38,823 nucleotides of DNA from a virus, in the IMG/VR virus record IMGVR_UViG_3300027782_005306, positions 1 through 38,823 of that record. One strand, written 5' to 3'. A program made the translations under genes and the position numbers. Positions within the stretch are counted from its first letter, which is position 1. Every line of letters starts with the position of its first letter. Shown here in pieces: positions 1 to 38,823 of this stretch. The notes below the pieces were generated by a model. The model was given only the letters and a program-made list of their open reading frames with translations, did not search any database and had not been told where the DNA came from.

Positions 1-734
1 TTTGGTATAGTAGCCTGCATCCGCACCAATAAATCACCAAATTCACCGCCTCGCTGAGCTAGTCCACGGCCACGCAATCGAAATGTTGTTCCAGGCTGTG
101 TTCTAGGCGGAACAGTTAGACTTAGTGCATTTCCTAAAATATCTCGTAGTTGAATTTCGGAACCGACAACTAAATCCCATATAGTAATCACATGTTCTGT
201 AATTAAATTAGAACCGTGTCTTTCCCACTGTGGACTAGGATGTATTCTAAATGTGATTAAGAGATCCATTCCGTTGGGGCCAATGCCCGAATATTGTACA
301 GTATCGCCATCATTGATACCTACTGGTATTTCTATTTCCGCAGTCATGGTACCTTGCTGTGTACCCACGCTAATAGTTTTTTTCCCAGCAACCGCTACAT
401 CTGGTAACGTAATCCACAAACTCATACGTGCCTGTTGTTGCATACGATGTTGGCCCGGGTGTTGAAACCTAGTACCAAATATATCAAATATAGTTTGGAA
501 ATCAAATCCTTGGCCACCCATGTTGATGTTGTTAAACTGTGATCGAGGATTGTCGTGCTGGGCCCGCTTTTGTGGATCACTTAAGGTATCATAGGCTGAT
601 TGTATTTCTTGGAACTTGGCTTTGTCACCACCTTTGTCGGGATGATGCTGACTGGCCAGCTTTCGGTAGGCCTTTTTAATAGCATCAGGTGTGGCGCCAC
701 GGTCAACGCCTAGTGTTTGATAATAATCAGTCAT
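1..734 (-). CDS. dnaJ: DnaJ/CbpA-type Hsp40 co-chaperone (3' end outside window)
   Basis: The reading frame starts at ATG 734 and runs off the left window edge, giving about 244 residues. The N-terminal J domain is clear: MTDYYQTLGV, then QHHPDKGGDK with the HPD tripeptide that stimulates DnaK ATPase. A short Gly/Phe-containing linker (NINMGGQGFDF) follows, then a DnaJ C-terminal substrate-binding domain with PVGINDGDTVQYSGIG and TFRLRGRG. No CxxCxGxG zinc repeats are seen, so it is CbpA-like (type B). It should recruit host DnaK for folding or remodelling. There is no Shine-Dalgarno before the ATG, only a pyrimidine-rich tract; a sigma70-type promoter lies at 764-792. Family call is certain; the role in phage replication or assembly is inference. 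Confidence 0.93.
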   Translation of the reverse strand, partial: MTDYYQTLGVDRGATPDAIKKAYRKLASQHHPDKGGDKAKFQEIQSAYDTLSDPQKRAQHDNPRSQFNNINMGGQGFDFQTIFDIFGTRFQHPGQHRMQQQARMSLWITLPDVAVAGKKTISVGTQQGTMTAEIEIPVGINDGDTVQYSGIGPNGMDLLITFRIHPSPQWERHGSNLITEHVITIWDLVVGSEIQLRDILGNALSLTVPPRTQPGTTFRLRGRGLAQRGGEFGDLLVRMQATIP

Positions 735-778
735 GGAAAAAAGAAAGCAGATAGCATATTTTAATTATACTATCTGCT
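735..778 (-). terminator. Rho-independent terminator of the lysis operon
   Basis: AGCAGATAG and CTATCTGCT (746-754 and 770-778) form a 9-bp stem, followed on the minus strand by TTTCTTTTTT. It lies just after the stop of the 70-aa gene at 793, the last gene of the lysis cassette. The stem contains the -10 box of the dnaJ promoter, so terminator and promoter are interleaved. Confidence 0.7.
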
Positions 779-792
779 GGGGGTGATGTCAA
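764..792 (-). promoter_or_regulatory. sigma70-type promoter for dnaJ
   Basis: On the minus strand TTGACA (792-787) is separated by 17 nt from TATAAT (769-764), a consensus match. The -35 overlaps the end of the upstream gene and the -10 sits inside the hairpin 746-778. Transcription should start near 757. Confidence 0.8.
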
Positions 793-1005
793 TTACTGTT
801 TCTGGGCCATTTTAGATTTGGCTGGCGCCTTTTCGGGAACCGGAGTTCCTTCTACCTTTTTGTGTACCTTGACATTCTTACATACTTGTTTGCCTTTTTC
901 TTCATGGCAAACCTTTTTGACTTCGGCTTCTGCCCGTGCTTGCGGCATTGTAAACGCAACTAGCACAATGATGGCCGTCCAGGCAATAAAATTAAATGAT
1001 CGCAT
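793..1005 (-). CDS. small exported protein of unknown function
   Basis: 70 residues with a typical signal peptide: basic start MRSFNF, hydrophobic core AWTAIIVLVAFTMP, and a likely signal peptidase I site after ARA (residues 23-25). The mature part is about 45 residues, Lys-rich, with two Cys (VCHEEKGKQVC) that could form a disulfide, and a Pro/Ala/Lys tail. It is the last gene of the lysis operon, 1 nt after the stop of the upstream gene, with a GGGGA ribosome site. Family not recognised. Its position suggests a periplasmic accessory of lysis or superinfection exclusion, which is inference only. Confidence 0.7.
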   Translation of the reverse strand: MRSFNFIAWTAIIVLVAFTMPQARAEAEVKKVCHEEKGKQVCKNVKVHKKVEGTPVPEKAPAKSKMAQKQ

Positions 1006-1006
1006 T

Positions 1007-1354
1007 TTATTTCCCCATCTTTTCGTTAGAAATTTTCTTGTCCACTTTTATCTTTTCCTCAAGAACAGCAATGTGCATACGGTTAACGTGAATTTGATCG
1101 CGATTTACCTGTATTTCTTTTTCCAAATCTTGTCGTAGTTTTTCACGAGCAAGTTCTGCACCGCTGTTAACTGATTGTTTGTTATCTGTGGTGACAACCA
1201 AACTTACCTTCTGATTCAGAATGGTTACATCGTGTTGTAATGACCCCAATGCACTGATCAAATACCCAGTACTACCGATTAGTAGTGGTAATAGAGCAAA
1301 CAGTAGTTTTTCTATAAATGCGCCTTTTGCGCTTTCTTTGATTTCATCTGCCAT
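1007..1354 (-). CDS. membrane-anchored coiled-coil protein of lysis cassette
   Basis: 115 residues. One transmembrane segment near residues 17-37 (LLFALLPLLIGSTGYLISAL) is followed by a long, charged, heptad-rich helix (LREKLRQDLEKEIQ style, residues 70-110) typical of phage proteins with one membrane helix and a periplasmic or cytoplasmic coiled coil. AAGGA precedes the ATG. It lies between the 39-aa and 70-aa membrane or exported proteins, downstream of endolysin, spanins and holin. It could be an antiholin or an additional inner-membrane spanin-like protein; the sequence does not decide. Confidence 0.72.
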   Translation of the reverse strand: MADEIKESAKGAFIEKLLFALLPLLIGSTGYLISALGSLQHDVTILNQKVSLVVTTDNKQSVNSGAELAREKLRQDLEKEIQVNRDQIHVNRMHIAVLEEKIKVDKKISNEKMGK

Positions 1355-1355
1355 T

Positions 1356-1475
1356 TTATTTTCCTTTGGTAATTACAGCTTGAATTTTAGCTTGTATTGC
1401 TCGAGCCCAAAATGGCTGTGGAAAATTCCATCCTACAAATGCTCCTACTGCGATCCAAAATATTGTGTCTAACAT
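1356..1475 (-). CDS. 39-aa single-pass membrane protein
   Basis: A short reading frame of 39 codons (MLDTIFWIAV GAFVGWNFPQ, then PFWARAIQAKIQ and a basic KGK tail). A strong AAGGAG ribosome site is 8 nt before ATG 1475 and the stop is 1 nt before the start of the next gene, so it is translated in the lysis operon. It has one hydrophobic segment (residues 3-17) and an aromatic, Pro-containing interface segment. Similar very small GWN(F/V)PQP membrane proteins are, from memory, common in T4-like phages of aquatic bacteria. Function unknown. Confidence 0.75.
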   Translation of the reverse strand: MLDTIFWIAVGAFVGWNFPQPFWARAIQAKIQAVITKGK

Positions 1476-1496
1476 GATATAAATCTCCTTTTATTA

Positions 1497-2057
1497 TTAT
1501 AATGCTGGGAAGCTTTGTGCTGGTCCCAAGGGTCGACCTGTGGTTGGACAAGTCGGTGTCGCTGTGCCAAATGCTGGCACTGGCGCGGATCCAAATGATG
1601 GTGGTGCGCCGAATCCTGTTGCAGATGCGCCAAATGATGATCCACTGTTAAATCCTCCTGCGGCGGATTGATTGCCTTGATTGATTGTATTCATAGTTGT
1701 TGCGTTAGGCGGAACATAAGTGGTACCCGCTCCTGCACCAAATCCTGCGTTCAGGCCACCATTATTTGCACCCGCCATTTTTTCTTGTGTACGCCCATAT
1801 GCGGCGATGCCCAACACAGCACCCATGGCCAAGTGAAATAGTCCTGCACCTTGAAGTGTCAATGGTTGCCATTGATTAGTAACTTGTCCATGGCTAACAG
1901 ATTGCAACACACTCCATAGCACTGGAAATATCATAAAGTCCATTGCGCATACCAACATATACAGCCAACCCATAGCCGGTCTCCAGCGTCGGGCCATCCA
2001 ATCTTCTTGTGGTTTTGCATCTGTCGTTTCTACAACATTATCTTGTGCCTGTGGCAT
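1497..2057 (-). CDS. holin of the GTA/3TM type with low-complexity tail
   Basis: 186 residues. The N-terminal half carries the signature RRWRPAMGWLYMLVCAMDF followed by hydrophobic segments at about 29-54 and 67-89, as in the GTA_holin_3TM family that forms lesions in the inner membrane for endolysin release. The C-terminal half (about 95-186) is a Gly/Ala/Ser/Asn/Pro-rich tail with SFGASATGFGAP-like repeats and no predicted fold. Strong AAGGAG ribosome site. It follows the spanin pair and endolysin in the same operon. The long low-complexity tail is unusual for a holin. The call is by motif and context. Confidence 0.75.
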   Translation of the reverse strand: MPQAQDNVVETTDAKPQEDWMARRWRPAMGWLYMLVCAMDFMIFPVLWSVLQSVSHGQVTNQWQPLTLQGAGLFHLAMGAVLGIAAYGRTQEKMAGANNGGLNAGFGAGAGTTYVPPNATTMNTINQGNQSAAGGFNSGSSFGASATGFGAPPSFGSAPVPAFGTATPTCPTTGRPLGPAQSFPAL

Positions 2058-2077
2058 CTTTTAGCTCCTTGTTATTA

Positions 2078-2341
2078 TTATTTTACGGATTCAAATATTT
2101 GTTTTTGTGTATTATACCAATTGATCCATCCGTTATACCGGTCACGTAGTCGATAATACTCTGCGTAGTTGTCGTTGGCATTAGTAATTAAATCGCTGAG
2201 TTCTGGCTTAGGCATATCAAGCGTTTTAAGAATAGGTGCCGGGTCTTTTAAAGAGTCAGGTACAGTTGGAAACTTTGCTGTGACTGGAACAGTTGTGCAA
2301 CCAGCAAGTGCCAACAAAGCAATGACCATTAACTTTTTCAT
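2078..2341 (-). CDS. outer-membrane spanin lipoprotein (o-spanin, Rz1-like)
   Basis: 87 residues beginning MKKLMVIALLALAGC with a clear lipobox (LAGC, Cys15) for signal peptidase II. The mature chain is Pro-rich near its start (PTVPDSLKDPAP) and then helical with many Tyr and Asn. The ATG overlaps the stop of the upstream membrane coiled-coil gene (ATGA, 2338-2341), the arrangement expected of an i-spanin/o-spanin pair. It would be anchored in the outer membrane and join the inner-membrane partner across the periplasm to fuse the membranes in the last lysis step. Assignment rests on lipobox and context. Confidence 0.72.
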   Translation of the reverse strand: MKKLMVIALLALAGCTTVPVTAKFPTVPDSLKDPAPILKTLDMPKPELSDLITNANDNYAEYYRLRDRYNGWINWYNTQKQIFESVK

Positions 2342-2769
2342 TTGGCGCCTCCACGAACTGCTTGATTATACATTTCGACACTGACGTCAGTTAACTTACA
2401 CTGACGATTGATGGCTTGAATATTTTGTTGGATCGCTTGTTTAACTGCGGCTTGATTGGACGCAATCTTTTCACGATTCCGGGCAATCTCAGTGACCAGC
2501 TTAGTATTGGCATCAGCTGATTGAGCTTGTGCTTCGGCCACTTTCTTTTCCATTTGGTGTACACGATCCACCCAGGCTGTGTTGTCTGAAATAGCACCTT
2601 CCATATACAGGCCGACAGCAATTAAAATACTTGCGGCAACTTGGATAGGCACACGATACTGTGTAACAAATGGAACGAATTTTAATACAAAACTTGCTCC
2701 AAGTCCTAATAGCCCAGCAATAAAGATCAAGTGGAATACAAAATCAGGAAGTAATTTCAAGATCCACAT
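2338..2769 (-). CDS. inner-membrane spanin-like protein (i-spanin, Rz-like)
   Basis: 143 residues. Two hydrophobic segments near the N terminus (about 6-32 and 40-58) are followed by a long coiled coil (about 68-125, with VDRVHQMEKKVAEAQAQ and NREKIASNQAAVKQAIQQN). A single Cys lies near the C terminus. It overlaps the o-spanin gene by 4 nt and follows the endolysin gene by 2 nt, with a GGAG ribosome site. Classical Rz has only one membrane helix, so two helices are atypical; it might instead be a holin-like protein with a coiled coil. Pairing with the lipoprotein is the strongest argument. Confidence 0.65.
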   Translation of the reverse strand: MWILKLLPDFVFHLIFIAGLLGLGASFVLKFVPFVTQYRVPIQVAASILIAVGLYMEGAISDNTAWVDRVHQMEKKVAEAQAQSADANTKLVTEIARNREKIASNQAAVKQAIQQNIQAINRQCKLTDVSVEMYNQAVRGGAK

Positions 2770-2771
2770 GA

Positions 2772-3386
2772 TTAAGCTCCAAACACTTGTAGGGCGTGAT
2801 TGTAATGCGCTTGACGATCAGCTAAGCCAATGGTGCCACCATTAATGCGTTTGGTCATTGTTAGAATGTCACCACTATCTGCGTACTGATTTAAATTGTT
2901 TGATTCCCAAAACCAACAGGCACTTTGAATAGCACCTTCAAATGTTTGTAGGAACTCTGGAACCTGTTCAACTGGAATTTCGATACTGTCAGCAAACGCT
3001 TGATAGTTTGACTTACCTGTGAGTTGGATAAGTCCACGTCCGCAGTAACGGAATCCATCACCTGATGTTTCTGGTCCATTGCCCATGCGGTTGGCATATA
3101 CTCTGTTGGCAATTGCCTCTGGATTGTGGGCAAACTGTGCCGCGGTAGCATCATCGGGAAAATACTTAGGGAATATCTTTCTCAGTGTTTCAGGACGATA
3201 GTTTAAGTTTTCGTGTAGGGCTGTAAAGTTACCACTCTCGTGTGCTGACTGTGCGACGAATGCGGCCACACGCTGGGGTGTGTTGATATCGTAATCTGGT
3301 AATATTTTGTTTAACGCTTCGGCCCAGTGTTCTAAGTATGGGTTATTGCCAATGCAAGAGCCTAGTTGTTGTTGTGTAATGTCCAT
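2772..3386 (-). CDS. GH19 chitinase-like endolysin
   Basis: 204 residues from ATG 3386. The GH19 lysozyme-like fold is indicated by AAFVAQSAHESGNFTALHEN, where Glu50 is the probable general acid and Glu59 the second acidic residue, by NRMGNGPETSGDGFRYCGRG and RGLIQLTGKSNYQ, and by MTKRINGG near the C terminus. Phage members cleave peptidoglycan glycan strands. There is no signal peptide, so release depends on the holin. An upstream TTG at 3410 is in frame but lies inside the probable late promoter (TAAATA 3416-3411), so the ATG 24 nt downstream is preferred. First gene of the lysis operon. Confidence 0.9.
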   Translation of the reverse strand: MDITQQQLGSCIGNNPYLEHWAEALNKILPDYDINTPQRVAAFVAQSAHESGNFTALHENLNYRPETLRKIFPKYFPDDATAAQFAHNPEAIANRVYANRMGNGPETSGDGFRYCGRGLIQLTGKSNYQAFADSIEIPVEQVPEFLQTFEGAIQSACWFWESNNLNQYADSGDILTMTKRINGGTIGLADRQAHYNHALQVFGA

Positions 3387-3410
3387 AATCGGTACCTGGT
3401 TAGATACCAA

Positions 3411-3418
3411 TATTTACC
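3411..3418 (-). promoter_or_regulatory. T4-type late promoter for the lysis operon
   Basis: GGTAAATA on the minus strand, with TAAATA at 3416-3411, 24 nt before the endolysin ATG. It matches the TATAAATA-type late -10 and the spacing of the other late promoters here. Confidence 0.6.
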
Positions 3419-3426
3419 GCTTTTGA

Positions 3427-3654
3427 CTAGTCTTTGTTATCGGTTATAATAGCGACCGTGCCATCCCACACAATACGGCCATCGCAGGCCACATTCCATT
3501 TGGTTTCACCGTATTCTACAGTTGTTTCTGTGTATAGTGGACTGTAGACTTTAACATCCGACGCTAAGTGTTCCACACCATCTTCAAATATACGCCATAC
3601 TAATGCGGTGTTGCCACCGTGTTTGGTATTGAATCTAATGTGGAATTTTGACAC
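3427..3654 (-). CDS. conserved small phage protein, function unknown
   Basis: 75 residues, starting MSKFHIRFNTKHGGNTALVW. Small, soluble, with Cys59 in a WNVACDGRIVWDG segment and mostly beta-type composition. It starts with GTG at 3654, sharing one base with the TAG stop of the upstream APS-kinase fusion gene, so translation is likely coupled. I recall similar short proteins with the N-terminal FHIRFNTKHGG motif in cyanophages and other aquatic T4-like phages, without known function. It is not membrane bound and has no signal peptide. Confidence 0.75.
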   Translation of the reverse strand: MSKFHIRFNTKHGGNTALVWRIFEDGVEHLASDVKVYSPLYTETTVEYGETKWNVACDGRIVWDGTVAIITDNKD

Positions 3655-4493
3655 TATTTAAGGCCTAACTCTTTACGAATCTTTGTAGCACTGATGTCTG
3701 CTGTTGCTTCATCAAATGACTCTTCTCCTGAGGTGTATCCTACTCCGCGTCCCCAACCAATATGTACAATGTTGGGTACCACTTGTATTTCGTATTGTCC
3801 TTGATAGATAGGATCAAGGTCACGTCGAATAAAACTTTTAACTTTTTCTACTTCAAATGGATTGCTACCTTGCCATCCTTGTACATCACGTATTTGGATA
3901 ACCACTTGTCCTGTGCGAGCAATCAAGCGTTCAAATAACGCACGATGTCCATCGTGCCAAGGTTGCCAACGTCCTAGCATCTGTACTGTTTCTTTCTTCC
4001 AGTCAAATACGGGACGACGACGATTGTCTATAATGTGTTGGCCGATAAACTCTGCCCACTTTTCGCAGTCTTGTTCTGTGATACGGAAATCATAATGCTC
4101 GGGTTCAACAAAGGCTGCATTGGTATCAGCATAACGACCTTCTCGGATAGTGTCTACCCAAATGGTCCAATCAGCTTTGAAGTTGTTGCGCATTTCTACT
4201 AAAGGAGCAACAAAGTCGCAGATAACATAGTCGCCACCGGCTTCCATACTGAACTGGAACATGCGTAGACTCTGACGGATACGTCCATCATTGCTGAAGT
4301 CCCAGTCATTGTACTTGCGGCGTATGTCATCGGCATTGAACCAGGTTACTGTGGCATTTAAACTACCGATATGTTCGTTAAGAGCACGGCCGTAACTGAT
4401 TTCGCCATGTTCTTCAAGATACTTTTTAAGAGCACCGGCCAACATTGTTTTGCCGGCACCGGGTAAGCCCATGATTAATATGCGTTGTGTCAT
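3654..4493 (-). CDS. APS kinase (CysC)-like / nucleotidyltransferase fusion
   Basis: 279 residues with two domains. Residues 1-165 are P-loop kinase: Walker A GLPGAGKT (9-16), then FNADDIRRKYNDWDFSNDGR (52-71) matching the CysC pattern of a substrate Asp/Asn-Arg followed by a GFS-like loop, and VICDFVAP. Residues about 172-279 are an HIGH-type nucleotidyltransferase: GRWQPWHDGH (174-183) and C-terminal ISATKIR (267-273). APS kinase makes PAPS from APS and ATP. The second domain is too short for ATP sulfurylase and resembles NMN/cytidylyl-transferases, so its substrate is unknown. It lies 9 nt after a sulfotransferase-like gene in one operon. From memory the fusion recurs in marine phages. Confidence 0.82.
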   Translation of the reverse strand: MTQRILIMGLPGAGKTMLAGALKKYLEEHGEISYGRALNEHIGSLNATVTWFNADDIRRKYNDWDFSNDGRIRQSLRMFQFSMEAGGDYVICDFVAPLVEMRNNFKADWTIWVDTIREGRYADTNAAFVEPEHYDFRITEQDCEKWAEFIGQHIIDNRRRPVFDWKKETVQMLGRWQPWHDGHRALFERLIARTGQVVIQIRDVQGWQGSNPFEVEKVKSFIRRDLDPIYQGQYEIQVVPNIVHIGWGRGVGYTSGEESFDEATADISATKIRKELGLK

Positions 4494-4502
4494 TGTAGTT
4501 CC

Positions 4503-5117
4503 TTAATAAACTTTTACTCTTACTTTGTGATCTGCATAGGTCTGTTGATATTCTGCAGGAGGATACGACAGCTTTAACTGGTCACACAAGTCATGATTGT
4601 TGTACACAAAACTGCCCAAATCCCAATAAGGTCTCATAGCCGTATTTTGTCTGGTAATTTCTGCAGCCATAAAATCTAAATCTTTGTAATACTTAGTGTA
4701 GTCAGGATAGCTGATGTTAAAACCGCCACACCGCACCCACCAGCCCAGACTGGCATCATCACCACGATGTACCAACACAATTGGACAATCGGGCCAGTGT
4801 TGTTTTAAGAATCCCACATGATACATGAACATGTGGCTTTTGATTATTCTTACACCTGATCCCGAAAACGGACGATCAAATTCGTGCTCGCAATCTTCCT
4901 TGGAGTATTCATTTATTCGATCAAACCATGTGCCGAACTCCATTCCGGGATCATAATAACTGCCCAGATGCATGGGTGTACCATTGTAGGCCACAGAGCT
5001 TGCGTATACTCTATCGGTGTTGTCATCTGTACGGTCAATGTCTGGACTATAGTAAATGTTTTTTGCTACACTACTCCATTTTGAGCCTGGAGCCCCGGCC
5101 ATAAAGATATATTTCAT
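4503..5117 (-). CDS. sulfotransferase-like protein
   Basis: 204 residues. The N-terminal FMAGAPGSKWSSVAKNI resembles the 5'-phosphosulfate-binding loop of PAPS-dependent sulfotransferases. The middle segment VRIIKSHMFMYH, then DCPIVLVHRGDDASLGWWVR, resembles the KTH segment and the R...S 3'-phosphate-binding motif. No signal peptide. The start overlaps the stop of the Bug receptor gene (5114-5117) and its stop is 9 nt before the APS-kinase fusion, which could supply PAPS. The acceptor is unknown; lipid, glycan or protein sulfation are all possible. Fold call is moderately secure, chemistry is inferred from motif and neighbour. Confidence 0.68.
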   Translation of the reverse strand: MKYIFMAGAPGSKWSSVAKNIYYSPDIDRTDDNTDRVYASSVAYNGTPMHLGSYYDPGMEFGTWFDRINEYSKEDCEHEFDRPFSGSGVRIIKSHMFMYHVGFLKQHWPDCPIVLVHRGDDASLGWWVRCGGFNISYPDYTKYYKDLDFMAAEITRQNTAMRPYWDLGSFVYNNHDLCDQLKLSYPPAEYQQTYADHKVRVKVY

Positions 5118-6070
5118 TCGGGTTTTATCTTTTTAGCAATGGGTTGCCACACTTGACGTAGTCTTACCATGCTAGCCCTAACACCTTCTGGAGTATGTTC
5201 TGCTGGAGTAATAAACATCATGTTGTCTACAAATTTTTCATTGGATTCTTTACTGTTAATAGCTGGAATAAAATTAGCACGGTACCAGGCCTGCACATCT
5301 GCAGGAGTGCCCTTGGGCAACACCATGTTCCAACAACCGTGTATGTTAAGTCCGGGCACATAGGTCTTCATTAGTGGATATTTTTCAAGTCCTCGAATAG
5401 GAGTTTCGTTGGCAATACCAATCAACTTTAGTTTGCCTGCCTGCACATGCGGCCAGCCCACAGCAATGGGAGTAACAGCAAATTCTGCATGCCCGCCCAT
5501 GACATCTAGTAGGGCCTGTGCCGGGCCTTTATACATGGCAGTAATAACTTCATCTCCGCCTGAGATTTTTAAACTGTCCACTAGATATTCAACCGCAAGT
5601 CGATGGCCGCCGCCACCAATGGCAAATGTAATTGGACGTTTTTTAGCCTTGATATCTTTAATTAATTCTTCGGGATTATTAACTGTGCTGCCAGGTTTGG
5701 CAAAAAATGCCAAGGGACTGCGAGCAATATTGGCCACAGGTTCGAACTCCATGGCATTGTATTTTACCGCATGAGGATACCATATTTCTGCTGTAACCCA
5801 GTTGCTTTGACAAGCCGGAACAGCTACCGTGTATCCATCGGTTGCTACAGTATTAAAATGGTTCATAGCTACGTTGCCATCGACTCCAGGGCGGTGTTCA
5901 CTAACAAAACTAGCCCCAGTTTTCTTTTCTACCTGGGAAGCAACAATACGAAAACTAATTTCGTTGCCAGCACCAGGACCGTTTGGGAAAATAACTGTAA
6001 TAGGTTTGGTAGGTTCCCAGGCGAATGCCAAAACAGGGACCATGAGGGTGGCCAGTAATAATTTTTTCAT
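5114..6070 (-). CDS. Bug/TctC-family periplasmic solute-binding protein
   Basis: 318 residues from ATG 6070, which has AAAGGA 8 nt upstream; an upstream in-frame ATG at 6118 is not preferred because the signal peptide MKKLLLATLMVPVLAFA starts here. The mature protein shows Bug-family landmarks: ITVIFPNGPGAGNEISFRI, VDGNVAMNHF, FEPVANIARSPL, YKGPAQALLDVMGGHAEF and LPKGTPADVQ. The family captures carboxylates (citrate, other di- and tricarboxylates, nicotinate, amino acids) for tripartite tricarboxylate transporters or signalling. No TctA/TctB partner is in the window, so it would have to serve host permeases. Bug genes are most abundant in Burkholderiales, which suggests the donor or host. Confidence 0.88.
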   Translation of the reverse strand: MKKLLLATLMVPVLAFAWEPTKPITVIFPNGPGAGNEISFRIVASQVEKKTGASFVSEHRPGVDGNVAMNHFNTVATDGYTVAVPACQSNWVTAEIWYPHAVKYNAMEFEPVANIARSPLAFFAKPGSTVNNPEELIKDIKAKKRPITFAIGGGGHRLAVEYLVDSLKISGGDEVITAMYKGPAQALLDVMGGHAEFAVTPIAVGWPHVQAGKLKLIGIANETPIRGLEKYPLMKTYVPGLNIHGCWNMVLPKGTPADVQAWYRANFIPAINSKESNEKFVDNMMFITPAEHTPEGVRASMVRLRQVWQPIAKKIKPE

Positions 6071-6108
6071 AAAATGTCCTTTGTGTAAATAGTTATAGAA
6101 AATTGCAG

Positions 6109-6134
6109 AGAGAGGCAAAATTTTTAACCTCTCT
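6109..6134. other. hairpin in divergent intergenic region
   Basis: AGAGAGG (6109-6115) and CCTCTCT (6128-6134) form a 7-bp stem around an AT-rich loop, in the 96-bp gap between the divergent Bug and methyltransferase genes. There is no adjoining T-run on either strand, so it is not an obvious terminator. It could be an operator or a 5' leader hairpin. Confidence 0.4.
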
Positions 6135-6166
6135 GTAAAATTATTTACCCCACTAGGAAATTTTTA

Positions 6167-6901
6167 ATGAATACCAAAATTTTTAAACTGATTACCAAAA
6201 ATTTAACAGAAGCATTCGATCTACCCAAATATCAAGACATCACTATCAACGAAACAACTGTTGTAGATGAATTGCCCTGGACTCCTGCACGATATAAGAA
6301 ATTTAAAGACGCCATGTGGGATGAGCTACAGTTAACCTCTGACTATGTGGGCACTGTAGAGTCCGTTGTTGCTGAACTCAGCGAAGCTTATATCCATAGA
6401 TTTTTTGCAGAAATTTGGAAACCAAGAACAGGTGAATACGATCATTCCGGTTGGGCACTAGCCGAATCGATCGCCAAACAAGATCCTAAAAATGTATTAG
6501 ACGTAGGCTGTGGATATCATCCATTTAAAGGGCGTATTCCTAACTTGATCGGCATTGATCCTTATAACAATTGTGCTGACTATGAAGTTGATATTTTAGA
6601 ATACCGAGTCAAACCAGAAAGCCATGATCATATCATTGCCCTAGGCAGCATTAACTTTAATAGCAAAGACGAAATCGAACAACGCTTTGCTCATTGTGTT
6701 ACACTATTACAAAAGGGTGGCAAATTTTATATAAGAGCGAATCCTGGGATTCCGCACAAGACAGGACCATACGTGGATATCTTTCCTTGGTCGTTTGAAA
6801 TTGTAAATGAGTTTGCCGAAACGTACAATCTCAAACTGTTGGAATTTAAGAAAGAGCCTACTGAGCTGGGTCGTTTGTTTTTTGTTTATCAAAAACTTTA
6901 A
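6167..6901 (+). CDS. class I SAM-dependent methyltransferase
   Basis: 244 residues. The Rossmann SAM-binding motif I is VLDVGCGYHPF (about residues 110-120), followed by LIGIDPYNNCADYEVDILEY (acidic loop binding the ribose) and HDHIIALGSINF (motif near strand 4), then a LLQKGGKFYIRANPG strand as in small-molecule methyltransferases. An N-terminal helical region of about 100 residues precedes it. Substrate not determinable. A TAGGAAA ribosome site precedes the ATG. It is one of few plus-strand genes, and its 3' end overlaps the convergent SGNH-like gene by 44 nt. Confidence 0.85.
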   Translation: MNTKIFKLITKNLTEAFDLPKYQDITINETTVVDELPWTPARYKKFKDAMWDELQLTSDYVGTVESVVAELSEAYIHRFFAEIWKPRTGEYDHSGWALAESIAKQDPKNVLDVGCGYHPFKGRIPNLIGIDPYNNCADYEVDILEYRVKPESHDHIIALGSINFNSKDEIEQRFAHCVTLLQKGGKFYIRANPGIPHKTGPYVDIFPWSFEIVNEFAETYNLKLLEFKKEPTELGRLFFVYQKL

Positions 6902-7538
6902 TCATATATTCAGAGGCAGCTAGATGCGCCTTTTCTAATGGATGAAGTGTTGGACTAATAGCATAGTTGTTATCCTTGCTCCAATCTAAAAACGTTTTTC
7001 CGTTAAAAGTAGTCATGTAGGGTTTAATATAATTTTGTAAATCTGTTATCGCTGGTGTAGTATGCCACTCGGTCTCAAAAATTAAATTATCTATGTAGGT
7101 CATTATAAACTTTTGATCATTTTGTTTTAAAGTATCAATCACTAATTTTATTGTCATCAAGGTTGTTAATTTATCACGATATTGACTATGTAGGTCTCTA
7201 TAGTAAGTTTTAGCTAAGTTATTAGTATCAACTGGCATTATGGTTTGCCAATTAGTGCCAAACCATGTAGGTTTATCCCCCCAATGGTCAAATCTATCTA
7301 TCCAAGTCCATCCAATTACAAACAGTGCTGGTTCACTGTTGGAGTAACTTAATACACGTTCAGCAATTTGTAGGTTACCACTACCGGGTCGAGCATAACA
7401 TTGATATTTGTATCCAAGATGGTCTGCTAATTTTGCAATATAAGTGGTTTTGCTAGGAATTGACGTGCCAGGTATACAAGTAGCGTCGGCTAAATCAGTG
7501 CCAAAGACAAAACTGCAACCAAAACTTTTTAGATTCAT
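6858..7538 (-). CDS. SGNH-hydrolase-like protein
   Basis: 226 residues. FGCSFVFGTDL at the N terminus corresponds to the SGNH block I (nucleophile Ser9 in GCSF), ARPGSGNLQIAERV to the Gly/Asn block, and the C-terminal TLHPLEKAHLAASEYM to the block V catalytic His. Phage members of this type are of unknown substrate; SGNH enzymes deacylate sugars or lipids. No signal peptide. No Shine-Dalgarno: TATAAT (7549-7544) ends 5 nt before the ATG, suggesting a leaderless message. Overlaps the methyltransferase tail-to-tail by 44 nt. Confidence 0.7.
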   Translation of the reverse strand: MNLKSFGCSFVFGTDLADATCIPGTSIPSKTTYIAKLADHLGYKYQCYARPGSGNLQIAERVLSYSNSEPALFVIGWTWIDRFDHWGDKPTWFGTNWQTIMPVDTNNLAKTYYRDLHSQYRDKLTTLMTIKLVIDTLKQNDQKFIMTYIDNLIFETEWHTTPAITDLQNYIKPYMTTFNGKTFLDWSKDNNYAISPTLHPLEKAHLAASEYMIKVFDKQKTNDPAQ

Positions 7539-7543
7539 AGGTA

Positions 7544-7549
7544 ATTATA
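7544..7549 (-). promoter_or_regulatory. TATAAT box directly before the SGNH gene
   Basis: TATAAT (7549-7544) is 5 nt from ATG 7538, within the near-palindrome AGGTATATAATTACCT. No good -35 is seen 16-18 nt upstream (AAACAG at best), so it may be an activator-dependent (middle-type) promoter. Confidence 0.45.
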
Positions 7550-7570
7550 TACCTACTTTTAGACGGCTGT

Positions 7571-8131
7571 TTAAATTATACCAGCGGCAGATTGAATGGC
7601 TCGAAGTGCTCGATCTTGTCGATTGTAATTGCTGACTACGGGCAAGCCTGCTGCTACACGCACTTCGTTGAGATCTTTTTCGTAACGCTCACGATAAGCT
7701 CTAGGAGTAAGTGGTACTACTTTATCAAATGCGTCACGGCTAAATGGAATTGATTTGCCGCGATAATGCATGGTCCAGGCTGAACTGTCAGCAAATTCGG
7801 TTAAGGTGCTTAGGTCGTCTAACAGTTGTTCCACTTGCCCACCGGCAGTGCTACGACGTCGGATTTCTACGTAAACTAAGTAACGATTGGGTTTGATTTC
7901 GCCTGGGCTACGGTCAGCATCTAGCACAAAGTCATAGCCTTTTTCAAACCAGTTCATCAGGTCTTTGGCAGCTTGATCAGCACGAATAAAGAAACTTAAT
8001 ACAATAATGTCATCATCGTCGCCCATTTTGCTTGTAAATTCATCCACATGGATCGTGGGCTTCATCAAGCCGTCCATGTCTTTAAAGCTCAGGCTTTCAA
8101 ATAGCAGGTTGTTGGAGAGTTTGTTGTGCAT
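7571..8131 (-). CDS. conserved phage protein, function unknown
   Basis: 186 residues from ATG 8131 (an in-frame ATG at 8149 would add six residues). An acidic GDDDDIIVLSFFI segment is followed by an alpha/beta region with PNRYLVYVEIRRRSTAG and a C-terminal basic helix-rich end (RAYRERYEKDLNEVRVAAG). It overlaps the preceding gene by 35 nt, and the two are probably translated together. From memory, similar gene pairs occur in T4-like cyanophages, with no known role. The combination of DDDD, VEIRRR and basic tail could fit a virion or nucleic-acid-binding protein, but that is speculation. Confidence 0.75.
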   Translation of the reverse strand: MHNKLSNNLLFESLSFKDMDGLMKPTIHVDEFTSKMGDDDDIIVLSFFIRADQAAKDLMNWFEKGYDFVLDADRSPGEIKPNRYLVYVEIRRRSTAGGQVEQLLDDLSTLTEFADSSAWTMHYRGKSIPFSRDAFDKVVPLTPRAYRERYEKDLNEVRVAAGLPVVSNYNRQDRALRAIQSAAGII

Positions 8132-8678
8132 TTTGGGCCTGTTGGTCATTTTGATAACTGTCTTGATCTAGATCCTGTTCGTAAGCATCGTCTAGGTCTG
8201 CTAGATCAATATCTTGATCTTCTAATTCTACCGAGCCTGTGCGGATATCGCTCATCAAGGCTTTGGGCATGGAAATTTCTACCAGCCATACTTTTTTCTC
8301 TATTAATCGAGCTTTTTTTGTACCTGGACGATAATCGCTAGGATCCTCAATCTTCATGGGCACTTTCATGTTGGTCTTTTTGTATTTGACTTCACAGTCA
8401 AACGGCAATAATCTACGTCCGCCTCTGGGATCTGGCATGAGCTTTCCGGGCCACATAAAAATGCAAGTCACACGATATTTGCTGATGGTCGGACCTTGTA
8501 CCAGTTCGCCAATTTGCCAGTTTTTAAACGCATATAAATCCAGCTCATCAAGCACACGCTCAAAGTCCAGCAGGGTTAGCAGGCTACCTTCGCTGAGATA
8601 GATATCCTGGATATTTTGGGCTACTTGCCAATAATCCTGCCCATCTTTGAATATTGCTTGGTCAATTGTTTTGCTCAT
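8097..8678 (-). CDS. conserved phage protein, probable structural or assembly role
   Basis: 193 residues. A recognisable conserved core runs YWQVAQNIQDIYLSEGSLLT, LLDFERVLDELDLYAFKNW, YRVTCIFMWPGKLMPDPRGG and VWLVEISMPKALMSDI, ending in an acidic and Gln-rich low-complexity tail (about 160-193). I recall this core from T4-like cyanophages as a conserved protein without assigned function. No Shine-Dalgarno is present; a TAAATA box ends exactly 5 nt before the ATG, suggesting late, leaderless expression. It overlaps the downstream gene by 35 nt. Confidence 0.78.
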   Translation of the reverse strand: MSKTIDQAIFKDGQDYWQVAQNIQDIYLSEGSLLTLLDFERVLDELDLYAFKNWQIGELVQGPTISKYRVTCIFMWPGKLMPDPRGGRRLLPFDCEVKYKKTNMKVPMKIEDPSDYRPGTKKARLIEKKVWLVEISMPKALMSDIRTGSVELEDQDIDLADLDDAYEQDLDQDSYQNDQQAQNAQQTLQQPAI

Positions 8679-8683
8679 ACGAT

Positions 8684-8690
8684 TATTTAT
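8684..8690 (-). promoter_or_regulatory. late-type promoter positioned for a leaderless message
   Basis: ATAAATA (8690-8684) on the minus strand, then 5 nt, then ATG 8678. With T4 late spacing the start site would be the A of the ATG. Confidence 0.55.
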
Positions 8691-8795
8691 GGTGATTTGG
8701 TCTGTGTGTAGACTTTGAAGAATTTGAGTGCGTCTAATACTTATGCCGTTTTAGAATCATTTACTACCCACACTAAATTCTAGCCCGCAACACCG

Positions 8796-8822
8796 TAAAT
8801 ACCTAGGACAGCAGGGTGCTGT
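8796..8822 (+). promoter_or_regulatory. late-type promoter and 5' hairpin of phoH leader
   Basis: TAAATA (8796-8801, preceded by CG) is followed 6 nt later by a perfect hairpin, ACAGCA GGG TGCTGT (8808-8822). A transcript started at the usual distance would begin with this hairpin. ATG is 20 nt further on, without a Shine-Dalgarno sequence. Confidence 0.45.
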
Positions 8823-8841
8823 TAGAAGTAACTCAACTACA

Positions 8842-9588
8842 ATGGAGTATAAATTGAGTAGACAAAGAGCAGCAAAATCACAAAAAAGTCGTATGACATT
8901 CCAAGAAAATACAATCCGCTTCGATCAAGCAAAACCAGTAAAGCAAAGGCCCATTGATATCGTGCCCAGAACACGCAATCAAGAACGCTTGGTATTGGCT
9001 TTACAAAGTGCAGATCAGCCGATTGTGATCACAGCAGGGCCAGCAGGAACCGGGAAAACATATTTGGCCATGCTAGCGGCAGTAAAAGCATTTAGAGCAG
9101 GTGAAGTAGATCGTATAGTATTAACACGGCCAGCAGTGGGTGTTGAGGACGAAAAGCACGGGTTCTTGCCCGGTGACTTGAATCAAAAGATGGATCCATG
9201 GGTTCGCCCATTAACTGATATACTGAGAGAGTACTATCGTCAGCCTGACATCCAGGCTATGATAGAGGAGCAAAAGATAGAGATTGCCCCGCTCGCTTTC
9301 ATGCGAGGTCGTACTTTCAAAAGTGCTTATATTATAGCTGATGAGATGCAGAACGCAACTCCTAGTCAGTGCAAAATGCTGATGACCCGTATCGGTGAAG
9401 GCTCAAAAATAGTAATCACGGGCGACGTAGAACAGGCGGATCGCAACCGCGGCAACAACGGTCTGATGGACCTATGCCAAAGATTGCAGGAAGGGGGTGT
9501 AAAGGGAATAGCTGTGTGTCATTTAGACAATCGAGACATACAGCGACATGCTATCATTGATAGTGTGTTACGCCTTTATGCTGACTGA
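8842..9588 (+). CDS. phoH: PhoH-like ATPase
   Basis: 248 residues. After a basic N-terminal tail comes the PhoH core: RTRNQERLVLAL, Walker A GPAGTGKT (66-73), VLTRPAVGVEDEKHGFLPGD, Walker B in YIIADEMQNATP, and the sensor-like KIVITGDVEQADR. PhoH is a phosphate-starvation-related RecA/helicase-fold ATPase frequent in marine T-even-like phages; its role in infection is unresolved (RNA handling has been suggested for bacterial relatives). No Shine-Dalgarno at ATG 8842; an in-frame ATG at 8899 exists but would remove the basic tail. Its 3' end overlaps the convergent HAD gene by 13 nt. Confidence 0.93.
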   Translation: MEYKLSRQRAAKSQKSRMTFQENTIRFDQAKPVKQRPIDIVPRTRNQERLVLALQSADQPIVITAGPAGTGKTYLAMLAAVKAFRAGEVDRIVLTRPAVGVEDEKHGFLPGDLNQKMDPWVRPLTDILREYYRQPDIQAMIEEQKIEIAPLAFMRGRTFKSAYIIADEMQNATPSQCKMLMTRIGEGSKIVITGDVEQADRNRGNNGLMDLCQRLQEGGVKGIAVCHLDNRDIQRHAIIDSVLRLYAD

Positions 9589-10187
9589 CCTGTAACTACC
9601 TCGTAAATGTGCTTCCAATTTTTTACGAGGGTTACACCAGGATGATAGTGAGTCATGTTGTGGCCGTGTTCTATAAGTAGCGGATTAAGACCATACTTAT
9701 AACCGGCCTCAGCATTTTCTGGTTTATCTTCAATCCAATGGAATCCGGTGCCTTCATATTCTTCTAGGGCTTCGTCTTTATGAGCACCAGTGTCCAAACA
9801 TACAATCCGTTCAAATGTATGCTCGCCAAACAACTTGCTTAGATTCATTTCACGGAGTCGTTGTGCATTTGGATCTAAACTTAAGGATGTGATACAGTGG
9901 AACCTGTAACCGTGTTCTTCGACCAATCTTTTGACATAGTACATGGCATCACGTTGGGCGGGTAAGAAACCAATTGCGGCACTTTCGTTAAAAAGACGTA
10001 TGAGTTTGACCACCTGTTCTCTTGGAATGCCGTAGCGTACTGCCATGTCGTAATTGAGTTTACTGCCAGGAACTTCCTCAAATCCGTGTTCCTGCATCCA
10101 TACATTAAAAGCCCATTCCCAATCTAACAAACAACCGTCAGCATCGGTTAGGATAAGTTTTTTTCTATTTCTATATTTCGATTTCAT
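9576..10187 (-). CDS. HAD-superfamily phosphatase (5'-nucleotidase-like)
   Basis: 203 residues from ATG 10187. HAD motif I is LTDADGCLLDWEW (Asp15 nucleophile, Asp17 acid), motif II is the ITSLS segment, and motif IV is IEDKPENAEAG. The helical cap between motifs I and II and overall size resemble phage 5'(3')-deoxyribonucleotidases or imidazoleglycerol-type HAD proteins. It may dephosphorylate nucleotides for the phage pool, which is inference. The start is the only sensible one because the upstream promoter's TATAAT ends 6 nt before it; no Shine-Dalgarno, so a leaderless mRNA is likely. Confidence 0.82.
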   Translation of the reverse strand: MKSKYRNRKKLILTDADGCLLDWEWAFNVWMQEHGFEEVPGSKLNYDMAVRYGIPREQVVKLIRLFNESAAIGFLPAQRDAMYYVKRLVEEHGYRFHCITSLSLDPNAQRLREMNLSKLFGEHTFERIVCLDTGAHKDEALEEYEGTGFHWIEDKPENAEAGYKYGLNPLLIEHGHNMTHYHPGVTLVKNWKHIYEVVTGQSA

Positions 10188-10193
10188 AGTATT

Positions 10194-10222
10194 ATTATAC
10201 TTGAAATGGAATTTATGGTCAA
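10194..10222 (-). promoter_or_regulatory. sigma70-type promoter giving a leaderless HAD message
   Basis: TTGACC (10222-10217), 17-nt spacer, TATAAT (10199-10194), then 6 nt to ATG 10187. The -35 overlaps the stop of the SDR gene. The predicted +1 is the A of the ATG. Shares ATTTCAAGTATAAT with the promoter at 31062-31090. Confidence 0.85.
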
Positions 10223-10854
10223 CCGAAGTTAAGAATAGTACCGTTTGGGTAGTAGATTTTACCATTTAAATCAGTGGTATGTTCAATTAGTTTGACAATT
10301 TTGATAGCTTTATCTACATCATCCTTGTTTCCAACTGATTCTGGATTAATACCAAAAAAGGTAGCTGGAAAATTTTGTGCAAATGATTTCATAATGCATC
10401 CGTTGGTAAATTTGTTACCAATATAATCGGCAAATCCAACTTGTGTAGCTATTGGATTAGATATTAGCTCTGATAGCATCCACCCAATTTTGGTAGTGCT
10501 CGATATCTTATTTTTTAACGAGTGTATTAGATAAAATGGAAACTGACAGGCTACAAAATAGCTTTGTTGCCAATCTTTAAAACTTTGTATTTGATTTTGA
10601 TTAAACTTTGTTTGAGTTAGTGCTGACGCATTATGATTAAAAAATATTAAATCTAAATTGGGCAAATTTGAGATTATATCGCGTAGGTCTTGTAATTTTA
10701 ATTCGTGCCAATTAATAGAAATTACTGTGACATTTGGGTTGGTGACTTGTTGCGATCCAGTAATTAAATAAACGTGGTATCCTGCCTGTACTAACTGTTC
10801 CGTTATTTTGCTACCAAATTTTGATCCGCCACCGGTGATCAAGCAATTTTTCAT
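10219..10854 (-). CDS. short-chain dehydrogenase/reductase
   Basis: 211 residues with SDR landmarks: nucleotide-binding TGGGSKFG (7-14) near the N terminus, FFNHNAS in the NNAG position, a Ser in IGWMLSEL, and ADYIGNKF giving the catalytic Tyr-x-x-x-Lys. Substrate unknown. It is short for a classical SDR (about 250) but complete in its active site. It overlaps the upstream radical SAM gene by ATGA (10851-10854), so it belongs to that operon and may act on the same product. AT-rich like the two radical SAM genes beside it, suggesting that the three were acquired together. Confidence 0.78.
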   Translation of the reverse strand: MKNCLITGGGSKFGSKITEQLVQAGYHVYLITGSQQVTNPNVTVISINWHELKLQDLRDIISNLPNLDLIFFNHNASALTQTKFNQNQIQSFKDWQQSYFVACQFPFYLIHSLKNKISSTTKIGWMLSELISNPIATQVGFADYIGNKFTNGCIMKSFAQNFPATFFGINPESVGNKDDVDKAIKIVKLIEHTTDLNGKIYYPNGTILNFG

Positions 10855-11993
10855 ATGTTTAACTCACTAAAAATATTACGCCAATTGGTATTACGAAGAT
10901 GATCTAGTTGATCAAAATACTTAATGTATCCTATATTGTCTTCTACTGGCAATTGTAACTCTGTTCGGCATCGTAAAATGTTATAGTATGAATTGGATTG
11001 CGGAGTCACCAATCCCGAAGCAAGTAATTTTTCTAGACGAGCAAGTGTTTTTTCTTTTAACTCTGGCCCAGCATTGCGAGATAGTAAGTAACTATGCCCT
11101 TCTAATTGATTAATAGTAATGTCCGTAACATTGTGATTAACTATAAAATATTCAATATTATCAAAAATCGTAGCTAAACTTCCAATAAAAAATACAGAAT
11201 TGAGCCGCAGATCATGTCCTAATTTTTTTATGTTTTCAAGATTATCAGTAAACTTAGCCCAATTGCCACCGTTACGAATATATTCAAATCTTTTACTATT
11301 TGCTTCTGCACTAACAGTCCATAGTACATTTTTAAATTTCTTAATTTCGGCGAATACAAGATTGTTGTCATTTGCTACACTGATATTAGAATTAACTCTT
11401 AGTGGTAGTTCTTTATTTTCTATTTGTGCTAATAGCGTAGCATTATGTTTGATTAGTAAAGGTTCGCCGCCGGAAAAGTAAATCTCCTTCATTACATATT
11501 GATTCTTTACAATCATCTCAATAATTTTATCAATATTTGCTGTACTTGACTTACGTACTGTTATGTTTTGTTCTTCGGCAATTAAACTGCTTTGTGAGGG
11601 ATTGCAGTATACACATTTAAAATTACAAGTATTATTCCAATGTAGGTCGATGCCGTGTAGTTCAAATGCCTGGGTATTTTCGTAATCGATGTCAAAACTT
11701 TTAAACATTGGATTATAATGATTTCTTAAATCATAATGCTCACCCCGGGTGGTAAGTTTGTGACATCCAGAACAATTTGTATTTAATTTGTCGGCCAGCA
11801 AATCATCTTTAATAGATTTAATTTTATTGTTGTTTAAAATATCTTCTATACTGGTTTCATTGATATTTCCAAAAGCTGACCCTTTGGAACAAGTTCTAAT
11901 ATCACCGGTTGACCATACTTCAAAGTGATTCCACGGCACAGCACAAAAATGTTGTGATTGCTTAAACAACCAAAATTTTTTTTTAGGATTCAT
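10851..11993 (-). CDS. radical SAM enzyme with additional Cys-rich N-terminal region
   Basis: 380 residues. The radical SAM [4Fe-4S] motif is CNFKCVYC (123-130), followed by EIYFSGGEPLL (GGE motif binding SAM). The N-terminal part carries Cys17, Cys35 and the pair CSGC (74-77), arranged like a SPASM or twitch auxiliary-cluster region moved before the core. The C terminus ends LDHLRNTNWRNIF, very like the end of the radical SAM protein at 27950-29341. Function unknown; relatives modify peptides or small molecules. The start overlaps the 96-aa gene by 11 nt and the stop overlaps the SDR gene by 4 nt. Confidence 0.82.
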   Translation of the reverse strand: MNPKKKFWLFKQSQHFCAVPWNHFEVWSTGDIRTCSKGSAFGNINETSIEDILNNNKIKSIKDDLLADKLNTNCSGCHKLTTRGEHYDLRNHYNPMFKSFDIDYENTQAFELHGIDLHWNNTCNFKCVYCNPSQSSLIAEEQNITVRKSSTANIDKIIEMIVKNQYVMKEIYFSGGEPLLIKHNATLLAQIENKELPLRVNSNISVANDNNLVFAEIKKFKNVLWTVSAEANSKRFEYIRNGGNWAKFTDNLENIKKLGHDLRLNSVFFIGSLATIFDNIEYFIVNHNVTDITINQLEGHSYLLSRNAGPELKEKTLARLEKLLASGLVTPQSNSYYNILRCRTELQLPVEDNIGYIKYFDQLDHLRNTNWRNIFSELNI

Positions 11994-12273
11994 TTTTTAC
12001 AGCCTCGGTTTTGATATCAACAGGATGCCCGTTTTCTCTTAATAATCTTTCCATGATAGCAGGATAAAATGGATAGTAATAACCTACAATACGATCCCAA
12101 TCTTTAGGAATGGTTGTATCACGCAAGGCGGCCTTGATAACTTTTTGTTCTTTAAAGTCTAGAATTACGCTAGCAGTTTGCGAATCTTTAGTTCTAACTC
12201 GGGTAGCCACAGTCATTCCTTCATCGATTTTACCATTGGCCTGGTAATAGTAGGTTAACATTAAGTATCTCAT
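11983..12273 (-). CDS. conserved phage protein between two radical SAM genes
   Basis: 96 residues beginning MRYLMLTYYYQANGKIDEGM. Contains VILDFKEQKVIKA and TIPKDWDRIVGYYYPFYPAI, an alpha/beta pattern without Cys or signal peptide. From memory, similar proteins occur in T4-like cyanophages near the clamp-loader genes, so it is probably an old phage gene rather than a partner of the radical SAM enzymes. AAGGAT precedes the ATG; its start overlaps the stop of the upstream radical SAM gene and its end overlaps the next radical SAM gene by 11 nt. Function unknown. Confidence 0.75.
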   Translation of the reverse strand: MRYLMLTYYYQANGKIDEGMTVATRVRTKDSQTASVILDFKEQKVIKAALRDTTIPKDWDRIVGYYYPFYPAIMERLLRENGHPVDIKTEAVKNES

Positions 12274-13406
12274 ATAGCATAATCCTTTTGGTATTTTTTC
12301 ATAATTGAGTTATATGTATCTAAATTCTTAGCCTTGGGCGCACAAAGTCCACACAAGCAATTGTATTTTTTACATTGTATTACCGGCAAGGTGTGTGTGT
12401 CAAGTTGTTTTGTTAATTTAGATAATATTTCTTTGGTATTATTTAAATTTCCAATTGGTCCTACAGAACCATCGAAGTTCATCTTGCAATCTTTGTTAAC
12501 GTACACTTCTCCATTGACTTGTTTAACGTACAGGAAAAAATGATTAACACTACAATACCAATCAGGAAATTTATTGTCAACATAAAAATGTCGTTGTCGA
12601 TAGTTTTGGTCTGTACAGGTTTGCCGGCCGCCACAACATGCCCTGCCGACGTCAGTTAAATTTGATTGTACTTTATCTTTTAAAAGGTCAGTATTTTTAC
12701 CAAAAGTTTTTGTTTGGTATAGATTATCAAACCATTGTACTTGAAACTCATTATAGATTCTATTGCCGTCTATTCCTGCGTTACCATCGAGTTGTCTCGG
12801 CAATATTTTAATATCATTTTGTGTTAACCACTCAATCATACCAGTAGCGTCTTGAAAATGTTCATTTTCCTGATGCATAAGAACTACACATTTTTGTCTC
12901 TTGCCCGATTGTTTAATTGTTAACAAATTGTCTTTAAATTGTTGTTTTTGTCGATCTGTGCTTTCTGTATGATAGCTTACGGTAAATTCATCAATCAACG
13001 GTATAATTTGTTTCAGTTTTTTGTCAGATATAATAGCATTAGTTGTAGTAGTGACTGTTAGATGCCAACGGTCACAGTACGGTTGATATTTTTTTCTAAC
13101 TTGACTTAAGATTTTAACAATGTCTGGATGATGCAAACTTTCACCACCGTATACATTAAGAATTACATATTTAATACCTTTAGGTTTTGTATTCATATAC
13201 AAATCCACGTACTCAAACATGAAGTCAATTGAATCTAAGCATTCTGATATTGGGGGATGTTTGGTGCTGTTATCATGGCTGCCATATAATCCAGTATCGC
13301 AATAGCTACAATCAAGATTACACTTCATTGTTAATTCCCAATCCAATAAAAAGCTAATTCTGTTGTTGGGATCTATTGCAGGTTCAAGAACTTCAAAGTC
13401 GGGCAT
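12270..13406 (-). CDS. radical SAM enzyme with C-terminal SPASM-like Cys cluster
   Basis: 378 residues. The radical SAM motif is CNLDCSYC (29-36) and the GGE equivalent is NVYGGESLHHP. The chain continues as a TIM-type barrel (VTTTTNAI, VVLMHQEN) and ends in a Cys-rich region: ACCGGRQTC, WYCSVNH, NKDCKMNF and CKKYNCLCGLC, enough ligands for two auxiliary clusters. Such enzymes commonly modify peptides, but no precursor peptide is evident here. TAATG overlap with the clamp-loader gene and ATGA overlap with the 96-aa gene. Substrate unknown. Confidence 0.83.
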   Translation of the reverse strand: MPDFEVLEPAIDPNNRISFLLDWELTMKCNLDCSYCDTGLYGSHDNSTKHPPISECLDSIDFMFEYVDLYMNTKPKGIKYVILNVYGGESLHHPDIVKILSQVRKKYQPYCDRWHLTVTTTTNAIISDKKLKQIIPLIDEFTVSYHTESTDRQKQQFKDNLLTIKQSGKRQKCVVLMHQENEHFQDATGMIEWLTQNDIKILPRQLDGNAGIDGNRIYNEFQVQWFDNLYQTKTFGKNTDLLKDKVQSNLTDVGRACCGGRQTCTDQNYRQRHFYVDNKFPDWYCSVNHFFLYVKQVNGEVYVNKDCKMNFDGSVGPIGNLNNTKEILSKLTKQLDTHTLPVIQCKKYNCLCGLCAPKAKNLDTYNSIMKKYQKDYAI

Positions 13407-14326
13407 TACAAGTTGCTCAGTTCACACAGGGTGGCACTTAAATTAATTTCTTGATCAGCTACTAGCGGAACATTTACCAACCCATTGCGAATAATAATAA
13501 TTGCTTGATCTTGTTTATGTGGATCGGTTGACCACAAATCTAAATTATCATACATCCAACGGAATATTTCATCGGCTTCTTCCGGAGTACTTTGTTGGCA
13601 CATTAATTTTCGTGCTTCGATTATTTTACCTGACTTAAACAAATCTACACAATCTAATTTCCAATCACCCACACTTTTATCTGTTGTGTTAGGTGCATTT
13701 AGTTGGCCTGTTTGACTGTTTTGTTGTAGTAACTGTAGACATTTGCGCAAGTCAGGATAGGTAGCACGAACATAACTGTCCAAGGTATCAATATCAAACT
13801 CTATACCTTCTGTGACCAACACCGTGGCCGCACGGGCTGTAAACTCTGTGTGATCTGTTTTTAGGATATGTAACTGTTGGAGTCTTGAATGTAAGGGTGG
13901 AATAATTTTGTTAGGATAGTTACAGGTTAAAATAAAGCGGACGCTATGACTGTAGTCTTCCATTAGATTACGCAAGGCTGGTTGAACACTTTGCGGATTC
14001 ATATAATCTGCTTCGTCAATAAACACAACCTTAAACTTACCGTATGGCATGGTTTGACAAAACGAGATCAGTTTGTCTACCCACTCAATTTTACGGGCTT
14101 CTTTACTACCATTGGCATATAGCACATCGTACTCATCTACACCAAGCTCGTTAATCAACATCTTACCTAAAGTAGTTTTACCGGTACCTGGACTACCACT
14201 AAACAACAGATTTGGAATGCTACCGTCTTTAATCCACGACTCAACTTGTTGCCGTTGATTATCATCTACAAATACATATCCGTCTACGGTTTTTGGCCTG
14301 TATTTCTCTATCCAAAGTTCTTTCAT
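13406..14326 (-). CDS. sliding-clamp loader ATPase (T4 gp44 / RFC small-subunit type)
   Basis: 306 residues. MKELWIEKYRPKTVDGYV is the usual RFC-box start; Walker A is GSPGTGKT (44-51), Walker B KVVFIDEADYMN, and FILTCNYPNKIIPPLHSRLQ supplies sensor 1 and the SRC-like motif. The C-terminal collar domain follows. It would open and load the phage sliding clamp at primer ends. No gp62-type partner or clamp gene is in the window. ATGA overlap with the preceding 62-aa gene. Typical of T4-like replication modules. Confidence 0.93.
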   Translation of the reverse strand: MKELWIEKYRPKTVDGYVFVDDNQRQQVESWIKDGSIPNLLFSGSPGTGKTTLGKMLINELGVDEYDVLYANGSKEARKIEWVDKLISFCQTMPYGKFKVVFIDEADYMNPQSVQPALRNLMEDYSHSVRFILTCNYPNKIIPPLHSRLQQLHILKTDHTEFTARAATVLVTEGIEFDIDTLDSYVRATYPDLRKCLQLLQQNSQTGQLNAPNTTDKSVGDWKLDCVDLFKSGKIIEARKLMCQQSTPEEADEIFRWMYDNLDLWSTDPHKQDQAIIIIRNGLVNVPLVADQEINLSATLCELSNL

Positions 14327-14511
14327 ACTAGCTCTTCGGCCACGCCCAATAGTTCTGCTGTTAACAACAGACCAGCAGCAATTTGTAAATCATAGTAGGC
14401 CAAGAAATAACAAGCCACAATACGCAGGCCGCTCTTGACAAAACTGATGGTGCGATGTTTAATAGGGTGTGGATGTGCCACTTGTGTTTTAGTAGGTCTA
14501 GTTAATGCCAT
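14323..14511 (-). CDS. small conserved membrane protein
   Basis: 62 residues: a basic N terminus (MALTRPTKTQVAHPHPIKHR) followed by two weakly separated hydrophobic stretches (about 23-40 and 44-60, ending LLGVAEELV). A good AAGGA ribosome site precedes ATG 14511, and the stop overlaps the clamp-loader start (ATGA). From memory, proteins with this PHPIKHR N terminus and a membrane C terminus are conserved beside clamp-loader genes in aquatic T4-like phages. Function unknown. Confidence 0.78.
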   Translation of the reverse strand: MALTRPTKTQVAHPHPIKHRTISFVKSGLRIVACYFLAYYDLQIAAGLLLTAELLGVAEELV

Positions 14512-14512
14512 T

Positions 14513-14692
14513 TTATTTTCCTTTAAAAAAATTAATTAAATTTGTAAATCGTGTTTTTACTGCTGATAAATCGATTATGGCAGGATGATACGGGCAACGA
14601 CCTTGCCGGTAATCACATGCGGGGGTATATTCTCTCCCGCAGGTCTTGCAATCTATTTTTTTAGAACTTCCATTAGTCTTTGTTGTTCCCAT
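14513..14692 (-). CDS. 59-aa zinc-finger-like protein
   Basis: A 59-codon frame that overlaps the end of the next gene upstream by 40 nt. It encodes MGTTKTNGSSKKIDC, then CKTCGREYTPACDYRQGRC and CPYHP: a C-x2-C-x7-C-x6-C pattern (with His three residues later) that looks like a zinc ribbon, followed by a basic helical tail ending FKGK. GGAG lies 6 nt before ATG 14692, and the TAA is 1 nt before the next ATG. Frame, ribosome site and Cys pattern together make it a convincing gene. Nucleic-acid binding is a plausible role, not shown. Confidence 0.75.
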   Translation of the reverse strand: MGTTKTNGSSKKIDCKTCGREYTPACDYRQGRCPYHPAIIDLSAVKTRFTNLINFFKGK

Positions 14693-14874
14693 TCTTCTTC
14701 TCCAGCAAAGGTTGGTAACTCTTTATACTCATCCTCTAACCAACATTTTAACATATACAATTCATGTTTGCAAGAGCGACTGGTAAAACCATCGTTATAA
14801 GGACTATGTATTTCGACCAAACTCGTGCGTATAACAGAATAGGCTGAGTCTATATCGGGTTTAAGGAATCCCAT
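14653..14874 (-). CDS. conserved small phage protein
   Basis: 73 residues starting MGFLKPDIDSAYSVIRTSLV, with SPYNDGFTSRSCKHELYMLK and ending EEEWEQQRLMEVLKK. Soluble, acidic and mostly helical. TAATG overlap with the 49-aa gene upstream and a 40-nt overlap with the zinc-finger-like gene downstream show translational coupling. I recall this KPDIDSAYSV family from T4-like phages of aquatic bacteria, with no function assigned. Confidence 0.78.
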   Translation of the reverse strand: MGFLKPDIDSAYSVIRTSLVEIHSPYNDGFTSRSCKHELYMLKCWLEDEYKELPTFAGEEEWEQQRLMEVLKK

Positions 14875-15023
14875 TAACTTGGAATCATGTGTGGAATATA
14901 AGGAACGTTACGTGGACCGTGACGTTGTTCGAATAGTTTCTTTGCTTCTTGTGCGTTTGGTGCAAACACCCGATCTTTAGTTTCACCTGTGGGTGTCTTT
15001 ACAGTTGTTTCATACATGGGCAT
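14874..15023 (-). CDS. 49-aa conserved small phage protein
   Basis: 49 codons: MPMYETTVKTPTGETKDRVF, then APNAQEAKKLFEQRHGPRNV and PYIPHMIPS. The pattern (beta strand, then an AxxAEEAKxLFEQxxGPRNVP helix) is typical of a small phage protein family I recall next to gp44-like genes. It begins 2 nt after the stop of the co-chaperonin gene and its TAA shares an A with the next ATG. An in-frame ATG at 15017 could also serve as start. Function unknown. Confidence 0.75.
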   Translation of the reverse strand: MPMYETTVKTPTGETKDRVFAPNAQEAKKLFEQRHGPRNVPYIPHMIPS

Positions 15024-15025
15024 GA

Positions 15026-15427
15026 TTAGTCTCTAGTTTGTTTAGGAACGTGAACCGCATCACTCATAGTATCATCCTGTGGACGTTCTTCGCTGTCAGA
15101 AATTAAAAGTATATCTTTGGGATCGATTTTGCGTATGGTTCGTTTGTGTTCAGTCTGACCGTCATCAATATCAATACCGCGTGTCCAACGTCCGTGTGCC
15201 ACACAGATCCATTGGCCTACTGTAACATCCTTTTGGTCTTTGCCTACAGCATACACACGACCCCAACGTGGACGGATACCCAAACTGGTACCGTTGTCGT
15301 TGGGCAGTATCAATCCACTCTGGGTGATACGGGTATCAAACTCCATGTCTGCTACCAACACATTGTCGTGTAAGGCTTTGATCTGTTTTTGGGTAATTTG
15401 ATGTGGTGCAAATGCTGCTTTGGTCAT
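15026..15427 (-). CDS. GroES/gp31-like co-chaperonin
   Basis: 133 residues. The GroES beta-barrel pattern is visible: KALHDNVLVADMEFDTRITQ, SGLILPNDNG (mobile-loop region), GRVYAVGKDQKDVTVGQWIC and a final RTIRKIDPKDILLI strand. It is longer than GroES (about 97), with an N-terminal extension and an acidic tail, as in T4 gp31 and cyanophage relatives that cap host GroEL so that the major capsid protein can fold. AGAGGA ribosome site 5 nt before the ATG. Lies in the replication operon, 8 nt after the upstream gene. Confidence 0.88.
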   Translation of the reverse strand: MTKAAFAPHQITQKQIKALHDNVLVADMEFDTRITQSGLILPNDNGTSLGIRPRWGRVYAVGKDQKDVTVGQWICVAHGRWTRGIDIDDGQTEHKRTIRKIDPKDILLISDSEERPQDDTMSDAVHVPKQTRD

Positions 15428-15435
15428 AGGTCCTC

Positions 15436-15918
15436 TTAGATTTTTCTTAAGCCGTGTGCTTGTTGTTGTTGGCGACGTGTTTTTTCTAATTCTTGTTTGA
15501 CTTCTCTTTGACGGGCAATTGCCGCTGCTAACCCACCTTCGGGGATTTTACTTGGCGTGGCCACAACGTTCTGTAACGGTGGGTGTGCTACTACATGAGG
15601 TGTTTCTTCTTGTGGCGCAATCTCATGATGGTGATGTTGATGCTCTGTAGAAGATTGTTCTTCTGCTTGTGCCCGTTTAGCTCTTTTAGCTTTATTAACA
15701 CTGGTGTGTACCGGGTTATCTGACACATTAGTAGCACGAGCATTTTGACGTTGAATTTGTCGTGGCTTGGTTTCGATCACACGATTATTGTTGTCTAATT
15801 TGTCACCGCGAGCATTTACTTTCATGTTGCCAACTGCTCGAACAGTTTCGTTCTGCAACATGATAGTGCCTAGGTCAATTGATTTGCCTTGTGCAGATCT
15901 ATAAATTTTGCTGGTCAT
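15436..15918 (-). CDS. conserved phage protein with disordered, His-rich middle
   Basis: 160 residues. The N terminus MTSKIYRSAQGKSIDLGTIM, then NETVRAVGNMKVNARGDKLD, is a pattern I recall from T4-like aquatic phages. The middle is low complexity, with EHQHHHHEI and Pro-rich stretches, and the C terminus is a basic helix rich in Gln and Arg (EKTRRQQQQ). Composition suggests an internal virion or scaffold-like protein; not proven. AGAGGA ribosome site, with a late promoter TAAATA 22 nt before the ATG, fits late expression. Confidence 0.75.
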   Translation of the reverse strand: MTSKIYRSAQGKSIDLGTIMLQNETVRAVGNMKVNARGDKLDNNNRVIETKPRQIQRQNARATNVSDNPVHTSVNKAKRAKRAQAEEQSSTEHQHHHHEIAPQEETPHVVAHPPLQNVVATPSKIPEGGLAAAIARQREVKQELEKTRRQQQQAHGLRKI

Positions 15919-15940
15919 AAGTGTTTCCTCTATTGTGCTG

Positions 15941-15946
15941 TATTTA
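15941..15946 (-). promoter_or_regulatory. T4-type late promoter overlapping a stop codon
   Basis: TAAATA (15946-15941), 22 nt before ATG 15918. The first three bases are the TAA stop of the DnaE-like gene upstream. Confidence 0.55.
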
Positions 15947-16456
15947 ACGTAAGAATTCAGCCACGTTTAAATTATAATGTAGGCTGTCAATCCTGTGTAC
16001 ATCCAATTTGTACAGTACGTAGCTGGCTACGCTAGATCCTCTTCCAACTCCCCAAATCACATTATTTTGTTTCATAACGTCAACTAGATATTTTAAATAT
16101 TTTAGAAGATCAAATAAATTTCGTTCTTGATACAACAACAATTCTGCACCACAGCGTTGTAATTCTGCTTCGGTCGTACACAACTCTAAAATATGTTGGG
16201 CAATATCTAATTGTTTATATTCGTCGGGCATGTGCCAATTAGCTTGTTGTTGAGCATGCCATTCCGGTACTGATACGGTGTGAAATCGTTCGTGTTGGAG
16301 TCCGGGTACTGGATCTAACCCGTCGGGTATGCGGGCGAGATCTACTGTGCCGTCTACGATCATGCCGTCAAGTACAGTTAACTCGCGACCTTGCATGACA
16401 AGATCCATTACGTCTGTTTCAGCAAAGACTAGTTCACCAAACTTATTTTGTTTCAT
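15944..16456 (-). CDS. DnaE-like fragment protein (GRGSS segment of DNA polymerase III alpha)
   Basis: 170 residues from ATG 16456. The last 40 residues (VIWGVGRGSSVASYVLYKL, then DVHRIDSLHYNLNVAEFLR) closely match the bacterial DnaE/PolC segment GPGRGSGAGSLVAYAL...DPLxxxLLFERFL that lies just before the catalytic PDFDxD motif. The protein stops exactly there, so the catalytic aspartates are absent. The first 120 residues contain YKQLDIAQHILELCTTEAEL and ERNLFDLLKYLKYLV helices, also DnaE-like. It is therefore a stand-alone non-catalytic piece. From memory such proteins recur in T4-like cyanophages. It overlaps the upstream gene by 14 nt. Confidence 0.72.
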   Translation of the reverse strand: MKQNKFGELVFAETDVMDLVMQGRELTVLDGMIVDGTVDLARIPDGLDPVPGLQHERFHTVSVPEWHAQQQANWHMPDEYKQLDIAQHILELCTTEAELQRCGAELLLYQERNLFDLLKYLKYLVDVMKQNNVIWGVGRGSSVASYVLYKLDVHRIDSLHYNLNVAEFLR

Positions 16457-17063
16457 TGGGTTGTTTAAAGTCTGCAAATACTACAATATTACCGGTTTCG
16501 TTAGATACAGGCTCATCTGTTGCTACATCAACCCAGGCCATTTCAAGATCTCTCCAGGATGTACCGGATGGCATGGATACTATTTTTTCAGATTCTACAG
16601 GTACAATGTCGCTGTGTATTAAATCTGGAGTGGTCCACCAACCTGGTTGAACATATCCCAAGGTGTTTTCAAAATCACTGTGTAGGTAAGTCATATTTTC
16701 ACCTAGGCCGCTGGCTATTTCAGTTTCCATTATGATCATGCGATCTTCAGTAATAGCATTGAGTTTGTAGTATAGCATGATCCCTATAAGCTGATCGACC
16801 GGATCTCCGGGCATGGTAGTTATATCAAGTCCAGCATGTGCAAACTGACCGCACTGGTCTTCTAGATTTTTATTGATAAAAATAGTACTATCAAGTTGAG
16901 AGTAGATAAAATATTTAATGCGTTCAAGCGAGGTATTTTGGTCTGCACTGTTTTCGCAATTTGTGGTCATCCACAGTCTGAGACTGTAGTTGTTCATTCT
17001 TAACTTGTTGTCGTGATAAACACCTGCGGTAAATCCCATGTCGTACTTGAGTCGCACATTCAT
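16443..17063 (-). CDS. conserved phage protein, function unknown
   Basis: 206 residues. Begins MNVRLKYDMGFTAGVYHDNK; contains NTSLERIKYFIYSQLDSTIF, MPGDPVDQLIGIMLYYKLNA and SWRDLEMAWVDV near a DEPVSNETGN segment. Mixed alpha/beta, soluble, no signal peptide. ATGA overlap with the 72-aa gene upstream (17060-17063), and a 14-nt overlap with the DnaE-like gene downstream, make these three a coupled unit. The unit is known to me from cyanophage genomes only as conserved unknowns. Function not assigned. Confidence 0.75.
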   Translation of the reverse strand: MNVRLKYDMGFTAGVYHDNKLRMNNYSLRLWMTTNCENSADQNTSLERIKYFIYSQLDSTIFINKNLEDQCGQFAHAGLDITTMPGDPVDQLIGIMLYYKLNAITEDRMIIMETEIASGLGENMTYLHSDFENTLGYVQPGWWTTPDLIHSDIVPVESEKIVSMPSGTSWRDLEMAWVDVATDEPVSNETGNIVVFADFKQPNETK

Positions 17064-17278
17064 GAAATATCAATGACCTCGTCAAATGGTGTACTGGATC
17101 CACGTAATCGATCATTGTATTTGTTCTGATAACTTTCCAGAGCCATCCTTAATTGATTGCACAAGTGGGCATTGCCAGTACGATAGGCTATGCCTAACTT
17201 TTTATTCAGTTCACTGATTTTTTCTTGCAGTTGTTCCGCAGTAAGATCGTCTAGATTGGCAATTAACGGATGTTCCAT
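17060..17278 (-). CDS. 72-aa conserved helical phage protein
   Basis: 72 residues: MEHPLIANLDDLTAEQLQEK, ISELNKKLGIAYRTGNAHLC and NQLRMALESYQNKYNDRLRG, then a short acidic tail. It is a predicted two-helix protein with coiled-coil character, a family I recall from T4-like phages of picocyanobacteria. A TACAAT box ends 6 nt before ATG 17278 with TTGACT 17 nt further upstream, and there is no Shine-Dalgarno, so the mRNA is probably leaderless. First gene of the long operon running down to the SDR gene. Confidence 0.78.
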   Translation of the reverse strand: MEHPLIANLDDLTAEQLQEKISELNKKLGIAYRTGNAHLCNQLRMALESYQNKYNDRLRGSSTPFDEVIDIS

Positions 17279-17284
17279 ATACTA

Positions 17285-17313
17285 ATTGTATATGATTACG
17301 AGAGCAAAGTCAA
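17285..17313 (-). promoter_or_regulatory. sigma70-type promoter giving a leaderless message
   Basis: TTGACT (17313-17308), 17-nt spacer, TACAAT (17290-17285), then 6 nt to ATG 17278. It heads the operon that includes the clamp loader. Confidence 0.75.
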
Positions 17314-17322
17314 CAGATTTGG

Positions 17323-18207
17323 TTAGGCAAATACTGCGCCGTTGTTACCAATACAGAACCATTTTGCGTTGATGTATTGTAATGTACAAGCTTCACCGGT
17401 CGCATTAAATGTAATGGTACCGGATCCGGATGACTTCCAACCAGCATTGGCCACGGTGATTACCATATCTCCAGATTGTTGATACATGGCAAAAGTTTTG
17501 ATCTGCCCACTTACACCTGCGGCCAAAGTGGCTGTGCTGGCAGTGACTGTACTAAAATAACTAGTGGTTAATGCCAAATTGGCTGCGCCAGTATCAGCTA
17601 AGTTTTCGATACTGTTGTTGAAAGGTTGGATCTGTTTGTTAACTTCGCTGACAGTAACGGTAGTTCCACCGTTGGAAGTTGTAAATGTGAAACTATAAAC
17701 TCCAGTTGATGAAAAACTAATAGTGTTGGTTGATGTATTCAATCCTTGGATACCGCGGGCATTGACCGAAACTGCGCCAGGCAATACCAGTGTATGGGCC
17801 ACACTAGCCACAGTAACTTGTACTGTGACCAGGGCCGCTACACCAGCAGCAGGAAAATTGCTAAAGGCCAGTGCCACAGCACCATTGGTAGTCAGTGTTT
17901 GAAAACTACCCAGAGCATAATTGACAGTATTTGTTCCACTGACAGTACCAAGAGATACCACTGTTTCGCTCATGTTTTGCAATTGGGCATTGCTCAAAAT
18001 TGAACCCTGCATGTTGTTGTCTAATGTAGTGCCAGTCAATGCGGCTTTGAGTACTGCTTTGTTTTGCAGGTCAGTAATTTCATTGGCCGCATACTCAAAA
18101 TTAGTAGACGTATTGGTAAAATTATCGCGAAATCCTTGCGAATTATTGTCTTGTCCGGCAACTGGGTAAGCACCGTCGATGTTGTTTGGGTTAATATTAC
18201 TTGTCAT
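17323..18207 (-). CDS. virion structural / tail-fibre-associated protein
   Basis: 294 residues. The N terminus, SNINPNNIDGAYPVAGQDNN followed by SQGFRDNFTNTSTNF, is a virion attachment region I recall from cyanophage structural proteins. The rest is Thr/Ser/Ala/Val-rich beta structure (VTVQVTVASVAHTLVLPGAV, STGVYSFTFTTSNGGTTVTV), ending in an aromatic globular cap (CTLQYINAKWFCIGNNGAVF). It is probably a trimeric fibre or baseplate-associated protein. TAGGAA ribosome site and late promoter 22 nt upstream of the ATG. Last gene of the tail-fibre block. Confidence 0.75.
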   Translation of the reverse strand: MTSNINPNNIDGAYPVAGQDNNSQGFRDNFTNTSTNFEYAANEITDLQNKAVLKAALTGTTLDNNMQGSILSNAQLQNMSETVVSLGTVSGTNTVNYALGSFQTLTTNGAVALAFSNFPAAGVAALVTVQVTVASVAHTLVLPGAVSVNARGIQGLNTSTNTISFSSTGVYSFTFTTSNGGTTVTVSEVNKQIQPFNNSIENLADTGAANLALTTSYFSTVTASTATLAAGVSGQIKTFAMYQQSGDMVITVANAGWKSSGSGTITFNATGEACTLQYINAKWFCIGNNGAVFA

Positions 18208-18229
18208 AGGTATTCCTAGGTTATAAAAG

Positions 18230-18236
18230 TATTTAT
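18230..18236 (-). promoter_or_regulatory. T4-type late promoter
   Basis: ATAAATA (18236-18230), 22 nt before ATG 18207 of the structural gene. Confidence 0.55.
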
Positions 18237-18262
18237 CTCGGAGTTTTCAAGCTAGACAAATC

Positions 18263-19588
18263 CTAGGCATAGTAACAAAGAGTCAAATAGCCCCCAGTGC
18301 CGGGTTGGCCACTGCTAACACCATTATTTGATCCAGTTGTGACAACGCCACCTGGGGGTACCAAATTGGTACCATTTTCACCAGAATAGGCTCCACTGTC
18401 CCCACTTGCTGTGACACCGCCTACCCCACCTCCACCAGCTGACGAAATCATTCTTGTATTCCAAATCATGTTGCCATTAGGATCGTATATTGCACCAGCA
18501 AACAAAGCAGGGCCACCATAGTTTATTGCCATTATAGTAATTGTATTTGGACCACCAAAATTAAAATTATTAAATCCACCAGATGGTGTAGGAGCACCTA
18601 TTGTTGGATACAGGAAAGTATCACTATTAATAGTTGGTGCACCATTTACAAACATTCTCATACCGTTATCAGCCGAGGCTTCAGCATAAAAAAGACCAGG
18701 AGAATAATTAACTGTTATTGTATAGTTTACCGTTACCCACTGGCCAACAGGACTCACAAAATCTGGGCTAATCCAAACTCCATATGTGTTTAAAAATCCG
18801 CAGTACACAGGATACGAGCCTGGATAAACTGTTGGAACAGGTGATACGAAGCTACCAATGCCAGGAGATCCGGCACCGCCTCCGCCACCTCCACCACCGT
18901 CACCACTTTTGGGTTGACCACCACCACCGTATACAGCATTGTTTGTTCCAGGACTATTATTGTTGGGTTTTCCACCGTTATAATATCCAGCACCACCGCC
19001 ACCGCCACCACCAGCAGCTACTAGTTCAACTGAATCATTTACAGCAAGAGTTGTTGCACCGCCACCTCCGCCGCCTGCACCGGATGATCCAGACCCGCCA
19101 GAGGCACCACCACGTCCTCCACTATATCCATTGGATGACTCACCGCCATTTCCAGGTGTAGCTATTGCACCATTTCGCCCGCCACCGCCACCGCCACCGA
19201 TACAAATTGACACAGTGTCACTGGGGTTTGCAGAAACATTTGCTGTGACGATTTGGCCAGCATAACCCGGATAACCCGAGGCACCAGCATCATCGCCTCC
19301 GGCACCGCCTCCACCACCCAGGGCAACTATCATTAAATTGCCTGTAAGGGTACTAGGTAAAGTTATATTAATGTCTGAGTTGTAAGTTGCACAAATTAGA
19401 TTAACTTGTGCTGCACCGTAAAAATCACTTAGGCTTATAGGGCCCGAGACAGGCACATTGGGAGCAAAATCATTGAAGTCAACATAAGCACCACCTTTAT
19501 AGTATTCGCCAAGGCTGGCTGGATTAGATCCGCCAAACTCAGTTTGAATATCAGTTAACGATATTGGACCAGAACTTGGTATTGCCAT
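18263..19588 (-). CDS. glycine-rich tail adhesin
   Basis: 441 residues. The N terminus MAIPSSGPISLTDIQTEFGG, repeated in part at about 49-60 (SGPISLSDFYGA), is a common phage tail-protein start. From about 85 on there are many poly-Gly runs (GGGGGAGG, GGGGGGG) separated by short variable segments, consistent with polyglycine-II sandwich adhesins such as the distal tips of T-even-like phages, where short loops determine receptor specificity. A non-Gly beta domain (about 260-375, with YPVYCGFLNTYGVW) is inserted. Gly codons are mostly GGT/GGC/GGA runs, giving a CCACCGCC-rich plus strand. TAATG overlap with the fibre gene upstream. Confidence 0.8.
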   Translation of the reverse strand: MAIPSSGPISLTDIQTEFGGSNPASLGEYYKGGAYVDFNDFAPNVPVSGPISLSDFYGAAQVNLICATYNSDINITLPSTLTGNLMIVALGGGGGAGGDDAGASGYPGYAGQIVTANVSANPSDTVSICIGGGGGGGRNGAIATPGNGGESSNGYSGGRGGASGGSGSSGAGGGGGGATTLAVNDSVELVAAGGGGGGGAGYYNGGKPNNNSPGTNNAVYGGGGQPKSGDGGGGGGGGAGSPGIGSFVSPVPTVYPGSYPVYCGFLNTYGVWISPDFVSPVGQWVTVNYTITVNYSPGLFYAEASADNGMRMFVNGAPTINSDTFLYPTIGAPTPSGGFNNFNFGGPNTITIMAINYGGPALFAGAIYDPNGNMIWNTRMISSAGGGGVGGVTASGDSGAYSGENGTNLVPPGGVVTTGSNNGVSSGQPGTGGYLTLCYYA

Positions 19589-20481
19589 TATAACGTTCCA
19601 AATGCAGTCACATCGCCAATGGTTGTAAAGTTACCAGCAGAATCAAGTTTGGCTATATTTGATCCGCTATGCTGAAAATACAAAACTCCGCCAAATTCTC
19701 TAATAGACCATGTTGTGGTTCCTACACTGGTTACAGAAATATTTCCACCCGTAATGTTTACATTGTTGGCATATTGATTAATTTGATTGCTTACAAACAC
19801 TGTAGTGGCCAACTGACTGTTGGCGGTGCCTGTTGGAGCTGTGGGTCCGGTGGCAAGTCCTGTTACTGCCAAAGTTTGAGAATTTACTCGGCCAAGTACA
19901 GCAAGAGTATTAGAATCTTTATCGTAGGTCAATCCACCAACAGCACCTACAACACCGCCAAGATTAAAGAAAACTTGAGTATTGGATCCTCCGGCACTAA
20001 TATTTCCTGTAATGTTTCCTAAAAAGTTTCCAACAAAATTTTCATCTGTTACAATATTGCCTGTGGCACTTATTATACCCTGGGCCGCAATATTTCCTGT
20101 AACACTTGCACTTCCAGATGCGGTTATATTGGTTGCTATCACATTAGCAAGAATGTTTCCACTTGTAATATTTCCGGTGGTAATTAATGCTCCAACAGTT
20201 ACCGTACCAAAAGCACTGATCGAACCACCCGTGGCAATATTGCCTACAGCAATATTACCGGTGGCACTGATAGAACCTGGGGTCCTTAGATTTCCACCAT
20301 TGATATTTCCACTGACTGATAAGGAAGTTAATGTGCCCACCGAAGTGATGTTGGCTTGCACAGCATTGATTACATTGCCTGCGGTATTGGCATACTGCGG
20401 ACTTACAGCAAAGTTGGCATCCAGCTGACTCAGCGGAATTGGGCTAGGTTCGTTACCGAATGTGTATGGAACTGTTGTCAT
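19588..20481 (-). CDS. tail fibre with repeated SATGNI-type motif
   Basis: 297 residues. After an N-terminal LSQLDANFAVSPQYAN attachment-like segment, the chain consists of short repeats around (S/T)xTGNI and xGNIxxG (SISATGNIAVGNI, GTVTVGALITTGNITSGNIL), typical of a beta-helical trimeric fibre shaft. SVGTLTSLSVSGNINGGN is nearly shared with the larger fibre gene at 23488-25047. The C-terminal part (LATTVFVSNQINQYANNVNI, then LYFQHSGSNIAKLDSAGNFT) may be the tip. No Shine-Dalgarno; CATAAATT directly precedes the ATG, 9 nt after the upstream stop. Confidence 0.8.
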   Translation of the reverse strand: MTTVPYTFGNEPSPIPLSQLDANFAVSPQYANTAGNVINAVQANITSVGTLTSLSVSGNINGGNLRTPGSISATGNIAVGNIATGGSISAFGTVTVGALITTGNITSGNILANVIATNITASGSASVTGNIAAQGIISATGNIVTDENFVGNFLGNITGNISAGGSNTQVFFNLGGVVGAVGGLTYDKDSNTLAVLGRVNSQTLAVTGLATGPTAPTGTANSQLATTVFVSNQINQYANNVNITGGNISVTSVGTTTWSIREFGGVLYFQHSGSNIAKLDSAGNFTTIGDVTAFGTL

Positions 20482-20490
20482 AATTTATGT

Positions 20491-22860
20491 CTATTCTAAA
20501 ATATTGATTTTGGGAAATACCAGATATTTATCGTATATTGTAGTGTTGGTGGTAGTACTGTTATCACTACTATACATATCTACAGGAGTAATAAATTGTA
20601 GGCTGCCGCCATCAAATATAGTTCCCGGAGGAGTACCGTAGGTCCAATTGACCAGAGTTTGAAGATTATCTTCCCAAGTTGTGATTACAAACGAATCATT
20701 GACCCAGGCGGCTTGTATATTCAAAGGATTTAGATCAAATGTAGTCAAGGTAGGTGGATGTGGAATCCACTGTTGATCTGCACGATTCCAGTTCTTGGTC
20801 AAGAAGTTGTCTAATTCGTAGCGATCTACTTTAAAATCTACCAGGTTAAGTGTTGCACCAAACTCGGTTTGAATATTATAGGCAATTTGCCCACTTTGCC
20901 CAGGGTTGGTATAGGCTATGACCCAGGCTGGTGTAAATCCTAAAACATTGCCATTAGCTTGTCGGCTCAACATCCACCTAGGTAACATATTACTGATCTG
21001 TCCTACCACATCAATAACTTGATCTCGCATGTTCTGCAGGCTGTTGGGATATACCGAATCAATCTCGGTTGAATCGTTAGCATTGAGTGGAAAGGGCAAG
21101 ACTACTTGTTTGCCAACACTAACCCCATCATTATTAACCAAATTATCTACGACTTCACTATATACCACTTCGTAAATTACATTTCCGGCGTCATCCAAGG
21201 CCTGGGCTGTTTTAATTTGACCCAGTACTAAGTTTTTCCAATAATGATTGAGATTCAAACTGGCCACATACTCATCTAAAGTGACAGCAGTAAGTCCATA
21301 AGCATGGTTATAGATCACCCGACGGGCAACACCAAAGTTGGGATCGTCACCTCGATAAATCAATGCAGGAGGAAAGATAGTTGGGTTCTGTAATAAACTG
21401 TTCAACAGGTCTCGATCGTTCTGTGGTGGCATGGCCTGTATATAGAGATTATCAAATGGCTCTTGATAACGTCTGACCACAGTGATTGAAAATGTTTTGT
21501 TGACACTGACTAACCCATTTACGCTAAATGCGTTAACTGTAAATATGGCCACCATGTCAAAGGTGGTTGGTTGATCTACGGTGTTAAGACCTACATCAAA
21601 TACTGTAGTGCCACCATCTAAAGCAAAAGTATCAAAGCTGACACGACCAGCAATGTGTCCAGATGTTAGCAGTTGAAGTCCCTGCGGTAGTCGACTATCG
21701 CTGCCAGAAGCTAATTGGTATGACAAAGATATGCCAGAAACATTGACGGCTTCCACATAAAAAGTACTAGTGGCCCCATTGTCAATCAATCCCAAACTGC
21801 TAGGATCCTTGGCTCGTTCAACAGCATCAGTTGGAGTCAGCCAAACTACGTCTGAATTTACTGGGCCGGTCACAGTTAAGCTAAATGCATACGGCTCGCT
21901 GTAATTTGTGGGGGTGTTAACTTCACGTACTATGAGATCAAATGAGTAGTCGTTGGACAATACGCCCTCATAAGGAACATAACCATACATCCAACCCGAA
22001 ATTGGATCAAGCGTCATTCCAGGAGGCAATGCAGTAATATTAATAAATTCAAATTCGTTGCCGGCAAAATCTAAACCTGTAAATTGAAACGCATAGAAAT
22101 TGTCGCTACGAGTAGAACCAATACTTCCGACAGGAGTGGTAATAATTGGCGGCTGTATTGGTGTAATGTCTGCGGTAATGTAAGTGTTATCAGCTGTGAC
22201 ATGAGTGTTGTCAGCCGTCATTAAAGCACGGGCATAGATTGAAAGACTAAAGGTTCTGACATCACTTGAAGTACCGTTGCTGACTCGAAGAGTAAACGAG
22301 TAAGTGGTCAAGGTTACTGTGGCATCCGGATTAGGAGTAATATAACCAGAAATTACACCGCTAGTAGACACAGTTAAGCCTGTGGGCAGGGCCCCAGCAA
22401 TCAAAGTGACTATGTCAGTGGCATACACATCTGGATCTGTATAATTTAAAGTTAAACCGCTAATCTGAGATCCATCAAAATAGGTACCAATAGTACCAGC
22501 TGGCGTAACCCAGGTTACTGTACTTTGTCCGGTAACCGTAAGTGAGAATGTGCGATCTGCTAATTTGTCAATCACGGTGACTCCGTTGATTACTCGTTCA
22601 GTATAAGCTCGTATTGCAAATTGACTAGTGGTATCAATACCCACACCCAACGGAACTCCTTGCACAGTGCTCGCGACCAATGGATTGCCAGACAGTATAC
22701 CAGTCTCATTGACTTGTATGCCTGGTGGCAGTCTACCGGCAATTACTCGATAGTACACATCGCTATTGGATGTGGCCACCAATGGAACAGTGTAGAACAC
22801 ACCTTCGGGTATGGTTCCTAATGTTCCTGCAGGAGTGACCCAACTTGGTATGGTAGACAT
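20491..22860 (-). CDS. large virion protein with putative Ig (He_PIG) repeats
   Basis: 789 residues. At least four repeats of about 100 residues carry the pattern WVTPAGT(L/I)GT ... LPPGIQV...TGILSG, as in putative-Ig/cadherin-like domains: at about 7-58, 115-175, 237-295 and 340-410. A short tandem repeat TADNTHVTADNTYITAD sits at about 215-231. The C-terminal 300 residues are a different, helix-containing domain (ERDLLNSLLQNP-like region near 500, RDQVIDVVGQISNMLPRWML). Long multi-domain proteins like this are baseplate or fibre components in cyanomyoviruses. Length and repeats suggest an extended exposed protein. Stop is 9 nt before the next fibre gene. Confidence 0.78.
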   Translation of the reverse strand: MSTIPSWVTPAGTLGTIPEGVFYTVPLVATSNSDVYYRVIAGRLPPGIQVNETGILSGNPLVASTVQGVPLGVGIDTTSQFAIRAYTERVINGVTVIDKLADRTFSLTVTGQSTVTWVTPAGTIGTYFDGSQISGLTLNYTDPDVYATDIVTLIAGALPTGLTVSTSGVISGYITPNPDATVTLTTYSFTLRVSNGTSSDVRTFSLSIYARALMTADNTHVTADNTYITADITPIQPPIITTPVGSIGSTRSDNFYAFQFTGLDFAGNEFEFINITALPPGMTLDPISGWMYGYVPYEGVLSNDYSFDLIVREVNTPTNYSEPYAFSLTVTGPVNSDVVWLTPTDAVERAKDPSSLGLIDNGATSTFYVEAVNVSGISLSYQLASGSDSRLPQGLQLLTSGHIAGRVSFDTFALDGGTTVFDVGLNTVDQPTTFDMVAIFTVNAFSVNGLVSVNKTFSITVVRRYQEPFDNLYIQAMPPQNDRDLLNSLLQNPTIFPPALIYRGDDPNFGVARRVIYNHAYGLTAVTLDEYVASLNLNHYWKNLVLGQIKTAQALDDAGNVIYEVVYSEVVDNLVNNDGVSVGKQVVLPFPLNANDSTEIDSVYPNSLQNMRDQVIDVVGQISNMLPRWMLSRQANGNVLGFTPAWVIAYTNPGQSGQIAYNIQTEFGATLNLVDFKVDRYELDNFLTKNWNRADQQWIPHPPTLTTFDLNPLNIQAAWVNDSFVITTWEDNLQTLVNWTYGTPPGTIFDGGSLQFITPVDMYSSDNSTTTNTTIYDKYLVFPKINILE

Positions 22861-22861
22861 G

Positions 22862-23464
22862 TTATATAATTACGGCTAGTATAACTTTTTCGTTATCTGT
22901 GTCATTAGATTCTAACGACTTAGCAAATATTGCCTGTGCATATTCACGACTACGCCCAACACTGACTGCTGCTCCAGCTGTAGTAGATGTAACTAAACTG
23001 TCACCTTTGGTTACCGGGCCAATCACTCGTACTGGCACTTTACCACGTAATGCTACAGGAAGGCCTGGTTCACCCGAGTTCATTAAATAGGCTGGACTCG
23101 TCGATATAACTCCAGCAACCCGTTCGTCGGCTGCTTCTGTAGTGACGGTAATTTCTTTTTCTCCGCCAAAAATCACAACGGTACCGGGTGTATATTCGGC
23201 GTCTGTCATATAGTTTTCTGCCAAGTCAGCGTAAAGTGCCGTGCTTGCTGTAGCGTATAGTGTGTTAAAATAAGAACTAGAACTACCAATATTGCCAGTG
23301 GCATTCGCTCCACCATTGAGAATCGAAGTACCGCCACCACTGTTGATAGTGATAGCATACACGTTTGATATATTGCTGCCAGTCAGATCTAAATTTTGAC
23401 CGCTCGGTAATTCTTGTATTTGACTACTACCGGTGTTTATAATTAAAGGGTACCAATTTGCCAT
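22862..23464 (-). CDS. tail-fibre protein with ADLAENY C-terminal domain
   Basis: 200 residues. The N-terminal 75 residues are fibre-like (SGSNISNVYAITINSGGGTS, ATGNIGSSSSYFNTLYA). From ALYADLAENYMTDAEYTPGT onward there is a compact domain with VAGVISTSPAYLMNSGEPGL and VRVIGPVTKGDSLVTSTTAG, widespread in phage fibres (Peptidase_G2/endosialidase-type region, often a folding or trimerisation domain). Late promoter TATATAAATA lies 20 nt before the ATG. It sits between the large Ig-repeat protein and the long fibre, as part of one late transcription unit. Confidence 0.8.
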   Translation of the reverse strand: MANWYPLIINTGSSQIQELPSGQNLDLTGSNISNVYAITINSGGGTSILNGGANATGNIGSSSSYFNTLYATASTALYADLAENYMTDAEYTPGTVVIFGGEKEITVTTEAADERVAGVISTSPAYLMNSGEPGLPVALRGKVPVRVIGPVTKGDSLVTSTTAGAAVSVGRSREYAQAIFAKSLESNDTDNEKVILAVII

Positions 23465-23484
23465 GTTATTTTTCCAATTTTAAA

Positions 23485-23494
23485 TATTTATATA
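23485..23494 (-). promoter_or_regulatory. T4-type late promoter, best match
   Basis: TATATAAATA (23494-23485), containing the complete TATAAATA consensus, 20 nt before ATG 23464. It lies over the stop region of the upstream fibre gene. Confidence 0.7.
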
Positions 23495-25047
23495 GAGGTG
23501 GTAACTGTTACATTACCACTTGATCTAGTTCCTACACTAAAACTGCCATTGGCAGTGAGAGGTATAGTCACTGGGGAACTTCGTGTACCCACAGTTAATG
23601 ATCTTGTTACTAGAACATTGCCATTGTAATATAAATTTGCTGTGGCAATAATGTCGTCACCGGTGATACTACCAGTGGCACTGACAATGCCGTTTGTTAA
23701 CAAGTTACCGCCGGTAATGTTTAATGTAGTGTCCAGGTCACCGTACAACTCCATTCCCAAAGGGTTAACAATAACAACTGGGCTGACGCCATTGACGTTG
23801 ATTGATACATTACCAGCACTGGATCCAATTAGCACATTGCTGTTACCATTTTGTATGGTATTAGTGTTCAGGCCAGATAATTGTCTACCGTTGCCTAAAA
23901 TATAATTGCCGAGGATATTGCCAGTGGCACTGACTTGTCCGACTGTGCGAATATTACCACCGGTGACATTGCCACTTAGACTGGAGCTGGTTCCAGAGTA
24001 GGTACCACTGGTAGTATCACCGGTGACATTAATATCTTGACCCACAAAAAGATAATTAGCAGTCCTTATGTTTCCTGTGGCACTGACTTGTCCACCTGTG
24101 CGAATGTTGCCACTATTGACGTTGGCTGTTACTGATAGGCTTGACAATGTGCCTACGCTGGTGATATTGGTTTGGGCAGCCGTGGTCAATGTACCTACAA
24201 TATTGGTACCGCTTAAATTGCCACCGGTGATATTACCAGTGGCTATGATATTACTAGTAGCACTATATGATCCAAGCACAGTTAAGGTATTAGGTCCGGT
24301 ATTGTCAAATACCAATCCAGCGGTAGCAGCCACATTGCCAGTGCCGTCGTTGTATAATACTGCACCACTAGGGCCTGGAATGTTTGAAATAGTAGCAACC
24401 ATGTTGCCAATGAAACTGCCTAAGAAGTAACCACTTGTTGTGATATTGCCCGTGGCACTTATGATATTGTTAGTGAGAAAATTACTACCAGTTACATTGC
24501 CTGCTGTTACTGTTCCTGTGGTTGAAATTGTGTTTGACCCGAAAGCAGACAACAAAGAGACCACATTGGAATTGCTATACGATTGCGGCAGTCCTGTAAG
24601 TTGGCTACCATTGCCTAACAAATATGATCCTCTAATGTTTCCGGTGGCCGAAATATTGCCGGTCACACGTTGTCCTTCACCAGCAGAAACTATTACAACA
24701 TTGGGTGTTCCGCCTACGCTGGTAGTAACATTGCCATTCACGTCGGCAATTTTTACATTACTGGTACCATTGTTAATGCTGTTAATTGTTATATTGCCAA
24801 CCTGTGTTACTTGACCCCAAATAACGCTGCTTCCATCGTAGTCAGCAAAACAGTAGTAAAAATATGTGCTATCATAAGCATACATACCAGCAGAGTCACC
24901 GACAACACCCACTAGTGTTGCAGGAGGACTGGTCTGCACACGGGCATAGAGCTCGCTAAAATTACTATTGCAGTAGTTAAATGAAGTTGATAATGGGGTA
25001 CCGTCGCCAGAATTTTGCGGTGTGGTAACGATAGTTAATTGAGCCAT
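23488..25047 (-). CDS. long tail fibre with GNI repeats
   Basis: 519 residues. The N terminus MAQLTIVTTPQNSGDGTPLS, then FNYCNSNFSELYARV, resembles the start of cyanophage fibres. The body repeats short strands of the type xGQVSATGNIR and TGGNIRTxG (for example TANVNSGNIRTGGQVSATGN at about 300-320 and again near 360). The C terminus, SLTVGTRSSPVTIPLTANGS, also carries a local repeat (VGTRSS twice). Probably a beta-helical shaft. GAGGA ribosome site and late promoter 20 nt before the ATG. First gene of the fibre operon. Confidence 0.8.
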   Translation of the reverse strand: MAQLTIVTTPQNSGDGTPLSTSFNYCNSNFSELYARVQTSPPATLVGVVGDSAGMYAYDSTYFYYCFADYDGSSVIWGQVTQVGNITINSINNGTSNVKIADVNGNVTTSVGGTPNVVIVSAGEGQRVTGNISATGNIRGSYLLGNGSQLTGLPQSYSNSNVVSLLSAFGSNTISTTGTVTAGNVTGSNFLTNNIISATGNITTSGYFLGSFIGNMVATISNIPGPSGAVLYNDGTGNVAATAGLVFDNTGPNTLTVLGSYSATSNIIATGNITGGNLSGTNIVGTLTTAAQTNITSVGTLSSLSVTANVNSGNIRTGGQVSATGNIRTANYLFVGQDINVTGDTTSGTYSGTSSSLSGNVTGGNIRTVGQVSATGNILGNYILGNGRQLSGLNTNTIQNGNSNVLIGSSAGNVSINVNGVSPVVIVNPLGMELYGDLDTTLNITGGNLLTNGIVSATGSITGDDIIATANLYYNGNVLVTRSLTVGTRSSPVTIPLTANGSFSVGTRSSGNVTVTTSI

Positions 25048-25067
25048 AGATAGTCGTCCTCTTAGTG

Positions 25068-25073
25068 TATTTA
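25068..25073 (-). promoter_or_regulatory. T4-type late promoter for the fibre operon
   Basis: TAAATA (25073-25068) in GGTAAATACAC, 20 nt before ATG 25047. Same GGTAAATA form as before the endolysin. Confidence 0.55.
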
Positions 25074-25110
25074 CCAGAGGGCAAGCTCTATGCTAAATCA
25101 GGTGTTTTGT

Positions 25111-25437
25111 TTATTCTGGGCTGAAACTACTACCGCAACCGCAGGTGGTTACTGCTGTGGGATTTTTGATACTAAAAGTAGCACCGTATTGGTCTTCTTT
25201 GTAGTCTACTTCTGCACCTTGAAGATAGCCGCCACTCATACTATCAACTAAGACTTGAACTCCGTTGTAGTCTAGGTCCCAGTCATCTTCGTTTTGAACT
25301 TCGTCTAGGGTAAAACCGTATTGCATACCCGAGCATCCGCCACCTTGAACAAATACTCGTAGTTTAAGTGCTGGGTTGTTTTCTTCGGCAATGATGTCTT
25401 TGATCTTTGCTACTGCGTTTTCTGTAATTGTAATCAT
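25111..25437 (-). CDS. A-type Fe-S cluster carrier (IscA/ErpA family)
   Basis: 108 residues from ATG 25437. The A-type carrier signature is complete: GGGCSGMQY with Cys35, and TTCGCGSSF with Cys99 and Cys101, in a chain of normal length. These proteins hold and deliver Fe-S clusters to apo-enzymes. The start overlaps the SOD stop (ATGA). Three radical SAM enzymes encoded in the window are possible clients, which is inference. The call is secure; whether it is closer to ErpA or IscA cannot be told without alignment. Confidence 0.95.
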
Positions 25438-25985
25438 AGTCTTTCGTTGCAAACTGTCCAATCAATAATCTTCCAGATATTATCTAGGTACTTTTCTTTG
25501 TCCCATTGATAATCTAATGCCCAGGCGTGTTCCCACCAGTCGATGAGAACACAGATATCTGTTCTAACCTGATGGTTTGGGATGGTTTTAATCGTGCCCT
25601 GTGTGCTAAGATATACCCAGCCCGATCCCTGCACAGCCATGGCCACCTTTTTAAATTCTGTTTTAAAGTCTTCATATGTTTTGAAGTTAGTTTCAATAAG
25701 TTCAAGTACAGCTCCTTTGGGACGGTTTGCACCCTTTGGTTCTTTGAGTTGCGGAAAGAATTTGTTATGTAAAAAACTACCAGCACGGTTAAAATCTGCA
25801 TTGCCTTCACCAGCGTTGTAGCGTTTAGCATAACCTTTGGCCAAATGCTCATAGTGATATTCAATAGTTTCTTTGCTCATCACAGGTTCTAAGGCCTTGT
25901 GAGTGTAGGGCAAAGGTGTGGTTTCCAGCTTGGCAGGTCTTGTGCTTGCTTCTACTAGATCAATCTGTTCGCGAATGGTAGACAT
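25434..25985 (-). CDS. Fe/Mn-type superoxide dismutase
   Basis: 183 residues. Metal ligands by pattern: His44 (TIEYHYEH), His73 (FLHNKFF), Asp149 and His153 (LIDWWEHAW), with the gateway Tyr52. It converts superoxide to H2O2. Residue 69 is Gly where Fe-type E. coli SodB has Gln69, and the residue after Asn137 is His (His138), where Mn enzymes have Gln and E. coli Fe-SOD has Ala. Metal preference is therefore unclear, perhaps cambialistic. The N terminus has about 18 extra residues and no signal peptide, so it is cytoplasmic. Between IF-1 and the Fe-S carrier genes, 8 nt after the former. Confidence 0.92.
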
Positions 25986-25993
25986 ATTATTAC

Positions 25994-26212
25994 TTATCTT
26001 CTGCGTGTAATACGCCCACGGTTAAGATCGTAAGGGCTAAATTCTAGCTCTACTACATCGCCGGCAAGTACTTTGATATTGTTTTGACGCATACGCCCGC
26101 TGAGATTGGCAAGTACTGGTTTTTCAAAGTTTTCAATTTGAACTCTATACATGGTGTTAGGTAGCACTTCCGCTATAACACCTTCCATTTTTATAACATC
26201 TTCTTTGCTCAA
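25994..26212 (-). CDS. infA: translation initiation factor IF-1
   Basis: 72 residues, the exact size of bacterial IF-1. EDVIKMEGVIAEVLPNTMYR, ANLSGRMRQNNIKVLAGDVV and LEFSPYDLNRGRITRRR cover the full OB fold, with the conserved RMR-N and SPYDL-RGRI-R motifs that contact 16S rRNA in the A site. The start codon is TTG at 26212 with AAGGAG about 12 nt upstream; no in-frame ATG offers a better start. First of the infA-SOD-IscA trio, downstream of a gene with a strong sigma70 promoter. IF-1 genes are rare in phages. Confidence 0.95.
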   Translation of the reverse strand: MSKEDVIKMEGVIAEVLPNTMYRVQIENFEKPVLANLSGRMRQNNIKVLAGDVVELEFSPYDLNRGRITRRR

Positions 26213-26246
26213 TTGTGTGTCAATCTCCTTAGTAGTTTACTTATGA

Positions 26247-26642
26247 TTAACGACGCATAGAACTAATATCTTTGGCTTCTTCATCTGAGAAAACCGGAAC
26301 TGCATTTGATTTGTGCATAGTGCCTATGCCTTTGATTTTTGTACCCGTGTATTCCTGATCATGTACTTTTACGCACGGTACCCATCCAGTATCTACACTA
26401 TTGATGTGAGCTGTTTCTCTACCCGGGGGAGTTTTAGGAATAAAATCTTTTATAGTTTTCTTAGGAGCATTGTATGGTCCAGTACTAAACTTTGGAGCCA
26501 TTTTTTCAAACTCAATTAACTTACGATCCCATTCACTTTCGCGTTTTTGGGCTAACTTCTTGGCTTCAGAACTTGCCCATTTTCTAGGGCCTTTTTTACG
26601 TCCTGTTGTTGTTAACCACGGACCTTCTAAATGAAATGCCAT
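26247..26642 (-). CDS. conserved phage protein, function unknown
   Basis: 131 residues. MAFHLEGPWLTTTGRKKGPR at the N terminus and TGTKIKGIGTMHKSNAVPVF, then SDEEAKDISSMRR, at the C terminus form a widely conserved pattern in phages of aquatic bacteria. The centre is basic and helical (SEAKKLAQKRESEWDRKLIE), with a Pro-rich linker (KTPPGRETAH). Likely soluble. It is driven by a near-consensus sigma70 promoter and leads the infA-SOD-IscA genes 34 nt downstream, so all four may be expressed early. Function unknown. Confidence 0.8.
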   Translation of the reverse strand: MAFHLEGPWLTTTGRKKGPRKWASSEAKKLAQKRESEWDRKLIEFEKMAPKFSTGPYNAPKKTIKDFIPKTPPGRETAHINSVDTGWVPCVKVHDQEYTGTKIKGIGTMHKSNAVPVFSDEEAKDISSMRR

Positions 26643-26674
26643 AATTAAAACTCGCAGTTGTTATTCATACTACT

Positions 26675-26703
26675 ATTATAACAAATAACGAGTTTTTGGT
26701 CAA
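26675..26703 (-). promoter_or_regulatory. strong sigma70-type promoter (26.6-kb operon)
   Basis: TTGACC (26703-26698), 17-nt spacer, TATAAT (26680-26675), about 33 nt before ATG 26642. It probably drives the hypothetical gene and then infA, SOD and IscA. Confidence 0.88.
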
Positions 26704-26704
26704 C

Positions 26705-27019
26705 CTATTTGAACAAGATCATGGCCATGATTACAGCCTGTGCAATAAAGCCTGCACCAATGGTAACAATGTTCAACATGTCTTTAAGCACCACAGCACG
26801 GGCAAAAAGCAGGCTCAATCCGACCCACATAAACAACACGATGTCCAAGTTTGGAACCGTGTCGCTGAGCCCTGTGAGCAAGGCCAACAAGGTAGGTATT
26901 GTGGCCGAGTGAATAACAACCACTGCCAGCCACCCTAAGGTATCAGCACTTACTTTGGGCGAGTGTTGTTCTAACCAAGTCCTTAACAAATTTAAAAAAG
27001 TTTCTAATTTGATCATCAT
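26705..27019 (-). CDS. small membrane protein coupled to a cell-wall hydrolase
   Basis: 104 residues starting MMIKLETFLNLLRTWLEQHS. Three hydrophobic segments at about 26-48 (TLGWLAVVVIHSATIPTLLA), 58-76 (LDIVLFMWVGLSLLFARA) and 80-102. ATGA overlap with the SleB-like hydrolase gene (27016-27019) pairs it with a lysis enzyme, so it could be a second holin or an immunity factor; the sequence only shows a membrane protein. No strong ribosome site, consistent with coupling. Confidence 0.75.
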   Translation of the reverse strand: MMIKLETFLNLLRTWLEQHSPKVSADTLGWLAVVVIHSATIPTLLALLTGLSDTVPNLDIVLFMWVGLSLLFARAVVLKDMLNIVTIGAGFIAQAVIMAMILFK

Positions 27020-27576
27020 ATTTTGTCCGCATAAAAAATGTGCCTCCCAACTTTACCTACTTGTGGTTTACCCCATTGTGGCTTGATGTAGTCCGCGTGG
27101 AAATACAGTGCGTTCTTCATGCTGGGCAATCGGAAACCTTCGAGTAGTACCTTTTTTGCTACTTCTTCTGATTCTTTCCAGTGTGCTGGATAAATTGGTT
27201 TAATTCGACTGGAGCCGTCACAGTTCCAGCTGAATTGACAAATTACTTTATCATATACCACATTCTTTTGATAAACAACGCCGCAAATGTCGGATGCAAA
27301 CTTTCCAGAGGCTACTCGGTTGATAGTGACCTGTGCCACCGCTACTTTGCCTTCAAACGGTTCACTGGCACTTTCCCAGTAGATATTGCGTGTCAAGCAT
27401 TCCAGTTGTTTGGTACGTTCTGCCGCACTGGTAAATCCTTGTCGGGCCACTTCATTGGTGGCCTTGAGTGTGTCTAATTTGTTTGCGGTCACTGTAGTTA
27501 CAGCAAACACGACCATTGTAAAACAAACTGCTTTTACTGCTATACTGCCTAAGTTAGATATTGAGATAAATTTCAA
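27016..27576 (-). CDS. SleB-type cell-wall hydrolase (Hydrolase_2)
   Basis: 186 residues. An N-terminal hydrophobic helix (about 14-31, VKAVCFTMVVFAVTTVTA) acts as signal peptide or anchor. The catalytic domain is C-terminal: LECLTRNIYWESASEPFEGK with Glu68 as the probable catalytic acid, VAQVTINRVASGKF, VICQFSWNCDG, and NALYFHADYIKPQW. SleB-family enzymes are lytic transglycosylases. The start is TTG at 27576 with AAAGGAG 7-8 nt upstream. This is a second muralytic enzyme besides the GH19 endolysin, and being exported it could act in the periplasm or at entry. Confidence 0.88.
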   Translation of the reverse strand: MKFISISNLGSIAVKAVCFTMVVFAVTTVTANKLDTLKATNEVARQGFTSAAERTKQLECLTRNIYWESASEPFEGKVAVAQVTINRVASGKFASDICGVVYQKNVVYDKVICQFSWNCDGSSRIKPIYPAHWKESEEVAKKVLLEGFRLPSMKNALYFHADYIKPQWGKPQVGKVGRHIFYADKI

Positions 27577-27606
27577 TGTCGTCTCCTTTCAGCTATAGTG
27601 AGCTGT

Positions 27607-27927
27607 TCACCGGAGTTGCCCAGGATGGACGCATTGACAGGTGGATAAGGTAGAGATAGATAAGACCTCGGGCCTCAGTGCCATATTTTCTAAACCCGAC
27701 TTTGTATCAGCTAGGCTCATATCATTTGTCAATGAAGAGGATTTCCGAAGTCCTCTTTGATACTGGACCAGCTTTGCGGCACTGGCCATCCGTTTTGGAG
27801 TAGATCTAAGATTATAATCCTCCGCTAAACATCTGTTAGCCTGGTTTGTTTTTCTACTCTCTAAAATACTTAGTGCCTGACTGCGATCAGGGCCAAATAA
27901 CTCCAAATTTTGACGGGTTTTTACCAT
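27607..27927 (-). CDS. uncertain 106-aa gene or structured RNA
   Basis: An open frame of 106 codons starting MVKTRQNLELFGPDRSQALS, ending in a Cys/Pro-containing tail (STCQCVHPGQL). It is Ser/Arg/Lys-rich, with no recognised domain. A consensus promoter places the start of transcription about 5 nt before the ATG, without a ribosome site. The region contains a stable hairpin (AAGAGGA / TCCTCTT around CTTCGGAAA, 27730-27760), so a small RNA is an alternative. I lean to a protein because the frame spans almost exactly from the promoter to the SleB ribosome site. Confidence 0.45.
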   Translation of the reverse strand: MVKTRQNLELFGPDRSQALSILESRKTNQANRCLAEDYNLRSTPKRMASAAKLVQYQRGLRKSSSLTNDMSLADTKSGLENMALRPEVLSISTLSTCQCVHPGQLR

Positions 27928-27938
27928 AATATACATAC

Positions 27939-27967
27939 ATTATAGCAGATTAATCGGTTATTGTCAA
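27939..27967 (-). promoter_or_regulatory. sigma70-type promoter
   Basis: TTGACA (27967-27962), 17-nt spacer, TATAAT (27944-27939). It overlaps the stop of the radical SAM gene. An 18-bp block, TGCTATAATGTATGTATA, is identical in the promoter at 33487-33515. Confidence 0.85.
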
Positions 27968-29341
27968 TTTGTGTTTGGCAAACTCATCCACTAACCAAGG
28001 AAATGTTTGTTTCCAATTGGTATTTCTGCGTTGGTCCATTTGATTTAAGAAATTAAATAACCTAGTTATTTCTGGTATATTAGGAACACGGCTAGCAGAT
28101 TGGGTTGCTATGCCTTCAAGGTATTGTCTACTGGCCCGTTCTTCTAGGGTACTGTCTGGTTTGAACGATAGTGCTTTTTTAAAATCTTCAACAAATATAT
28201 CACCAAAAATATCTATAAACATATAGCTGGGACTATTTACACTATTTTGATAGTGCCAGACTCGTCGAGTCTGATTCCAGATCTGTATTTTTTCTAGTAG
28301 ATTGGGCAGGGTTTTTACAGTCAGCGGAGTCACTGTTGAACTCACAATTAGATTTATCCAATCTTGCCCTAGCAAGTATTCAAAATTCTTTTCCCAATTT
28401 TCTAAATCCAATGGGTATCGAACGTATTCTTGTGGTGCTCCCCAACAGTCCAGACTGGCAGTGATTTCAAATTCTCTCAGTTTGTCTTGGTCAATCAACT
28501 GTTGGACTCGTTGTACTATTTTTTGTAGATGTGATAATCGACAGTTAAGATTGGTAAAAATTTGTAATTTGAGTTCGGGTGCTGGATGCTGATCAAATAT
28601 ATCCAAGCATTGTTCTAATTCACGTTGATACAGTGGCTCGCCACCTAGGACGTTAAACACTGTGAGATTGTGCCCGTGCTGACGCAACCAGTCAAAAATC
28701 TTTTGCTTGTTCTGTTCAATATTGGAGCTCTTGGCAAATGGTTTGAGTCCAAAACGTACATTTTCAGCGTCCCATAAACTGCTAAAATGTGGCCCACAGT
28801 ACAGGCATTTGAGATTACAGGTATTGTCAAAATACACTTCCAAAATTCTAGGAGTCACCTGTACAGCCTGCGGGTCGTGATCTAGTTCGGGCGGTGCATG
28901 GATACCAGGAAAATCCAAATTGGTAATCCTGTCACTTTGGCCACCTGCTTGCTCGATATCCTGACAATAGTTACACCCTTGTTGGGGCCATTGCCCTTGC
29001 AACATCCTTTCTCGATCGTCGAGTTTGCTAGGAGTATTATGAAAATCAAATTTGTCAGTATCAAATTTATGATGATCGGTCCTATGACAACTGGCTGTTT
29101 CTTCTGTGGTTAAAAATATAGTGCTCCAGTTCCACTTGAGCTGACAGGCTGTAGATGTATTGATAGGGAAAACTTTATTTTTTAACTTTGAAGTTTTGCG
29201 AAAACTACCCGGCACATACCCAAAATTATCAATGCATTCGGATTTTATGTGTGCAGGTAACTGATCAAAATCAGATTCTGCGTGGCAGTCGGGCCAACTA
29301 GTATCACGTATTTGTTCGTAAAATTCTTGCCAGGTACTCAT
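27950..29341 (-). CDS. radical SAM enzyme with Cys-rich N-terminal extension
   Basis: 463 residues. CNLKCLYC (175-182) is the radical SAM motif and NVLGGEPLYQ the GGE motif. The first 170 residues contain Cys66, Cys85 and CNYC (123-126), possibly ligands of an auxiliary cluster. The ending LNQMDQRRNTNWKQTFPWL matches the end of the 380-aa radical SAM protein (LDHLRNTNWRNIF), so the two belong to one subfamily. Substrate unknown; relatives act on peptides or small molecules. TAATG overlap with the gene upstream. Confidence 0.82.
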   Translation of the reverse strand: MSTWQEFYEQIRDTSWPDCHAESDFDQLPAHIKSECIDNFGYVPGSFRKTSKLKNKVFPINTSTACQLKWNWSTIFLTTEETASCHRTDHHKFDTDKFDFHNTPSKLDDRERMLQGQWPQQGCNYCQDIEQAGGQSDRITNLDFPGIHAPPELDHDPQAVQVTPRILEVYFDNTCNLKCLYCGPHFSSLWDAENVRFGLKPFAKSSNIEQNKQKIFDWLRQHGHNLTVFNVLGGEPLYQRELEQCLDIFDQHPAPELKLQIFTNLNCRLSHLQKIVQRVQQLIDQDKLREFEITASLDCWGAPQEYVRYPLDLENWEKNFEYLLGQDWINLIVSSTVTPLTVKTLPNLLEKIQIWNQTRRVWHYQNSVNSPSYMFIDIFGDIFVEDFKKALSFKPDSTLEERASRQYLEGIATQSASRVPNIPEITRLFNFLNQMDQRRNTNWKQTFPWLVDEFAKHKLTITD

Positions 29342-29814
29342 TAGTCAATTGCCGGAGGGGGCATGGCTTTCAAACGGTCCCATGTGGCCTGTTTTTCTTC
29401 GATCTGTTGCTCAAGCTCTCTATACTTTTTGCCTAAAGCATAAAGTTCCTCCCATTCGGCTTCTAGGGCAGTGTTTGGTTGCAGTATATTGAGTTTGATC
29501 TGTATTTCCTGCATGGTTTTGAGCAAACTGATTCCATTAATTTCAATGTCGGCATCTGCACCATCTAACTTGATCTTTGTACTTGTTGTTTGGTTATACC
29601 AGGGCTGAGTATTGGTTCCATTGCTACTAATTGTGAAAGGGCCAAGGGTACCAGCAGTGGTATATACGCCACCGGATATGGTGGGATAGTTGTGTCCGTA
29701 ATTTAACGAGCTTAAAGTAATAGTATCATTTGAAGAGGCCGTAAACTCATATCCGCCCATATGGTCATCGTCGCCACCGATTGTGGTACTAGTTAGGTCT
29801 ATTTTGGGTTCCAT
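29341..29814 (-). CDS. conserved phage protein with C-terminal coiled coil
   Basis: 157 residues from ATG 29814. The N-terminal 80 residues are Ser/Thr/Gly-rich beta structure (YEFTASSNDTITLSSLNYGH), then LDGADADIEINGISLLKTMQ and EIQIKLNILQPN, and a coiled coil (LGKKYRELEQQIEEKQATWD). I recall the DADIxINGxSL...LxIL.PN core from T4-like phage proteins of unknown role. TATAAT ends 6 nt before the ATG, with no ribosome site, so the message is probably leaderless. An upstream in-frame ATG (29832) would lie ahead of the predicted start site. Confidence 0.76.
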   Translation of the reverse strand: MEPKIDLTSTTIGGDDDHMGGYEFTASSNDTITLSSLNYGHNYPTISGGVYTTAGTLGPFTISSNGTNTQPWYNQTTSTKIKLDGADADIEINGISLLKTMQEIQIKLNILQPNTALEAEWEELYALGKKYRELEQQIEEKQATWDRLKAMPPPAID

Positions 29815-29820
29815 ACTGTA

Positions 29821-29848
29821 ATTATACAGCAAAAATTACAGATGTCAA
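29821..29848 (-). promoter_or_regulatory. sigma70-type promoter giving a leaderless message
   Basis: TTGACA (29848-29843), 16-nt spacer, TATAAT (29826-29821), then 6 nt to ATG 29814. The -35 overlaps the stop of the 80-aa gene. Confidence 0.8.
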
Positions 29849-30087
29849 ATTGTGATATGCCGTTTGGCCCAAGGATCCCATATGACCACATGATCCCAAC
29901 CGTGTGTCCAAGTCATCATGAACAGGCTAAAAGTATTATGATCGTAAATGTGCATACGGTTATCTTCTACTCGGGCTTGGATTGATCGACTGGTTTTTGA
30001 CCATCGGGTCAGTCGATCATTGGCAACGGGATCACGATGTATGACTGTAAAGAGTGGTTCAGAAGAACGATACGTTGATAATGACAT
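29845..30087 (-). CDS. 80-aa conserved phage protein
   Basis: 80 residues: MSLSTYRSSEPLFTVIHRDP, ANDRLTRWSKTSRSIQARV and a Trp-rich C terminus (MMTWTHGWDHVVIWDPWAKR). Beta-rich, soluble, basic. Its start is adjacent to the stop of the 78-aa gene (30088), so the two are coupled. From memory, related Trp-rich small proteins occur in aquatic T4-like phages. Function unknown. Confidence 0.7.
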   Translation of the reverse strand: MSLSTYRSSEPLFTVIHRDPVANDRLTRWSKTSRSIQARVEDNRMHIYDHNTFSLFMMTWTHGWDHVVIWDPWAKRHITI

Positions 30088-30324
30088 TTAGTGTAGACTT
30101 TGATTAACTGGCCTGGGCTCGTTAATTTGTTCTACATATTTAACAAATTCTTGATCTAATACCAATCGCTCGTTGTCGTGTTTTTGTGCCTTGTCGTTAG
30201 ACACTCCGAGAATACGCATGACGCCGCCTATGTGTATTTCGGTAATGCCACAGTCGTACAGGACTACCATAAGATTAAGTATGGCCAAGCGTACAGCCTG
30301 ATCTAATTCGGCATCATCCAGCAT
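30088..30324 (-). CDS. 78-aa conserved phage protein
   Basis: 78 residues beginning MLDDAELDQAVRLAILNLMV, with VLYDCGITEIHIGGVMRILG and an acidic end (LDQEFVKYVEQI). Helical, with an HxGGxMRxxG segment I recall from small phage proteins of unknown role. No clear ribosome site; the start lies 13 nt after the stop of the lipoprotein gene and directly precedes the 80-aa gene. Confidence 0.72.
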   Translation of the reverse strand: MLDDAELDQAVRLAILNLMVVLYDCGITEIHIGGVMRILGVSNDKAQKHDNERLVLDQEFVKYVEQINEPRPVNQSLH

Positions 30325-30337
30325 GCAAATACTTATA

Positions 30338-30625
30338 TCACTTGTATTTGGATTCTATTTCTTCTACTGAGGACGGTGTAATGCCCGTGGTGGTTATTTT
30401 GAGTCGGACTGCGTATTCGTCTTGACAAACTGCTTGGTCTTTGAACATCCTGCCGACTCTGCAATCCTTGCCGCCGTTGACTGCACTGACGGTATGATCT
30501 GTGATGCTCTTGCCGGTGGTTTCGCTCACTGCTACGCTACCTACGCCAAGTCCGGTCAGTACCACAGGAGCGGCCACGCAACCGGATAATAAAAAGAGAA
30601 AAGATACCGCAAGTATCTTGTTCAT
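30338..30625 (-). CDS. small lipoprotein
   Basis: 95 residues from ATG 30625. MNKILAVSFLFLLSGC gives a lipobox (LSGC, Cys16). The mature part has a Gly/Val-rich segment (PVVLTGLGVGSVAVSETTGK), two Cys (GGKDCRVGRMFKDQAVC) and a charged tail (EEIESKYK). The AAPVVLTGLGVGSVAVSETTG pattern resembles small outer-membrane lipoproteins of Gram-negative bacteria. In a phage, such a protein might alter the host surface, but that is inference. No strong ribosome site; a 10-residue upstream extension in frame is unlikely. Confidence 0.75.
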   Translation of the reverse strand: MNKILAVSFLFLLSGCVAAPVVLTGLGVGSVAVSETTGKSITDHTVSAVNGGKDCRVGRMFKDQAVCQDEYAVRLKITTTGITPSSVEEIESKYK

Positions 30626-30670
30626 AACGCAAATTAGGGGACTTATGGTTTGCACCTGCCCCTGTGCCTA

Positions 30671-31000
30671 TTAGGCTGTTACTTTAGCGGAAGTTTTTGC
30701 AGTGGTCTTGATAGACGCACCAGCAACCTTGACTTCACCTTTCTTGGCGATCTTGGTCTTCTCAGCCAATTTGTTGGCTACAGCATAACCTGCATCACCT
30801 GCAACGCCTTGCTCTGTCAAATACTGGAGAGCTTGCAGTTTGGTCATTGCACTTGGCAATTCCATCAAGTTGATGCTGGTACAACCGGCTTTGTTTAGGA
30901 TCTTGATACGAGCTACCAAATCGTTTGCAAAACGAGCTTTAACTGTACCGTCTGCGTTGGTTGCTGTACCTGCTACTGTAAATAATTTTTCTACTGACAT
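30671..31000 (-). CDS. conserved early phage protein with Lys/Ala tail
   Basis: 109 residues beginning MSVEKLFTVAGTATNADGTV, with KARFANDLVARIKILNKAGC and a conserved LMELPSAMTKLQALQYL, then a Lys/Ala/Thr-rich tail (TTAKTSAKVTA). I recall this protein as highly conserved in T4-like cyanophages, without function. A strong promoter and an AAAGG ribosome site point to abundant, early expression. The basic tail could bind nucleic acid. Confidence 0.82.
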   Translation of the reverse strand: MSVEKLFTVAGTATNADGTVKARFANDLVARIKILNKAGCTSINLMELPSAMTKLQALQYLTEQGVAGDAGYAVANKLAEKTKIAKKGEVKVAGASIKTTAKTSAKVTA

Positions 31001-31061
31001 GGTGTTGCCTTTCTAAGTTGCCTTACTAAGTTGATTTAAAATACTACTTGCTACTATAACC

Positions 31062-31090
31062 ATTATACTTGAAATCGATATCAATGTCAA
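31062..31090 (-). promoter_or_regulatory. strong sigma70-type promoter
   Basis: TTGACA (31090-31085), 17-nt spacer, TATAAT (31067-31062). The leader to ATG 31000 is about 55 nt and carries a normal ribosome site. Confidence 0.88.
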
Positions 31091-31119
31091 CCATAATAGC
31101 TATATCTGGTTATCCAAAA

Positions 31120-31263
31120 CTATTTGTTTTGGTTAAGATCCGTTTTTGGTTTCATCTGTTCCTTGGTCCATTCGGCTGATTTGGTAAGGTCTGTACCAAA
31201 ACCGGCTACAGTATTACATGCAGTCAGGGCCGCGACCAGAGTTAGGATGGCTAGAATTTTCAT
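31120..31263 (-). CDS. entericidin-like lipoprotein
   Basis: 47 codons: MKILAILTLVAALTACNTVA, then GFGTDLTKSAEWTKEQMKPK and TDLNQNK. The lipobox is LTAC (Cys16), and CNTVAGFGTDL matches the entericidin pattern CNT-x-x-G-x-G-x-D. Bacterial entericidins are tiny outer-membrane lipoproteins of a toxin/antidote pair linked to stationary-phase lysis. GGAGG precedes the ATG, and it overlaps the 42-aa gene by ATGA. Only one such gene is present. In this phage it might aid lysis or act as a spanin-like lipoprotein; this is inference. Confidence 0.75.
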   Translation of the reverse strand: MKILAILTLVAALTACNTVAGFGTDLTKSAEWTKEQMKPKTDLNQNK

Positions 31264-31388
31264 TTGGCGGCCTCCTTGGTTACTTCTTGTACCTTGGCCA
31301 CACTGTTGTCCAAAATCCTAGCAATTCCGGATAGACCAACAGTGCAGATTAAAATACCAAACACTGTGCCTACAATAAAACCTTTCAT
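31260..31388 (-). CDS. 42-aa membrane protein
   Basis: 42 codons: MKGFIVGTVFGILICTVGLS, then GIARILDNSVAKVQEVTKEA and AK. One membrane helix (about 3-23) and an amphipathic, charged tail. GGAGG ribosome site 7 nt upstream. The start overlaps the 218-aa gene and the stop overlaps the entericidin-like gene (ATGA at both ends), so the two short membrane-targeted products are made together. Function unknown. Confidence 0.72.
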   Translation of the reverse strand: MKGFIVGTVFGILICTVGLSGIARILDNSVAKVQEVTKEAAK

Positions 31389-32041
31389 GATACTTCCTCC
31401 ATGACTTTGACTCGATTAAGTTGAGTGGCACGGTCACCGAGTCTTTTGACCGTTCCACGAATTTTTAAAGTTTGATCAGAATCTAGTTGCTCACGATACG
31501 CAAAAAATACTGCCTGATTGTTTTCGGTAATGCCACTGACAAACCAAGTATTATATTTGGCACTGTAGTTGTTACGCAAGATTTCTACAACCAATTCGAC
31601 CTTGTCTTTTAATTGTCCCACATGAGCTTCGTCGCAACGAGCCAGTCTAGCATCAACACTCTCTCTTTTCAACGTCTTGGCATAGCTCTGGGGCATCGCG
31701 GTAATGATTGAAAGATCATAATTGCTGGTAATTGTATCTAACTCACACACTCGGGCGGTGATCCGTGCCCACTCGCTAAGTTCAGCCTTAAGGGCCTGCA
31801 AGGTCACTGCACTAGCCAATTGTCGACGACACGCCACAGCCTGTTCACGGTCAATATCAGTAATCAATGAAAGATTTTCTAAACATCTACGAACCAGCTC
31901 ACGGTTGGTTGGGCGAACGACTTGATCGCCAATGACCTCTGGTGCCTTAAGGTAACCACCGTTGATACGATACGCTGTGCAAGCCGCGGACCATACTAGG
32001 TCTGCATCTACTGCCGGCATTGTATCGCGAGTCTTTTTCAT
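31385..32041 (-). CDS. conserved hypothetical protein with C-terminal OB-like region
   Basis: 218 residues. The N-terminal half is helical (DLVWSAACTAYRINGGYLKA, NRELVRRCLENLSL, EQAVACRRQLASAVTLQALK). The C-terminal 70 residues contain a beta pattern: NTWFVSGITENNQAVFFAYR, TLKIRGTVKRLGDRATQLNR and VKVME, reminiscent of an OB fold. Possibly nucleic-acid binding. AAAGGA precedes the ATG. It overlaps the neighbours at both ends by ATGA, so it is the central gene of a compact early operon. Not recognised further. Confidence 0.72.
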   Translation of the reverse strand: MKKTRDTMPAVDADLVWSAACTAYRINGGYLKAPEVIGDQVVRPTNRELVRRCLENLSLITDIDREQAVACRRQLASAVTLQALKAELSEWARITARVCELDTITSNYDLSIITAMPQSYAKTLKRESVDARLARCDEAHVGQLKDKVELVVEILRNNYSAKYNTWFVSGITENNQAVFFAYREQLDSDQTLKIRGTVKRLGDRATQLNRVKVMEEVS

Positions 32042-32202
32042 GCTGGTTCCTTTGTGGCTGCCATAAACACGTCGACTGCCGATCGTTGTTCAACGGGCAA
32101 GGTTTTGTAGTTCTTGACCATCTGCTCAATACCGCCCAGGCTATCTGTGCCATGGGCTACACTGTAAGCAATGATTTCTGCCAGGGCTTGATCTATGTTC
32201 AT
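32038..32202 (-). CDS. 54-aa hypothetical protein
   Basis: 54 codons: MNIDQALAEIIAYSVAHGTD, SLGGIEQMVKNYKTLPVEQR and SAVDVFMAATKEPA. All-helical, soluble, neutral. AAGGAG lies 7 nt before ATG 32202; ATGA overlaps at both ends (32199-32202 and 32038-32041) show coupling. Not recognised. Its place in the early operon and excellent ribosome site support it as a real gene. Confidence 0.7.
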   Translation of the reverse strand: MNIDQALAEIIAYSVAHGTDSLGGIEQMVKNYKTLPVEQRSAVDVFMAATKEPA

Positions 32203-32390
32203 GCTTGACTCCTTGCCAGTGCGTCACGGGCTTCACGGCTGATGTGTACTATCACCGCTGGTGATGCCACTGGATATACATAGGCCATATGAGTGGTGTG
32301 ACTTATGGTGTTTTTGGTTGCTTGCTCCACAGGTGCAATCGAATGCAATCCTGGAGTGCTAGACCAAAGGCTCATCGGATTCACTTTCAT
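32199..32390 (-). CDS. 63-aa hypothetical protein
   Basis: 63 residues: MKVNPMSLWSSTPGLHSIAP, VEQATKNTISHTTHMAYVYP and VASPAVIVHISREARDALAR. His- and Thr-rich middle and a helical, charged end. No clear ribosome site, but it starts 2 nt after the previous stop and overlaps the next gene by ATGA. Not recognised; retained because of its position in an uninterrupted coupled series. Confidence 0.6.
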   Translation of the reverse strand: MKVNPMSLWSSTPGLHSIAPVEQATKNTISHTTHMAYVYPVASPAVIVHISREARDALARSQA

Positions 32391-32391
32391 A

Positions 32392-32733
32392 TTAGTCTAA
32401 ACGGCTACCAGCGTAGGCCTTGAAGCCATATCTTTCAAAGACCTTTGCGGCAGCTTCGGCACCGGCCTCAAGGGTGTCAATGTTTTGTACACCTAGACCT
32501 GCTGGATTCCAAAGTTGGAGGCTCTTGGTATAACTCTTGCGGAAGCCACCAAATGTCAGGGCCTTACCAACCTTGCTGTTTGAACGAACACCACAGATGT
32601 CTACCCAAGCAAAACCACACGAGTACTGATCTACACCACCTAGCTTTTCTTGGAAGAACTTGCGAGCGGCTTGTTCAGCGGCTTGTTTGGCTTCGGCTAC
32701 GATGTTATTAACTTGTTCTTGACTATAGTCCAT
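32392..32733 (-). CDS. conserved phage protein, function unknown
   Basis: 113 residues from ATG 32733, chosen because GGAG lies 9 nt upstream; a GTG at 32745 would place the ribosome site inside the gene. MDYSQEQVNNIVAEAKQAAE, then CGFAWVDICGVRSNSKVGKA, LWNPAGLGVQNIDTLEAGAE and FERYGFKAYAGSRLD. I recall this family, with its YGF-AYAGSRLD ending, as broadly conserved in phages of aquatic bacteria. Cytoplasmic. Function unknown. Confidence 0.82.
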   Translation of the reverse strand: MDYSQEQVNNIVAEAKQAAEQAARKFFQEKLGGVDQYSCGFAWVDICGVRSNSKVGKALTFGGFRKSYTKSLQLWNPAGLGVQNIDTLEAGAEAAAKVFERYGFKAYAGSRLD

Positions 32734-32734
32734 A

Positions 32735-32890
32735 TTAAACTCCACAAGCGGTTAAGAAGCGTTGAGTATCAAAACGAGAATTTGTTGTACGAGCTACCTG
32801 GGCAAATGCCTCGGCCGCAATACGAGCCGATTTACGGTCTGTCATCTGGGCAATTTCTCGTGCCATTGCGACGAAATGTTTACGGGTCAT
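32735..32890 (-). CDS. 51-aa conserved small phage protein
   Basis: 51 codons: MTRKHFVAMAREIAQMTDRK, SARIAAEAFAQVARTTNSRF and DTQRFLTACGV. This is a very common phage micro-protein type (MTRKHF...NPRFDxxRFLxACG) that I know from many unrelated phages, with no assigned function. GGAGG 9 nt before the ATG. The stop is 1 nt before the start of the next gene. Confidence 0.85.
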   Translation of the reverse strand: MTRKHFVAMAREIAQMTDRKSARIAAEAFAQVARTTNSRFDTQRFLTACGV

Positions 32891-32891
32891 A

Positions 32892-33161
32892 TTATACTGC
32901 CTCCAGTAGATTCATCGGCACACGATATCGGGCTTCTGAGGTCACAACAATGGCGTTCTTGATCTTGATGCTGTTGACCAAGCCGGTCTGCACCACACCC
33001 CCACGACCTGTGAAACGCACTCGATCGCCTGGTTTGAGAGTTTTGGCCACATGATGACCTAGACTGGCTCTAGCAAACTTGACAGCCGTTGCAATTTCGT
33101 CCAATTGTTTGTTGGTAAAACCTGTGTTGTTGATTGCTGTAACGATTTGAAATAAGTCCAT
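32892..33161 (-). CDS. small phage protein with SH3/KOW-like C terminus
   Basis: 89 residues. An N-terminal helical half (MDLFQIVTAINNTGFTNKQL, DEIATAVKFARASLGH) is followed by a beta region LKPGDRVRFTGRGGVVQTGL and VNSIKIKNAIVVTSEARYRV, matching small SH3-like or KOW-type barrels that often bind nucleic acid or ribosomes. GGAG ribosome site; promoter TTGACC/TATAAT about 30 nt upstream. First gene of a coupled early operon reaching to the entericidin-like gene. Confidence 0.75.
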   Translation of the reverse strand: MDLFQIVTAINNTGFTNKQLDEIATAVKFARASLGHHVAKTLKPGDRVRFTGRGGVVQTGLVNSIKIKNAIVVTSEARYRVPMNLLEAV

Positions 33162-33190
33162 TTTTGCTCCGTTTTTGACTGTATGTAACT

Positions 33191-33219
33191 ATTATACCCT
33201 AAATGCCTTTTTTGGTCAA
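33191..33219 (-). promoter_or_regulatory. strong sigma70-type promoter
   Basis: TTGACC (33219-33214), 17-nt spacer, TATAAT (33196-33191), just after the stop of the 76-aa gene. Confidence 0.88.
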
Positions 33220-33225
33220 CCGTTT

Positions 33226-33456
33226 TTAGAAGTGTGGATCCATGTATTCCTGGACACCGGGAATTAGGTAACAGTATTTGCAACGGGTCTGAGTGTAATA
33301 AGCGTCGCCATTTGGTGCTATTTTCTGAGTGTATTTCATACCACGATCTGAAAAGATAAACCGCTTGGTAATACGAGCAATTTTACCATCGTAATAACGA
33401 TCACCGCCGATTGCGTAACTAATATCGTCACCAACTTTATAATTTACTGTAGCCAT
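33226..33456 (-). CDS. 76-aa conserved early phage protein
   Basis: 76 residues from ATG 33456, which follows AAAGGAG by 7 nt (an upstream in-frame ATG at 33477 has none). MATVNYKVGDDISYAIGGDR, then YYDGKIARITKRFIFSDRGM, looks like a small SH3-like barrel; the C-terminal part has CKYC. I recall the KVGDDISYAxGGxRYYDGKI family from aquatic T4-like phages. Strong promoter and leader indicate early expression. Function unknown. Confidence 0.78.
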   Translation of the reverse strand: MATVNYKVGDDISYAIGGDRYYDGKIARITKRFIFSDRGMKYTQKIAPNGDAYYTQTRCKYCYLIPGVQEYMDPHF

Positions 33457-33486
33457 CTTTTGCTCCTTTATTTTCACTATACATAC

Positions 33487-33515
33487 ATTATAGCAAATGG
33501 GCCATTTTGGGTCAA
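33487..33515 (-). promoter_or_regulatory. strong sigma70-type promoter
   Basis: TTGACC (33515-33510), 17-nt spacer, TATAAT (33492-33487). It follows directly after the terminator at 33533-33556. Confidence 0.88.
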
Positions 33516-33532
33516 CCTTTTGGTAAACCCGT

Positions 33533-33556
33533 AAAAAACCCCTATTTAAAGGGGTT
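33533..33556 (-). terminator. Rho-independent terminator, minus strand
   Basis: AACCCCT and AGGGGTT (537-543 and 550-556 of 33,xxx) form a 7-bp stem followed on the minus strand by TTTTTT. It separates the glycosyltransferase transcription unit, which must cross the plus-strand gene 33604-34248, from the early promoter. Confidence 0.75.
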
Positions 33557-33588
33557 AAAAAGTGTTGTTTTTAGACTACAGACTGGGC

Positions 33589-33596
33589 TATAAATA
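33589..33596 (+). promoter_or_regulatory. T4-type late promoter, perfect TATAAATA
   Basis: TATAAATA at 33589-33596, 7 nt before ATG 33604. Transcription would start within 1-2 nt of the start codon, so the message would be leaderless or nearly so. Confidence 0.65.
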
Positions 33597-33603
33597 TTAG
33601 GAC

Positions 33604-34248
33604 ATGAAACCCACAATAGCGTTATTCATCCGCGACCCAAAATGCTCTGTACAATCGGGCAACGGAATAATGCAAGCCCTAGGCGATCATTATCGGTTTA
33701 AGCTATTCAGCCGGGATCGGGTAGAAGACGTATTCTTTGACGATGTGGACATGGTGGCTTTTCCAGGCGGTATGGGCGACAGCGACAGTTTTGAAACCAT
33801 ATTAAAACCCAATCAAAAACGCATAGAACGATTTGTTCAACGAGGCGGAAGATATTTGGGAATTTGTATGGGTGCTTACTGGGCAGGATCCAACTACTTT
33901 GATATTTTAGATGGTGTAGATGCTGTGCAATACATTCGCCGCCCAGGAACAGATACTCGCAGACCACACGCTAAGAATATCAGTATCAATTGGCAAGGTC
34001 AACCCATGACCATGTTCTGGTATGACGGTTGTGCTTTAGTAGGAGATCCGACCAAGTTTGAAACTGTAGCTACCTATGCCAACGGCGACCCAATGGCTAT
34101 TCGACAAAATCGTATTGGCCTAATAGGATGTCACCCCGAAAGCGAGCAGTTTTGGTATGACGGTTACTCGTGGATGCGACCGCACTGGCACGAGCGCAGG
34201 CATCATCAGCTATTGTTAGAATTTGTAGACGAGTTGTTTGTTGATTGA
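33604..34248 (+). CDS. class I glutamine-amidotransferase-like protein (BPL_N type)
   Basis: 214 residues. VDMVAFPGGMGDSDSFETIL is the oxyanion-side strand, RYLGICMGAYWAGSNYF carries the nucleophilic Cys in a GxCxG elbow, and IGLIGCHPESEQFW has the catalytic His-x-Glu type motif. The arrangement resembles the biotin-protein-ligase N-terminal (BPL_N) family, whose chemistry is unknown. No synthase partner is adjacent. The 3' end overlaps the convergent glycosyltransferase by 43 nt. AGGAC lies too close (3 nt) to the ATG to be a good ribosome site. Confidence 0.78.
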   Translation: MKPTIALFIRDPKCSVQSGNGIMQALGDHYRFKLFSRDRVEDVFFDDVDMVAFPGGMGDSDSFETILKPNQKRIERFVQRGGRYLGICMGAYWAGSNYFDILDGVDAVQYIRRPGTDTRRPHAKNISINWQGQPMTMFWYDGCALVGDPTKFETVATYANGDPMAIRQNRIGLIGCHPESEQFWYDGYSWMRPHWHERRHHQLLLEFVDELFVD

Positions 34249-35255
34249 ATCGTAGAACAGTCTACTAGATTATCTCGAAATATAGCCCAAGCTCGGTCCC
34301 ACGACCAGCGAGCACTGCCTTTCCAAACTTGCGATCTATTTAAAAACAAACAATCTGTGACTGCTTGTTTTAGGTCGATGTTTAAGCAACCTGTAACACC
34401 TTCGTCCACAACATCCAGCGGTCCTTGAACCGGATAAGCAGCCACAGGAGTTCCGCAGGCCATTGCTTCTATCATAACAATGCCAAATGTTTCCCACTCG
34501 CTAGGAAATACAAATACCTCAGCATTGGCATAGTAATGTGCTAGATCTACACCAGTTTTATACCCTGTAAAATGCACATCGGGATATTGTTTTCGGTAGG
34601 TTTCTAGCATTGGGCCATCGCCTACCATGATTTTTAGATAGCCAGGGTAGTCTAGCTCAAAAAACTTTTCTAAATTTTTTTCTTTACTGACGCGACTCAC
34701 GCATAAGATATATCGGCTTGTTGTTTCTACTCTGTGACCAGGATGGAATATGTCGCGGTCAACACCTCGAGTCCAACTAACAATCTCGCCATCAAATCCA
34801 TGTGCTTTTAATTCAGCAACCATAGTGTCTGTGGTGGTTAATACTTTACCCGAATGTTTGTGAAACCAGCGTACTAGAGGCCAAGTAAGGGCTTCAGGGA
34901 TACCAAACAATTTTCTAATTCCTTCTGGAAACTTAGTATGATAAGCAGTATTGTACCTATAACCGTGTTGGTCAAGATATTGTCTAGTACACAGACCAAG
35001 AGGACCTTCTGTGGCGATATGGATATGATCCGGACAGATCTCCTCAAGTATCTTGCCCACCGTGCTTTGCCTGGCAAGGGTAATCTTGACTTCGTTGTAG
35101 CCAGGGCAATCAACATAGCTGAACCGCCCGGGATCAAGATATACAACACGATAGTTGTCCAGAATCGCACAAGCCTCAATATTTTTATAGGTCGTAACCA
35201 CACCATTGATCTGCTCCGGTAAGTTATCGGTTACTATCAGTATCGTCTTTGTCAT
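34206..35255 (-). CDS. GT4-family glycosyltransferase
   Basis: 349 residues from ATG 35255. N-terminal acceptor domain: TILIVTDNLPEQINGVVTTY, HIHIATEGPLGLCTRQYL. C-terminal donor domain: YILCVSRVSKEKNLEKFF, IMVGDGPMLETY, HFTGYKTGVDLAHYYANAEV and the family signature FPSEWETFGIVMIEAMACGT (E-x7-E). It resembles bacterial glycosyltransferases paired with LpxH-like phosphoesterases that build membrane glycolipids, and overlaps that gene by 32 nt here. The tail (SSTNSNNS) is low complexity. Acceptor unknown; surface glycolipid modification is plausible. Confidence 0.87.
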   Translation of the reverse strand: MTKTILIVTDNLPEQINGVVTTYKNIEACAILDNYRVVYLDPGRFSYVDCPGYNEVKITLARQSTVGKILEEICPDHIHIATEGPLGLCTRQYLDQHGYRYNTAYHTKFPEGIRKLFGIPEALTWPLVRWFHKHSGKVLTTTDTMVAELKAHGFDGEIVSWTRGVDRDIFHPGHRVETTSRYILCVSRVSKEKNLEKFFELDYPGYLKIMVGDGPMLETYRKQYPDVHFTGYKTGVDLAHYYANAEVFVFPSEWETFGIVMIEAMACGTPVAAYPVQGPLDVVDEGVTGCLNIDLKQAVTDCLFLNRSQVWKGSARWSWDRAWAIFRDNLVDCSTIQSTNNSSTNSNNS

Positions 35256-36003
35256 TTGATTTTGTCCAGGTAACAATTTCCCATTGACCGTCATGATGTT
35301 CTACAAGTGCTGTACAAGATTCAACCCAATCACCATCGTTCATATAGATCACACCGTCTATTGTTTTTATTTCTGCATGGTGTATGTGTCCGCATATCAC
35401 TCCATCATAGCCGCGCTTGTGACAATAGCGAGCAAGATTAAGCTCAAACTGAAACATAAAGTCAGCGGCTTTTTTGACTTTATGCTTGAGATACTTAGAC
35501 AAACTCCAATAACCAAAACCCATCCTGTGACGTATCCAATTAAACCTGCTGTTAAGGTCGAGAACGAAGTCATACAATTTGTCTCCTAGGAAACTCAGCC
35601 AAGGCGCCAAGCGGGTGATACCATCAAATAAATCGCCATGTGTGACTAGATAGTGTCGTCCATCTCGACCAATGTGTTCTGTTTGATTTACTATTTCTAC
35701 TGCGCCAAAGCCCATGCCATAAGGAATAAGCGGGCGGAGGAATTCATCGTGATTGCCGGCCACATAGATGACTCTAGTGCCGCGTTTGGCATGCCCTAAG
35801 ATTCTACGCACAACATTGGTGTGGCTTTGCTTCCAACGCCACTTGTTCTGTTGTATTTTCCATGCGTCAATGATGTCTCCAACTAGGTAGAGTATTTCGC
35901 AGGTATTGTGCTTGAGAAAATTGTTTAAGGCTTCGGCTTTACAGTCGCGAGTACCTAAGTGAACATCCGAGATAAAAATTGAACGGTAAGTTTTCTCTGG
36001 CAT
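35224..36003 (-). CDS. LpxH-like metallophosphoesterase (UDP-diacylglucosamine pyrophosphatase family)
   Basis: 259 residues. All calcineurin-like metal motifs are present: ISDVHLGTRD, LVGDIIDAW, VAGNHDEFLR, YLVTHGDLFDG and ICGHIHHAEI. Insert and length fit the UDP-2,3-diacylglucosamine diphosphatase group (lipid A pathway) rather than a generic phosphatase. Paired with a glycosyltransferase, overlapping it. No Shine-Dalgarno: TAAATA ends 5 nt before ATG 36003. It could cleave a nucleotide-linked lipid and so affect host envelope synthesis, which is inference from the family. Confidence 0.85.
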   Translation of the reverse strand: MPEKTYRSIFISDVHLGTRDCKAEALNNFLKHNTCEILYLVGDIIDAWKIQQNKWRWKQSHTNVVRRILGHAKRGTRVIYVAGNHDEFLRPLIPYGMGFGAVEIVNQTEHIGRDGRHYLVTHGDLFDGITRLAPWLSFLGDKLYDFVLDLNSRFNWIRHRMGFGYWSLSKYLKHKVKKAADFMFQFELNLARYCHKRGYDGVICGHIHHAEIKTIDGVIYMNDGDWVESCTALVEHHDGQWEIVTWTKSNDKDDTDSNR

Positions 36004-36008
36004 ACGTT

Positions 36009-36014
36009 TATTTA
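36009..36014 (-). promoter_or_regulatory. late-type promoter positioned for a leaderless message
   Basis: TAAATA (36014-36009), then 5 nt, then ATG 36003. Almost the same layout as at 8684: TAAATA-N5-ATG with CGT before the ATG in both. Confidence 0.55.
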
Positions 36015-36124
36015 CTGCGATGCCATAGAAAAAAGTATTACATATTTGTTACAAGAAGATACTGGTTACGAGCTCCAGTGACACTCTATCTTTGTGTCCG
36101 GTTGAGTTATTTACAATCTAAATA

Positions 36125-36856
36125 TTACAGTTTAGTTAAACAGTCAACCCACTCTGTTGTTCGCAACCAATTGGTATAAATCTTATCGGCTGTAGCTTGA
36201 TGTTGTTCTAAATGAAAAGGAATACCATTGAGCATACTAATCTTATCTTGAACTGAGTCATAACGACTTCTAGCATCGGCCCATTTGGAATCATCTTCAT
36301 AAACCCACGAATCAATCTTGTTTTCGTTGATTTCTATATGGAACTGCATGGCTAAATGTGGACCAATAGCCCAGGCTTGATTAGGACATGCTGGTGATGT
36401 AGCCAGTCTAACGGCTCCAGTTGGAATACTGAATGATTCGTAATGCCATTGTATAACCGTATCTGTTGGCGTGTCACCAAACCACTGTTTAGTTAACGCT
36501 GTATCTTCGTAGGCAATAGATTGCCAACCTATTTCAGGTTGTGGACTTGCAGTGATAACACCACCTAAGGCTCTAGACATTAGTTGCCCACCTAGACAAT
36601 GTCCTATGACAGGGATGTCTCTATACATGGCCTGTAGAATTAATATTTCTGCGGCACGACTACTAGGTAGCGGATCGTTGGCACTCATGCCACCACCCAT
36701 TAGTGCCAAGGCCGAGTAGGGTTCTATGCTGGTAGGGAATTCATCACCGGCACCAGCATTGGCAACTTGATACTGAACGTGGTTGCGTTCTAACCATGTG
36801 GTCAAATATGCTGCGTTTTCTGGAACTTGATGTTGTAAGATTAAAACAGGTTTCAC
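36125..36856 (-). CDS. type 1 glutamine amidotransferase (GMP-synthase-like)
   Basis: 243 residues from GTG 36856 (MKPVLILQHQVPENAAYLTT), preferred because homologues of this type usually begin at this strand and because TAAATA ends 4 nt upstream; an ATG at 36913 would add 19 residues but overlaps the riboswitch on the other strand. ALALMGGGMSANDP, VIGHCLGGQLMSRALGG (nucleophile Cys), LAMQFHIEINENKIDSW (catalytic His and Glu). Such stand-alone proteins hydrolyse gamma-glutamyl bonds (for example Puu/YfeJ-type). Substrate unknown. Confidence 0.83.
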   Translation of the reverse strand: MKPVLILQHQVPENAAYLTTWLERNHVQYQVANAGAGDEFPTSIEPYSALALMGGGMSANDPLPSSRAAEILILQAMYRDIPVIGHCLGGQLMSRALGGVITASPQPEIGWQSIAYEDTALTKQWFGDTPTDTVIQWHYESFSIPTGAVRLATSPACPNQAWAIGPHLAMQFHIEINENKIDSWVYEDDSKWADARSRYDSVQDKISMLNGIPFHLEQHQATADKIYTNWLRTTEWVDCLTKL

Positions 36857-36903
36857 CGGGTATTTATTGCGGTAAACTAAACATGTTTTTAAGTGTTTGG
36901 TAA

Positions 36904-37027
36904 ATATTTGCATGGGGAGTAGTCCACTCTTATCTTAAGAGTTTTATGCATCGTCATTACGGCTTTACGGCTCGGTGCATAAGGAAATGGGTTCCGGACA
37001 AGACCATAATATCATAGTATATTATGG
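36904..37027 (+). promoter_or_regulatory. yybP-ykoY (Mn2+) riboswitch upstream of terC
   Basis: The segment has the invariant GGGGAGTAG (36914-36922), a P2 hairpin ACTCTTA/TAAGAGT (36926-36932, 36936-36942), a 10-bp arm TTATGCATCG/CGGTGCATAA (36944-36953, 36973-36982) containing TCGTCA, a small GGAA/TTCC hairpin, and the 3' consensus ACAAGACC (36998-37005). P1 can form from ATGG and an upstream ATATT with CCAT and AATAT. CCATAATAT (37004-37012) can instead pair perfectly with ATATTATGG (37019-37027), a ready expression platform. The gene downstream is TerC-family, the known target of this Mn2+-sensing RNA. A GGTAAATA late box at 36899-36906 would start the RNA at about 36912. Confidence 0.82.
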
Positions 37028-37090
37028 ATCACGTAATCCTCATTATCTCTCTGCATGAATTCACAGGTTCTGACGACAGTTCCATGATAT

Positions 37091-37106
37091 ACTCTTTTAA
37101 AGGAGT
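37091..37106 (+). promoter_or_regulatory. hairpin enclosing the terC ribosome site
   Basis: ACTCTTTTAAAGGAGT can fold as ACUCUU/AGGAGU with a UUAA loop, hiding the AGGAG ribosome site 7 nt before ATG 37113. It could be the translational output of the riboswitch. Confidence 0.5.
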
Positions 37107-37112
37107 AGTAAA

Positions 37113-37805
37113 ATGGAAGTATTCGCACTACAAGCCCTATGGGCAGTTTTAGCTATCATCTTGATAGACATTGTGTTAGCCGGTGACAACGCACTAGTCA
37201 TTGGCATGGCCGCCAACAAGTTGCCACCGGAGTTGCGTAAGAAAGCAATCTTCTGGGGTACCTTTGGTGCTGTGGCCATACGCTTTGTGTCGGTTGCACT
37301 TTTAACTTACTTGTTAATGATACCCGGGCTACGCTTGATAGGTGGCTTGGCATTGCTTTGGATAGGCTGGAAGTTGGTGTTTGATCAGCACACCGACGAA
37401 TCAGTGGCCAGCAAGACCACACTAGGCGGTGCCGTATCAACAATCATTGTGGCCGACGCTGTCATGGGCATTGACAATGCACTAGGTATTGCGGCCGCCG
37501 CTAACGGTGACTTTGGACTGGTTGTATTTGGCTTGTTGATCAGCGTGCCTATCATACTATTTGGGTCTAGCGTTGTCAGCCGGGTGCTAGCTCGCTGGCC
37601 TGATGTGGTGTTTGCAGGTAGCTTTGTGTTGTTTGTTGTGGCTATCCAAATGCTGTTCAAAGAACCTTTGTTGGCCGGCTGGTTAAGTGGTTTACCCGGT
37701 TGGGTTGTAGCAAGTTTACCTTGGACTGGTGGATTCACAATTATGGCAGTACAGTATGCCCGGGCTAGATTAGGTCTAGTCAAACGCTACTGGAACAAGA
37801 AATAA
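37113..37805 (+). CDS. TerC-family (YjbE/YkoY-type) membrane protein, probable Mn2+ exporter
   Basis: 230 residues with about seven membrane segments. Two internally related acidic signatures are clear: LAIILIDIVLAGDNALVIGM (about 13-32) and VADAVMGIDNALGIAAAANG (about 113-132), with the conserved Asp/Asn residues that line the metal path in TerC proteins. It also has the family segment LRKKAIFWGTFGAVAIRFVS. TerC proteins of the Alx/YkoY group move Mn2+ out of the cytoplasm. A strong AAAGGAG ribosome site and a Mn2+ riboswitch upstream agree with this. A strong terminator follows. Codon use and GC look like the surrounding phage genes. Confidence 0.88.
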   Translation: MEVFALQALWAVLAIILIDIVLAGDNALVIGMAANKLPPELRKKAIFWGTFGAVAIRFVSVALLTYLLMIPGLRLIGGLALLWIGWKLVFDQHTDESVASKTTLGGAVSTIIVADAVMGIDNALGIAAAANGDFGLVVFGLLISVPIILFGSSVVSRVLARWPDVVFAGSFVLFVVAIQMLFKEPLLAGWLSGLPGWVVASLPWTGGFTIMAVQYARARLGLVKRYWNKK

Positions 37806-37830
37806 AAAAAGCCCCGAAAGGGGCTTTTTA
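37804..37830. terminator. bidirectional Rho-independent terminator
   Basis: GCCCC GAAA GGGGC (37811-37824) flanked by an A-run on the left and a T-run on the right, between convergent terC and ahpD. It serves both strands. Confidence 0.92.
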
Positions 37831-37846
37831 TTAAGTTAAAAATTTA

Positions 37847-38353
37847 TTAACTGTTTAATACCTTGGCAACACTATTCATAACACTGGCAATACGTCCAAT
37901 GTCACGAAGTTGTTCCACTGTGTAGCCTTCTTGCTTTAGTGTTTCGTAATGTGCTTTGACACAGAAGTGACACTTGCCAACAATACTAGCCGCCAAGCTG
38001 AATGCTTCAAAATTTGACTTAGTAGTTCCACCATGACTTGCAATAGCATTCATGCGTAACTGTGCCGGTAAACCTTTTAGAGCAGGATCATCTGCCATTT
38101 CAATGTATGGATACCATACATTGTTTTGTGCCATGATACTTGCGGCTGTCATTGCGGCATCTGCGTGAACAGGTGCGTCTGCCAAAATCAAACTTACTAG
38201 TTTACCGTTGCCAGTTGCGGCCAAGGCGGCCACAGCACAACCCATGGCCACATCCGCATCCAATGTGCTACGCAAAAGCACAGCATCAAGGTTTAACTTG
38301 GTGTCCTTTGCGTAGTCTGGCAAGGCTTCTTTGACGGCGTCATTAAATGCCAT
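37847..38353 (-). CDS. ahpD: alkyl hydroperoxide reductase AhpD
   Basis: 168 residues. The AhpD/CMD signature is KCHFCVKAHYETLKQEG, with the CxxC pair Cys128 and Cys131, His135, and Glu116 in NFEAFSLAAS, in the positions of the mycobacterial proton-relay residues. It reduces AhpC, linking it to a lipoyl-protein electron source in the mycobacterial system. TAATG-type junction with the ahpC stop (38353). GGAG upstream. Normal full length. The AhpC it follows is also of the type that uses AhpD rather than AhpF. Confidence 0.93.
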   Translation of the reverse strand: MAFNDAVKEALPDYAKDTKLNLDAVLLRSTLDADVAMGCAVAALAATGNGKLVSLILADAPVHADAAMTAASIMAQNNVWYPYIEMADDPALKGLPAQLRMNAIASHGGTTKSNFEAFSLAASIVGKCHFCVKAHYETLKQEGYTVEQLRDIGRIASVMNSVAKVLNS

Positions 38354-38823
38354 TACAATGTCTCTCCACCTACTGTGCGATTACATGCACATAGCTCGCC
38401 AGTCTGTAGTGCATCCAATACACGAAGTGTTTCTTCTGGACTACGACCTACGTTCAAGTTGTTGACAGTAACATGCTGGATAACATTCTCTGGGTCAACG
38501 ATGAATGTTGCACGAAGTGCGGCACCTGCTGGAGCATAGAACACGCCCAACTGTTCGATCAAACTCAACTCGCCACGCTGTGTGTCAGCAAATTGATTGT
38601 GTGTAATCTTCTTCAAATCAGCATGGGCATTTTGCCAACTAACTTTACAAAACTCATTGTCTGTGCTTCCTGTTAGCAAGATAGCATCACGGTCAGCAAA
38701 GTCTGCGGCCAACTTGTCATAAGCTACAATCTCTGTTGGGCATACGAATGTAAAATCTTTTGGATAGTAAACGATTACTTTCCATTTACCCGGAAATGAT
38801 TCTTCTGTGATGTCAAAGAATGC
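38353..38823 (-). CDS. ahpC: peroxiredoxin AhpC (5' end outside window)
   Basis: The frame is open to the right window edge and gives 156 residues, lacking only the N terminus. YYPKDFTFVCPTEIVAYDKL holds the peroxidatic Cys (FVCPTE); STDNEFCKVSWQ and AALRATFIVDPENVIQHVTV follow. The C-terminal ELCACNRTVGGETL has two further Cys, as in the three-cysteine mycobacterial AhpC (ELCACNW), which is reduced by AhpD. It detoxifies H2O2 and organic peroxides. It is the first gene of an ahpC-ahpD operon; promoter and start are outside the window. Confidence 0.93.
   Translation of the reverse strand, partial: AFFDITEESFPGKWKVIVYYPKDFTFVCPTEIVAYDKLAADFADRDAILLTGSTDNEFCKVSWQNAHADLKKITHNQFADTQRGELSLIEQLGVFYAPAGAALRATFIVDPENVIQHVTVNNLNVGRSPEETLRVLDALQTGELCACNRTVGGETL

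Follow-up and report, generated by a model that had tools for sequence, protein, structure and literature searches.

The leader of a phage TerC-family gene, positions 36912-37112 of the DNA studied (here called the window, a 38.8-kb virus contig of IMG/VR analysed over its whole length), is very probably a yybP-ykoY-class Mn2+ riboswitch that acts, under a T4-type late promoter, as a translational ON switch for TerC. Sequence comparison supports the identity of the aptamer, its fusion to a late box, the phage context and the complementarity of the expression platform; Mn2+ binding, the transcription start site, the ON direction and Mn2+ export by TerC are inferred. An earlier note on this DNA, made without database searches, had proposed a Mn2+ riboswitch of this class in front of TerC, and all of the sequence elements it quoted are present at the places it gave, 5' of the TerC open reading frame (Table 1).

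Table 1 Features of the riboswitch-TerC locus in the window
Feature	Position	Strand	Evidence
T4-type late promoter box GGTAAATA, core TAAATA 36901-36906	36899-36906	+	Sequence; same box in relatives; TAAATA enrichment
Inferred late transcription start (+1), A36912, first base of P1.1	36912	+	Inference from T4 box spacing
yybP-ykoY Mn2+ aptamer, four-helix form	36912-37007	+	R1 63.7 bits; RF00080 22.3 bits; fold; covariation in relatives
P1.1	36912-36915/37004-37007	+	AUGG with CCAU
L1	36914-36921 and 37000-37003	+	
P1.2	36922-36925/36996-36999	+	
P2	36926-36932/36936-36942	+	
P3.1	36943-36951/36975-36982	+	
L3, CGUCA	36952-36956	+	
P3.2	36961-36964/36969-36972	+	
P4	36983-36986/36992-36995	+	GGAA/UUCC
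Alternative hairpin A, 9 bp, arms CCATAATAT and ATATTATGG; takes the 3' strand of P1.1	37004-37012/37019-37027	+	Sequence; probability 0.98 in ligand-free fold
UCCUCAU, anti-P1.1, complement of aptamer 5' strand AUGGGGA	37037-37043	+	Pairs with 36912-36918 in ligand-free fold
CCAUGAUAU, pairs with hairpin A arm 37019-37027 (9 bp, ON) or, via CCAU, with start codon AUGG 37113-37116 (OFF)	37082-37090	+	Enforced folds
Shine-Dalgarno hairpin (37090-37096/37101-37107) over AAAGGAG 37099-37105	37090-37107	+	Mean pair probability 0.91 in ligand-free fold
TerC-family membrane protein, 230 aa, regulated gene	37113-37805	+	PF03741 E 4e-41; phrog_7180 E 2e-43
Terminator-like hairpin AGCCCC-GAAA-GGGGCT, then T run; closes TerC unit	37810-37829	+	Sequence reading

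Identification of the aptamer

A cmscan search of positions 36850-37130 against 4227 Rfam families returned RF00080 as the only match (22.3 bits, E 1.8e-4). The gathering cut-off of this family is 45 bits, and no match was obtained when the window was scanned at the gathering threshold. The earlier note had named a score below that threshold as grounds for rejecting the riboswitch, and this was formally the outcome. The cut-off, a curation line and not a biological feature, is too strict here, because only two of the five control genomes having an RF00080 match exceed it and the Polynucleobacter TerC leader scores only 26.1 bits. The phage relative L068 reached 42.9 bits, and a Limnohabitans strain genome contained a match of 105 bits.

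A covariance model, R1, was built from 24 bacteria-only TerC leaders of Burkholderiales and Firmicutes (alignment A1, no phages), with the known helices P1.1, P1.2, P2, P3.1, P3.2 and P4 written onto the alignment. In the window R1 matched 36904-37016 at a score of 63.7 bits (E 2e-13 in a search of 0.68 Mb), higher than those of two validated Mn2+ switches, E. coli alx (48.8 bits) and mntP (45.2 bits). Its 57 further matches comprised 56 phage leaders and one bacterial-type leader, and it gave no match in the leaderless phage TerC loci of the same search. The bacterial-type leader, L148 (IMGVR_UViG_2878865731_000001), stands on a contig classed as viral. It is a Mn riboswitch of the classical form, with a terminator, ahead of a P-type ATPase gene, and was set aside because its sequence most probably belongs to the host, at the edge of a provirus.

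The motifs GGGGAGTAG (36914-36922), TCGTCA (36951-36956) and ACAAGACC (36998-37005) were read directly in the window. L1 (GGGGAGUA with RAGACC) and L3 (CGUCA) occur in order and on the right helices, the Mn-contacting adenosine not having been mapped base by base, and the leader folds better than its own shuffles (z -2.7). The form in the window is the longer one, which has four helices and is followed by a strand-exchange leader; its four-way junction with P4 is absent from the compact relatives described below. The gene controlled by the leader is of the Mn-homeostasis class, meeting a membership feature of yybP-ykoY. Assignment to this family is established at the level of sequence and predicted structure, and the identity proposed in the earlier note holds at that level, without ligand data and with Mn2+ binding inferred.

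A late promoter apparently fused to the aptamer

T4 late boxes occupy positions -13 to -6, with -13 loose (PMC1524935). A TATAAATA-like box at this distance from the start is provided in the window by GGTAAATA, from whose spacing the first base of P1.1 is inferred to be +1. All 42 distinct leaders that had been found via the TerC protein alone have TAAATA at a distance of 4-8 nt upstream of GGGGAGTA, where the background expectation for a late box at that spot is 0.0009 per leader. The spacing was exactly 5 nt in 23 of the 42, and +1 in these relatives would therefore fall on the first G of GGGG. No late box lay beside the aptamer in any of the bacterial leaders scanned. Across the window, TAAATA occurs within 60 nt upstream of same-strand open reading frames 13 times, compared with 1.4 expected (P 5e-10), and the genes concerned include structural genes. 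On this spacing the aptamer appears to be fused to the late promoter without a nucleotide to spare, and a late transcript should start at the first paired bases. The link to late transcription suggested in the earlier note is thereby upheld for the box and its 42 relatives, the start itself being inferred.

Phage origin of the locus

The contig is that of a T4-like phage. Its genes include one for a gp44-type clamp loader (E 1e-74) and part of a DNA polymerase gene, besides those for a holin, an Rz-like spanin, PhoH, endolysins and several virion proteins. The gp55 sigma gene is absent from the 38.8-kb fragment itself; four large contigs have gp55-like open reading frames (E 1e-5 to 9e-9), and the leader is present on three of these. 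The three, 215, 246 and 357 kb long, combine the leader and TerC with gp23 (E <1e-80) and the gp55-like sigma gene. Contig L002 matches the window collinearly, at 84% DNA identity, between the late box at 36901 and position 38823.

The locus could be imagined as host DNA, or as a bacterial riboswitch-terC unit misjoined to phage sequence in a chimeric contig, because TerC lies near the contig end and Polynucleobacter, which has the closest bacterial TerC relatives, has the same riboswitch. This is scarcely credible, and the linkage to phage genes already refutes it. A misjoined unit would not recur on about 90 viral contigs, three of which also encode gp23 and a gp55-like protein, would not have the late box that every one of the 42 phage leaders has and that adjoins the aptamer in none of the scanned bacterial leaders, and would not be collinear with L002. 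The locus is that of a phage, and the chimera that the earlier note had allowed for is excluded by L002 and by the contigs of 215-357 kb.

Distribution and phylogeny

A search of IMG/VR with the TerC protein left 80 loci, most with the leader, and a pattern scan yielded 100 contigs, nearly all of which were confirmed by R1. The leader is thus present on about 90 viral contigs and is not confined to one locus. Pattern matches in L090, L094, L133, L136, L137, L139 and L159 had the wrong spacing and were rejected as chance. The gene after the leader is TerC in most cases and an Alx-type TerC of about 313 aa in others, among them L091, L099, L105, L114, L118, L134, L158 and L161; in L114 and L134 the Alx-type gene is preceded by a small membrane open reading frame (about 40 aa). 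Among isolate phages, 40 records encode TerC, all with less than 60% identity (best 32-39%). The leader DNA had no match among isolate phage records, and the three isolate-phage TerC regions inspected gave no riboswitch match.

In a maximum-likelihood tree, phage and Polynucleobacter TerC formed one clade (100/100) apart from all other bacteria, and the Polynucleobacter proteins were nested inside the phage diversity (92/81). The unit has therefore moved between phage and host, in a direction that is not settled. The nested Polynucleobacter sequences are L185-L191 and L250, and these bacteria may have taken the riboswitch together with the gene from phages. Viral TerC genes without a leader (L057, L059, L061, L069, L072, L073, L075, L076 and L078) formed one clade with the leader-bearing L056 (100/98); these genes seem to have lost the switch or never to have gained it.

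A compact form of the aptamer

Most phage leaders have a compact form in which P4 is replaced, leaving only 5-7 nt (CAAAGA, CGAAGC or similar) between P3 and P1.2, and in which P1.1 is shrunk to about two G-C pairs. Hairpin P4 was present in all inspected bacterial leaders and in the long phage form. The compact helices are well supported by comparison: 98.7% of cells are paired, and 17 of 23 pairs are changed on both sides (0/500 shuffles). In 35 aligned compact leaders L1 (GGGGAGTA) and L3 (CGTCA) are invariant and the helices change freely. A P4-less signature found no true match in 399 Burkholderiales genomes; the single sequence to fit it, L269, was discarded because the match lies in unrelated sequence that lacks the rest of the aptamer. 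Judged by sequence, many viral contigs carry a shortened switch that is not seen in the bacteria examined.

We lean towards the view that the compact leaders represent a new Mn2+ riboswitch architecture: a three-way junction without P4, a P1.1 of two G-C pairs, an RNA that starts at aptamer nucleotide 1 through fusion to the late promoter, and an anti-aptamer drawn from the start codon and codons 3-6, with promoter, sensor and coding sequence evolving as one cassette. A P4-less example is not excluded in the original 2015 papers on the class, which lay outside the literature covered.

Expression platform

Hairpin A is kept in four of four long-form leaders, as are all of the strand-exchange options. 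The helix between CCAUGAUAU and the hairpin A arm has 9 of 9 pairs in three of these leaders and 8 of 9 in one, and the evidence for helix B of the window is limited to the same four. When the ON helices (P1.1 and the downstream helix) were enforced, at a cost of 7.5-10 kcal/mol, the probability that the window AUG is unpaired rose from about 0.01 to 0.94, with values of 0.4-0.9 in the other long-form leaders. In both forms the energy models favour the OFF state, by 8-10 kcal/mol, a cost that, we infer, would have to be paid by tertiary stabilisation by Mn2+ or by co-transcriptional kinetics, neither of which was computed. The 9-bp hairpin that the earlier note proposed would break P1 is present; it is probably not the sole mode of control, which would also involve translation, through strand exchange with the distant hairpin at the Shine-Dalgarno sequence and start codon.

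In compact leaders the start codon is no more than 16-25 nt away. Besides closing P1.1, the CC of GAGACC forms the beginning of a second helix, in which the start codon is the partner (CCAUAA/UUAUGG, CCAUUUUAA/UUAAAAUGG, CCAUUA/UAAUGG). This start-codon helix was longer with the leader's own partner than with swapped partners (5.54 compared with 4.75 +- 0.10, 0/20000), and its probability exceeded 0.5 in 47 of 53 folds. The claim rests on this helix-length permutation, which can be inflated by sequence relatedness since relatedness overstates independence in permutation tests; column-wise covariation of the helix was not significant. The compact AUG was 6% unpaired in the free fold and 67% with P1.1 enforced. 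Pairing of GGGGAGUA with TerC codons 3-6, which reaches 11 pairs in L045, had an energy of -8.0 kcal/mol, compared with -5.8 +- 0.35 kcal/mol for synonymous recodings (0/300), a test that relatedness inflates as well.

Proposed mechanism and alternatives

According to published work, P1.1 is stabilised by Mn2+, and its top two G-C pairs serve as the nucleus of the switch helix (PMC6754395, PMC11087558). In the mechanism proposed for the window, a late RNA polymerase consisting of host core and a gp55-like sigma factor would start the RNA at 36912. At high Mn2+ the nascent aptamer would dock L1 on L3 and P1.1 would be held; hairpin A would therefore be blocked and its 3' arm left free to take CCAUGAUAU, a pairing that would release the start codon and weaken the Shine-Dalgarno hairpin so that TerC is made. 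At low Mn2+, hairpin A and the anti-P1.1 pairing (UCCUCAU) would form, and the Shine-Dalgarno sequence and start codon would stay closed. The predicted outcome is an AND gate, open when infection is late and Mn2+ is high. The compact form may apply the same logic in about 20 nt, the CC of GAGACC having as alternative partners the opening GG of the RNA (ON) and AUGG (OFF), and TerC codons 3-6 being able to pair with GGGGAGUA.

Loss of P4, reduction of P1.1 to about two pairs in the compact form and predicted OFF structures that are much more stable than the ON structures would also suit a genuine yybP-ykoY relative in which Mn2+ sensing has been lost and which serves as a constitutive translation leader or an RNA-stability element. 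Such an element is unlikely, given that L1 and L3 stay invariant across the aligned compact leaders while the helices vary, that the start codon and codons 3-6 keep their complementarity to the P1.1 and L1 strands, and that the leader is found before two different TerC-type families. An OFF direction, or transcription attenuation at hairpin A in place of translational control, has in its favour the strong hairpin directly after the aptamer and the action of other class members on termination (PMC6754395). Hairpin A, however, is A+U rich and is not followed by a T run, the short distance to the start codon leaves no room for a terminator in compact leaders, and the known TerC/Alx members are Mn-induced (PMC13274385, PMC12096827); we give this possibility slightly less weight still than that of a leader that has ceased to sense. 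The translational ON switch remains the preferred reading.

Comparison with known systems and possible function

The Polynucleobacter TerC leader (L185-L191) resembles that of the window in having an aptamer with P4, a TerC of the same clade, a short P1.1 (UUGG:CCAA) and a translation-type leader of 21-26 nt, and differs in lacking the late box and in having a TATAGAAT-like -10 sequence. E. coli alx and mntP share the aptamer core, as detected by R1, and alx encodes a TerC-family Mn exporter; unlike the phage leaders they belong to cellular genes with ordinary promoters, and the P4 of alx is larger. The solved aptamers of L. lactis and X. oryzae have the same layout of L1, L3, P1.1, P1.2, P3.1 and P4, and in them the top two G-C pairs of P1.1 form the nucleus (PMC11087558); they regulate transcription termination, however, and have a four-way junction, P4 being missing from the compact phage form. 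Glutamine riboswitches of the marine myophages Melnitz and Mosig are likewise riboswitches in T4-like phages, with a different ligand, fold and target (tmRNA), and no late-promoter fusion is described in the part of that report available to us (PMC9004378). No earlier report of yybP-ykoY in phages was found in the literature searched, whose coverage did not include the key 2015 papers on the class. Reported phage riboswitches are few, and those found in that literature sense glutamine.

TerC under yybP-ykoY control is Mn-induced and has been linked to Mn efflux or to the metalation of exported proteins (PMC13274385, PMC12096827). Phage TerC, which stands beside peroxiredoxin genes, is likely to act late in the infected cell and under Mn control, in protection or in the handling of metal. 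If the proposal is correct, lytic T4-like phages monitor a metal ion while they infect and make a late metal-transport gene depend on it. Fusion to a late promoter makes the timing testable, and the compact form offers a test of what the aptamer needs, namely whether L1-L3 docking and Mn2+ selectivity are possible when P4 is missing and the switch helix has just two pairs. That about 90 environmental viral contigs carry the leader suggests that these infections are generally under pressure from Mn2+ homeostasis.

Genes recurring near TerC on other contigs encode AhpC, AhpD-like, amidotransferase, glycosyltransferase and phosphoesterase proteins. AhpD-like (CMD) and AhpC/TSA peroxiredoxin genes often adjoin TerC (window 37847-38822, L002, L018, L019, L031 and L068) and form with it a group of Mn and oxidative-stress genes that recurs among these phages. 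Elsewhere in the window, positions 10001-14000 have a low G+C content (32-37%, compared with about 43%) and contain two radical SAM genes next to that of the clamp loader; another gene of this type lies at 27950-29341.
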